Part shown: positions 1-46,907 of the stretch, one piece after another
Numbering within the stretch: position 1 is the stretch's first letter
Layout of the letters: each line of letters opens with the position of its first letter
Assembly: GCA_027005735.1 (NCBI GenBank)
Contig: JALTLF010000090.1
Coordinates: 18,509 to 65,415 of the forward strand
DNA length: 46,907 bases
DNA from: Chromatiales bacterium
GTDB taxonomy: Bacteria; Pseudomonadota; Gammaproteobacteria; CAMYNG01
Direction of reading: 5' to 3'
The notes under the pieces: generated by a model
What the model was told of the DNA's origin: nothing
What the model saw: the letters and a program-made list of their open reading frames with translations, nothing else
Databases searched by the model: none
Program-made: the position numbers and the translations under genes

Positions 1-145
1 TGTTGACACCCTTGTCCGTGGCCTGTGCCGAAAGGATCACGGCGATGAGCAACTGGAAAGGGGTCCGGTACTTCAGTTCGGTGGTCGGTTCCGGATTGGC
101 CTTCTTCAGGCGCCGGAAGATCTCTGCGATGGTTTTTTTGTTCAT
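1..145 (-). CDS. nth: Endonuclease III, N-terminal part (cut by window edge)
   Basis: Base-excision-repair DNA glycosylase/AP lyase that removes oxidised pyrimidines. Only the first 48 residues are in the window. They begin MNKKTIAEIFRRL and run through PTTELKYRTPFQLLIAV to LSAQATDKGVN, the family's typical N-terminal stretch, which leads toward the helix-hairpin-helix core. The catalytic Lys/Asp and the Fe-S cysteines lie outside. The ATG at 145 is the first possible start. It is the last gene of an rnfABCDGE-nth order, as in Escherichia coli rsxABCDGE-nth, but is separated from rnfE by 149 bases that hold an inverted-repeat element, so co-transcription is uncertain. Confidence 0.9.
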   Translation of the reverse strand, partial: MNKKTIAEIFRRLKKANPEPTTELKYRTPFQLLIAVILSAQATDKGVN

Positions 146-153
146 GCTTTATA

Positions 154-292
154 TTAACCACAGAGGGCACAGAGGACTCAGAGAAAAAATCTGGAAAAAG
201 CACCAACATGCCGGATGCTATTGGAAATTCGCCATATTAGCCAAAAGTAGATATAACTGAGTTACGCCTTTCTCTGTGTCCTCTGTGGTTAA
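154..292. repeat. Inverted-repeat intergenic element (CCACAGAGG type)
   Basis: The left end (154-186) reads TTAACCACAGAGGGCACAGA and continues to CAGAGAAA. The right end (269-292) is its near-exact reverse complement, TTTCTCTGTGTCCTCTGTGG plus TTAA. The 139-base unit has an AT-rich, gene-free middle and fills the gap between rnfE and nth. Similar ends occur near 11282, 17512, 17687, 41966, 42178 and 42528. It looks like a small non-autonomous repeat; no transposase is visible. Confidence 0.8.
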
Positions 293-294
293 GA

Positions 295-981
295 TCAATG
301 ACTGGCCTGTTCAGCAAGGGTGGCGGGCAGTTTTGCACGCTCTTCGCGTTTCCTGTCGATGACGTTCTTCAGGGCGATCAGGAAGCCCAGGCCGAGGAAG
401 GCGCCCGGCGGCAGGATGGCCAGCAGGTAACCGCGGTAGTGCTCGACGAGGACGATCTTCATGGCCCTGGCCGCCTCGCCGAACATGAGATCGAACTGCG
501 CGAAGAGGGTGCCGAAACCGATGGCCTCGCGTACCGCGCCCAGCACCAGCAGCACGGCGGTGAAGCCCAGCCCCATGGCGAGGCCATCGAAAACGGATGG
601 TGCCACGCGGTTGCGCGAGGCGAAGGCCTCGGCGCGGGCGATGATGGTGCAGTTGGTGACGATGAGCGGAATAAAGATCCCCAGGATCAGATACAGGTCA
701 TGGAACCAGGCGTTCATCGCCATTTCGATGGCGGTCACGACGGCGGCGATGATCATGACGAACACCGGAATGCGTACTTCCGGGCGCACCTGGTTGCGGA
801 TCAGCGAGACGATACCATTGGAGGCCATGAGGGTAATGGTGGTGGCCAGACCGAGGCCGAGGGCATTGACCACGGTATTGGTAACCGCCAGCAGGGGGCA
901 CAGGCCGAGGATCTGCACCAGCGCCGGGTTGTTGTTCCACATGCCTTCATTGAAGATGTGTCGGTAGTTCTGCTTACTCAT
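295..981 (-). CDS. rnfE: Rnf electron transport complex subunit E
   Basis: Integral membrane subunit of the Rnf/Rsx complex, which couples electron flow between ferredoxin and NAD to ion movement across the inner membrane. The 228 residues carry about six hydrophobic segments. The N-terminal [18 protein letters not shown] and the later [20 protein letters not shown] are family signatures; RnfE is homologous to RnfA. The ATG at 981 overlaps the end of rnfG by 8 bases, so the two are translationally coupled. Length is normal for the family. Last rnf gene before nth. Confidence 0.96.
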
Positions 982-1615
982 CGGTTTTTGCCTCCGCGGG
1001 TTTGGCGAAGATCTCCTCGCGGTGCTCCCGATAATAGATCAGGGCATTGCGCACCGCCTTGACCACCGCGCGCGGCGAAATGGTCGCGCCGGTGAGCTGG
1101 TCGAAATAACCGCCGTCCTTGCGTACGCCCCATTGCTGCTCGGGCGGGTCGTCCAGAGACTTGCCGTCGAAGATATGTATCCAGTCCGACTTGCGACGGT
1201 CGATCCCGTCGCCCAGGCCGGGGGTTTCCAGGTGCCGGGTCACGCCGACGCCGGCCAGCGTGCCGTCGTAGTTGATCGCCACCAGCAGGTCGATGTTGCC
1301 GTTGTAGCCATCGGGGGCGATGGCGGTGAGGATGGCCGCCACGGCCTGTTTACCCCGGCGCGCCCGGTAGATGGCCACGGGTTCGCCGTCGATCTGCAGG
1401 AGCGGATCGCGCACGCGAATGACATCGGTGAAGAGGTCGTTGTCATGGCGCTCCGGCGGGATAAGGATATGCAGGGTGCGCAGCACCGTGGCGCGCTGGT
1501 TGGCGCGGATACGGTCTATGGTGGCGTCGTGGATCAGGCCGAGCAGGATCGTGCCGACGACGGCGAAGATGCCGAGGATGGTCGCGCCGATGACCATGTT
1601 ACGCCCCAGCTTCAT
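974..1615 (-). CDS. rnfG: Rnf complex FMN-binding subunit G
   Basis: Periplasm-facing flavoprotein of the Rnf complex, 213 residues. A single N-terminal membrane anchor (about residues 8-28) precedes the FMN-binding domain. The covalent flavin motif TGAT is at residues 175-178, with Thr178 the expected phosphoester-linked residue. The start is placed at the ATG whose ATGA overlaps the rnfD stop; the same reading frame stays open for nearly 1.2 kb upstream, but that part is a shadow of rnfD and rnfC. It overlaps rnfE by 8 bases. Confidence 0.95.
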
Positions 1616-2652
1616 GACTTTTCCTCGCCAAAGACGCGTGGCTGGGTGAAGTGGTCGATGGTGGGAGCGGTCATGTTCATCAACAGGACCGCGAAGGCGA
1701 TGCTGTCGGGATAGCCGCCCCAGGTGCGGATGACATAGACCAGGACTCCGATGCCGGCGCCGTAGATCAGGCGACCACGCGGCGTGGTGCTGGCGGTGAC
1801 CGGATCGGTGGCGATGAAGAAGGCGCCCAGCATGGCCGCGCCGCTGAAGAGGTGGAACAGCGGCGGGGCGTAGCGTTGCTCGTTCAGCAGCCAGAAGATC
1901 AGCGCCAGTGCCGCCAGGGTGGCCAGCATGGCCACCGGGATCTGCCAGGCGATGATGCGCCGCCACATGAGCCACAGGCCGCCGGCGAGAAACAGGCCGT
2001 TGATCCACGCCCAGCCGAAGCCCGATATCCCCAGGTAGATCGCCGGGTGCGCGGCGCGGATCTCCTCGATGGACTGCTTGAGGGCAATGCCGGTACGCAG
2101 GGTGTCCAGCACCGTGGCCTGGGAGACCGCGTCGATGCTCGCCGCGTCCGGCAGCACGCCGGTAAAACTGTAGCGCAGGCTCTCGGCGAGGCCGTAGAGG
2201 CCGCCGGGCGTGGGCGGCAGCCAGGCCGTCATCTCGAAAGGAAAGGCGATGAGCAGCATGGCATAGCCGAGCATGGCGGGATTGAAGGGGTTGTAACCCA
2301 GGCCGCCGAAGAGATGCTTGCCCATGACGGTGGCGAAGGCCATGCCGAACACGGGGATCCACCAGGGCACCAGTGGCGGCATGGCAAGCGCCAGCAGCAG
2401 GGCGGTGAGCACGATGGAGCCATCGGAGATGAAAGGCTGCAGGGGACGGGCGCGCCACTTCAGCATCAGGGCCTCGGCCGCCAGCCCGGTGGCCACGGCA
2501 AGCAGCATGTTGACCAGTACGCCGGCACCGAAGTAATGGACCATGGCGGCGGCGCCGGGGATCATGGCGACCATCACCATGAGCATAACGCGGCGCACGC
2601 TGGCCTTTACCGGCAGGTGGGGGGAACTGTGCTGATGAAAGCCCTGGTTCAC
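1612..2652 (-). CDS. rnfD: Rnf complex FMN-binding membrane subunit D
   Basis: Multi-spanning membrane subunit, 346 residues, of the NqrB/RnfD family. The SQAT motif at residues 177-180 (DAVSQATVLD) marks the expected covalent FMN threonine, Thr180. GKHLFGGLGYNPFNPAM is the conserved family segment. The C-terminal membrane region contains FFIATDPVTASTTPRGRL. It begins with an ATG overlapping the end of rnfC and ends in an ATGA overlap with rnfG, as expected for a tightly coupled operon. Confidence 0.96.
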   Translation of the reverse strand: MNQGFHQHSSPHLPVKASVRRVMLMVMVAMIPGAAAMVHYFGAGVLVNMLLAVATGLAAEALMLKWRARPLQPFISDGSIVLTALLLALAMPPLVPWWIPVFGMAFATVMGKHLFGGLGYNPFNPAMLGYAMLLIAFPFEMTAWLPPTPGGLYGLAESLRYSFTGVLPDAASIDAVSQATVLDTLRTGIALKQSIEEIRAAHPAIYLGISGFGWAWINGLFLAGGLWLMWRRIIAWQIPVAMLATLAALALIFWLLNEQRYAPPLFHLFSGAAMLGAFFIATDPVTASTTPRGRLIYGAGIGVLVYVIRTWGGYPDSIAFAVLLMNMTAPTIDHFTQPRVFGEEKS

Positions 2653-4277
2653 TCGCCGTGCTCCTCCTGCTTGCGTCCTGTCTCCGCCGTGGCCGGCGCT
2701 TCCGCGTTCGGCTCCGCGGTATTCTTCGCCGCGGCATGCTGCTCCTCGCGCCGCGCCCGGACGCGCTGCATGGCCGCCTCGATGGCGGCCTTCTTTGCAT
2801 CCTCCTCGTCACCCTTGCCGGCCTGTTTCTGTTTCAGCAGTTCCTTCTTGCGCCGCTGGCGTTCTTCCTTTTCGCGCTTTTCGCGTTCCAGGCGTTCGAG
2901 GCGGAATTCGTGGCGGCGGCGCGCCAGGTCGGCCTTCTTCTTCTCGCGCTCGCGCGCCCAGATCTCGGTCTTGGCGAAACGGAAATAATGCACCAGTGGA
3001 ATGTGCGAGGGACACACATAGGCACAGCAGCCGCACTCGATGCAGTCGAAGAGGTAATGGTCCTGCACCCGATCCATGTCACGGGCATGTGAATACCAGT
3101 AGAGCTGCTGCGGCAGCAGGCAGGCGGGGCAGACATCGGCGCAGGCTCCGCAACGGATGCAGGGCATCACCGGTTGACCGTTGCGGCGATGGTCGCTGGG
3201 CAGGGCGAGGATACAGTTGCTGGTCTTGACCACCGGCACGTCCTCGCCGGGCAACTGGAAACCCATCATGGGGCCGCCGAGGATCAGTTCCGCCATGGCC
3301 TCGCGCCGGCAGGCGGCCGCGTCGAGCAGGGTGGCCACGGGGGTGCCGATGGCCACTTCCAGGTTGCGCGGTTGCTCGCAGGCCTCGCCGGTGACGGTGA
3401 CGAAGCGCGAGATGAGCGGCTCACCGTGGACAATGGCGCGGTACACGGCGGCGGCGGTGCCGACATTGTGGCACACGATGCCCATGCTGGCCGGCAGGCT
3501 GTTGCGCGGGATCTCCCTGCCGGTGAGGACCTTGATCAGCTGTTTCTCGCCACCGGCGGGATAGATGGTGGGGATGACGCAGATCTCGATGAAGGTGGAC
3601 TCCTCGGCGGTGAGGGCCTCGCGCAGCGCCGCGATGGCCTCGGGCTTGTTGTCCTCGATGCCGATGAGGCACTGGCGCGCATGCAGGGCATGGCGCATGA
3701 TCTTCAGGCCGTCGATGATCTCGCGCGGGCGTTCCTGCATCAGCCTGGCATCACAGGTGATATAGGGTTCGCACTCGGCGCCGTTGAGGATCAGGGTCTC
3801 GATGGCATGATCCTGCGCGGGGTTGAGCTTGATATGTGAGGGGAAACCCGCGCCGCCCATGCCGACGATGCCGGCATCGCGGATGCGGTTGCGCAGGGCG
3901 CTGGGGTCCAGCTTGCGGTAGTCCGCCACCGGCCTGCGTTCGCACCAACGATCCTCGCCGTCGCTTTCGATGACGATACACGGCGCGCTGAGGCCGGAGG
4001 GATGGGGTACCGGGCGCTCCTCGATGGCCACCACGCGTCCGGAAGTGGAGGCATGGACCGGCGCGCTGACATAGTCGGTGGCGCGCGCGATGCGCTGGCC
4101 CTTGAGGACCGTGTCGCCCACCGCCACCACCGGCTCGGCGGGCTCGCCGATGTGCTGGTGCAGGGGCAGCACCAGTTCCTTTGGCAGGGGCGCGCGCTCC
4201 ACCGCCGCCGCCATGGACATGGACTTGTGGAACTCCAGGTGCAGTCCACCGTGGAAGTGATGCAACTTGCGCGTCAC
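2649..4277 (-). CDS. rnfC: Rnf complex NADH-binding Fe-S subunit C
   Basis: Peripheral subunit that exchanges electrons with NADH/NAD through FMN and two [4Fe-4S] clusters, 542 residues. Visible features are [13 protein letters not shown] at the N-terminus, a nucleotide/FMN-binding region with [13 protein letters not shown], and two ferredoxin motifs ([12 protein letters not shown] and [12 protein letters not shown]). A Lys/Glu/Arg-rich predicted coiled-coil tail of roughly 100 residues follows; it is shorter than the repeat-containing tail of E. coli RsxC. I chose the GTG at 4277 because it overlaps the rnfB stop as GTGA and directly precedes the conserved TRKLHHF; the upstream ATG at 4346 would add 23 residues lying inside rnfB. 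Confidence 0.94.
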
Positions 4278-4852
4278 GATGCCGCTTCCTTTGCTTCTTC
4301 GTCCGTTTCCGCCGTGGCTTCTTCTTCCGGGAAGGGCCAGGTCCATTCACTCAGCTCGGTCTTCACCGGCACCATGTCGATGCAGTCCACCGGGCAGGGC
4401 GGCACGCACAGCTCGCAGCCGGTGCACTCCTCCTCGATGACGGTATGCATCTGCTTGGCCGCGCCGATGATGCAATCCACCGGGCAGGCCTGGATGCACA
4501 GGGTGCAGCCGATACATTCGGCCTCGCGGATCACCGCGACGCGCTTTTCCTTGTGTTCGCCGTGTTCCTCGTTGAGCGGCTTGGGATCGCGACCCAGCAG
4601 GTCGGCCAGCGCGAGGATCACCGTCTCACCGCCAGGCGGACACTGGTTGATGTCCGCCTCGCCGGCGGCGATGGCCTCCGCGTAGGGCCGGCAGCCGGGG
4701 TAGCCGCACTGCCCGCACTGGGTCTGTGGCAGGATGCGGTCGATCTGATCCACCACCGGGTCTTCTTCCACCTTGAAACGCACGGCGGCATAACCCAGCA
4801 GCAGGCCGAAGCCCACCGCGAGGCTGGTGATGATGAGGACCGCGGTCCACAT
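4274..4852 (-). CDS. rnfB: Rnf complex ferredoxin-like subunit B
   Basis: Membrane-anchored Fe-S subunit, 192 residues, thought to receive electrons from ferredoxin. Residues 1-25 form the anchor. Cys46, 49, 54 and 71 (CGQCGYPGC and a later C) make the family's proximal [4Fe-4S] site. Two ferredoxin-type motifs follow, [15 protein letters not shown] (from Cys113) and [15 protein letters not shown] (from Cys143). The tail is acidic. It starts 2 bases after the rnfA stop and ends in an overlap with rnfC. Confidence 0.96.
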
Positions 4853-4854
4853 GA

Positions 4855-5436
4855 TCAGCCCTTGACCAGCCCGGTAAAGCCCATGAAGGCCATGGACATC
4901 AGCCCGGCGGTGATCAGGGAAATGGCCGCGCCGCGAAAGGGCGCCGGGACGTCGGCGACATTGATGCGCTCACGCATGGCGGCAAACAGGATCAACACCA
5001 GAGAGAAACCGATGGATGCACCGAAACCATAGACGGCGGATTCGACGAAACCGTGGCGGGTCTGCACATTGAGCAGCGCCACGCCGAGCACGGCGCAGTT
5101 GGTGGTGATCAGCGGCAGGAAGATCCCCAGCACCTGGTAGAGCAGGGGACTGGTCTTGCGAATGACCATCTCGGTGAACTGCACCACCACGGCGATGACA
5201 AGGATGAAACTGATGGTGCGCAGGTACTCGATGCCAAAGGGTGCGAGCAGGTACTCGTTGACCAGGTAACTGAGTACCGAGGACAGGGTCAGCACGAAGG
5301 TGGTGGCCATGGCCATGCCGGTGGCGGTTTCGAGCTTGCGCGACACGCCCATGAAGGGGCACAGGCCAAGGAACTTCACCAGGACGAAGTTGTTGACCAG
5401 AACGGTACTGACCAGTATGAGTGCGAGTTCTTTCAT
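4855..5436 (-). CDS. rnfA: Rnf electron transport complex subunit A
   Basis: Integral membrane subunit, 193 residues with about six membrane segments, homologous to RnfE and NqrD/E. The N-terminal [20 protein letters not shown] and [14 protein letters not shown] are diagnostic. It is the first gene of the rnfABCDGE operon. The 219 bases between it and metG (same strand) probably hold the operon promoter. They include an imperfect inverted repeat, taccat...atggta at 5503-5522, about 70 bases upstream of the start. I could not identify a convincing sigma70 site. Confidence 0.96.
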
Positions 5437-5655
5437 GGCCCCAGCCAGGTTGCGAATATCGTGTGGGCGCTACGGTCCTTACCGGCGGCAAGGCGGCGTC
5501 GATACCATCTTTTGGAATGGTAAAGAGCGGGACGGACTTATACAAGCGGGAGGGCGTGACGCGGGGCCGCGCCGGCGGGTGTTTTCGCCCGAATTTCTGC
5601 CAGTGTCGTCGTGGGTAAATGTCCCCACGACTGCGGTGTTACCGTGCGCCGCGCC

Positions 5656-7692
5656 TTACTTTACCTTCATGCCCGGTTGCGCGCCCTCGTCCGGGCTCAG
5701 GATCCACAGGTCCTTGCCGCCCGGGCCGGCGGCCAGCACCATGCCCTCGGAGACACCGAAGCGCATCTTGCGCGGCTTGAGGTTGGCCACCATGACGGTG
5801 AGTCGGCCCTCCAGGTCCTCGGGCGCATAGGCGCTCTTGATGCCGGCGAAGACGTTGCGCGTCTCGCCGCCGAGGTCGAGGGTCAGGCGCAGCAGCTTGT
5901 CGGCGCCCTCCACGTGCTCGGCACGCACGATACGCGCCACGCGCAGGTCGAGCTTCGCGAAGTCGTCGAAGTCGATCTCCGGCGCGATGGGATCGTCATG
6001 CAGGGGGCCGCTGGCGGGGGAGGCGCTGTCGTCCCGGGCGGCGAGGTCGTCTTTCGAGGCATCTACCATGGCGTCGATCCTGTCCTTCTCGATACGGGTC
6101 ATGAGGGGCTTGAACTTGTTGATTTCGTGATCCACCAGCGGCGTGGCGACGGCGGCCCAGTCCAGCGGGGCGATGTTGAGGAAGGCCTCGCTCTTCTCCG
6201 CCAGCACCGGCAGTACCGGCTTGAGGTAGGCGATGAGGATGCGATAGAGGTTGATGCCGGTGGAGCAGATGTCCTGCAACTCGCCATCGCGGCCTTCTTC
6301 TTTGGCGATCACCCAGGGTTTCTTCTCGTCGATGTACTGGTTGGCCTGGTCGGCCAACGCCATGATCTCGCGCATGGCATGGCCGAACTCGCGTTGCTCG
6401 TACAACGCGGCGATGGCCTCGCCACGCGCGGCGAAGCTGTCGATGAGCGCGGCCTCGCTCAGTGAAGCAGAGAGGCGGCCGCCGAAACGCTTCCTGATGA
6501 AACCGGCGCAACGACTGGCGATGTTGACCACCTTGCCGACGAGATCGGAATTGACGCGCTGCATGAAGTCCTCGAGGTTGAGGTCGAGATCGTCGATGCC
6601 GCTGCCCAGCTTGGCGGCGTAGTAATAGCGCAGGTACTCGGCGTCGAGGTGCTCGAGGTAGGTGCGCGCCATGATGAAGGTGCCGCGCGACTTGGACATC
6701 TTCTGGCCGTTGACGGTGAGAAAGCCGTGGCAGAACACCGCGCTCGGCAGGCGAAAGCCCGCGCCCCTGAGCATCGCCGGCCAGAACAGGGTGTGGAAAT
6801 AGGCGATGTCCTTGCCGATGAAGTGGTACAGCTCGGTCCCGCTGTCGGCGCCCCACCAGGCATCGAAGTCGAGGTCGGCGCGGCGCGCGCAGAGATTGCG
6901 GAAGCTCGCCATGTAGCCGATGGGGGCGTCCAGCCAGACGTAGAAATACTTGCCCGGCGCGTCGGGGATCTCGAAGCCGAAGTAGGGCGCGTCACGGGTG
7001 ATGTCCCAGGGCCTGAGGCCGGAATCAAGCCACTCGTTGAGCTTGTGGCGGATCTCCGGCTGCATGTGATCGCCGGCGGTCCATTCCTTGAGCATGGCCT
7101 CGAAGTCGCCCAGCTCGAAGAAGAAATGCTCGGTTTCCTTTTCCACCGGCGTGGCGCCGGAGATGGCCGATACCGGGTCGATGAGATCGGTGGGCGCGTA
7201 GGTGGCGCCGCAGTGCTCGCAACTGTCGCCGTACTGGTCCGGGGTCTTGCAACGCGGGCAGCTGCCCTTGATGAAGCGGTCCGGCAGGAACATCTTTTCC
7301 TCGGGATCGAAGGCCTGTTTGATGCTGCGCGTGCTGATGTGCCCGCCCTCGCGCAGGCGCGTATAGATCAGCATGGCCAGCTCGCGGTTTTCCTCCGAGT
7401 GGGTGGAATGGAAGTTGTCGAAGCCGATGTGGAAGTCGGCAAAATCGGCGCGGTGTTCCTCGCCCACGCGCGCGATGAGTTCCTCGGGGGTGATGCCCTC
7501 GCGCTGGGCGCGCAGCATGATGGGCGTGCCGTGGGCGTCGTCGGCGCACACGTAGAGGCACTGGTGGCCGCGCAGCTTCTGGAAGCGCACCCAGATGTCG
7601 GTCTGGATGTACTCCACCAGGTGGCCGAGGTGAATGGCGCCGTTGGCGTAGGGCAGGGCGCTGGTGACGAGGATCTGGCGTGGCTGTGTCAT
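5656..7692 (-). CDS. metG: Methionine--tRNA ligase
   Basis: Cytoplasmic class I aminoacyl-tRNA synthetase that charges tRNA-Met, 678 residues. The HIGH-type motif is HLGH at residues 21-24 and KMSKS is at 331-335. A zinc knuckle uses Cys145, 148, 158 and 161. The anticodon-binding helical domain follows, then a C-terminal OB-fold tRNA-binding domain (about residues 575-678, with [12 protein letters not shown] and GSRG-like sites) typical of dimeric bacterial MetRS. The start is the first ATG. It is divergent from apbC across 283 bases, the same neighbour pair as in many gammaproteobacteria (metG/mrp in E. coli). Confidence 0.97.
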
Positions 7693-7889
7693 TGATTTCG
7701 CAGGGCTAACCTATATATATGCCGGTAGCGGCCGTACCCCCGCGGGCGGTGGCGAGGCAGGGTGGGCCGGAAAGGGCGTACTTTACAGCACGCCGGGAGT
7801 AAAAATCGACCACGCGCCTGATTTTTCAGGACAAATCAGGAAACCGGGCCCCACCCGGGCTTAATACCTGACTTTTTTTGTGCGATATG

Positions 7890-7917
7890 GTGACACACCG
7901 GGTGTTTGGTGTACCAT
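7890..7917 (+). promoter_or_regulatory. Possible apbC promoter (weak)
   Basis: GTGACA (7890-7895), 16 bases, then TACCAT (7912-7917) is the best sigma70-like pair upstream of apbC; each box is four or five of six to consensus. On the other strand, a TATATATA run near 7710-7718 could serve as the -10 of metG. Both are guesses from pattern only. Confidence 0.3.
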
Positions 7918-7975
7918 ACGCACCCCGCGTGCCCCGTGGCACGAGACAGATTCATACAGCAGTGAGGCAGAAGTA

Positions 7976-9067
7976 ATGGCGGACGTCACCCCGACACAGG
8001 TTGAAGAAGCACTCAAGGGCTACATCGATCCCTATCTGGAACAGGACCTGGTGAGCGCCAAGGTCATCAAGGACATCACGGTCGACGGCGACAAGGCCGG
8101 CATCAAGGTGGTGCTCGGCTATCCGGCCGCCGGCTACGTGGAGGAAATGGCCGCGAAGCTGAAAGAGAAGGTCGAGGGCGTCGAGGGCATCAACAGCGCC
8201 GAGGTCAGCATCGAGACGAAGATCCGCGCCCACCAGGTGCAAAAGGGCGTCAACCACATCGACGGCGTGAAGAACATCATTGCCGTGGCCTCCGGCAAGG
8301 GCGGCGTGGGCAAGTCCACCACCTCCGTGAACCTGGCGCTGGCGCTGGCCGCCGAGGGCGCCACCGTGGGCCTGCTGGACGCCGATATCTACGGCCCGTC
8401 CCAGCCGCGCATGCTGGGCGCCCACCAGCAGCCGGAATCGAAGGACGGCAGCTCGCTGGAGCCCATCATGGCCCACGGCATCCAGTCCATGTCCATCGGC
8501 TACCTCATCGACGAGGAGACCCCCATGATCTGGCGCGGCCCCATGGTCACCCAGGCCCTGGAGCAGTTGCTCAACGACACCCAGTGGCAGGACGTGGACT
8601 ACCTCATCGTCGACCTGCCGCCGGGCACCGGCGACACCCAGCTGACCCTCGCCCAGCGCGTGCCGGTCTCCGGCGCGGTGATCGTCACCACGCCGCAGGA
8701 CATCGCCCTGCTGGACGCGCGCAAGGGCCTGAAGATGTTCCAGAAGGTGGATGTGCCCGTGCTCGGCGTCATCGAGAACATGTCCATCCACATCTGCTCC
8801 AAGTGCGGTCACGAAGAACACATCTTCGGCAAGGGGGGCGGCGAGGCCATGTCCGAGCAGTACGACGTGGACCTGCTGGGCGCCCTGCCGCTGGACATCA
8901 CCATCCGCGAGCAGGCCGACAGCGGCGAGCCCACCGTGGCCAGCGATCCGGACTCCCGCATCGCCCAGATCTACCGCGATATTGCCCGCCGCACCGCGGC
9001 CAAGCTGTCCTTGCGGGAGAAGGATCTGAGCGCCGCGTTCCCCAAGATCGTCATTCAGAACAACTGA
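7976..9067 (+). CDS. apbC: Iron-sulfur cluster carrier protein ApbC/Mrp
   Basis: Cytosolic P-loop ATPase of the Mrp/Nbp35 family that carries Fe-S clusters to apoproteins, 363 residues. The N-terminal MIP18-like (DUF59) domain covers about residues 5-85. The deviant Walker A SGKGGVGKST is at 106-115, followed by DADIYGPSQPRML. A CxxC pair (CSKCGHEEH) near residue 262 is the likely cluster ligand. The ATG at 7976 follows GAGGCAG; an upstream in-frame ATG at 7880 would add 32 non-conserved residues, so I rejected it. Transcribed away from metG. Confidence 0.95.
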   Translation: MADVTPTQVEEALKGYIDPYLEQDLVSAKVIKDITVDGDKAGIKVVLGYPAAGYVEEMAAKLKEKVEGVEGINSAEVSIETKIRAHQVQKGVNHIDGVKNIIAVASGKGGVGKSTTSVNLALALAAEGATVGLLDADIYGPSQPRMLGAHQQPESKDGSSLEPIMAHGIQSMSIGYLIDEETPMIWRGPMVTQALEQLLNDTQWQDVDYLIVDLPPGTGDTQLTLAQRVPVSGAVIVTTPQDIALLDARKGLKMFQKVDVPVLGVIENMSIHICSKCGHEEHIFGKGGGEAMSEQYDVDLLGALPLDITIREQADSGEPTVASDPDSRIAQIYRDIARRTAAKLSLREKDLSAAFPKIVIQNN

Positions 9068-9475
9068 CACGGTGTCTTTCGCGCCCTGGTGGCGTCGTAG
9101 GAGCCGCGCCTTTTATGCCCTCACCTGCACGGGCGTGAAGGCACGGATCCTGAAACAACGGTCCCCCCGCCCTCGGGGCGGCGCCGCCATGGATGGCGGT
9201 GGTAGAGCGAAGCAGGACGCCCGAGCCGAAGGGACAGGGGGCGGGGATCTGATTCTCTCCACTAGATGCCGGGCTCCCATTCGCGCCTCACGGCGACTGC
9301 AATTTCGTGCCCGGTTGCATCACCGTGGCCAGGCGCTCCGGGCTCCGACGCTGCGCGAGTCGCCCTTCGCACCTGATCCACGGCGGTGAACAGTTCAGTG
9401 GACACCCCCCTGGCGGCGATACGAGGCCCGGCTATCGCGCCGGGGGTGCCGTTCCCCGCGGCGCGGCAAAATCGG

Positions 9476-9511
9476 TCCCCTCTCCCTCAGGGAGAGGGAA
9501 AGGGTGAGGGG
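9476..9511. repeat. Hairpin repeat of the CCCTCTCCCTCAGGGAGAGGG type
   Basis: CCCCTCTCCC, TCA, GGGAGAGGG forms a near-perfect hairpin, followed by AAAGGGTGAGGGG. Repeats of this form are common in intergenic regions of high-GC proteobacterial genomes. Only one copy is evident in this window. It could act as a terminator for apbC, but there is no T-run on the plus strand. Confidence 0.6.
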
Positions 9512-9590
9512 ATATATTTCGCCAGGTGAGGCGCCAAAACCATTCGAGATCGCCGCATACTGTCTTTTACCGTATGAACGGAAGTACGGT

Positions 9591-9635
9591 TACCCCTGCC
9601 CTCGCTACTCGCCACTGGCCCCTCGCCCCTCGTAT
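9591..9635. repeat. CTCGCTACTCGCCAC-type low-complexity repeat
   Basis: A run of CTCGC/CCCTCGC-like words (CCCTCGCTACTCGCCACTGG, then CCCCTCGCCCCTCG) sits just upstream of dcd. A shorter relative, CTACTCGCCACTCGCTACTG, lies at 29880-29899 upstream of proS. No function is evident. Confidence 0.45.
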
Positions 9636-9678
9636 TTGTTAGCATCCCCTGCCTGAGCACACGCGCGAGGGTGAGGCA

Positions 9679-10245
9679 GTGAGCATCAAGTCCGACAAAT
9701 GGATCCGCCGCATGGCCGAGAACGAGGGCATGATCGAGCCCTTCGAGCCCGGCCAGGTGCGCGAGAACGGCAACGGCCGCATCGTTTCCTACGGCACATC
9801 CAGCTACGGCTACGACGTGCGCTGCGCGGACGAGTTCAAGATCTTCACCAACATCAACTCCGCGGTGGTGGATCCCAAGAATTTCGACGGCGGCAGTTTC
9901 GTCGATTTCAAGGGCGAGGTGTGCATCATCCCGCCCAATTCCTTCGCCCTGGCGCGCACCGTGGAGTTCTTCCGCATCCCGCGCAGCGTGCTCACCGTCT
10001 GCCTCGGCAAGTCCACCTATGCACGCTGCGGCATCATCGTCAACGTCACGCCGCTGGAGCCCGAGTGGGAGGGCCACGTGACCCTGGAATTCTCCAACAC
10101 CACCCCCCTGCCGGCGAAGATCTACGCCAACGAGGGCGTGGCCCAGATGCTGTTCTTCGAATCCGACGAGGTCTGCGAGACCTCATACCGCGACCGCGGC
10201 GGCAAGTACCAGGGCCAGACCGGCGTCACCCTGCCCAAGACATAA
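9679..10245 (+). CDS. dcd: dCTP deaminase
   Basis: Trimeric cytosolic enzyme that deaminates dCTP to dUTP for thymidylate synthesis, 188 residues. Visible family elements are [16 protein letters not shown], the active-site block [19 protein letters not shown] and [19 protein letters not shown]. The start is GTG at 9679, placed by the conserved [15 protein letters not shown]-terminus and the GAGGGTGAGG ribosome-binding site. The order apbC then dcd is shared with many gammaproteobacteria. Confidence 0.95.
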
Positions 10246-10369
10246 AGGTACGCGTGGAGAGGGGCGAGCAGCGAGGCAAACCGCCTCCACGTCATTTCGG
10301 GGGGGCTGCGCGGAGGGGTGGCCCGGGATCCGGCGGAATACCCGACGGATTCCCGCCCTCCGCGTACCT
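10246..10369. repeat. Inverted-repeat element downstream of dcd
   Basis: AGGTACGCG at 10246-10254, directly after the dcd stop, is exactly inverted as CGCGTACCT at 10361-10369. An inner inverted pair (GCGGAGGG near 10310 and CCCTCCGC near 10355) is nested inside. The 124-base unit has no gene and could fold into a long hairpin; a MITE-like origin or a terminator role are both possible. Confidence 0.5.
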
Positions 10370-10585
10370 GATGTGACCTGGCGTCGCGTGGCGTTCTTCG
10401 CGTCCTTTGCGGTTGTTCTTTTCCGTCATTCAGGGGACAACGGCCGCCGTCGGGTCTCCCATCCTTTTTCCACCCCACCTACCCGGTAAATGATTCTCCG
10501 TGGCGGCCGCTAAATGGGGCTGTATGGATGGCCATTCGCCTGCCGGAAATCGGGCAGGCCGCAACGACAGAGAGGGAACCGGTCC
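10370..10585. repeat. Repeat remnant and leader before the receiver gene
   Basis: CGTTCTTCGCGTCCTTTGCGG at about 10391-10411 matches the right-end form of the CCGCGAAGGACGC element seen twice near 42000 and 42360, here as a single half without its partner. The rest has no gene. AGAGAGGGA at 10570-10578 is the ribosome-binding site of the next gene. Confidence 0.5.
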
Positions 10586-10987
10586 ATGAGCGCGAGTGCA
10601 CGCACGATCCTGGTAGTGGATGACGTCGACGAGAATTGCGAGATCCTTCAGCGGCGCCTGGAAAAGGCGGGCTATGTCGTGGAGACGGCCCGCAACGGCA
10701 AGGAGGGGCTGGAGCGCCTGCGCCGGGGTCGCATCGACGCGGTGCTGCTGGACATCAGCATGCCGGTGATGGACGGGGTGACCATGCTTGGCCAGATCCA
10801 GGGGGATCCCTGCTTCAGCCATACTCCGGTGGTGATGCTCACCGCCGCCGAGGATCTCGACACCGCGCTGGTCTGCCTGCGCGAGGGCGCGGCGGGCTAC
10901 CTCACCAAGCCCTTCAACATGGAGCAGATCCGCACCCAGCTGGACAACTGTTTCGCCGAGGGAGCGGGCCATCAGGCAGCGGGATGA
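10586..10987 (+). CDS. Single-domain response regulator (CheY-like receiver)
   Basis: Stand-alone phosphoacceptor domain, 133 residues, with no output domain. The acidic pair DD (about residues 11-12, LVVDDVDEN), the phospho-Asp in VLLDISMPVMDG (about residue 56), the switch Thr in VVMLTAAED and the Lys in YLTKPFN are all present, so it should be phosphorylatable. I chose the ATG at 10586 after AGAGAGGGA; the in-frame ATG at 10514 would add 24 residues without family support. No histidine kinase is nearby, so its partner is unknown. Confidence 0.88.
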   Translation: MSASARTILVVDDVDENCEILQRRLEKAGYVVETARNGKEGLERLRRGRIDAVLLDISMPVMDGVTMLGQIQGDPCFSHTPVVMLTAAEDLDTALVCLREGAAGYLTKPFNMEQIRTQLDNCFAEGAGHQAAG

Positions 10988-11036
10988 AATCGGTAACGCC
11001 TGGCGTGCCTTTGAGGCATAGCAGAAAACCAGATGC

Positions 11037-11302
11037 AACCACGGGGGGCACGGGGATCACGGGGGAGTTCCTTTTGCTCGTCATTGCAGGCGACGCCATG
11101 CGGGCATGGCGAAGACCCGGGATCCAAGGGCCTGGTCTGCCTCATTCTCATTTCATGGATTTCCGCCTTTGCGGGAACAATAACAATGATACCCTTTCGG
11201 TTGTCTACCACTCGGAAATCAGGTTATTTCAAAAAAACCAGCACGTAATTTCCCCGTGTGCCCCGTGGCCAACATGATTTTCCTCCGTGTCCTCAGTGGT
11301 TA
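11037..11302. repeat. Composite inverted-repeat element (CCACGGGG type)
   Basis: ACCACGGGGGGCACGGGGAT at 11037-11056 is inverted near 11249-11269 as TCCCCGTGTGCCCCGTGGCC. A second half-element, CCTCCGTGTCCTCAGTGGTTAG, follows at 11282-11302. Inside lies a hairpin word GATTTCCGCCTTTGCGGGAA near 11159-11178, related to another common intergenic repeat. It fills the whole 328-base gap between the receiver gene and DUF3108, and there is no convincing gene in it. Confidence 0.65.
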
Positions 11303-11315
11303 GCATGAGGCCGCA

Positions 11316-12125
11316 TCATTCCTCGTCCTCGTCTTCCACGCGCTCGATGAGCCGGTGGTTGTAGCGGCGCAGCTCGAAGGCGGTGACGCGGTCGTTCTTG
11401 CGCCGCTCCACGCGCACCGGCAGGTAGTCCAGCGAAGGCGCGACCCACAGGGTGAAGCGCTCGGGGCGCTCGTTGGGGATCTGCTCGATGCGCAGCACGT
11501 CCAGGCTGCCATCGCGCAGTTTCCAGTGTTCCAGCCCCCTCCGCCGGAAGGCGTATTCCTGCAGGCCGTCCTTCAGTGCCAGGGTGAAGTTGACGTACTT
11601 CCTGCCGCGGCGCAGTTGCAGCATGAGGTCGATCTGGAAACCCAGCAGGTCGGCGACATCGCCCGGCAATTCGTATTCCTCGCCGCTGTGCATGTAACGG
11701 GTCACATCCCCGCGCCAGTCGAAGACCACGTCGAAGTGTTCTTCCTCGCTGCCGCCGGTCTTGTCGTAGCGATAGCGCAGGGGGCGCAGTCCTTTGCGCC
11801 TGAGAATGAAGGTACTGGTCTCGTGGATGTGGTCGGAGACGAACCAGGAAAAGGGCGGTGTGGCATAGGCATGGGAGCGAAACTGGCGACGGCCGTCCGG
11901 CAGGGTGACGAGACGGCGCTCGGCGATGCCCACCTCGTTGCCGTCACGGAACAGGGCGTAGTCGGCGCTGAAGTTGGCCAGCGCCGCCGCGGCGTGCGCG
12001 CCCTCATCCGGCGCGGCGATGGCGGTGGCGAACAGCGACAGGCACAACAGTCCCGCCGTGGCGCGTCTCAGGCGGCGGGCAGGTCGAGCTGTTGTTGTTC
12101 CGGCGTGGCGGGCTGGTCGTTCCAT
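11316..12125 (-). CDS. DUF3108 secreted protein
   Basis: Protein of unknown function, 269 residues. An Arg-rich N-terminus and hydrophobic LLCLSLFATAIAA (about residues 26-39) look like a signal peptide. The rest matches the DUF3108 pattern: Y-x-x-x-x-G-x-x-x-G-x-A-x-R near the start (YALFRDGNEVGIAERRL), SWFVSDHIHETSTF, then KTGGSEEEHFDVVFDW and late LWVAPSLDYLPVRVERRKND. It is predicted to be periplasmic. It is last in purM-purN-DUF3108, an arrangement also known from Pseudomonas. The ATG at 12125 overlaps purN by 58 bases and may be too far upstream; a later TTG in LLCL is an alternative. Confidence 0.82.
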   Translation of the reverse strand: MERPARHAGTTTARPARRLRRATAGLLCLSLFATAIAAPDEGAHAAAALANFSADYALFRDGNEVGIAERRLVTLPDGRRQFRSHAYATPPFSWFVSDHIHETSTFILRRKGLRPLRYRYDKTGGSEEEHFDVVFDWRGDVTRYMHSGEEYELPGDVADLLGFQIDLMLQLRRGRKYVNFTLALKDGLQEYAFRRRGLEHWKLRDGSLDVLRIEQIPNERPERFTLWVAPSLDYLPVRVERRKNDRVTAFELRRYNHRLIERVEDEDEE

Positions 12126-12739
12126 AGAGTGAGATTGTTCTCCGTATCCATGCGCACGGTACCCTGCGCGATCAATGTTAACGCGCGCGGGTAGAGAAGG
12201 TGTTCCGCCGCGTGCACCCGCTGCGCCAGGCGCTCGGGGGTGTCGCCCGCTTTCACCGGCACGCGCGCCTGCAGGATGATGGGGCCGTCGTCCAGCGCCG
12301 GCGTGACGAAGTGTACCGTGGCGCCGCTCTCGCGCTCACCGGCGGCCAGCACGCGCGCATGGGTATTGAGTCCCTTGTATTTTGGCAACAGGGAGGGGTG
12401 AATGTTCACCAGCCGGCCGCGGTAGTGGTTCACGAATTCGTCGGTGAGGATGCGCATGAAGCCGGCCAGCACCACCAGCGCATTGGGGCCGCCGTACTCG
12501 TCGATGGCCGTGGCGAGGGCGCCATCGAAATCGGCGCGGTCGGCGTGGTCGTGGTGATCGATGACCCGCGTGGGGATCCCGGCGGCGCGTGCGCGCGCCA
12601 GGCCGTAGGCCTCGGGGCGGTTGCTCACCACCAGGCGGATGTCCAGCGGCAGCCGTTGCTCGCGCGTGGCGTCGATGATGGCCTGCAGGTTGGAACCGTT
12701 TCCGGAGATGAGAACGACGACGGGCAGGGCCTCGGCCAT
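12068..12739 (-). CDS. purN: Phosphoribosylglycinamide formyltransferase (GART 1)
   Basis: Cytosolic enzyme of de novo purine synthesis that transfers formyl from 10-formyl-THF to GAR, 223 residues. Visible features are the N-terminal VVVLISGNGSNLQAII, the catalytic segment VNIHPSLLPKYKGLNTHARV (Asn/His) and SGATVHFVTPALDDGPII with the catalytic Asp. The start is the ATG at 12739, 14 bases after the purM stop; the open frame extends much further upstream only as a shadow of purM. The C-terminus overlaps DUF3108. Confidence 0.95.
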   Translation of the reverse strand: MAEALPVVVLISGNGSNLQAIIDATREQRLPLDIRLVVSNRPEAYGLARARAAGIPTRVIDHHDHADRADFDGALATAIDEYGGPNALVVLAGFMRILTDEFVNHYRGRLVNIHPSLLPKYKGLNTHARVLAAGERESGATVHFVTPALDDGPIILQARVPVKAGDTPERLAQRVHAAEHLLYPRALTLIAQGTVRMDTENNLTLWNDQPATPEQQQLDLPAA

Positions 12740-12753
12740 GGCGGCAGGCGGTC

Positions 12754-13827
12754 TCAGGCGATGTGGACGACGGGGGCCGCGTCCGTCGCCTCGCCGGCCT
12801 CGATGCGGCCGATGACCCGCGCCTCCTCGCCGTGTTTCGCCAGCAGGGCGAGGGTGTCGTCCACCGCGCCGGCGGCCACCGCCAGCACCATGCCGATGCC
12901 GCAGTTGAAGGTGCGATACATTTCCTCCGCGGCGATGTTGCCGGCCTCCTGCAGCCAGTCGAAGATCGCCGGGCGCGGCCAGCTCGCCGCATCGAGGCGC
13001 GCCACCGTGCCCGCGGGCATGACGCGCGGCAGGTTCTCCAGCAGACCGCCGCCGGTGATGTGCGCCAGGGCGTGCACCTCCACCTGTTCGAGCAGGGCCA
13101 GCAGGGGCCGCACGTAGATGCGCGTGGGGGCGAGGAGGCGCTCGATGAGGGTGGCGCCGTCGAAGGCATCGTCGAGGCCCGCGCCGCTCACTTCGACGAC
13201 CTTGCGGATGAGCGAGTAGCCGTTGGAGTGGGGGCCACTGGCGGCAAGGCCGATGAGGGTGTCGCCGGCGGCCACCTTGCTGCCGTCGATGATGCGATCC
13301 TTTTCCACGATGCCGACGCAGAAGCCGGCCAGATCGTAGTCCTCGCCCTCGTACATGCCCGGCATCTCCGCGGTCTCGCCGCCGATGAGGGCGCAGCCTG
13401 CCTGCTCGCAGCCATCGGCGATGCCTTTCACCACCGCCTCGGCGGTATCCAGCGCGAGGTGTGCGGTGGCGTAGTAGTCGAGGAAGAACAGGGGTTCGGC
13501 GCCCTGCACGATGAGGTCGTTGACGCACATGGCCACCAGATCGATGCCGATGGTGTCGTGGCGTCCGCTCTGAATGGCCAGGCGCAGCTTGGTGCCCACG
13601 CCGTCGGTGCCGGAGACCAGCACCGGCCGGCGGTAGCGTTCCAGCGGCAGCTCGAACAGCGCGCCGAAGCCGCCCAGCCCGGCCATGACCTCGGGGCGGC
13701 GGGTGCGCGCGGCATGGGGCCTGATGCGATCCACCAGCGCGTTGCCGGCATCGATATCGACGCCTGCGTCGCGGTAGCTGAGGGAAACCGGTGTCTTGCG
13801 CTCACCCGGGTCCTGTTTGCTGGACAA
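12754..13827 (-). CDS. purM: Phosphoribosylformylglycinamidine cyclo-ligase (AIR synthetase)
   Basis: ATP-dependent cyclisation of FGAM to AIR in purine synthesis, 357 residues. Family blocks visible are [71 protein letters not shown] and [12 protein letters not shown]. The start is inferred to be TTG at 13827: AGGAG lies seven bases upstream, and the protein then begins with [10 protein letters not shown] just before the conserved core. The only upstream ATG (13908) would add 27 unconserved Pro/Arg-rich residues. It heads the purM-purN-DUF3108 operon, divergent from DUF2066. Confidence 0.93.
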
Positions 13828-13834
13828 TGGCCTG

Positions 13835-13839
13835 CTCCT
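13835..13839 (-). promoter_or_regulatory. Ribosome-binding site that places the purM TTG start
   Basis: AGGAG on the minus strand, seven bases before TTG at 13827-13825. No ATG or GTG lies at a suitable distance. Upstream, a perfect 14-base palindrome CGACCCGTGGGTCG at 13909-13922 lies in the likely purM leader and could be an operator or hairpin. Confidence 0.6.
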
Positions 13840-14054
13840 GAAATTCAATGCACCGGCATGCGCCGGTGAAAACAGTCGAGCCGGCCGGGGCCGGCGGGGG
13901 ACCGGCACCGACCCGTGGGTCGTCCGGCAGGAGGCGCTAGTTTAGCAAGTCGCCCGCGGCCGCGAAATGCGGCGTGATGCCCACATGCCGTGGCGGCGGG
14001 CGGGTATGGTATGTTAGGCACGCAATTCACAGGCCCGAAGGAGAAGGCAACGCC

Positions 14055-15185
14055 ATGAAGAACTGGCTGGGAGCAGCTTTACTGCTGGTATCGATCGTCG
14101 TCGCGGCCCCGGCGGGGGCGGTGGAAGTCCGCGGCCTCTACCAGGCCGAGGTGCCGGTACTGGGGCAGGGGCGCGAGGAGCGCAACGACGCCATCCAGAA
14201 GGCCTTCACCGAGGTGCTGGTACGCATTTCGGGACGCGGCGCCATCGGCACCGTGCCGGGGCTGGCGGAACGCATTCCCCAGGCCAACCGCTACGTGCAG
14301 CAGTACCGCTACCGCGCCATCACGCCGTCGCCGGCGCAGCCGCCCGCCCCCGCCGAGCCGGTGCCCACGCAGATCCTCGTGGTGCGCTTCAATGCCCGGG
14401 GGGTCAATCGCCTGTTGCGCGAGTTCGGCCTGCCGGTGTGGGGCGCCACGCGTCCGGCCACCCTCGTGTGGCTGGTGGTGGACGAGCAGGGCCGGCGTCG
14501 CATCCTCAGCAACGACATGCAGCACCCGGTGCGCGAGCTTCTCGAGACGCGCGCCCGTCGGCGCGGCCTGCCGCTGCAACTGCCGCTCTACGACCTGCAG
14601 GACCGCGCCGCGGTGCGCGTCAGCGACGTGTGGGGCAATTTCGAGGACACCCTCCTGCAGGCCTCCACGCGCTACCAGACCGAGGCGGTGCTGGTGGGGC
14701 GCGTGTACCGGGGCTTCGGCGGCGTGTGGAATGCCCGCTGGACGCTCTACAGCGGCGGCCAGCGCCAGGACTGGGAGTTTCGCAGTCTGGAACTCCCCGA
14801 GGTGGTGCTGCCCGGCGTGGACCAGACCGCCGAGACGCTGGCCGCACGTTTCGCCCAGGTCAACCACGACCGCGCCGGCAACGATCTCACCCTCGCCGTC
14901 TCCGGCCTGCGCACCCTGGCCGACTATCGCCGCGTGGTGACTTACCTGGAGAAGCTCAGCGACGTGGAAAAGGTGCAGCCCGTCCTCCTCGAGGCCGAAC
15001 GCGCCACCTTCCACCTGCGCGTGCGCAGCGGGCGTCTCGCCGTGGCCCAGGCCATCTCCCTGGGTGACGTGCTCACCACCGAGATCGTCGGCACGCCCGC
15101 TGGCCCGACGCCGGGCGGCGTCACCGATCCCGACCCGCGGCGCGTGGCCGTGATCCCGGACCTGAGTTACCGGCTCATCCCGTGA
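14055..15185 (+). CDS. DUF2066 secreted protein
   Basis: Unknown function, 376 residues. A signal peptide (MKNWLGAALLLVSIVVAAPAGA, about 22 residues) precedes VEVRGLYQAEVPVLGQG and AFTEVLVRISGRGA, the DUF2066 hallmark region. The middle includes a FDARGV-like segment (VVRFNARGVNRLLREFGLPV WG) and the Trp-containing WNARWTLYSGGQRQDWEF. The start is the ATG at 14055, preceded by GAAGGAGAAGG; the frame extends upstream to 13974, but the signal peptide fits here. The stop overlaps the next gene's GTG by 4 bases. Its position next to purM and upstream of perM and hda is conserved in gammaproteobacteria. Confidence 0.88.
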   Translation: MKNWLGAALLLVSIVVAAPAGAVEVRGLYQAEVPVLGQGREERNDAIQKAFTEVLVRISGRGAIGTVPGLAERIPQANRYVQQYRYRAITPSPAQPPAPAEPVPTQILVVRFNARGVNRLLREFGLPVWGATRPATLVWLVVDEQGRRRILSNDMQHPVRELLETRARRRGLPLQLPLYDLQDRAAVRVSDVWGNFEDTLLQASTRYQTEAVLVGRVYRGFGGVWNARWTLYSGGQRQDWEFRSLELPEVVLPGVDQTAETLAARFAQVNHDRAGNDLTLAVSGLRTLADYRRVVTYLEKLSDVEKVQPVLLEAERATFHLRVRSGRLAVAQAISLGDVLTTEIVGTPAGPTPGGVTDPDPRRVAVIPDLSYRLIP

Positions 15186-15760
15186 CCCTGCGCGACCTGC
15201 CCAACCTGATCAGCATCCTGCGCATCCTGCTGGTTGCGCCGGTGGCGATCATGTTGATGGACAGGGATTACCTGATGGCCCTGATCCTGTTCCTCGTCGC
15301 CGGGATCTCCGATGGCATCGACGGTTACCTGGCGCGGCGGCTCAACTGCCGCACGCGGCTGGGCGCCTTCCTCGATCCCTTCGCCGACAAGCTGCTCATG
15401 CTGGTGTGTTACCTGTCGCTGGGCTGGCTCGGCGAGCTGCCCATCTGGCTGGTGGGGGCGGTCATCGGGCGGGATATTCTCATCGTCGCCGGCGCGGCCT
15501 TCTATCACTACCTGGTGGAGCACATGGAGATCCGCCCCAGCCGGCTGAGCAAGCTCAACACCGTCTTGCAGATCCTGCTGGTGGTGGTGGTGCTGATGGC
15601 GCTGGCCGGCGCGCCGCTGCCCGCGCTGTTCGTGCAGGGCATGATCTGGGCGGTGCTGGCCACCACCGTGGCAAGCGGCGTGGGTTACCTGCTGGAATGG
15701 CTGCATCTCACCTCCGCGGCCCTGCGCGAGAACATGGAAAAGGAAAATCGCCATGACTGA
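15182..15760 (+). CDS. CDP-alcohol phosphatidyltransferase family protein (PgsA-like)
   Basis: Inner-membrane enzyme, 192 residues, predicted to transfer a phosphatidyl group from CDP-diacylglycerol to an alcohol such as glycerol-3-phosphate. The full signature D-x2-D-G-x2-A-R-x8-G-x3-D-x3-D is intact (DGIDGYLARRL, then GAFLDPFADK). It has about five or six membrane segments. The GTG start at 15182 overlaps the DUF2066 stop (GTGA). The substrate cannot be told from sequence: it may be phosphatidylglycerophosphate synthase itself or a paralogue, because this locus is not the usual uvrC-pgsA one. It overlaps perM by 8 bases. Confidence 0.88.
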   Translation: MTLRDLPNLISILRILLVAPVAIMLMDRDYLMALILFLVAGISDGIDGYLARRLNCRTRLGAFLDPFADKLLMLVCYLSLGWLGELPIWLVGAVIGRDILIVAGAAFYHYLVEHMEIRPSRLSKLNTVLQILLVVVVLMALAGAPLPALFVQGMIWAVLATTVASGVGYLLEWLHLTSAALRENMEKENRHD

Positions 15761-16817
15761 TACCGGCAAGCTGGCGGCTCTCGCCGCCTTCGTCGTCACC
15801 CTGGTGCTGCTCTACCTGCTGGCGCCCATTCTCACGCCCTTCATGGTGGCGGCGGTGCTCGCCTACATGGGCGACCCGCTGGTGGACCGCCTCGAGGCCT
15901 GGAAGCTGTCGCGCACCTGGGCGGTGGTGGTGGTGTTTCTCGGCCTCAGCCTCGTCGCCCTGGTCCTGCTGCTCATCCTGGTGCCCATGCTCTACCGCCA
16001 GGTGGGCCTGCTGGTGGAAAAGATCCCCGCCTTCATCGACTGGCTTCAGCACGTTGCCCTGCCGTGGCTGGGCGCGCGCCTGGGCATGGATATCACGCTG
16101 GACCTGGCCGAGCTCAAGGCCAGCCTGCAGGGCGACTGGCAGCAGGCGGGCTCGGTGATGGGCACGGTGCTGGCGACGGTGAGCCGCTCGGGGCTGGCGC
16201 TGGCGGGCTGGCTGGCCAACCTGCTGCTGGTGCCGGTGGTGACCTTCTACCTGTTGCGCGACTGGGACATCCTCGTGGCGCGTATCCGCGATCTGCTGCC
16301 GCGGCGCATGGAGCCGGTGGTGAGCAAGCTGGCGAAGGAATCCGACGAGGTGCTGGGGGCCTTCTTCCGCGGCCAGTTGCTGGTGATGCTGGCGCTGGCG
16401 GCGGTCTATGCCATCGGTCTCTGGCTCGTCGGCCTCGATCTCGCCCTGCTCATCGGCCTGCTCGCCGGGCTGGTGAGCTTCGTCCCCTACCTGGGGTTCA
16501 TCGTCGGTATCGTGGCGGCGGCCATCGCCGCGCTGATGCAGTTCCAGGATCCCACCATGCTCGCCTGGGTCGCGCTGGTCTTCGGCATCGGCCAGGCGCT
16601 GGAAGGCATGGTGCTCACGCCGCTGCTGGTGGGGGATCGCATCGGCCTGCACCCGGTGGCGGTGATCTTCGCCGTGCTCGCCGGGGGACAGCTGTTCGGT
16701 TTCCTCGGCGTGTTGCTGGCCCTGCCGGTGGGCGCGGTGATCGTCGTGCTGCTGCGCCACGTCCACGACGAGTACCTGCGCAGCACCCTCTATGCGGGCG
16801 ATACGAAGTCCGGATGA
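15753..16817 (+). CDS. perM: AI-2E family transporter / PerM-like permease
   Basis: Polytopic inner-membrane protein, 354 residues, of the AI-2 exporter-like superfamily. Hydrophobic segments at the N-terminus (YLLAPILTPFMVAAVLAYM), near residues 60-80 and in the C-terminal half flank a soluble middle, with the conserved FVPYLGFIVGIVAA and GQLFGFLGVLLALPVGAVI. The substrate is unknown. The start follows AAAGGAAAATC. It overlaps the gene before it by 8 bases and hda by 4 bases. The perM-hda adjacency is conserved in Pseudomonas. Confidence 0.9.
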   Translation: MTDTGKLAALAAFVVTLVLLYLLAPILTPFMVAAVLAYMGDPLVDRLEAWKLSRTWAVVVVFLGLSLVALVLLLILVPMLYRQVGLLVEKIPAFIDWLQHVALPWLGARLGMDITLDLAELKASLQGDWQQAGSVMGTVLATVSRSGLALAGWLANLLLVPVVTFYLLRDWDILVARIRDLLPRRMEPVVSKLAKESDEVLGAFFRGQLLVMLALAAVYAIGLWLVGLDLALLIGLLAGLVSFVPYLGFIVGIVAAAIAALMQFQDPTMLAWVALVFGIGQALEGMVLTPLLVGDRIGLHPVAVIFAVLAGGQLFGFLGVLLALPVGAVIVVLLRHVHDEYLRSTLYAGDTKSG

Positions 16818-17491
16818 TGCCGACACCGCGACAACTGGCGCTGGACATCGGCCTGCGCGACAGCGCGCGCTTCGAGAACTACGCCGTGGGCGCCAACGCC
16901 GCGGCCGTGGCCTGCCTGCGGGCCGCCGACGAGCCCTTCGTCTATCTCGCCGGGGCGCCGGCCACCGGCCGGACCCATCTCCTGCAGGCGGCCTGTCACG
17001 CCGCCGGGCGCGATGCGGTGTATGTGCCCCTCGACCAGCACGCGGATCTCGCCCCGGCCATGCTCGAGGGGCTGGAACACTACCCGCTGGTGTGTCTCGA
17101 CGACGTGGACGCGGTGGCGGGCGAGGCGGACTGGGAGACGGCCCTGTTCCATCTCTACAACCGCGTGCGCGAGGCGGGCGGGAGGCTGCTGGTCGCCGCC
17201 GCCGAGGTGCCCAACGCGGCGGGCTTCGCGCTGGCGGATCTGCGTTCGCGCCTGGGCTGGGGACCGGTGTTCCGGCTGAAGCCCCTCGCCGACGCCGATC
17301 GCCTCGGCGCCCTGCAACAGCGCGCGCGCTATCGCGGCCTCGACCTGCCCGACGAGGTGGGGGAATACCTCCTGCGCCGCAGCCCCCGCGACATGGCCAG
17401 CCTGTTCGCCCTGCTGGAACGCCTCGACCGGGCCTCGCTGGCGGCCCAGCGCCGCCTCACCATCCCGTTCGTCCGGACGCTTATGGAGTAG
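16814..17491 (+). CDS. hda: DnaA regulatory inactivator Hda
   Basis: DnaA-like AAA+ protein, 225 residues, that with the beta clamp stimulates ATP hydrolysis on DnaA to prevent re-initiation. The N-terminal RQLALDIGLRD resembles the clamp-binding QL-x-L motif. The Walker A region is AGAPATGRTHLL, lacking the GKT lysine (GRT) as in Hda proteins, Walker B is LVCLDDVDAVAG, and the sensor-type LRSRLGWGPVFRL follows. The ATG at 16814 overlaps the perM stop (ATGA). The C-terminal DnaA-type DNA-binding domain is absent, as expected. Confidence 0.92.
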   Translation: MMPTPRQLALDIGLRDSARFENYAVGANAAAVACLRAADEPFVYLAGAPATGRTHLLQAACHAAGRDAVYVPLDQHADLAPAMLEGLEHYPLVCLDDVDAVAGEADWETALFHLYNRVREAGGRLLVAAAEVPNAAGFALADLRSRLGWGPVFRLKPLADADRLGALQQRARYRGLDLPDEVGEYLLRRSPRDMASLFALLERLDRASLAAQRRLTIPFVRTLME

Positions 17492-17511
17492 CCCTGTGTG
17501 GGAGAAACCTC

Positions 17512-17706
17512 TAACCACAGAGGGCGCAGAGGACACAGAGAAAAACAAAAATAAACCACGGGGACACGGGGAAAACATCTCGGTCATTTTGTGCGAACCC
17601 TGCCGTGAATTTGGGCGGTGCCGCGCCTTTTCATGCAAGCAGTCAGGGAAAGCCTGTTCCCTGATCTCAGGGGGTAAAACGCTCCTCCTCTGTGTCCTCC
17701 GTGGTT
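17512..17706. repeat. Inverted-repeat element with two repeat types
   Basis: Left end TAACCACAGAGGGCGCAGAG, continuing GACACAGAGAAA, at 17512-17543. A nested ACCACGGGGACACGGGG at 17555-17571 is of the second type. Right end CCTCTGTGTCCTCCGTGGTT at 17687-17706. The element occupies nearly all of the gap between the convergent hda and DUF2069 genes. No gene is visible inside. Confidence 0.75.
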
Positions 17707-17716
17707 GATATGAATG

Positions 17717-19031
<1,315 letters not shown>

Positions 19032-19091
19032 GGCGGCGTTTCCGGTTTCCTGGATGACTGGCAACGAGGCGCTATTCTAACGGCTGTTTTC

Positions 19092-19120
19092 TTGACAGCC
19101 TACAGGGCTGGTGCTAGTTT
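19092..19120 (+). promoter_or_regulatory. Sigma70-like promoter of the first lipoprotein gene
   Basis: Perfect -35 TTGACA at 19092-19097, 17-base spacer, -10 TAGTTT at 19115-19120. It lies about 50 bases before the ATG at 19170. The next gene has an almost identical promoter at 19515-19544. Confidence 0.7.
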
Positions 19121-19169
19121 CGCAGGCGGGAGGGGACGCCGTTTCTACCGTGAAATCTCTTTTAATTTC

Positions 19170-19490
19170 ATGCAGTTGAACAAACAGTCCTGGCGTTTCA
19201 CCGGTCGCCTCGCCATCGGGGCGGGATTTTTGTGGCTGGCGGCCTGCGCCACGCCGCCACCGGTTCAGGAAATGAGCAACGCGCGCCAGGCCCTGCAGGC
19301 CGCCGAGATCGCCGACGCGGTCCACCTGGCGCCACGGGATTTCCAGCGAGCCCGGCAGCTGCTCGACCGTGCCAGCGATTCCCTCGCCCGGGGGGAGTAC
19401 GAGCAGGCGCGCAGCTTCGCCGTGGAGGCCCGCATGGTGGCGTGGCGAGCCCATGAAATGGCCGTCAGCCATGCGCCGGGCGAGCGTTAA
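19170..19490 (+). CDS. DUF4398-type lipoprotein
   Basis: Small envelope lipoprotein, 106 residues. The signal peptide ends in the lipobox WLAAC (Cys27 or so). The mature part is one alpha-helical domain (NARQALQAAEIADAVHLAPR, then FQRARQLLDRASDSLARGEY and EARMVAWRAHEMA) that resembles DUF4398. The start is the ATG in TTTCATGCAG; the open frame upstream is a shadow of arsC. No strong ribosome-binding site is visible. It shares promoter and helical-domain style with the LysM lipoprotein that follows. Confidence 0.8.
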   Translation: MQLNKQSWRFTGRLAIGAGFLWLAACATPPPVQEMSNARQALQAAEIADAVHLAPRDFQRARQLLDRASDSLARGEYEQARSFAVEARMVAWRAHEMAVSHAPGER

Positions 19491-19514
19491 ATGGCCGCCC
19501 TGTCCGGTGTTTCC

Positions 19515-19544
19515 TTGACAGTATCGGCGCTGCGGTGATAGTTT
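19515..19544 (+). promoter_or_regulatory. Sigma70-like promoter of the LysM lipoprotein gene
   Basis: Perfect -35 TTGACA at 19515-19520, 18-base spacer, -10 TAGTTT at 19539-19544. The boxes are the same as in the promoter 423 bases upstream. A leader of roughly 95 bases separates it from the ATG at 19646. Confidence 0.7.
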
Positions 19545-19645
19545 GGACGACACGCGGTTCCACCACCCAGAAGCGCTCTGTTTGGCTTTAGAAAACATAT
19601 ACTTAGAAGAATCCACCAGAAATCACTTTCCGGAGTCTATACAAA

Positions 19646-20296
19646 ATGAAAATAATTCATCCGTTGAAATCGTTTGCGACCTTGCTGCTGGTGGCCGTTC
19701 TGGCCGCGGGCTGCGCCTCGGACGGTGACGGCGACAACGCGGGGATCACGGCGGAAGAGGCCATTGCGGCGGCCAAGGCGGCCAACGCCAAGGCCAAGGC
19801 TGAAGGCGTCGAATGGCGCGATACCGGCAAGATCATCAAGAAGGCCGAAGCGGCCCTGGCCGACGGTGATTCCGCCAAGGCCATCAAGCTGGCCAACCGG
19901 GCACGCCGCCAGGCGGAGATGGCCGTGGAGCAGAAGTACCGCGAACTGCGCCGCCTCAAGGCCCTGGGGATCATCGACGGCCACATGCCCATGCAGGAAC
20001 ACATGCAGCAACACCATGGCGGCGCGGATCGCTACCAGGTGGTCAAGGGCGACAACCTCTGGGATATCTCCGGACGCAGTGACATCTATGCCAACCCCTA
20101 CCAGTGGCCCCTGATCTACCGTGCCAACCAGGGCCAGATCAAGGACGCCGATCTGATCTACCCCGGCCAGACGCTGGACATTCAGCGCAATGCCTCGGCC
20201 GCCGAGGTCAACGCCGCCATCGCCCACGCGAAGAATCGTGGCGCATGGTCGCTGGGCGTGGTTGAGGACACCGACCGGGCCTACCTGGCGCAGTAA
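19646..20296 (+). CDS. LysM-domain lipoprotein
   Basis: Envelope lipoprotein, 216 residues. The signal peptide ends in lipobox VLAAGC (Cys about 23). An acidic spacer and a long Ala/Lys-rich helical region (about residues 32-105, with ALADGDSAKAIKLANRARRQ resembling DUF4398) lead to a His/Met-rich linker (GHMPMQEHMQQHHGG). A LysM peptidoglycan-binding domain follows (YQVVKGDNLWDISGRSDIYA to LIYPGQTLDI, about residues 128-180). It probably links the outer membrane to the cell wall. It has its own strong promoter and terminator. Confidence 0.88.
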   Translation: MKIIHPLKSFATLLLVAVLAAGCASDGDGDNAGITAEEAIAAAKAANAKAKAEGVEWRDTGKIIKKAEAALADGDSAKAIKLANRARRQAEMAVEQKYRELRRLKALGIIDGHMPMQEHMQQHHGGADRYQVVKGDNLWDISGRSDIYANPYQWPLIYRANQGQIKDADLIYPGQTLDIQRNASAAEVNAAIAHAKNRGAWSLGVVEDTDRAYLAQ

Positions 20297-20321
20297 GTGT
20301 TCCGAGCGACAACCGAAGTCG

Positions 20322-20346
20322 AAAAGGGCCCCGTTGGGGCCCTTTT
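20322..20346 (+). terminator. Rho-independent terminator after the LysM lipoprotein
   Basis: AAAAGGGCCCC, loop GTT, GGGGCCCTTTT: an 11-base perfect stem with a terminal T-run, 26 bases after the stop codon at 20296. Confidence 0.9.
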
Positions 20347-20395
20347 CATTTAGCCCCGCCCTGGAGCGAAATACCATTCGTACGGGGATGTCGGG

Positions 20396-21580
20396 ATGAC
20401 GCTGCCAGCCCGTCTGCAGGATCTGCTGCGAGGTGTCATCGCCGGCCTGCCGACGCTGCCGGCGCGCCTCGGGCGCGGTCTGCGCGCTCTCGGCCGCTTC
20501 GTCTGGCTGGTGGGGGATCAGTATTTCCGCATTCGCGGGCCGCGTATTGCCGCGGCGCTCACCTTCACCACCCTGCTGGCGCTGGTGCCCCTGCTGACGG
20601 TGGCCTTTGCCTTCTTCAGTCGCTATCCCTTTTTCGAGGAAATCCTGCGCGTGGCGCAGGATACCCTGTTCGACCTTCTGACACCGAGCGCCGGGCTGGA
20701 GGTGCGCGAACAGGTCACGCACTTCGTGCAGGCCACGCAGCGCCTGACCTCGCTCGGTCTGGCCGTGCTGGTGGTGAGCGCCCTGACCACGCTCAATACC
20801 ATCGACGCGGCCTTCAACGACATCTGGCACGTGAACCGCACGCGCAACGTGTTCACCACCCTCATCGCCTACGTGACGGTGCTGTTTCTCGGCCCGCTGC
20901 TGCTCGGTATCAGCATCAGCTTGACCACCTATATCTTCTCACTGCCGGATGTCCATGACTTCGCCACCCGCGGCCCGCTGGCCGCGCTCCTGCCCTGGGT
21001 CCCGGCCCTGTCCACCTGGCTGGCCTTTACCCTCATGTACAAGTGGGTGCCCAACACGCGCGTGCTGTGGCGCCATGCCCTCGCCGGCGGCCTGCTGGCC
21101 ATGGTGCTGTTCGAGCTCTCCAAGCGCGGCTTCGCCCTCTACCTGTCCTGGTTCCCCTCCTACCAGGTGGTCTACGGGGCGGTCGCCATGATCCCCCTGT
21201 TGCTGCTGTGGATGTTCATTTCCTGGACGGTGGTCCTGCTCGGCGCGCAGACGGCGCACTGCCTGTCCTTCTTCCGCTGGTCGGCACGCGGGGACGGCGA
21301 AGGCGTACGCCACCTGCCGGCGGACATCGCCGCGCGCCTGCTGGGCCTGCTCTATGCCGCCGGGACGGAAGGGGTGAGCGCCGCGCAACTGGTGCGCCAG
21401 GGCATCGACACCGACACGGAGACCCTGGTCCTGCTGCTGGAACGTCTGCAGGAAGAAGGCCTGGTGGACACCAACGAGCAGGGGGCCTGGCTGTGGAACC
21501 ACGGTAATGGCCGCCTGTCGGTCAATGAGCTGCTGCACCGCTTCGAGCGCGCGGCGGCAAGGGTGCGACGCGGCCGCTAG
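20396..21580 (+). CDS. yihY: YihY/BrkB family inner-membrane protein
   Basis: Polytopic membrane protein, 394 residues, once called ribonuclease BN but not a nuclease; its role is unknown. RIAAALTFTTLLALVPLLTV is the family signature, and six hydrophobic segments follow, with SFPSYQVVYGAVAMIPLLLLW-like text near residue 255. The C-terminal region (about residues 300-385) looks like a winged-helix domain (TDTETLVLLLERLQEEGLVD), as in the longer family members. The ATG at 20396 is close behind the terminator, so its promoter must be within the preceding 50 bases or transcription reads through. Confidence 0.9.
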   Translation: MTLPARLQDLLRGVIAGLPTLPARLGRGLRALGRFVWLVGDQYFRIRGPRIAAALTFTTLLALVPLLTVAFAFFSRYPFFEEILRVAQDTLFDLLTPSAGLEVREQVTHFVQATQRLTSLGLAVLVVSALTTLNTIDAAFNDIWHVNRTRNVFTTLIAYVTVLFLGPLLLGISISLTTYIFSLPDVHDFATRGPLAALLPWVPALSTWLAFTLMYKWVPNTRVLWRHALAGGLLAMVLFELSKRGFALYLSWFPSYQVVYGAVAMIPLLLLWMFISWTVVLLGAQTAHCLSFFRWSARGDGEGVRHLPADIAARLLGLLYAAGTEGVSAAQLVRQGIDTDTETLVLLLERLQEEGLVDTNEQGAWLWNHGNGRLSVNELLHRFERAAARVRRGR

Positions 21581-21769
21581 GGCGCCCCTGTGCATATGCG
21601 TCTGTACAGGTCCCGGGGTCGGGGGTAGAAGGAGATCGGGAACTCCGGGCGATCCGGTATGATCCCGTTGGGCCGACGGTGAAGCCGTGACGGTGCCCGG
21701 GAGCGGGGAATTGTTCGTCGCCGGGATGGTCGTAAGGAGAACCGTGGTGCCGCAAGGACAGGAGAGAAC

Positions 21770-22294
21770 ATGCGTAGTCTGAAGACTTTTACTTTGTTGA
21801 TGTTGCTTGTGATGAGCGGGCCGTTGCCGGCCGCGGAGCGCGTGGACTTCCATTTGCGGGACCTGCAGGGACAGGAGCACCGCCTGTCGGACTATCGCGG
21901 CAAGTGGGTGGTGGTGAACTTCTGGGCCACCTGGTGCCCGCCCTGCCTGGACGAGTTGCCGGAACTGGTGGATTTCCACGAGGCCTGGCAGCCGCGGGAT
22001 GCCGTGGTGCTGGGGATCAACTTCGAGCAGGTGGATGGCGACTACCTGCGCGAATTCGTCGATGAATACTTTATTTCCTATCCGGTGCTGGTGCCGCAAC
22101 GGGGTATCGAGCGCCTGTTCGGCCGTATCCGGGGACTGCCCACCACCTTCATCGTGTCTCCGCAGGGTGAGGTGGTACATCGTCATGTCGGCAGCGTGAC
22201 ACGGGAATACCTGGAGTCGGTCATTACGCAGCTGCGCGCGCGCCCCGGCCAGACCGCCTTCCTTCCCTTCGGTAACCCTGTGGAGGCACCCTGA
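21770..22294 (+). CDS. TlpA-like periplasmic thiol-disulfide protein
   Basis: Thioredoxin-fold protein, 174 residues, exported by a signal peptide (about residues 1-22). The active site WCPPC has Cys56 and Cys59, and the cis-Pro segment is GLPTTFIVSPQGEVVHRHVG. TlpA/ResA proteins usually reduce periplasmic disulfides, for example in cytochrome c maturation. The ATG follows GGACAGGAGAG. Its stop overlaps the next gene's start by one base. A thioredoxin gene between yihY and the acylphosphatase gene is also found in Pseudomonas. Confidence 0.9.
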   Translation: MRSLKTFTLLMLLVMSGPLPAAERVDFHLRDLQGQEHRLSDYRGKWVVVNFWATWCPPCLDELPELVDFHEAWQPRDAVVLGINFEQVDGDYLREFVDEYFISYPVLVPQRGIERLFGRIRGLPTTFIVSPQGEVVHRHVGSVTREYLESVITQLRARPGQTAFLPFGNPVEAP

Positions 22295-22830
22295 TGCGGC
22301 GCTGCCTGGCTATCCTGCTGGTGCTGGCATCCTTCCCGCTTGCCGCGCAGGCGGGGGTGGCGCGCGATCCCTACAAGTATTTCTTCAACGAGACCTGGGG
22401 TGACATGCCGGAGGAGCTGGCCAACGCTCGTGCCGCCGGCAAGAAGGCCATCATGCTGTTCTTCGAGATGGACGAATGCCCCTACTGTCATTACATGAAG
22501 ACCACGGTGCTCAACCAGCCGGAGGTGCAGGAGTATTTCCGCAAACACTTCCTGCTCTTTGCCATCGACATCGAGGGTGACGTCGAGATGGTCAACTTCC
22601 GCGGCGAGACGACGACGCAGAAGGACTTTGCCTTCCGCGAGTTCCGCGTGCGCGCCACGCCGGTGATCGCCTTTTTCGATCTCGACGGCAAGCTGATCTA
22701 CCGCCACATCGGCAAGACACGGGGCGTCGGCGAGTTTATGCTCATGGGTGAATATATCGCCACCGGCAAGTACCGGGAGATGCCTTTCGTGCGCTTCAAA
22801 CGCCTGAAAAAGAAGGCCGCGAGACCCTGA
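22294..22830 (+). CDS. Periplasmic thioredoxin-fold protein (SoxW-like)
   Basis: Secreted thioredoxin-related protein, 178 residues. The signal peptide (about 20 residues) is followed by a domain with FFEMDECPYCHYMKTTVLN, active-site Cys62-Pro-Tyr-Cys65, and the cis-Pro loop VRATPVIAFFDLDGKLIYR. The CPYC centre and the Cys-His-Tyr-Met text resemble SoxW/thioredoxin_2-type proteins that work with thiosulfate oxidation or cytochrome assembly; no sox genes are in the window. It shares stop/start bases with both neighbours. Confidence 0.85.
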   Translation: MRRCLAILLVLASFPLAAQAGVARDPYKYFFNETWGDMPEELANARAAGKKAIMLFFEMDECPYCHYMKTTVLNQPEVQEYFRKHFLLFAIDIEGDVEMVNFRGETTTQKDFAFREFRVRATPVIAFFDLDGKLIYRHIGKTRGVGEFMLMGEYIATGKYREMPFVRFKRLKKKAARP

Positions 22831-24158
22831 TGCCTGGGTGGGCCGTGCAGGAAACCCGGCTGGCGGGGCGCATGCTTGTGGCCATGGTACTGGTCCCCGT
22901 TCTGGCCCTGGCCGCGCCCCCCGAGACGCCTGCGCCCCTGCCGCAGCCCCTGACGCTGGAGGCGGCGCTGCGTTATGCCGATGCCGTGCACCCGGACCTG
23001 CTGGTGGCGCAGGCGGCACTGGATGCCGCCCGCGCCGAGCGCCAGGCCATCGAGGCGCGCAACGGCTTCAATCTGGATCTGGAGGCGCGCCTGCGCTGGA
23101 TCGATCCCCTGCCTGTCGCCATCGACCAGTCGGTGGAAGACCATCGCCTGGCGCTCTTTTTCAGCAAGATCCTCTACGACTTCGGTTACAGCCATGCCTC
23201 GCTGGCGGCGGCGGAACACCAGGTGCGGGTACGGCAATTGCTCGGCGAGGCCGTGCGCCAGCAGCGGCGCATGGAGATCATGCGACGCTTCTTCGACGTC
23301 CTGCTCGCCGATCTGCGTTTCCTGCGCGACAACGAGGCCATGGCGATGGAATACGTCACCCTCGACAAGCTGCGCAACCAGCAGGAACTGGGACAGATCT
23401 CGGATCTCCAGGTGCTGGAGCAGGAAGCGGCCTACCAGCGCATGCGACAGCGCTGGGTGGCGACCCAGCACCGCCAGCGGCTGACGCGCAACTTCCTCGC
23501 CGTGGCCCTCAATCGCCCCGGAGACATTCCCGCCGAACTCGTGCCCCCGGCGCTGGGCCCGTGGCCGGCGCAGCTGCCGGAAGTGGAGTCGCTGCAGGCC
23601 GAGGCGCTGGAACACAATCTCGAGTTGCGCGCCCTGCGCGCCGGCCTCGAGGCCGCGCAGGAAACCCTGCTGGCGGCGGCGCAGACGCGGGGGCCGGTGC
23701 TGCGTGGCGAGGCGGCGGGCTTCGAGCAGTCGCGTGAGATCGGTTCGCGGGAGCGCTGGCGCGCGGGCGTGGTGCTGGAGTTGCCCCTGCTCGATGGCGG
23801 TGAGCGCGACGCGGCGGTGGCCCGGGCCCAGGCGGAGGTGTTTCGCCTCGAGGCGGAACTGGCGCGGCGCGAACAGGCGGTGCGGCTGGCGGTCCTGGAT
23901 ACCTGGATGAAACTGGACGCCCTGCGCATCCAGCGCGAGGGGGTGGAGGCGGAGCTGGACTATCGCGAGCTGTACCTGGACGAAGCGCGTTCGCTGTACG
24001 AGATGGAAGTGCGCGCGCGCCTCGGCGATGCCATGGTGCAGATCACCTCGGCCCAGCTTGCCGAGCTGGAGGCGCAGATCCAGACCGAGCTGGCCTGGGC
24101 GCAACTGGACGTGCTGCGCGGGCGCATGCCGCGGGCGGCGCGCGGGGAACGGGAATGA
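22830..24158 (+). CDS. TolC-family outer membrane protein
   Basis: Outer-membrane channel-like protein, 442 residues. A hydrophobic signal region (LVAMVLVPVLALAAPP) precedes two repeated long-helix halves: LTLEAALRYADAVHPDLLVA opens the first and ESLQAEALEHNLELRALRAG the second, as in OEP/TolC proteins. The beta-strand segments, for example WRAGVVLELPLLDGGERDAA, fit TolC. Its start overlaps the thioredoxin gene's stop. No inner-membrane pump is beside it, only an adaptor gene. Confidence 0.87.
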   Translation: MPGWAVQETRLAGRMLVAMVLVPVLALAAPPETPAPLPQPLTLEAALRYADAVHPDLLVAQAALDAARAERQAIEARNGFNLDLEARLRWIDPLPVAIDQSVEDHRLALFFSKILYDFGYSHASLAAAEHQVRVRQLLGEAVRQQRRMEIMRRFFDVLLADLRFLRDNEAMAMEYVTLDKLRNQQELGQISDLQVLEQEAAYQRMRQRWVATQHRQRLTRNFLAVALNRPGDIPAELVPPALGPWPAQLPEVESLQAEALEHNLELRALRAGLEAAQETLLAAAQTRGPVLRGEAAGFEQSREIGSRERWRAGVVLELPLLDGGERDAAVARAQAEVFRLEAELARREQAVRLAVLDTWMKLDALRIQREGVEAELDYRELYLDEARSLYEMEVRARLGDAMVQITSAQLAELEAQIQTELAWAQLDVLRGRMPRAARGERE

Positions 24159-24174
24159 TGCGGGAGAACAGCCA

Positions 24175-24960
24175 ATGGGCATACACATAAGGGAGATGGT
24201 GCTGGCGCTGCCCGGCCTCCTGATGACGGTGGCCGCCGCTGCCGGGGAACTGCAGGGGCGTCTCGACTGGCACGAGCGCGTGGCGCTGAGCATGCCGGTG
24301 AGCGGTATCATTAGCGAGGTGAACGCCGAGGTGGGCGCCACCGTCGAGCAGGGGGCCCTGCTGGTGAAACTGGACCCCCGTCCCTTCCAGCTTGCCCTGC
24401 GTGCCGCGCGGGCGAAACTCAAGAGCACGAAACTCCGGCGTGACGAGGCCGAGCGTGAGCTGACGCGCGCGAAGGAGCTGTATGAGCGTACCCTGCTCTC
24501 GGATCACGACCTGCAGCTCGCCGGTATCGCCTTCGAGACCGCGGTGGCCGACTACCAGCGCGCCCTCGCGGCCCTCCGATCCGCCGAACTGGAGAGGGAA
24601 TACAGCGAGCTGCATGCACCCTTCCCGGCACGGGTACTGGCGCGCAAGGCGGTGGTGGGGCAGACCGTGGCGGCCGATCTGCAGCCACCGGTGCTGTTCG
24701 TGCTCGCCGATGCCCGGCGCATGCGCGTGCGCGTGGTGGTGGACGCGGCGCAGGCCGCGGCGCTGAAGCCGGGCAGCACGGCGCGTGTTCGCGTGGCGGG
24801 CCGGACCCTGAGCGGCCGGCTGGCCTTCGTCGCCCCCGAGCCCGCCGACCCCGCCGAGCCCGGCCAGGGTGGTGAACCCCGTTACGAGGCGGTGTTCGAG
24901 TTTGCCACCGACGGCGCCAGCCTGCTGCGTGGCCAGCCGGCGACGGTGGAGTTGCCATGA
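24175..24960 (+). CDS. Periplasmic adaptor (membrane fusion protein, HlyD/RND type)
   Basis: Adaptor subunit, 261 residues, shorter than most RND adaptors. An N-terminal hydrophobic export or anchor segment (about residues 8-24) is followed by a lipoyl-like half-motif (SGIISEVNAEVGATVEQGAL LV), a hairpin of helices (about residues 75-140) and the second lipoyl half (HAPFPARVLARKAVVGQTV). A beta-barrel with RVRVVVDAAQAAALKPGS closes the protein. The start is the ATG at 24175 after CGGGAGAAC; the open frame upstream is a shadow of the TolC gene. Its ATGA end overlaps acylphosphatase. Confidence 0.85.
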   Translation: MGIHIREMVLALPGLLMTVAAAAGELQGRLDWHERVALSMPVSGIISEVNAEVGATVEQGALLVKLDPRPFQLALRAARAKLKSTKLRRDEAERELTRAKELYERTLLSDHDLQLAGIAFETAVADYQRALAALRSAELEREYSELHAPFPARVLARKAVVGQTVAADLQPPVLFVLADARRMRVRVVVDAAQAAALKPGSTARVRVAGRTLSGRLAFVAPEPADPAEPGQGGEPRYEAVFEFATDGASLLRGQPATVELP

Positions 24961-25226
24961 TCTGCCGCCGTTGCCTGGTGTCGGGACGCGTGCAGGGCGT
25001 GTTCTACCGCGCCAGCACCCGCGACCGCGCCCGGGCACTGGGGATCACCGGCCACGCGCGCAACCTGCCCGATGGCCGGGTGGAGGTCCTGGCCTGCGGC
25101 GCGGCCGAGGCCGTGGGCGAGCTCTGCGACTGGTTGTGGCAGGGGCCGACTTATGCGAAGGTAGAAGCGGTCCGGTGCGAGGAGGTGAGGCCCGATCCGC
25201 CACCGGAGGATTTTTCCACCGCCTGA
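24957..25226 (+). CDS. acyP: Acylphosphatase
   Basis: Small cytosolic hydrolase of acyl phosphates, 89 residues. The signature GRVQGVFYRASTRDRARALG carries the catalytic Arg, and GHARNLPDGRVEVLACG the catalytic Asn. Length matches the family. ATG overlaps the adaptor gene's stop. The gene is found near thioredoxin and yihY in other gammaproteobacteria, so its presence here reflects locus history rather than a link to efflux. Confidence 0.95.
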   Translation: MICRRCLVSGRVQGVFYRASTRDRARALGITGHARNLPDGRVEVLACGAAEAVGELCDWLWQGPTYAKVEAVRCEEVRPDPPPEDFSTA

Positions 25227-25244
25227 CAGGGAGGGACATGGCCG

Positions 25245-26237
25245 GTGAAACTGGGCGTGTTCAGTACCAGGTCCTATGATCGCGAATTTCTCACCCGTGA
25301 GAACGTCGCTTTCGATCATGAACTGGTCTTTTTCGAGACGCGCCTCAGCCAGGAGACCTGTTGCCTCGCCCATGGCCTGCCGGCGGTGTGCGTCTTCGTC
25401 AACGACCAGCCCGATGCCGAGGTATTGCGTATCCTCGCCGCCGGGGGTACCCGCCTGCTGGCCCTGCGTTGCGCCGGCTACAACAACGTGGATCTCGCCG
25501 CCGCCGCCGAGTGCGGTATCCGCGTGGTGCGCGTGCCGGCCTATTCCCCCCATTCCGTCGCCGAGCACACCGTCGGCCTGCTGCTGACCCTCAATCGCAA
25601 GATCCACCGCGCCTGGCAGCGCATCAAGGAAGGCAACTTTTCCCTCGAGGGGCTCATGGGCACCGAGTTGCGCGGTGCCACGGCCGGTATCGTCGGTCTC
25701 GGTCGCATTGGTAGCGCGACGGCGAAGATCCTGCTTGGCTTCGGCATGCAGGTGCTGGCCAGCGATCCCCAGCCCCAACCCGAGGCACTGGCGGCGGGGG
25801 TACGGCTGGTCGCCCTCGACGAACTCTACCGGGAGTCCGACGTCATCTCGCTGCACTGTCCCCTCAACCCGCAGACCCACCACATGATCGATGCCCGCGC
25901 CATCGACATGATGAAACCGGGCGTGTTTCTCATCAATACCAGCCGTGGCGCGGTGGTGGATACCCGCGCGCTCATCGACGGGCTCAAGGCGAGGAAGATC
26001 GGCGCCGTGGGGCTGGACGTGTACGAGCAGGAGGGCGACCTGTTCTTCGAAGACCTGTCCAACGAGATCATCCAGGACGACGTCTTCGAACGCCTGCTGA
26101 CCTTTCCCAACGTGGTCATCACCGGACACCAGGGCTTTTTCACCGCCCAGGCCATGCAGGCCATCGCCCGCACCACGCTGGAGAACGTGCGCCAGTTCGA
26201 GGCAGGCGAGGAACTGGTGAATGAGCTGCGGGCCTGA
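25245..26237 (+). CDS. ldhA: 2-hydroxyacid dehydrogenase, D-lactate dehydrogenase-like
   Basis: NAD-dependent D-2-hydroxyacid dehydrogenase, 330 residues, most like fermentative D-lactate dehydrogenase. The Rossmann motif is GIVGLGRIGSATAKILLGFG. The catalytic set is visible: Arg in INTSRGAVVDTRAL, Glu in GLDVYEQEGDLFFED and His in ITGHQGFFTAQAM. The stretch YNNVDLAAAAECGIRVVRVP is typical of LdhA. The start is GTG at 25245 after GGAGGG-like AGGGAGGG; there is no ATG near. It may reduce pyruvate under low oxygen. It lies 18 bases after acylphosphatase and may be co-transcribed. Confidence 0.9.
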   Translation: MKLGVFSTRSYDREFLTRENVAFDHELVFFETRLSQETCCLAHGLPAVCVFVNDQPDAEVLRILAAGGTRLLALRCAGYNNVDLAAAAECGIRVVRVPAYSPHSVAEHTVGLLLTLNRKIHRAWQRIKEGNFSLEGLMGTELRGATAGIVGLGRIGSATAKILLGFGMQVLASDPQPQPEALAAGVRLVALDELYRESDVISLHCPLNPQTHHMIDARAIDMMKPGVFLINTSRGAVVDTRALIDGLKARKIGAVGLDVYEQEGDLFFEDLSNEIIQDDVFERLLTFPNVVITGHQGFFTAQAMQAIARTTLENVRQFEAGEELVNELRA

Positions 26238-26437
26238 GGGCAGGTGGCAGGGTTTTCCAGGGTGTTTCGCCCAGGAATTGCGCCCGTGCCCTGTGCCCCG
26301 CGACGGCTCCCGCCATGGTTCCGGAGAGAACGGCATCACAGTGCGGGCACGACGGGGATGATTTTCGCTGGCGCAGGCGTGGCTAACGCGGCACACTTTC
26401 GGTTCCATACGATGAGGGGACAAGGAGGCCATGACGC

Positions 26438-26806
26438 ATGAGACAGATTGTTTTCGGTATCCTGCTGGGGCTGGCGCTCGTCGGGTGTTCCGGTGAGGAT
26501 CCCGGTCCGGATGCGGCCCAGATCGAGGATCTCGTCGATGACGGCATGGCGCCGGGGAGCACGCAGGAGGTCGAGCTGGTCTTCGCGTTTCCCGCCGCCG
26601 ATGGCGCGAAAAAGCTCTGCAAGCGTCTCAAGGCCGAGTCCTTCATCCCCGTCCTCGAGGCGGCCGGCGAGGGCATGTTGTGTCGCGCGCGGCGCAAGAT
26701 GGTGCCGGAGGCGACAGTGCTGGGCGACTACCGCAGGCGCTTCGGTGCCTGGGCAAAGAGTTTTGGCGGCGAATATCAGGGCTGGTCCATTGTGGCGGCC
26801 GAATAG
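26438..26806 (+). CDS. Lipoprotein with RraB-like domain
   Basis: Predicted lipoprotein, 122 residues. The signal peptide ends in lipobox LALVGC (Cys17). The mature region begins acidic (SGEDPGPDAAQIEDLVDDG) and continues with a compact alpha/beta domain: VELVFAFPAADGAKKLCKRL, then FGAWAKSFGGEYQGWSIV. The last segment resembles the end of RraB (RNase E inhibitor), where an alpha helix is followed by F-x-x-E-Y-x-G-W. RraB is cytosolic, so an exported copy must have another job. The start is the ATG at 26438, nine bases after AAGGAGG; an ATG at 26431 is out of frame. Confidence 0.72.
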   Translation: MRQIVFGILLGLALVGCSGEDPGPDAAQIEDLVDDGMAPGSTQEVELVFAFPAADGAKKLCKRLKAESFIPVLEAAGEGMLCRARRKMVPEATVLGDYRRRFGAWAKSFGGEYQGWSIVAAE

Positions 26807-26819
26807 GAGGAGACATCCC

Positions 26820-27422
26820 ATGAGACATCTGGTTCTGACCCTTGTACTGCTCGCCCTGTCGGCGCCGGCCCTGGCGGAGCGTTACCTGAGCACCTTCGGC
26901 TTTTCCGTGGAGATCCCGTCCCACTGGTCGGTGATGACGCGCAACGAGCTCAAGGACAATCCGGACATGCTCAATTTCGACAACGAGATCTTTGCCAATA
27001 CCGATCGCGAGCTTGTGCGGCAGATGATCGAGATGGTGCGCAGCGGCAGGATCGAGGTCTATTTCAACCAGCGTACCTCCACGGAACGTTTCGCCGACAA
27101 CATCAACGTCTATCGCCAACCGGGACGCATCCCCGCCAACAATGCCGAGCTTTCCCAGGCATGCCGCGCCCTTCCTGTTCAGTTGAGCCGCGCCTTTGGC
27201 CGCTCCCTGAACTTGCACGCCTGCGAGCTGCGCAAGGTCGCGGGGCTGCGCAGCCTGTATCTGGATTTCGATGGCGTGGTCGAGGGTACGCGCAGTGTTC
27301 AGTACCAGGTGGACAAGGGGAACGGGGAGGCGATCGTCTTCACCCTCACGTCCCGCGGCGATACGCTGTCGACCAACAACCGTGAGTTCGACGACATCGT
27401 TGGTTCCATGATCCTGGAGTGA
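26820..27422 (+). CDS. Secreted protein of unknown function
   Basis: Exported protein, 200 residues. The signal peptide (MRHLVLTLVLLALSAPALA) is cleaved before ERYLSTFGFSVEIPSHWSVM. That opening, F-x-V-x-I-P-x-x-W, resembles PsbP/DcrB-fold proteins, but the resemblance is weak and I do not assign a family. It has two Cys (CRALP and HACEL) that could form a disulfide, and a C-terminal TSRGDTLSTNNREFDDIVGS that fits the same fold. The start is the ATG at 26820 after GGAGGAGA, 13 bases after the RraB-like gene, so they form a pair. Confidence 0.75.
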   Translation: MRHLVLTLVLLALSAPALAERYLSTFGFSVEIPSHWSVMTRNELKDNPDMLNFDNEIFANTDRELVRQMIEMVRSGRIEVYFNQRTSTERFADNINVYRQPGRIPANNAELSQACRALPVQLSRAFGRSLNLHACELRKVAGLRSLYLDFDGVVEGTRSVQYQVDKGNGEAIVFTLTSRGDTLSTNNREFDDIVGSMILE

Positions 27423-27458
27423 GGCCCGCAGTGTCCTCACTGTGGTACCTGCCGTGGC

Positions 27459-28055
27459 TCAGAGCAGGCGCCAGTGGCGGTCGAGGGCGAGGAAGACGCG
27501 GTCGGTGTAGCGGTGGCTGCCGAGGCTGCCGTTGTAGCGCATCAGCGCGCGGGTAATGTTGCCGTTTTCCCTGTCGAGGTAGTAGCGCAGGATGGTGCAG
27601 CCCATGCGCAGGTTGGTGCGCACGTTGAACAGGCTGTCGCCGGGTTTGCCGATCTCGTCCAGCCAGAAGGGCATGACCTGCATCAGCCCCTGGGCGCCGG
27701 CATCGGAAATGGCGTAGCGGTCGAAACGGCTTTCCACCTCGATGACCGCCAGCACGATCTCGGGCATCAGCCCGGCGCGCGAGGCCTCGCGATGCACGTG
27801 GCGCAGCAGGACCAGGCGCTCCTCGGGATCGGCGATGAACTTTTCCAGCCGCGTGGACATGTCCACCAGCCAGACCTCGGCATCGAAGCGGTCCACGAAA
27901 CCATCGCTGTCATTGACGGCCTCGATGAGGAGCCGGCGCAGTTCGGGATCCACCACGTGTGGCGGCCTCGACGGTTCCGCGGCCGCGGGCAGCGCCAGGC
28001 CCATCAATGCAGCGATCAGAAGTCGTCGGAACCCTGATGCCGGCATGGCATTCAA
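27459..28055 (-). CDS. Lytic transglycosylase (SLT domain)
   Basis: Peptidoglycan-cleaving enzyme acting in the periplasm, 198 residues. A signal peptide (about residues 1-26, [15 protein letters not shown]) is followed by a helical lead and the SLT domain: [20 protein letters not shown] with the catalytic Glu in IEVESRFD, then GLMQVMPFW and [14 protein letters not shown]. The ATG at 28055 overlaps the proS stop, so it is translated from the proS transcript. A lytic transglycosylase gene directly after proS is a conserved pair in several gammaproteobacteria. Confidence 0.9.
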
Positions 28056-29773
28056 CCCCCACTCAGCTTCTCGCGCACGAATTCCGCCACCTTCTCCAGC
28101 GGCACGTCGGTACTGTCGGCGTCGCGGCGGCCCTTGTACTCCAGTGCGCCGCGCTCGAGGCCACGGTCACCGACGACCAGGCGGTGGGGGATGCCGACGA
28201 GTTCCATGTCGGCGAACATGATCCCCGGGCGCTCGCCGCGATCGTCGTAGAGCACATCGATCCCCGCTTCCGTGAATTCCGTATAGAGCCTCTCGGCGGT
28301 CTCGCGCACGCGCTCGGACTTGTGGGCATTCATGGGCAGGATGGCCAGTTGGAAGGGGGCGATGGCCTGTGGCCAGATGATGCCCCGCTCGTCGTGGTTC
28401 TGCTCGATGGCGGCGGCGACCACGCGCGATACGCCGATGCCGTAGCAGCCCATGGTCATCACCGTGGCCCTGCCGTTCTCGTCGAGCACCGTGGCCTGCA
28501 TGGCCTCGCTGTATTTCGTGCCGAGCTGGAAGATGTGACCCACCTCGATGCCGCGCTTGATGCTGAGCCTGCCCTTGCCGTCGGGGGAGGGGTCGCCGTC
28601 CACCACCTTGCGCAGATCGGCGACCTCGGGCAGGGGCAGATCCCGTTCCCAGTTGATGCCGAAATAGTGCTTGCCGTCCACGTTGGCGCCGGCGGCGAAG
28701 TCGGCCATGACCGCCACGCTGTGATCGACGATCATCGGAATGGGCAGTGCTACCGGCCCAAGCGATCCCGGGCCCGCGCCGACGGCGGCGCGGATCTCCT
28801 CCTCCGAGGCGAAGCTCAGGGGGCTGGCCACCTGGGGCAGCTTTTCCGCCTTGACGGCATTGAGTTCGTGGTCGCCGCGCACCAGCAGGGCAATAAGGGG
28901 ACTGTCGGCATCCTCGGCGGCATGTACCACGAGGGTCTTGACGGTCTTCTCCACGGGCAGCCTGAACTGTCCGACCAGTTCCTCGATGGTGCGCGCTTCC
29001 GGCGTATCCACCAGTTTCATTTCCTCGCCCGGCGCCGGTCGTGCTGTCGCCGGCGGCAGCGCCTCGGCCAGTTCCACGTTGGCGGCATAGTCCGAGGCGT
29101 CGCTGAAGGCAATGGCGTCTTCCCCCGATTCCGCGAGCACGTGAAATTCGTGGGACAGGGCGCCGCCGATGGCGCCACTGTCGGCGCGCACCGGGCGGAA
29201 GTCGAGGTCGAGGCGTGCGAAGATGCGGCAATAGGCCTCGTGCATCTGCTGGTAGGTTTCGTTCAGCGAGGCCGCGTCGAGGTGGAAGGAATAGGCGTCC
29301 TTCATGAGAAACTCCCGCGCGCGCATGACGCCGAAGCGCGGCCGGATCTCGTCGCGGAACTTGGTCTGGATCTGGTAGAAGTTGGCCGGCAGTTGCCGGT
29401 AGCTGCGGATCTCGCGGCGGATGAGATCGGTGATGACCTCTTCGTGCGTCGGGCCGAAGCAGAATTCGCGCTCGTGCCGGTCGCGCAGGCGCAGCAGCTC
29501 CGGCCCGTACTGCTCCCAGCGCCCGGATTCCTGCCAGAGTTCCGCTGGTTGTATCGCCGGCATGAGGACTTCCTGGGCGCCGGCGCGGTCCATTTCCTCG
29601 CGCACGATGTTCTCCACCTTGCGCAGCACGCGCAGGCCGAGCGGCAGCCAGGTATAGAGGCCGGCGGCCAGCTTGCGGATCAGGCCGGCGCGGATCATCA
29701 ACTGGTGGGAGATGGTCTCGGCGTCGGCGGGGATTTCCTTGACGGTGGCCAGCAGGTAGCGGGATGCGCGCAT
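28052..29773 (-). CDS. proS: Proline--tRNA ligase
   Basis: Class II synthetase that charges tRNA-Pro, 573 residues, of the bacterial type with an editing insertion. Visible parts are [20 protein letters not shown] at the start, motif 2 [20 protein letters not shown], the INS/YbaK editing domain (about residues 220-380, including [20 protein letters not shown]) and a HGxxxL-like C-terminal anticodon domain ([20 protein letters not shown]). The start is the ATG at 29773; a longer in-frame start at 29890 would add 39 unconserved residues. Its stop overlaps the transglycosylase gene. Confidence 0.96.
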
Positions 29774-29893
29774 GGGGCAGGGTTCTCGTTCACGGGTTGT
29801 TTGTGTGGGGGAATTGTAGCGACTCGGCGGGCTTTTAGTGAAGGGTTTCGCGCGGTTATATTGTTCGCTGGACAGCCGCCTACTCGCCACTCG

Positions 29894-30163
29894 CTACTGT
29901 GTTTCCGAGGGTATGACGTTGGCGTCCTTGGGGACCCTGACCACGGTATAGGGAATGGCGGGATCGTCGGGGGGGCTGTCGGTGTACTGCCAGTTGCCGG
30001 CGGCGTCCTTCCATTTATATACCGCCGTTTCCTCGGCGGGCAGCATCTGGCTGACGGGCTCGCGCACCGCGGCGGGCAGTACCTGTCGCGTGTCGGGGAA
30101 GAAATACAGGCCGATGCCGGCGGCGAGCAGGAGAACGAGGAGCAGTAGCAGGAATTTTTTCAT
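29894..30163 (-). CDS. Small DUF4124-type membrane or secreted protein
   Basis: Short protein, 89 residues. A Leu-rich N-terminal segment (KKFLLLLLVLLLAAGIGLYF) is a signal anchor. The C-terminal half has the DUF4124 core, a Tyr-Lys-Trp plus D-x-x-G plus Y-T-D/S pattern (AVYKWKDAAGNWQYTDSPP). DUF4124 proteins are envelope proteins of unknown function. The ATG at 30163 directly precedes the hydrophobic run; the longer frame to 30253 lacks support. A second DUF4124 gene lies 400 bases upstream on the same strand. Confidence 0.82.
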   Translation of the reverse strand: MKKFLLLLLVLLLAAGIGLYFFPDTRQVLPAAVREPVSQMLPAEETAVYKWKDAAGNWQYTDSPPDDPAIPYTVVRVPKDANVIPSETQ

Positions 30164-30203
30164 GCGCGGCACTGGCCCCTGACGATCTCGGGCGGCGTCC
30201 GCC

Positions 30204-30548
30204 TCAGAAGGTGCCGCCGTTCCAGCCCCACATGTTGCGCGGGGCGTCGGCAAACTCGATATAGACCCGCTCCGGCGTCACGTCCAGCTCATCCTGCATG
30301 AGTTGGCACAGGGCTGCCGAGAGCGAAGCGGTTCGATCACCGGAAAGGCCGATGCTCTTGAGTTCCAGGTAGACGGTGGGGGCGTCGCTGCCGGCAAACA
30401 GCATGGGCTGCACCGGATCGAGGCGTACCATGACATAGCGCTCGGGTTTGCCCAGCTGTTCGGCCACCAGTTGCGAGGCGCGAGGCAGGAGCGCCTGCCG
30501 CCGGGCCTCGTCCATGTCCACGTTGGTCTGGATCTTCAGGTAGGGCAT
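30204..30548 (-). CDS. MIF/tautomerase superfamily protein
   Basis: Small trimeric tautomerase-fold protein, 114 residues, the length of MIF. After the start Met, Pro is residue 2 (PYLKIQTNV), the catalytic N-terminal proline of the superfamily. Conserved text includes VMVRLDPVQPMLFAGSDAPT and the C-terminal NMWGWNGGTF, close to the MIF ending N-V-x-W-N-x-S-T-F. It may act on keto-enol substrates such as phenylpyruvate; the true substrate is unknown. It lies between two DUF4124 genes on the same strand. Confidence 0.88.
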   Translation of the reverse strand: MPYLKIQTNVDMDEARRQALLPRASQLVAEQLGKPERYVMVRLDPVQPMLFAGSDAPTVYLELKSIGLSGDRTASLSAALCQLMQDELDVTPERVYIEFADAPRNMWGWNGGTF

Positions 30549-30564
30549 GGGGCCGAACGTCGCG

Positions 30565-31071
30565 TCAGTTGCAGAATTCCTTGATGGCGGCCTTGGCTTC
30601 CTCGATGCGCTGCTGGCGCACGTTGTCGTCCACGTACACCACTTCGCCATCCTCGTTCTTGATGCGCCGGTAGACGGTGAAGACCTCGAGGTTCTTCTTG
30701 GCCCGCTCGCAGTTTTCCTTCTTGAGCTGCTGCGCACGGGCCAGCTCGGCCTGCACCGTGGGGTCGTCGGCCGCGGCCGGATCGGTGAGGGCATCGCCGC
30801 CACCGGCGGAGGCACCCGGCGTGGACGCGGGGCGGGAGGGCGCCGCGCGGCCGCTGCCGGCGGTGCGCGGGGTCTGCATGTATTCGTATTCGCCGCTCTC
30901 CGGCGGGGTCTGGGAATAGACCACGGTGCCATTCTCGTCGCGGTACTTGTAGAGTCCGGCGCCTGCCTGGGTGCTGAACAGCAGGGCAGCGAAGACCATC
31001 ACGCCCAGGGCAGGCAGGAGCCGGCCGCGGCGGATGGGGTATCGGGTCGTCCGGGAAGCCGTCGTGTTCAT
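30565..31071 (-). CDS. DUF4124 domain-containing secreted protein
   Basis: Envelope protein, 168 residues. A signal peptide (about residues 14-38, LLPALGVMVFAALLFSTQAGA) precedes a DUF4124 domain, GLYKYRDENGTVVYSQTPPE. A Ser/Pro/Ala-rich low-complexity linker follows, then a charged helical tail (about residues 105-168) with YRRIKNEDGEVVYVDDNVRQ. I prefer the ATG at 31071; a GTG at 31083 in the same frame would add four residues. First gene of a minus-strand group leading to MIF and the second DUF4124 gene. Confidence 0.82.
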   Translation of the reverse strand: MNTTASRTTRYPIRRGRLLPALGVMVFAALLFSTQAGAGLYKYRDENGTVVYSQTPPESGEYEYMQTPRTAGSGRAAPSRPASTPGASAGGGDALTDPAAADDPTVQAELARAQQLKKENCERAKKNLEVFTVYRRIKNEDGEVVYVDDNVRQQRIEEAKAAIKEFCN

Positions 31072-31353
31072 CGTGTGTGCCACCGTCTTGAAAGCCAGTT
31101 GGATATCATGAGTATTGCAGGGCGCCTGCCCGTTGTAAACGGGAATTCTCTCAATAACAGTAGCTTAGCGCATAAATTTGCGCCCCCGGCCACCCTGGGG
31201 CAGTGCCCTGGAGATGCAAACGCCGGCCGCGTCCCCGCGGGGTTCGCGCGCGTGCCGGGACGGCGATCCCGGCTCCTGCCGGGGCGGCCGGCCAAAAAAC
31301 CCGTACACTTTGCCGGAACACCTTGTCTGCGTTGAATTTTTCGCCCGGGTGGC

Positions 31354-31383
31354 TGGGCAAAACGGGGTGGGGATGCTTATAAT
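31354..31383 (+). promoter_or_regulatory. Possible ilvI promoter
   Basis: Perfect -10 TATAAT at 31378-31383 with TGGGCA (four of six) at 31354-31359 and an 18-base spacer. Transcription would begin near 31390 and cross the terminator hairpin at 31447-31468. Confidence 0.45.
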
Positions 31384-31446
31384 AACAGGCTAATTTTCTC
31401 TCCCCGACCCTCCGGGCCGGGGCAGGGAGCGCGATTTGCGTGTACG

Positions 31447-31468
31447 ACGCCCGTTCCGGGCGTTTTTT
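31447..31468 (+). terminator. Intrinsic terminator in the ilvI leader (attenuator candidate)
   Basis: ACGCCCG, loop TTC, CGGGCGT, then TTTTTT. It ends 21 bases before the ilvI GTG and lies downstream of the likely promoter, so transcripts must pass it to reach ilvI. The upstream gene is on the other strand, so it does not serve to end another operon. Confidence 0.75.
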
Positions 31469-31489
31469 CTCTTGTGAGGGGCCAAATTT

Positions 31490-33231
31490 GTGGAACTGAG
31501 TGGCGGCGAAATCATTGTCAAATTCCTGAAGGACGAGGGCGTGGAGTTCGTCTTCGGCTATCCCGGTGGCGCGGTGCTGCACATTTATGATGCCATCTTC
31601 CAGCAGGACGACGTGCGCCATATCCTCGTGCGCCACGAGCAGGGCGCCACCCACGCGGCGGACGGCTATGCCCGCGCCACCGGCAAGCCCGGCGTGGTGC
31701 TGGTGACCTCCGGTCCCGGTGCCACCAATGCCGTCACCGGCATTGCCACCGCCTACATGGATTCCATCCCGCTGGTGGTGCTCACCGGCCAGGTGGCGCT
31801 GCCCTTCATCGGTTCCGACGCCTTCCAGGAAGTGGATTCGGTGGGGATCACGCGCCCCTGCGTGAAACACAACTTCCTCGTCAAGCGCCTCGAGGACCTG
31901 GCCGAGACCCTCAAGAAGGCCTTCCACGTGGCCACCACGGGGCGGCCCGGGCCGGTGGTGGTGGACATCCCCAAGGACGTCACCGATCCCGGCATCAAGA
32001 TCCCCTATGAGTACCCGCAGGAAGTGCACATGCGCTCCTACAACCCGGTGGTCAAGGGCCATCCCGGGCAGATCAAGCGCGCCACCAATCTCATCCTGTC
32101 GGCGAAGCGTCCCATGATCTACACCGGCGGCGGCGTAGTGCTGAGCAATGCATCGCAGGAGCTCACCGAGTTCACCCGCGAGCTGGGTTATCCCATCACC
32201 CAGACCCTCATGGGGCTGGGTTCCTACCCGGCCACCGACCGGCAGTTCGTCGGCATGCTCGGCATGCACGGTACCTACGAGGCCAACATGGCGATGCACG
32301 AATGCGACGTGCTGATTGCCATCGGCGCGCGCTTCGATGATCGCGTTACCGGCAAGCTGTCGGAGTTCTGCCCCCACGCGAAGATCGTCCATGTGGACAT
32401 CGACCCGGCCTCCATCGCCAAGAATGTCAAGGTGGACGTGCCCATCGTCGGTGACGTCAAGCTGGTCCTCAGGGACCTGCTGGCCGAGCTGCGCGCGAAG
32501 GGCAAACAGCCCGATGCCGAGGCCCTCGATGCCTGGTGGGCGCAGATCGAGGAATGGCGCAGCCACAACTGCCTCACCTACGACCGCGACAGCGAACTCA
32601 TCAAGCCGCAGTTCGTCATCGAGAAGCTGTGGGAGGTCACCGGCGGAGATGCCTACGTGACCTCCGACGTGGGCCAGCACCAGATGTTCACCGCCCAGTT
32701 CTACAAGTTCGACAAGCCACGGCGCTGGATCAACTCCGGCGGGCTCGGCACCATGGGCTTCGGCATGCCGGCGGCGCTGGGGGTCAAGCTGGCTTTCCCG
32801 GACGATGAGGTGGTCTGCGTCACCGGCGAGGCCAGCATCCAGATGTGCATCCAGGAACTGTCCACCGCCATGCAGTACCGGTTGCCCATCAAGGTGGTCA
32901 ATCTCAACAACCGCTATATGGGCATGGTGCGCCAGTGGCAGGAGTTCTTCTACGAGAGCCGCTACTCCCATTCCTATGTCGAGGCCCTGCCGGACTTCGT
33001 CAGGCTCGCCGAGAGCTACGGCCACGTGGGCATGCGTGTCGAGAAGCCGGCCGACGTGGAGGGTGCGCTCAGGGAGGCCTTCGGCATGAAGGACCGGCTG
33101 GTGTTCCTCGACTTCATCACGGATCAGACCGAGAACGTCTATCCCATGATCGCCGCCGGCAAGGCGCACAACCAGATGCACCTGGCGCCGCAGTGCAAGG
33201 CGCCGCAGTCGAGCGAAAGGGAGCTGGCCTG

Positions 33232-33232
<1 letters not shown>
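31490..33232 (+). CDS. ilvI: Acetolactate synthase large subunit (AHAS III type)
   Basis: Thiamine-diphosphate enzyme, 580 residues, for the first common step of valine, leucine and isoleucine synthesis. The N-terminal [20 protein letters not shown] carries the catalytic Glu region ([20 protein letters not shown]). The C-terminal cofactor motif reads [20 protein letters not shown], so the usual GDG is GEA here. The start is GTG at 31490 with GAGGG nine bases upstream; the sequence [13 protein letters not shown] matches the family start. It shares one base with ilvH. Expression is probably controlled by the leader terminator. Confidence 0.96.
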
Positions 33233-34805
<1,573 letters not shown>

Positions 34806-34837
34806 GTTCGGCAGGGGCGCGGCCACGCCCGCGTAGC

Positions 34838-35464
34838 ATGACGACGGTTCGACTCTCCCTCCTTGCCCGCGAAGGGCAGCTGCCGGTGCTGCTCCTCGTC
34901 GTGGCGCTGGCGGTGAGCGGCTGGCTCGGCCTGTGGTGGCCGTTCGCGCTGCTGGCGCTGTTGCTGCTGGCGGCCCTGTGGATCTACCGCCAGCCCCATC
35001 GCCAGATCCCGGCCGCGCCGCTCGGCCTGCTGGCGCCGGTGGACGGGCGGGTCGTGCGCATCGAACGCGCCCGGGACCCGTATCTTCAGCGTGAGGCCTG
35101 GGAGGTGAGCATCGGTATGTCGCTGCGGGACACCGGCGTGGTGCGCAGTCCCACCGAGGGCAAGGTCATGCACCAGTGGCTGGACCGAAATACCGGGCCC
35201 TGTAGCGCCGGCTGCCTGGCCCACCACGTGCAGACCGACGAGGGCGACGACGTGGTGGTGCGCCTGCACCGCGGTCGCCTGCTGGGGCGCCTGCACGCCA
35301 GCCTGGTCAACGGCGAACGCGTCGGGCAGGGTGAACGCTACGGCTTCGTGCCCCTCGGCCGGGAAGTGACCCTGTGGTTGCCCACCGGGATCAGGCTGCT
35401 GGTACGCGAGGGCCAGCGGGTGACCGGCGGCGTCGATGTGCTGGCGGAACTGGTGCGGGACTGA
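34838..35464 (+). CDS. Phosphatidylserine decarboxylase homologue, probably inactive
   Basis: Membrane-anchored protein, 208 residues, clearly of the short Psd (archaetidylserine/PSD proenzyme) family: an N-terminal hydrophobic pair (about residues 16-49) then IYRQPHRQIPAAPLGLLAPV, DG at 69-70 and a lipoyl-like beta domain. The family needs Asp-His-Ser for self-cleavage and a pyruvoyl group. Asp69 (in APVDGRV) is kept, but the His block reads GMSLRDTGVVRSP (Gly100 where DVH is expected) and the cleavage motif G-S reads PLGREVTLWLP (Arg175 instead of Ser). It should therefore neither self-process nor decarboxylate. It lies between ilvC and pssA, the usual psd place. Confidence 0.8.
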   Translation: MTTVRLSLLAREGQLPVLLLVVALAVSGWLGLWWPFALLALLLLAALWIYRQPHRQIPAAPLGLLAPVDGRVVRIERARDPYLQREAWEVSIGMSLRDTGVVRSPTEGKVMHQWLDRNTGPCSAGCLAHHVQTDEGDDVVVRLHRGRLLGRLHASLVNGERVGQGERYGFVPLGREVTLWLPTGIRLLVREGQRVTGGVDVLAELVRD

Positions 35465-35472
35465 CCGCCCGC

Positions 35473-35502
35473 TTAAACGTCGGGGCGCATCTGTGCTAAT
35501 GT
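35473..35502 (+). promoter_or_regulatory. Possible pssA promoter
   Basis: TTAAAC at 35473-35478, 18-base spacer, TAATGT at 35497-35502. It lies in the 88 bases between the psd homologue and pssA. Moderate match only; pssA could equally be read from upstream. Confidence 0.35.
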
Positions 35503-35541
35503 CATGAAGCGGTGCCGCCGGCGCGGGATCGCGTCACGGGG

Positions 35542-35555
35542 AGGAGAGGATCATC
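35542..35555 (+). promoter_or_regulatory. Ribosome-binding site and non-canonical ATC start of pssA
   Basis: AGGAG at 35542-35546 (within GAGGAGAGG) is followed by ATC ATC AAG AAG. In this frame the nearest upstream stop is TGA at 35505, and no ATG, GTG or TTG lies between it and the first conserved residues. ATC at 35553 is six bases from AGGAG; ATC at 35550 is the other choice. Confidence 0.55.
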
Positions 35556-36341
35556 AAGAAGAAGACAGGCAGTTACCGACGGCGCGGCATCTACCTGCTG
35601 CCCAACCTGTTTACCACCGCCGCCCTGTTCGCCGGTTTCTATGCCATCGTCGCCGCGACCAAGGACCAGTTCGAGAACGCGGCACTGGCCATCTTCATCG
35701 CCATGCTGCTCGACGGCATGGATGGACGCATCGCGCGCCTGACCAACACCCAGACCGAGTTCGGCGCCCAGTACGACAGCCTCTCCGACATGCTCTCCTT
35801 CGGCATTGCGCCGGCCCTGGTGACCTACGAGTGGGCCCTGTCCGAGATGGGCAAGCTCGGCTGGCTGGCGGCCTTCATTTATACCGCCGCTGCCGCGCTG
35901 CGCCTGGCGCGCTTCAACACCCAGGTGGGCATCGCCGACAAGCGTTACTTCCAGGGGCTCGCCAGCCCGGCCGCCGCCGCCATCACCGTGGGCATGGTCT
36001 GGGTGGGGGCAAGCTACGTGCTGGTCGGTCCGCCGTGGAACGGTATCGCCCTCGGCCTGACGCTGACCGCCGGGCTGCTCATGGTGAGCAACGTCCGCTA
36101 CCACAGTTTCAAGGGTATCGACTTTCGCGGCAAGGTGCCCTTCGTCACCATTCTTATCGTGGTGGTGATCATCGTCCTCGTCTCCTACGATCCGCCGGTG
36201 GTGCTGTTCGGTGTCTTTCTGATCTATGCCATCTCCGGTCCGGTGATGACCCTGTTACAGCTTCGCCGCCGCCGCGCCGAGCGCGCCCGGGAACATCGCG
36301 CCCAGCGCAGGGCACAAGCCCCGCCGGACAGTGAGGAATAG
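35553..36341 (+). CDS. pssA: CDP-diacylglycerol--serine O-phosphatidyltransferase
   Basis: Inner-membrane enzyme making phosphatidylserine from CDP-diacylglycerol and serine, about 262 residues if it starts at ATC 35553. The N-terminal RRRGIYLLPNLFTTAALFAG is the family start, and the CDP-alcohol motif D-x2-D-G-x2-A-R-x8-G-x3-D-x3-D is intact (DGMDGRIARL near residue 54, then GAQYDSLSD). RLARFNTQVGIADKRYFQGL is the type II PssA serine-site region. About seven membrane segments. The first in-frame ATG (35703) lies inside the catalytic motif, so it cannot be the start. An AUC start or a base error are the options. It follows a psd homologue that seems inactive. Confidence 0.88.
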   Translation: MKKKTGSYRRRGIYLLPNLFTTAALFAGFYAIVAATKDQFENAALAIFIAMLLDGMDGRIARLTNTQTEFGAQYDSLSDMLSFGIAPALVTYEWALSEMGKLGWLAAFIYTAAAALRLARFNTQVGIADKRYFQGLASPAAAAITVGMVWVGASYVLVGPPWNGIALGLTLTAGLLMVSNVRYHSFKGIDFRGKVPFVTILIVVVIIVLVSYDPPVVLFGVFLIYAISGPVMTLLQLRRRRAERAREHRAQRRAQAPPDSEE

Positions 36342-36363
36342 CCGGGCCGCGCCGACTTCCCGC

Positions 36364-36392
36364 TTGGCAAGCGCCGCCGGGCGGGCTATAGT
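36364..36392 (+). promoter_or_regulatory. leuA promoter
   Basis: TTGGCA at 36364-36369 and TATAGT at 36387-36392, spaced by 17 bases; five of six matches in each box. The predicted transcription start near 36399 falls on or next to the leader-peptide ATG at 36400. Confidence 0.7.
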
Positions 36393-36399
36393 TAGACCC

Positions 36400-36507
36400 A
36401 TGTCTATCGCGAGAAACAGCACTGCCACCCGGGCATCCGGCCCGAACGGTCGTCCCCTTGACGGGACTGCCGCCGTGCTGCCGCGCGCTCTCCTGCTGCT
36501 GCCCTGA
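36400..36507 (+). CDS. leuL: Putative leuA leader peptide
   Basis: Short reading frame of 35 codons, MSIARNSTATRASGPNGRPL, ending in AVLPRALLLLP. The four consecutive Leu codons (CTC CTG CTG CTG at 36490-36501) and a stop inside a hairpin are the marks of a leader peptide that senses leucyl-tRNA. Because the predicted transcript begins at about the ATG, it may be translated as a nearly leaderless message; a GTG at 36472 or so, giving VLPRALLLLP, is the alternative start. Assigned by pattern; homologues were not searched. Confidence 0.6.
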   Translation: MSIARNSTATRASGPNGRPLDGTAAVLPRALLLLP

Positions 36508-36563
36508 GGGGCAGACAGACACTCCCACAGGTGCGCATCGGGCGCACACCCCAAAAGACCCAC

Positions 36564-36592
36564 AACACGCCGGCCGCACAGGCGCGTGTTTT
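36564..36592 (+). terminator. Terminator hairpin of the leuA attenuator
   Basis: AACACGC (36564-36570), a 13-base GC-rich loop, GCGTGTT (36584-36590), then TT. The T-run is short (GTTTTC), so termination strength is uncertain. It lies about 50 bases before the leuA ATG and 57 bases after the leader-peptide stop. Confidence 0.6.
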
Positions 36593-36642
36593 CAACTCTT
36601 TGCCGTGGCGTGCCATAATGGCCGCCGTAATGGAGCAGGACC

Positions 36643-38190
36643 ATGAGCGACAGACTGATCATTTTTGACACTACCTTGCGCGACGGGGAACAGAGCCCCG
36701 GCGCATCCATGACCCGTGACGAGAAGGTGCGTATCGCCCGCGCCCTGGAACGCATGCACGTGGATGTCATCGAGGCCGGTTTCCCCATTGCCAGCCCCGG
36801 CGACTTCGAGGCCGTGCAGGCCGTGGCGCGGACCATCCGGGACAGCACCGTGTGTGGCCTGGCGCGTGCGCTGGACAAGGACATCGATCGCGCCGGCGAG
36901 GCCCTCCGCGAGGCCAACAGCGGCCGTATCCATACCTTCATCGCCACCTCGCCCATTCACATGAAGATGAAACTGCGCATGGAGCCGGACCAGGTGCTGG
37001 AGCAGGCGGTCCATGCCGTGACCCGTGCGCGCAAGTACACCGACAACGTGGAGTTTTCCCCGGAAGACGCCGGGCGCTCCGAGCTGGATTTCCTCTGCCG
37101 TGTCATCGAGGCGGTCATCGATGCCGGTGCCGGTACGGTCAATATTCCCGACACCGTGGGTTACAACGTGCCGGAGCAGTTCGGTGAGCTGATCCACAAT
37201 CTCCGCGAGCGCGTGCCCAATTCGGACAAGGCGGTCTTCTCGGTACATTGCCACAACGACCTCGGCCTTGCCGTGGCCAACTCCCTGTCGGCGGTCATGC
37301 ACGGTGCCCGCCAGGTGGAGTGCACCATCAACGGTCTCGGCGAGCGCGCCGGCAATGCCTCGCTGGAGGAAGTGGTCATGGCGGTGAAGACCCGCCGCGA
37401 CATCATGCCCTGCAAGGTCGATCACCTCGATACCACGCAGATCGTGCCCACCTCGCGGCTGGTGGCGGGCATCACCGGTTTCGCGGTGCAACCCAACAAG
37501 GCCATCGTCGGTGCCAATGCCTTTGCCCACGAGTCCGGGATCCACCAGGACGGCGTGCTCAAGAATCGCGAGACCTACGAAATCATGCGAGCCGAGGACG
37601 TGGGTTGGACGGCGAACCGCATGGTGCTGGGCAAGCACTCGGGCCGTAATGCCTTCCGCACGCGTCTCAGGGAACTGGGCGTGGAGTTTGCCTCCGAGGA
37701 AGAACTCAACGACGCCTTTGCGCGCTTCAAGGCACTGGCGGACAAGAAACACGAGATCTATGACGAAGATCTCCAGGCGCTGGTCACCGAGAGCGGTCTC
37801 GAGGCGGAGAACGAACACTACAAGCTGGTGGCGCTGCATGTCTGTTCCGAGACCGGCGAGACCCCCGTTGCCAGCATTACCCTGCGCGTGAACGGCGACG
37901 AGCGGAGCGCCGAGGCGCCGGGCAGCGGCCCCGTGGACGCCTCCTTCAAGGCCATCGAGAAGCTCGCCGACAGCGGCGCCGAGTTGCAACTCTACTCGGT
38001 GAGCAACATCACCACGGGTACCGATTCCCAGGGCGAGGTCACCGTGCGCCTGGAGAAGGGCGGGCGTATCGTCAACGGGCAGGGTGCCGACACCGATATC
38101 GTCATCGCCTCGGCGCGCTCCTACATCAACGCCCTGAACAAGCTCATGGCGGGTGAAGAGCGTGCGCATCCCCAGACGGGAGACGTATGA
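36643..38190 (+). CDS. leuA: 2-isopropylmalate synthase
   Basis: First committed step of leucine synthesis, condensing 2-oxoisovalerate with acetyl-CoA, 515 residues, bacterial length. The TIM-barrel start [20 protein letters not shown] has the catalytic Arg/Asp, and the metal HxH is in [35 protein letters not shown] is the second signature. The C-terminal leucine-binding regulatory domain runs from about residue 390. The ATG is preceded by GGAGCAGGACC. Preceded by the attenuator-like leader; a terminator-like hairpin follows. Confidence 0.97.
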
Positions 38191-38212
38191 CGACAAGGGC
38201 GAGGAGCGCGTG

Positions 38213-38250
38213 GCGAGCAACGGGGGGCCTCCCTTGTTGCTCGCTGCTTT
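38213..38250 (+). terminator. Probable terminator after leuA
   Basis: GCGAGCAAC at 38213-38221 pairs exactly with GTTGCTCGC at 38236-38244; the intervening GGGGGG and CCTCCC can extend the stem. TGCTTTT follows. It lies 23 bases after the leuA stop. Its GCGAGCAA text also resembles other low-complexity intergenic words of this genome. Confidence 0.55.
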
Positions 38251-38288
38251 TCCTCCAGCATGATGGGGTATAGACAGGATCTTCCATA

Positions 38289-39056
38289 GTGCCTGATATA
38301 TCGGAAAGACAGCGGCAATACCTCGATGCCATGGGGATCGAGGTATGGGTGCCGCGGGATGCGGCGCCCGAAACGGTCGCGAACCCGGTCGCCGCGTCGT
38401 CGTCGGCGCCGCCCGCCGTCGACGCGGACCCCGCCACGCCGGTGGCCACGGGCGGGCCGGATGTGGAGGGCCCCATCCACCGCCTCGACTGGACCGCGCT
38501 GGCGGCGCGCGTGGCGAGCTGTACCCGCTGCGAGCTGCATCGCACTCGCACCCACACGGTCTTCGGCGTCGGCAATCCCGATGCCGACTGGATGATCGTC
38601 GGCGAGGCCCCGGGGGCCGAGGAGGACCGCCAGGGCGAGCCCTTCGTCGGCCGTGCCGGCAAGCTGCTCAACAACATGCTGCGCGCCGTGGGCCTGCAGC
38701 GTGACGAGGTCTATATCGCCAATATCCTCAAGTGCCGTCCGCCGGGCAACCGCGACCCCGAGCCGGCCGAGATGGAGGCCTGCACGCCCTACCTCAATCG
38801 CCAGATCCAGCTGGTCAACCCGCGCCTGATCCTGGCGGTGGGGCGTATCGCCGCCCATTACCTGCTCAAGACCAGCGCCAGCCTGGCCAGCCTGCGCGGC
38901 CAGGTGCACCAGTATGCCGCCACCGGCACGCCGGTTGTGGTAAGTTATCATCCAGCCTACCTGCTGCGCTCGCCGGCGCAGAAGGGCAAGGCCTGGGCCG
39001 ATCTGAAACTGGCGCGACAGCTCGTCGCAGGAAGCAGCAACGACACGGAGTCCTGA
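38289..39056 (+). CDS. Uracil-DNA glycosylase, Fe-S type (family 4/5-like)
   Basis: DNA repair glycosylase removing uracil, 255 residues. Four cysteines (Cys78, 81, 149, 165: CTRC, then ILKCRPP and EACTPY) should bind a [4Fe-4S] cluster. Active-site text is [20 protein letters not shown] near residues 105-124 and [10 protein letters not shown] near the end. An Ala/Pro-rich linker (about residues 25-62) joins an N-terminal short helix ([14 protein letters not shown]) to the core; this bacterial architecture is common beside rimI. The start is GTG at 38289. 2 bases before rimI. Confidence 0.92.
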
Positions 39057-39058
39057 AC

Positions 39059-39526
39059 ATGAGTGCGGTATTTGAACGCGGGCCGGGGCGCCTGCGCGCC
39101 ATGACCCTCGAGGATCTCGATGCCGTCATGGCCATCGAGGTGCGTGCCTATCCCTTCCCCTGGACGCGGGGGATCTTCCGTGACTGCCTGCACGTGGGCT
39201 ACTGTTGCCAGGTGGTGGAATGCGAAGACCGCATCACCGCCTACTGCATCATGTCGGTGGCGGCCGGCGAGGCCCACCTGCTCAACCTGTGCGTCGATCC
39301 CGAGCTGCAGGGCTGCGGCATCGGCAGCGAACTGCTGGAACGCATGGCGGACATCGCCCGCCGGCACCATGCCGATACCCTGCTGCTGGAAGTCCGTCCC
39401 TCCAATACCACGGCGGTGTCCCTGTATCGCAAGCGGGGCTTCAACGAGGTGGGGCTGCGGCGTGCCTACTACCCCGACGAGGACGGCAAACGCGAGGACG
39501 CGCTGATCATGGCGCGCGCCCTGTAG
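39059..39526 (+). CDS. rimI: Ribosomal protein S18 alanine N-acetyltransferase
   Basis: GNAT acetyltransferase, 155 residues, that acetylates the N-terminal alanine of ribosomal protein S18. LRAMTLEDLDAVMAIEVRAYPFPWTRGIF is seen at the N-terminus, the acetyl-CoA loop is LQGCGIGSELLERM, and NTTAVSLYRKRGFNEVGLRR closes the fold. The start is the ATG at 39059, two bases after the glycosylase stop; an earlier frame is a shadow of the glycosylase gene. Confidence 0.93.
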   Translation: MSAVFERGPGRLRAMTLEDLDAVMAIEVRAYPFPWTRGIFRDCLHVGYCCQVVECEDRITAYCIMSVAAGEAHLLNLCVDPELQGCGIGSELLERMADIARRHHADTLLLEVRPSNTTAVSLYRKRGFNEVGLRRAYYPDEDGKREDALIMARAL

Positions 39527-39545
39527 CGGGAGGGAGATGGCCGTC

Positions 39546-41360
39546 ATGACGACTCCCGCCGCCACGCAGACGTCTGCTGCCTCCACCGCCGGCGGCGCCC
39601 GCAATACCATCAGCCTGATCAGCGCCGCCGGCGTGGAGGTGGAGGAGGAGATCGCCGGCCTCGGTTCCCGCAGCCTGGCCTTCATCATCGACTGGCACCT
39701 GCGTATCCTGCTGGCCCTTGGCTGGGCCCTGCTGGTGATCGCCATCGTCGGCGGCGGTATCGACCGCGCGGCCTTCGACGCGGCCTTCGAGACCGAGGAC
39801 TCGCGCAAGCTGGTGTTCTACGCGGGGCTCCTGCCCGCCAGCCTGTTCTACTTTTTCTACCATCCCGTGCTGGAGATCCTCATGCGCGGGCGCACGCCGG
39901 GCAAGCGCTGGATGAGAATACGCATCGTCGGCAACGACGGCCTCGCCCCCAGCGCCGGCGCCATCCTGATCCGTAACGTCTTTCGCATCGTGGACTCGAT
40001 GCCCAACTTCTACATGCTCGGCCTGCTGGTGGCCATGATCAATCGCCAGCATTGTCGTATCGGTGACATGGCGGCTGGCACGGTGCTGGTATTCACGCCG
40101 CTGGGCAAGGGGCTGGACTGGGTGCCGGGCGAGGAGCACGAAGGCCTGGATCCCCGCGATCTCGACGTGGCGCAGGAACTGCTGGCCCGCTGGCCGGGGC
40201 TGATGCGCAAGGCGCGCATGGAACTGGCCGAGCGACTGCTGGCGAAACTGGGTCAGTCCTTGCCCGATGGCGACATGGAGGAACGCCAGCGCGACAGGGC
40301 CCTGCACCGTGCCCTGCGGGACCTGCTCGCCGGCAAGCACGGCAGGCCCGCGGAGGCCCCCGTGGCCAATGCCGAGGCGCGCGCCCTGAGCGCCTGGTTG
40401 CGCAAACAGGCGGAACACTGGCGGCGTATCGATGCCCTGCTGGAGCGCCAGAAGGGCCGCCGCGACAGCGATGACAGCGAGGCGCGCGAACTGGTCGCCG
40501 CCTTCCGCAGCCTGTCTCGTCACCTCTCGCTGGCGCGGCGCAATCTCGCCGAGACCCGCATCCGCCGTTACCTGGAGATCCTGTTCGCGCGCTCTTACGA
40601 CGCCATCTACCAGGCGCCCATCTATCTGTGGGGCGAGATGGTGCGTCTCTTCCGTTACGATATCCCCGAGGCCATGTACGCGCTGCGCCGCCCGCTGGCC
40701 TTCAGCACCCTGGTCTTCGTCGGCAGCGGCCTCATGGGCTGGTGGCTGGTGGACACCTATCCCGAACTGGCCTCCCTGTTCGCCTCGGAACAGATGATCA
40801 ACGAGGTACAGCAGGGCCGCCTGTGGACCGATGACCTGCTCAACGTCGTGCCCTCCTCGGTACTGTCGGTGGGGATCATGACCAACAATATCACCGTGAC
40901 CATCATGGCCTTCGTTTTCGGGATCATCTATGGCTTCGGCACCATCTACATCCTCGGCAACAACGGCCTCATGCTGGGTGGGATCTTCGCCTTTACCAAT
41001 CACTACGGCATGGCCGACCGGCTGTTCGAATTCGTCATCGCCCACGGCATGGTGGAACTCAGTGTCATCGTGCTCGCCGGCGCCGCCGGCATGAAGATGG
41101 GCGAGGCCCTCATCCGCCCCGGTAACCGCACACGCCAGGAGGCCTTCCAGCAGGCCGTCGGTCTGGCGGGCAAGCTGGTGACCGTGGGCGCCTTCCTGCT
41201 GGTGGGTGCGGGCCTCATCGAGGGCTATGTCTCCCCCGACCCGGCATTCAGCCTGCAGCAGCGGGTACTCATCGGCAGCGCCTACTGGATCTTCATGATC
41301 CTGCTGCTTTCCGGGCGCCTGTGGTCGCCGCGGCGTCGAACCAGTCCCGCGGCGGCATGA
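39546..41360 (+). CDS. RDD domain-SpoIIM (DUF95) fusion membrane protein
   Basis: Membrane protein, 604 residues. Residues about 36-190 form an RDD domain (AGLGSRSLAFIIDWHLRILL, RGRTPGKRWMRIRIVGNDG). A charged cytosolic helical middle (about 205-350) follows. Residues about 360-590 are SpoIIM/DUF95-like, with RRPLAFSTLVFVGSGLMGWW, TNNITVTIMAFVFG at 447-460, GNNGLMLGGIFAF and HGMVELSVIVLAGAAG. RDD and SpoIIM proteins are usually separate partners of MoxR/DUF58 clusters; here they are one chain facing such a cluster on the other strand. The ATG at 39546 is nine bases from GGGAGGGAG; ATG 39537 is nearer than usual. Function unknown. Confidence 0.85.
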   Translation: MTTPAATQTSAASTAGGARNTISLISAAGVEVEEEIAGLGSRSLAFIIDWHLRILLALGWALLVIAIVGGGIDRAAFDAAFETEDSRKLVFYAGLLPASLFYFFYHPVLEILMRGRTPGKRWMRIRIVGNDGLAPSAGAILIRNVFRIVDSMPNFYMLGLLVAMINRQHCRIGDMAAGTVLVFTPLGKGLDWVPGEEHEGLDPRDLDVAQELLARWPGLMRKARMELAERLLAKLGQSLPDGDMEERQRDRALHRALRDLLAGKHGRPAEAPVANAEARALSAWLRKQAEHWRRIDALLERQKGRRDSDDSEARELVAAFRSLSRHLSLARRNLAETRIRRYLEILFARSYDAIYQAPIYLWGEMVRLFRYDIPEAMYALRRPLAFSTLVFVGSGLMGWWLVDTYPELASLFASEQMINEVQQGRLWTDDLLNVVPSSVLSVGIMTNNITVTIMAFVFGIIYGFGTIYILGNNGLMLGGIFAFTNHYGMADRLFEFVIAHGMVELSVIVLAGAAGMKMGEALIRPGNRTRQEAFQQAVGLAGKLVTVGAFLLVGAGLIEGYVSPDPAFSLQQRVLIGSAYWIFMILLLSGRLWSPRRRTSPAAA

Positions 41361-41959
41361 GGACCGGCATGCGACGCCGCCTGCGGGCCGGGACAGTGAT
41401 GGCCCTGTGCCTTTTCCTCGGCGCCTGTGTCGCGGTGCAGGGTCAACTGGCGGGCGGACGCTATACCACCCCGGACGGGCAGTTCAGCGTGGCCATCCCC
41501 GCCGTGCCGCGCCTTGGCCTGGAAGACGGCGGCAGCGGTTCGCGGCGCTACGTGGATTTCTTCTCCGGGCCCGGTTACTGGTACCCCCACGGCCAGTACT
41601 CCGTGGAGTGGATACGCCTGGACGAGGCGCCGGACACCGCGCGCGCCTTTCTCGCCATGGCGAAGCAGTTCGTGCCGGCTTACCTGGCGCAGAACTACGG
41701 TGGCACTTTCCGCCTGCTCAGGGCTTCGCGCACGAGGGTCGGCGCGAAGCCGGCATGGCGCTTCGTGGCACTGGGTCAGGTGGAGGGACGAGCGGCGGTG
41801 TGGGTCGGCACCCTGCTCGATTTTGGCGACACCCTGGTGGCGGCCAACCTGATCTATCCCGTCGATGCGGCGCAAGTGCAAGGCCCCGCGCCCGCCGCGG
41901 AACTCTATCCCCGGGCCGATTACGAGTCCTTCGTCAACTCCATACAACGCAAGAAATAG
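41357..41959 (+). CDS. Lipoprotein of unknown function
   Basis: Predicted lipoprotein, 200 residues. An Arg-rich start and hydrophobic MALCLFLGAC give a lipobox (Cys about 20). The mature text GRYTTPDGQFSVAIPAVPRL and SRRYVDFFSGPGYWYPHGQY, YSVEWIRLDEAPDTARAFLA, suggests a compact beta/alpha domain of the DcrB/PsbP kind, but I do not recognise a named family. The ATG overlaps the RDD-SpoIIM stop (ATGA), so it is co-translated. The gene ends 15 bases before the tandem repeat region. Confidence 0.75.
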   Translation: MRTGMRRRLRAGTVMALCLFLGACVAVQGQLAGGRYTTPDGQFSVAIPAVPRLGLEDGGSGSRRYVDFFSGPGYWYPHGQYSVEWIRLDEAPDTARAFLAMAKQFVPAYLAQNYGGTFRLLRASRTRVGAKPAWRFVALGQVEGRAAVWVGTLLDFGDTLVAANLIYPVDAAQVQGPAPAAELYPRADYESFVNSIQRKK

Positions 41960-41973
41960 TTTTTTTTACCACA

Positions 41974-42208
41974 GAGGACACAGAGAAAGAATACAAGTCT
42001 CTAACCGCGAAGGACGCAAAGATACGCAACGTAAAACATCGTTTTTTTCCTTCGCGTTCTTTTGTGAGCTTTGCGGTGTTTTTTGCAGGCTATGCGCAAC
42101 CCCCCGGTAGGGATGTCTCTGGATAGCGGGGCTTCGCCATGCTTTGCTTGGCTGCGCCGGAAATGTTGATGGCTTGTTTCTCCGTGATCTCTGTGTGCTC
42201 TGTGGTTA
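41974..42208. repeat. Repeat unit, copy 1
   Basis: Starts GAGGACACAGAGAAAGAATA, then CTAACCGCGAAGGACGCAAA (third end-type) and ends CTCTGTGTGCTCTGTGGTTA. Inside are CTTCGCGTTC and CTTTGCGGTG, which are inverted forms of the CCGCGAAGGACGC end, and GGCTTCGCCATGCTTTGC. Copy 2 matches almost base for base, with one internal deletion of about ten bases. Confidence 0.85.
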
Positions 42209-42332
42209 GTTCCTTGTAAACAGATTTTCTAATCACAGCGCACGCGGATGACTGCCGGGAGGAGGTGAGACCAGAGGTCGAGGGGCTGGCCTGGGTCATG
42301 CAGGAGTTTGAGCGACGCAGGAGGCCAATGTC
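42209..42332. other. Spacer between the two repeat copies
   Basis: 124 bases unlike the repeats. On the plus strand one frame is open from about 42242 into copy 2 (DCREEVRPEVEGLAWVMQEF, then ERRRRPM), without a start codon near the left end. It might be the tail of a lost gene or chance; no family was recognised. Confidence 0.35.
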
Positions 42333-42558
42333 GAGGACACAGATAAGGAATACAAGTCTCTAACCGCGAAGGACGCAAAGATACGCAATGTAAAACATCG
42401 TTTTTATCCTTCGCGTTCCTTTGCGGTGATTTTTTTGCAGACTCTGCGCAACCCCGGTAGGAAAGTCTCTGGCTTGCGGGGTTTCGCCATGCTTTGCATG
42501 GCTGCACCGGAAATGTTGATGGCTTGTTTCTCCGTGATCTCTGTGTGCTCTGTGGTTA
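42333..42558. repeat. Repeat unit, copy 2
   Basis: GAGGACACAGATAAGGAATA, then the same CTAACCGCGAAGGACGCAAA, AAAACATCGTTTTT and GGAAATGTTGATGGCTTGTT words in the same order and direction as copy 1, ending at CTCTGTGGTTA, 16 bases before the DUF58 stop codon. Direct repetition suggests tandem duplication or insertion of one element into another. Confidence 0.85.
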
Positions 42559-42574
42559 TCCCCCTGATTCCATA

Positions 42575-43873
42575 CTAAATCCGGTGGCGGGCGCGCAGCT
42601 GGTCGTAGCTGCCGAGGATGGCTGCGTCGAGCCGCTCGGCGCTGGCCATGACGACGGGGACGCCGAGATGTTCCAGTTGCAGGCGGGTGTGTTGCCATTC
42701 CTGTACCGTTTCCAGCGCGGCGAGGCTGCGGTAGGGATCGAGCCAGTTGCGCGCCGGCATGGCCTGCATGCCCAGGGTCTCGTCGTCGAGGATGCTCGCC
42801 ACCAGGGGCAGGTGGCGGGGGCGCAGCATGCGCACTGCCTGGACCAGCTGGCCGCTGCCATCGGCATCGTCGAGATCGGTGAGGAACACCACCAGGCTGC
42901 GGTGATGGATCAGCTGGCGGACTTCCATGACGGCGGTCAGGGGGTTGGACTCCTGGCGTTGCGGGCGCAGTTCTTCCAGGCGGGCGCGCAGGGTGCGCAG
43001 ACCCAGGTGGCCGCGCTGCTGGCGCGCCACATGGATGACGCGGTCGGAAAAGTTGACCAGGCTGACGGTGTCGCCATTGAAGAGGGCCTTTTCGGCAAGG
43101 CGCGCGGCGACGTTGGTGTAGTGGCCGAGGCGCGTCATGAGCCCGGCCTGCATGGCGCTGGTGCGGCCCGCGTCCACGGCGATGACCACTTCCAGGTGCT
43201 GATCCTCGGTCATCAGGCGTACCGTGGTACGCCCGCTGCGCGCCGTGGCCTTCCAGTCGATGCGGTGCAGGGGATCGCCGGGCTGGTAGTCGCGCAGGCC
43301 GAGCAGTTCCTGGCCGCTGCCCGTGGCGAGGCGGTTGGTTTCGCCGCCTCCCTGCTGGCTGGCGAGATAGAATTCGTGTTCGTGCAGGCGGTCGGGGATG
43401 ATCCGCGTCTCGGCGGGCACGCTGAAGTCACGCGGCCACCAGGCAAAGCCGAAGCGGCCGCGCACACGCGCGCGTACCGCGTCGAGCCGGAGGACGCCGG
43501 GCTCCACCGGCGTCAGTGACCAGCTCACCGTGGCCTCGCCGCCGGCGGCCAGGCGCGTGCGCCGCAGTTCGGGATCCTCGGCGATGGCGGCGGGCAGGAC
43601 GTCGAGGAGTTCCATTTGCGGTCCCCAGGCGTCGGCGTTGTGGATCACCAGGCGGCTCTGGAAGGCGCGGCCCAGGAAGATCTGCCCGGGCAGCTCGCGG
43701 CGCAGGCTCAGTGGCTGGCGTCGCGCCGTGTGGCGCTCCAGCCACAGCAGGATGATCACCGCTGCGGCGGGCAACTTCCACAGGCCGGCATAGATCGCCG
43801 GCCCCCACTCGCCGATGACGCCGAGGGCGACGATGAATACCGCCAGGGTATAACTGCGGGCGGTGAGGTTCAT
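42575..43873 (-). CDS. DUF58 domain protein (MoxR partner)
   Basis: Membrane-anchored protein, 432 residues. Two hydrophobic segments (about residues 8-44) are followed by the DUF58 core: LRDYQPGDPLHRIDWKATAR at about residue 225 is the family signature, then a von Willebrand A-like domain beginning VVIAVDAGRTSAM. The metal-ion site D-x-S-x-S is only partly kept (DAGRTS). The start is the ATG at 43873 overlapping the MoxR stop; the long open frame upstream is a shadow of moxR. Proteins of this kind are thought to be client-binding partners of MoxR ATPases. Confidence 0.9.
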   Translation of the reverse strand: MNLTARSYTLAVFIVALGVIGEWGPAIYAGLWKLPAAAVIILLWLERHTARRQPLSLRRELPGQIFLGRAFQSRLVIHNADAWGPQMELLDVLPAAIAEDPELRRTRLAAGGEATVSWSLTPVEPGVLRLDAVRARVRGRFGFAWWPRDFSVPAETRIIPDRLHEHEFYLASQQGGGETNRLATGSGQELLGLRDYQPGDPLHRIDWKATARSGRTTVRLMTEDQHLEVVIAVDAGRTSAMQAGLMTRLGHYTNVAARLAEKALFNGDTVSLVNFSDRVIHVARQQRGHLGLRTLRARLEELRPQRQESNPLTAVMEVRQLIHHRSLVVFLTDLDDADGSGQLVQAVRMLRPRHLPLVASILDDETLGMQAMPARNWLDPYRSLAALETVQEWQHTRLQLEHLGVPVVMASAERLDAAILGSYDQLRARHRI

Positions 43874-44820
43874 TCGCGCGGGATACTCACCTGGTCGAGG
43901 AGATTGGCGAGGATGTCGCCGGCCTCGATGCCTTCCAGCGCGGCATCGGGGGTCAGCATCAGGCGATGCGCGAGTACCGGTTCGATCATGGCGCGCACGT
44001 CGTCCGGGGCGACGAAGCCGTTGCCGTTGAGCGCGGCCCGCACACGCGCGCAACGCATGAGACCCAGTACGCCGCGGGTGGAGAGGCCGAGACTGACGCG
44101 CGGGTGGGTGCGCGAGGCCGAGGCCAGTTCCACGCAATAGGCATAGACATTGTCGGCGATGTGTACCTCGCTGACCTGCTGGCGCGCCTCTTCCAGCAGG
44201 TCGCCGGCCAGGGGCGTCAGCGTGACGTCCGCGCGATGGCCGCCGCTGGGTCGGTCATAGGTCTTGAGCACCTGGATCTCGTGTGCCTTGTCGGGGTAGC
44301 CCAGCCGAATCTGCAGGAGAAAGCGATCCAGTTGTGACTCGGGCAGGGGGTAGGTGCCCTCGAAATCGGCCGGGTTCTGCGAGGCGAGGACGAGGAAGTT
44401 CGCCGGTAATTCGTAGCTGCTGCGGTCGATGGTGACACGGCGTTCTTCCATGGTTTCCAGCAGGGCCGACTGGGTCTTGGGCCCGGTGCGGTTGATTTCG
44501 TCCACCAGCAGGACGTCGGCGAACACCGGCCCGGGAATGAGCTCGAACTCGTCGCGTCCGCTGCGGTATACATGGATGCCGGTGATATCCGCGGGCATCA
44601 GATCCGAAGTGCACTGGATGCGCTTGAACCTGCCGCCGATGACGGTGGCGAAGTTCTTCGCCATGAGGGTCTTGCCCAGGCCGGGTACGCCTTCAATCAG
44701 GACATGCCCCCCGGCGATGAGGGCGATGACAAGCTGTTCGATGGCGTCTTCCATGCCAAAGATCACCTTGTTCATTTCGGTCTGGACATGCTGGCCCAGT
44801 GCTTGCGCGGCATTGCTCAT
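43870..44820 (-). CDS. MoxR-family AAA+ ATPase
   Basis: Cytosolic AAA+ ATPase, 316 residues. Walker A GVPGLGKT is at about residues 44-51 and Walker B VLLVDEINR near 104-112. RIQCTSDLMPADITG and the sensor region NPADFEGTYPLPESQLDRF are MoxR hallmarks, followed by a small helical domain with GLSTRGVLGLMRCARVRA. MoxR proteins act as chaperone-like ATPases with DUF58/VWA partners. The ATG at 44820 overlaps the DUF4350 stop (ATGA), and the stop overlaps DUF58. Part of DUF4129-DUF4350-MoxR-DUF58. Confidence 0.93.
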   Translation of the reverse strand: MSNAAQALGQHVQTEMNKVIFGMEDAIEQLVIALIAGGHVLIEGVPGLGKTLMAKNFATVIGGRFKRIQCTSDLMPADITGIHVYRSGRDEFELIPGPVFADVLLVDEINRTGPKTQSALLETMEERRVTIDRSSYELPANFLVLASQNPADFEGTYPLPESQLDRFLLQIRLGYPDKAHEIQVLKTYDRPSGGHRADVTLTPLAGDLLEEARQQVSEVHIADNVYAYCVELASASRTHPRVSLGLSTRGVLGLMRCARVRAALNGNGFVAPDDVRAMIEPVLAHRLMLTPDAALEGIEAGDILANLLDQVSIPRE

Positions 44821-46184
44821 GACATTGCTTCCCTTAGTCGGTACATCAGGTTGTTGAGTTTGATGAGATTGATACGCTTGTTGGCGACGGCGCGTTCATG
44901 GAACCTGCGTAACTGCGCGGCGTCGCCGGGTTCTACCTTCGCCTGCCGTTCGATGAATTCCCATACCGGTTGACCATTCTGTGGCAGGCCCAGCCGGCGG
45001 CGCAACTGGTTGAAGAAATGGTGCAGCAGGCGCCGCGCGGCAGCGGCGCGGGTCAGGCGGCGGGCAAGGAAACCGCCCACGGCCTCCACGTGGCTGGCGA
45101 GGCGCAGCATGGCGTTGCGGCGGCGTCGCACCAGCATGCGGTTGGAGTGCCCGATGATGTAGATGACCCACAGGGCGAAGAGGAAGCCCAGCGTGCGGTA
45201 GAGGCGCGGATCGCTCCAGAAGGCATCCGGATCGTAGAGACTGGCGAGCCCCTGGTGGGTGTCATCGAAGATCACGTAGCCCCGACCGCGCGTAGTGTAG
45301 TTGACGAGATTGAGCAGCAGGCGGGCATTGTCGGCCCGGCCCAGTCGCGCATTGTTGAAGACGCTGACATGCCGGCTGATGAGGATACTGCCCTCGCCGT
45401 AGCGGTACTGCCACAGGGCCGGTGCGCCGCTTTCGCTCTCGCGCATCAGCACCAGTCCGCTGCGGGGGCCGCCGCGGCCGCGAAACTTTACCCATTCGGT
45501 ATGACCCGGTACCCGCTCCACCGCCACCGCGCGAATATCGCGCATGAGGGGATGCCGCCTGTTGCGGGGTTCCAGGGTAACCTCCACGGGCGGGGCATTT
45601 CCCTCGGGGTCGAGCGTCGCCTGGAGTTGGCGCAGCGCCGCGGCTGCCCCCTCGTCCCCAACATCTTCCTCGTCGCCGGCCGGGGCATCGTCGGTCACTG
45701 GCGGGGAAGCAGGTCCCGTGCGATTTTTGCTCGGATCCGCTGTTTCATCGCTGAAGCGCAACTCCAGTGCGGAAAAGGGCTGGTAGAAATAGAAGCGTCC
45801 CCGTGTCTTTCCCACCCACTCCGGCCAGTCGGCGAAGGCCGCGAGCAGCAGGACATGGTTGCCGCGGCGCACCCATTCGCGCAATTGTTCCCCTTCCAGG
45901 TGACGAATGGCCATGCGCTGGGGCACGCTGATCACCAGCAGGTTGCCGGTCTCCGGCAGGTCGAGGTTTTCCACCAGGGTGTCGTAGCGCTCGCGCAGGG
46001 GCAGGACCGGGACGTGGAGGCGCTTCAACCAGTCGTGCGCCACGGCGAGACCGTGGTCGCCGCGATCCACGCTCGTCGGCAGGGAGACGGGTTTCTCCTC
46101 GCGTGGCGCCGCCGGCAGCATGAGGACCACCACGAACAGCAGGGTCCCCAGCGCCGCGAACAGGGTGAGAAGGCGTTCCTTCAT
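44817..46184 (-). CDS. DUF4350 membrane protein
   Basis: 455 residues. An N-terminal membrane segment (about residues 7-25) precedes an extracytoplasmic alpha/beta domain with LAVAHDWLKRLHVPVLPLRE and ISVPQRMAIRHLEGEQLREW, DUF4350's glutamine-amidotransferase-like fold. An acidic low-complexity insertion (about residues 148-180) follows. A second membrane segment (LYRTLGFLFALWVIYIIGHS, near residue 335) and a cytosolic tail (about 360-455) close the protein. Start and stop overlap its neighbours. Function unknown; found with MoxR, DUF58 and DUF4129. Confidence 0.85.
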   Translation of the reverse strand: MKERLLTLFAALGTLLFVVVLMLPAAPREEKPVSLPTSVDRGDHGLAVAHDWLKRLHVPVLPLRERYDTLVENLDLPETGNLLVISVPQRMAIRHLEGEQLREWVRRGNHVLLLAAFADWPEWVGKTRGRFYFYQPFSALELRFSDETADPSKNRTGPASPPVTDDAPAGDEEDVGDEGAAAALRQLQATLDPEGNAPPVEVTLEPRNRRHPLMRDIRAVAVERVPGHTEWVKFRGRGGPRSGLVLMRESESGAPALWQYRYGEGSILISRHVSVFNNARLGRADNARLLLNLVNYTTRGRGYVIFDDTHQGLASLYDPDAFWSDPRLYRTLGFLFALWVIYIIGHSNRMLVRRRRNAMLRLASHVEAVGGFLARRLTRAAAARRLLHHFFNQLRRRLGLPQNGQPVWEFIERQAKVEPGDAAQLRRFHERAVANKRINLIKLNNLMYRLREAMS

Positions 46185-46903
46185 GCCTCGGTCTCCTGTT
46201 CACAGCGGCGCACTACCGCTTCCATGGTCTGGAGGGCGGTCTCGTCCGGCTGCCAGGGACTGTAGAGGACACGATCGGCGATGTCGGCCAGTTGCCTGAA
46301 ACCCGTGGCGCAAGGCGAGGAACGGCTCTCGAGCTGGTGGGCGATCTCCCGGTTGGTGCGGCTGGCGCTATGGGTAATGGTACCGCCGCGTGTCAGCGCC
46401 TCCAGGGCGTGGCGCAGAAGGGCGATGGCGCGTTCCCGTGGCGGCAGCGTCGCCCGTGTTTCCCGCGACGCGCGCGCGCGGGATCCCCGCTGCCGTCGGC
46501 GGCGAGCGAACAGGCGCGTGGCGCGGTAGCGCAGACGCCTCCACAGGCCGATGCTGCCGCCGGCGCGTAATTCGTTGAAGACGACGAACAGCGCAAAGGC
46601 GATCAGTAGAACGACCGAGATCTTCAGGATGAGATCCCAGGTTTCCTCGGAGAGTCCCAGCGCCTCGAACCAGTCTGCAATGGGCCTGACCGTGTCCGGA
46701 TCGGTATCGCCAAGGAGCGAGCGAAGCCACTCGTCGAAGCGCTCGAAGAGCGAGGGCTCTTTTGCGGGAGCCTCTTCTACCGGCTCGTAGCTGGCGGCGA
46801 TGACTTCCTCGAGCATGCCGCGGTCGAAGCGCCCGGTCCTGTCCGGGCCGGTGCGAAAGCTCTCCAGCGCCTGGCGGAGATCCTGTAGTTGCGCCAGCGA
46901 CAT
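46181..46903 (-). CDS. DUF4129-type membrane protein
   Basis: 240 residues with one central membrane segment (LILKISVVLLIAFALFVVFN, about residues 89-110). An acidic N-terminal part holds WFEALGLSEETW, and the C-terminal cytosolic part has an Arg-rich stretch followed by a helical domain (RERAIALLRHALEALTRGGT, with ASRTNREIAHQL), the DUF4129 region seen C-terminal in some transglutaminase-like proteins. The ATG at 46903 lies 4 bases from the window edge, so an upstream extension cannot be excluded. Overlaps DUF4350 by 4 bases. Confidence 0.8.
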   Translation of the reverse strand: MSLAQLQDLRQALESFRTGPDRTGRFDRGMLEEVIAASYEPVEEAPAKEPSLFERFDEWLRSLLGDTDPDTVRPIADWFEALGLSEETWDLILKISVVLLIAFALFVVFNELRAGGSIGLWRRLRYRATRLFARRRRQRGSRARASRETRATLPPRERAIALLRHALEALTRGGTITHSASRTNREIAHQLESRSSPCATGFRQLADIADRVLYSPWQPDETALQTMEAVVRRCEQETEA

Positions 46904-46907
46904 CCTG

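Follow-up and report, generated by a model that had tools for sequence, protein, structure and literature searches.

Psd enzymes and the ilvC-X-pssA locus

Phosphatidylserine decarboxylase (Psd) forms the membrane lipid phosphatidylethanolamine (PE). In the Psd of Escherichia coli, roles have been described for the residues H144, S254 and D90 (PMC7952604). The His reads the carboxylate of phosphatidylserine (PS) and a loop contacts its phosphate; the H144A/N variants have no decarboxylase activity, H144 mutants make no PE, and S254A undergoes no self-cleavage (PMC7952604). Among openly licensed papers, nothing was found on dead bacterial Psd or on the gene arrangement ilvC-psd-pssA. Here we describe a gene of this arrangement, X, in the DNA of a Chromatiales bacterium (assembly GCA_027005735.1, contig JALTLF010000090.1); the window is the whole stretch that was analyzed, 46,907 nucleotides. 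The original prediction had placed a Psd homologue in the psd position of ilvC-psd-pssA, and this was borne out by the match of X to Pfam PS_Dcarbxylase (45.7 bits, cut-off 22), by profile alignment and by the gene neighbors. The gene order is ilvI-ilvH-ilvC-X-pssA-leuA, with every gene on the + strand, and includes the following features:

33771..34805, + strand, ilvC, 5' neighbor of X
34838..35464, + strand, X, short-form Psd homologue without the catalytic parts, 208 aa, intact ORF
35550..36341, + strand, pssA (type II, CDP-alcohol phosphatidyltransferase family), 3' neighbor of X; start codon uncertain, ATC at 35550 or 35553
36643..38190, + strand, leuA, next in the conserved run after pssA

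With the NCBIfam Psd models, the best score for X was 109.4 bits against a cut-off of 262, and the best E-values among 102 X rows also failed to reach the cut-offs; an intact short form, L011, scored 322 bits. Two further observations concern the neighboring genes. Between 35540 and 35560, pssA has no in-frame ATG, GTG or TTG near the Shine-Dalgarno-like GGGGAGGAG, and its start is likely ATC, at 35550 or 35553. In the other species of the genus (loci L005 and L010), pssA likewise has ATC at the second of these positions and lacks a usual start, which points to conservation of a rare start codon. Long open frames at 31151-33181 and 33555-34826 on the - strand lie antisense to ilvI and ilvC; they are not counted as genes, being a chance expectation in GC-rich coding DNA.

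X lacks the catalytic His, the self-cleavage Ser and the substrate loop

X was aligned with the intact short form L011, by profile-profile comparison (hhalign) with 22 intact short forms, and with the long-form Psd. In the alignment with L011, MSLRDTGVVRSP of X falls over MNVFNVHANRSP, and PLGREVTLWLP of X falls over RFGSRVDVYLP. The profile-profile comparison reached a probability of 100, and the long form (SPRDYHRIHMP, NLGSTVILLF) aligned in the same register with a weak score. The active-site features of X are as follows:

35042..35044, + strand, Asp69, kept (E. coli D90); 90% in X copies, 100% in intact forms
35135..35137, + strand, Gly100, in place of the catalytic His (E. coli H144) in all three alignments
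35171..35221, + strand, residues 112-128, a shorter substitute for the substrate loop YxPGKxFNAxxxKASxxNERNA of intact forms
35360..35362, + strand, Arg175 (after Gly174), in place of the self-cleavage Ser (E. coli S254) in all three alignments

These alignments, against short forms and the long form alike, agree with the original prediction that the family frame and Asp69 are kept, while the catalytic His has become Gly100 and the pyruvoyl Ser Arg175; none of the three puts His or Ser elsewhere, which was the alternative then considered. Across the X copies, the position of the catalytic His is mostly occupied by Tyr (56%) or Phe (24%), and no conserved nucleophile replacing the Ser was found in their alignment. 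The short-form loop PGKxFNAxxxKAS, which is homologous to the PS-phosphate contacts of E. coli, is gone throughout the X group, with 7 to 37 unconserved residues in its stead. Overall, X is almost certainly a pseudoenzyme of the Psd family.

X is widespread in Gammaproteobacteria

Next, the class was surveyed in 370 gammaproteobacterial genomes, of which 130 had a short-form match, whose loci were then read and sorted. One row of the profile used for this search, L008, had guessed letters for its first few residues; the final alignments were translated from DNA. X copies, meaning those without the His-plus-Ser pair, were present in 105 of the 370 genomes, from 52 families. Intact short forms numbered 22, in 12 families, and no family in the survey had both kinds. 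Of 107 altered loci, 101 had ilvC upstream and pssA downstream; most lacked both catalytic residues, 12 had kept GS with the His gone, and 3 had the His without GS. All six genomes of the host family carry the altered gene between ilvC and pssA, so that conservation of the altered sites, which had been proposed as a check, was seen in 5 of 5 relatives. With the loss shared by about 105 genomes, the double change is no sequencing slip, as had been argued; the same conservation, together with the low dN/dS described below, rules out a sequencing error or a local pseudogene.

A phylum-wide draw was also made, in which 28 loci, including the best out-of-class matches, were read in addition to the window and an intact copy already known. 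All 28 were intact Psds and X was not found outside Gammaproteobacteria in this draw; therefore, within this sampling, X seems restricted to the class. X is a large conserved group of dead Psd relatives, apparently undescribed. In the genome of locus L157 (G046:C2:154207-154857), PF02666 matches three times: to X, to a long form and to a further Psd-like stretch that lies within an open frame of 500 aa.

A long-form Psd nearly always accompanies X

The original prediction held that a cell with such a gene would need another Psd, and one was found in the same genome on another contig (C142, locus L001): a long-form Psd with a score of 196 bits and the motifs PVDG, SPRDYHRIHMP and LGST. Judging from these intact motifs, such cells would be independent of X for PE. 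Of the 105 X genomes, 99 also have a long-form Psd, against none of the 22 genomes whose short form is intact (Fisher 1.5e-19, uncorrected for kinship, and the families of the two kinds do not overlap). The H..H.P and GS[TS] motifs were intact in every one of the 60 long forms examined from X genomes.

In six X genomes, all of them drafts, no long-form Psd was found, and a rescan gave no other full Psd; the completeness of the drafts bears on this result. Five draft genomes in which X is present and another Psd was undetected (G084, G183, G206, G228 and G297) reflect either assembly gaps or lineages making PE otherwise or not at all.

Signature residues of X are already present in the nearest catalytic Psds

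X has a signature of seven residues that are rare in ordinary Psd, namely E107, D134, E135, D137, R161, G163 and Q164, located as follows:

35156..35158, + strand, Glu107 (RSPxEGK); 99% in X, 18% in intact forms
35234..35251, + strand, hairpin T133-D134-E135-x-D137-D138; D134 100% and E135 100% in X, 40% and 33% in intact forms
35312..35332, + strand, G159-E-R161-x-G163-Q164-G165; R161 99%, G163 98% and Q164 93% in X, R161 31% and Q164 31% in intact forms

D137 is found in 96% of X copies versus 23% of intact forms, and at the position of G163 the intact forms vary, with Gly not the commonest residue. The signature residues are conserved more strongly in X than in working Psds. The protein of the window has 7 of 7, and all 73 X rows have 6 or 7 of 7. 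Among the intact Psds nearest X, L028 has 5, L024 has 6 and L011 has 7 of 7, and more distant Psds have 0 to 3. This graded order on the stem was unchanged in a tree built without the signature columns; an exception is L032, with 2 of 7 though grouped with L026 and L011. A gain of the signature after catalysis was lost is ruled out, because the intact L011, L024 and L028 already carry it. Read most simply, its presence in the catalytic Psds nearest X points to an ancestor that already had a second function when it lost the first.

In a tree with the active-site columns removed, a single branch separates the 73 X rows from all others (SH-aLRT 99), and the X clade was also recovered when the signature columns were removed too (SH-aLRT 99). 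By the evidence of its sequence, the ancestor of X was a catalytic short-form Psd in the ilvC-psd-pssA operon. In a fuller tree, the His needs only 4 changes and GS needs 10, indicating that the His was lost first, about once, and the Ser repeatedly. Pairwise dN/dS of X was 0.04 to 0.28 (16 pairs with finite dS), somewhat higher than in the intact forms, which indicates that X is kept by purifying selection.

One further locus, L027 (G368, 1513-2139), has Tyr for the His, keeps GS and has a near full-length loop with a decayed motif. It carries the complete signature, 7 of 7, with a long-form Psd in the same genome. It looks like a transitional form, with an exact place beside X that is weakly supported in the tree.

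The predicted fold of X is a membrane-anchored beta domain

An AlphaFold2 model of X, built with 102 homologues (pLDDT 94.1, pTM 0.88), has two N-terminal helices followed by a beta domain, with the helices at:

34868..34984, + strand, two predicted membrane helices, residues 11-29 and 33-49 (AlphaFold2 model)

The two-helix anchor is followed by R51/R55, which would place the beta domain on the cytoplasmic side. In a Foldseek search of the PDB with the model, the best match was EIIA-Glc (3our_B, E 2.4e-5, TMt 0.66), with M23 peptidases next and the Psd relative PsiD only at rank 11; a control model of an intact short form had PsiD at ranks 1 to 3. In the PDB, bacterial Psd chains are divided at the cleavage site and make poor Foldseek targets; a PDB search by sequence with X gave weak matches only. 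We take the modeled fold of X as a stripped Psd core that resembles the duplicated hybrid motif, not as membership in the EIIA-Glc or M23 families.

Proposed function of X

Since X is conserved, catalytically dead and kept in the operon, it would do some other job. We consider it fairly probable that X goes back to a Psd with two functions, of which decarboxylation passed to the long form and a noncatalytic, membrane-anchored role remained. The ancestor would have combined decarboxylation with a noncatalytic function that depends on the signature; with a long-form Psd present, decarboxylation by the short form would have been redundant and would have decayed, and the second function would have retained X in the ilvC-X-pssA operon. 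X, held by its two N-terminal helices, may bind PssA through the cytoplasmic beta domain, and tune or scaffold it. Alternatively, X may act on the flow of substrate or product of PssA.

As the likeliest second function we tentatively propose an accessory role with PssA, or in phospholipid flux, at the inner membrane, and we give it somewhat less than an even chance. Counting against a role with PssA, a PssA-like match was found in 39 of 40 tested genomes that lack X (37 of them above the cut-off), and in about half of 30 loci looked at ilvC adjoins pssA without an X-like frame. A comparison of genomes with and without X gave no clear PssA residues that track X. The partial distance correlation between X and PssA was 0.41, with similar values for PssA and IlvC (0.35) and for PssA and the long-form Psd (0.33). 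This correlation is unspecific, and coevolution of X and PssA was therefore ruled out as evidence and is not used as support. More speculatively, the stem gammaproteobacterial Psd could have been bifunctional, its second function a control point of phospholipid synthesis that survives alone in X as an essentially class-specific regulator; if so, a regulator in a core operon is concealed under the name psd.

Among the other explanations, X could be a new enzyme, or could bind a ligand, at a site formed by E107, D134, E135, D137, R161 and Q164. The seven near-invariant polar or Gly residues with no known role in decarboxylation are consistent with such a site, as is the shift of the predicted fold toward the duplicated hybrid motif of EIIA-Glc and then M23. 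Nevertheless, the core of X has no conserved His, Ser or Cys nucleophile (C168 is only 73% conserved and is Tyr in the window protein), and neither the EIIA His nor the M23 HxH zinc site is present, so that we regard this explanation as unlikely.

By analogy with the trypanosome AdoMetDC, which is activated by a dead paralogue, the prozyme (PMC5201418), X might be a subunit that activates or stabilizes the long-form Psd, beside which it is nearly always found. However, in most genomes of the sampled class a long form occurs without X (321 long forms, against 130 short forms of both kinds). Moreover, the long form is encoded outside the operon and is only very distantly alike, and its partial distance correlation with X is 0.09. 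A prozyme-like subunit of this kind seems distinctly unlikely.

The original prediction had suggested, as an example of another job, binding of PS beside PssA, and X does share the operon with pssA and still has the membrane anchor and the general fold. Throughout the X group the head-group contacts are gone, both the His that would read the carboxylate and the phosphate-contact loop (roles from PMC7952604); therefore, PS binding is disfavored, and we hold it to be quite improbable.

A functionless remnant in slow decay would fit the several lineages in which ilvC adjoins pssA without X, the dN/dS somewhat above that of intact forms, and the faster evolution of X (mean distance 1.23) than of PssA (0.58) or IlvC (0.32). 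Against this stand intact frames in 52 families, dN/dS values well below 1 and residues more conserved than in working Psds, which make such a remnant very improbable.

Finally, a still active Psd with displaced His and Ser, for which the kept Asp69 and family frame might speak, can practically be dismissed on its sequence, given that the 106 sequences aligned show neither a conserved His nor a conserved Gly-Ser at another site, that E. coli H144A/N lacks decarboxylase activity and S254A lacks cleavage (PMC7952604), and that an active Psd is already present in the cell.

Comparison with known systems

X is kept in more than one-quarter of the sampled Gammaproteobacteria, in a core operon of phospholipid and branched-chain amino acid synthesis, and cannot carry out the reaction of its family name. 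Where a genome is annotated with two Psds, one of them may be dead, and X may be a conserved factor of membrane lipids that has gone undescribed. The gradation from intact through signature-bearing and transitional to dead copies would offer a good natural example of a moonlighting function passed on to a pseudoenzyme.

Compared with short-form Psd (PF02666; NCBIfam NF003680, PRK05305.1-5), X shares the fold, the two-helix anchor, the operon position and Asp69, but lacks the catalytic His, the Gly-Ser cleavage site and the substrate loop, and falls below every NCBIfam cut-off. The long-form Psd (E. coli type, LGST motif) has a distant, in-register homology to X and is the active enzyme of the same cells; unlike X, it is catalytic, is encoded elsewhere and has a larger N-terminal domain. 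The predicted beta fold of X matches EIIA-Glc and the M23/LytM domains through the duplicated hybrid motif. The fold alone is shared, since X has neither the phosphorylatable His nor the zinc site, and no conserved His in its core. Like X, the AdoMetDC prozyme of trypanosomatids is a dead paralogue of a pyruvoyl-dependent decarboxylase kept together with the active enzyme. However, it belongs to an unrelated family and forms a proven activating heterodimer (PMC5201418), whereas X has a candidate partner only, and its operon partner is PssA, the preceding enzyme.
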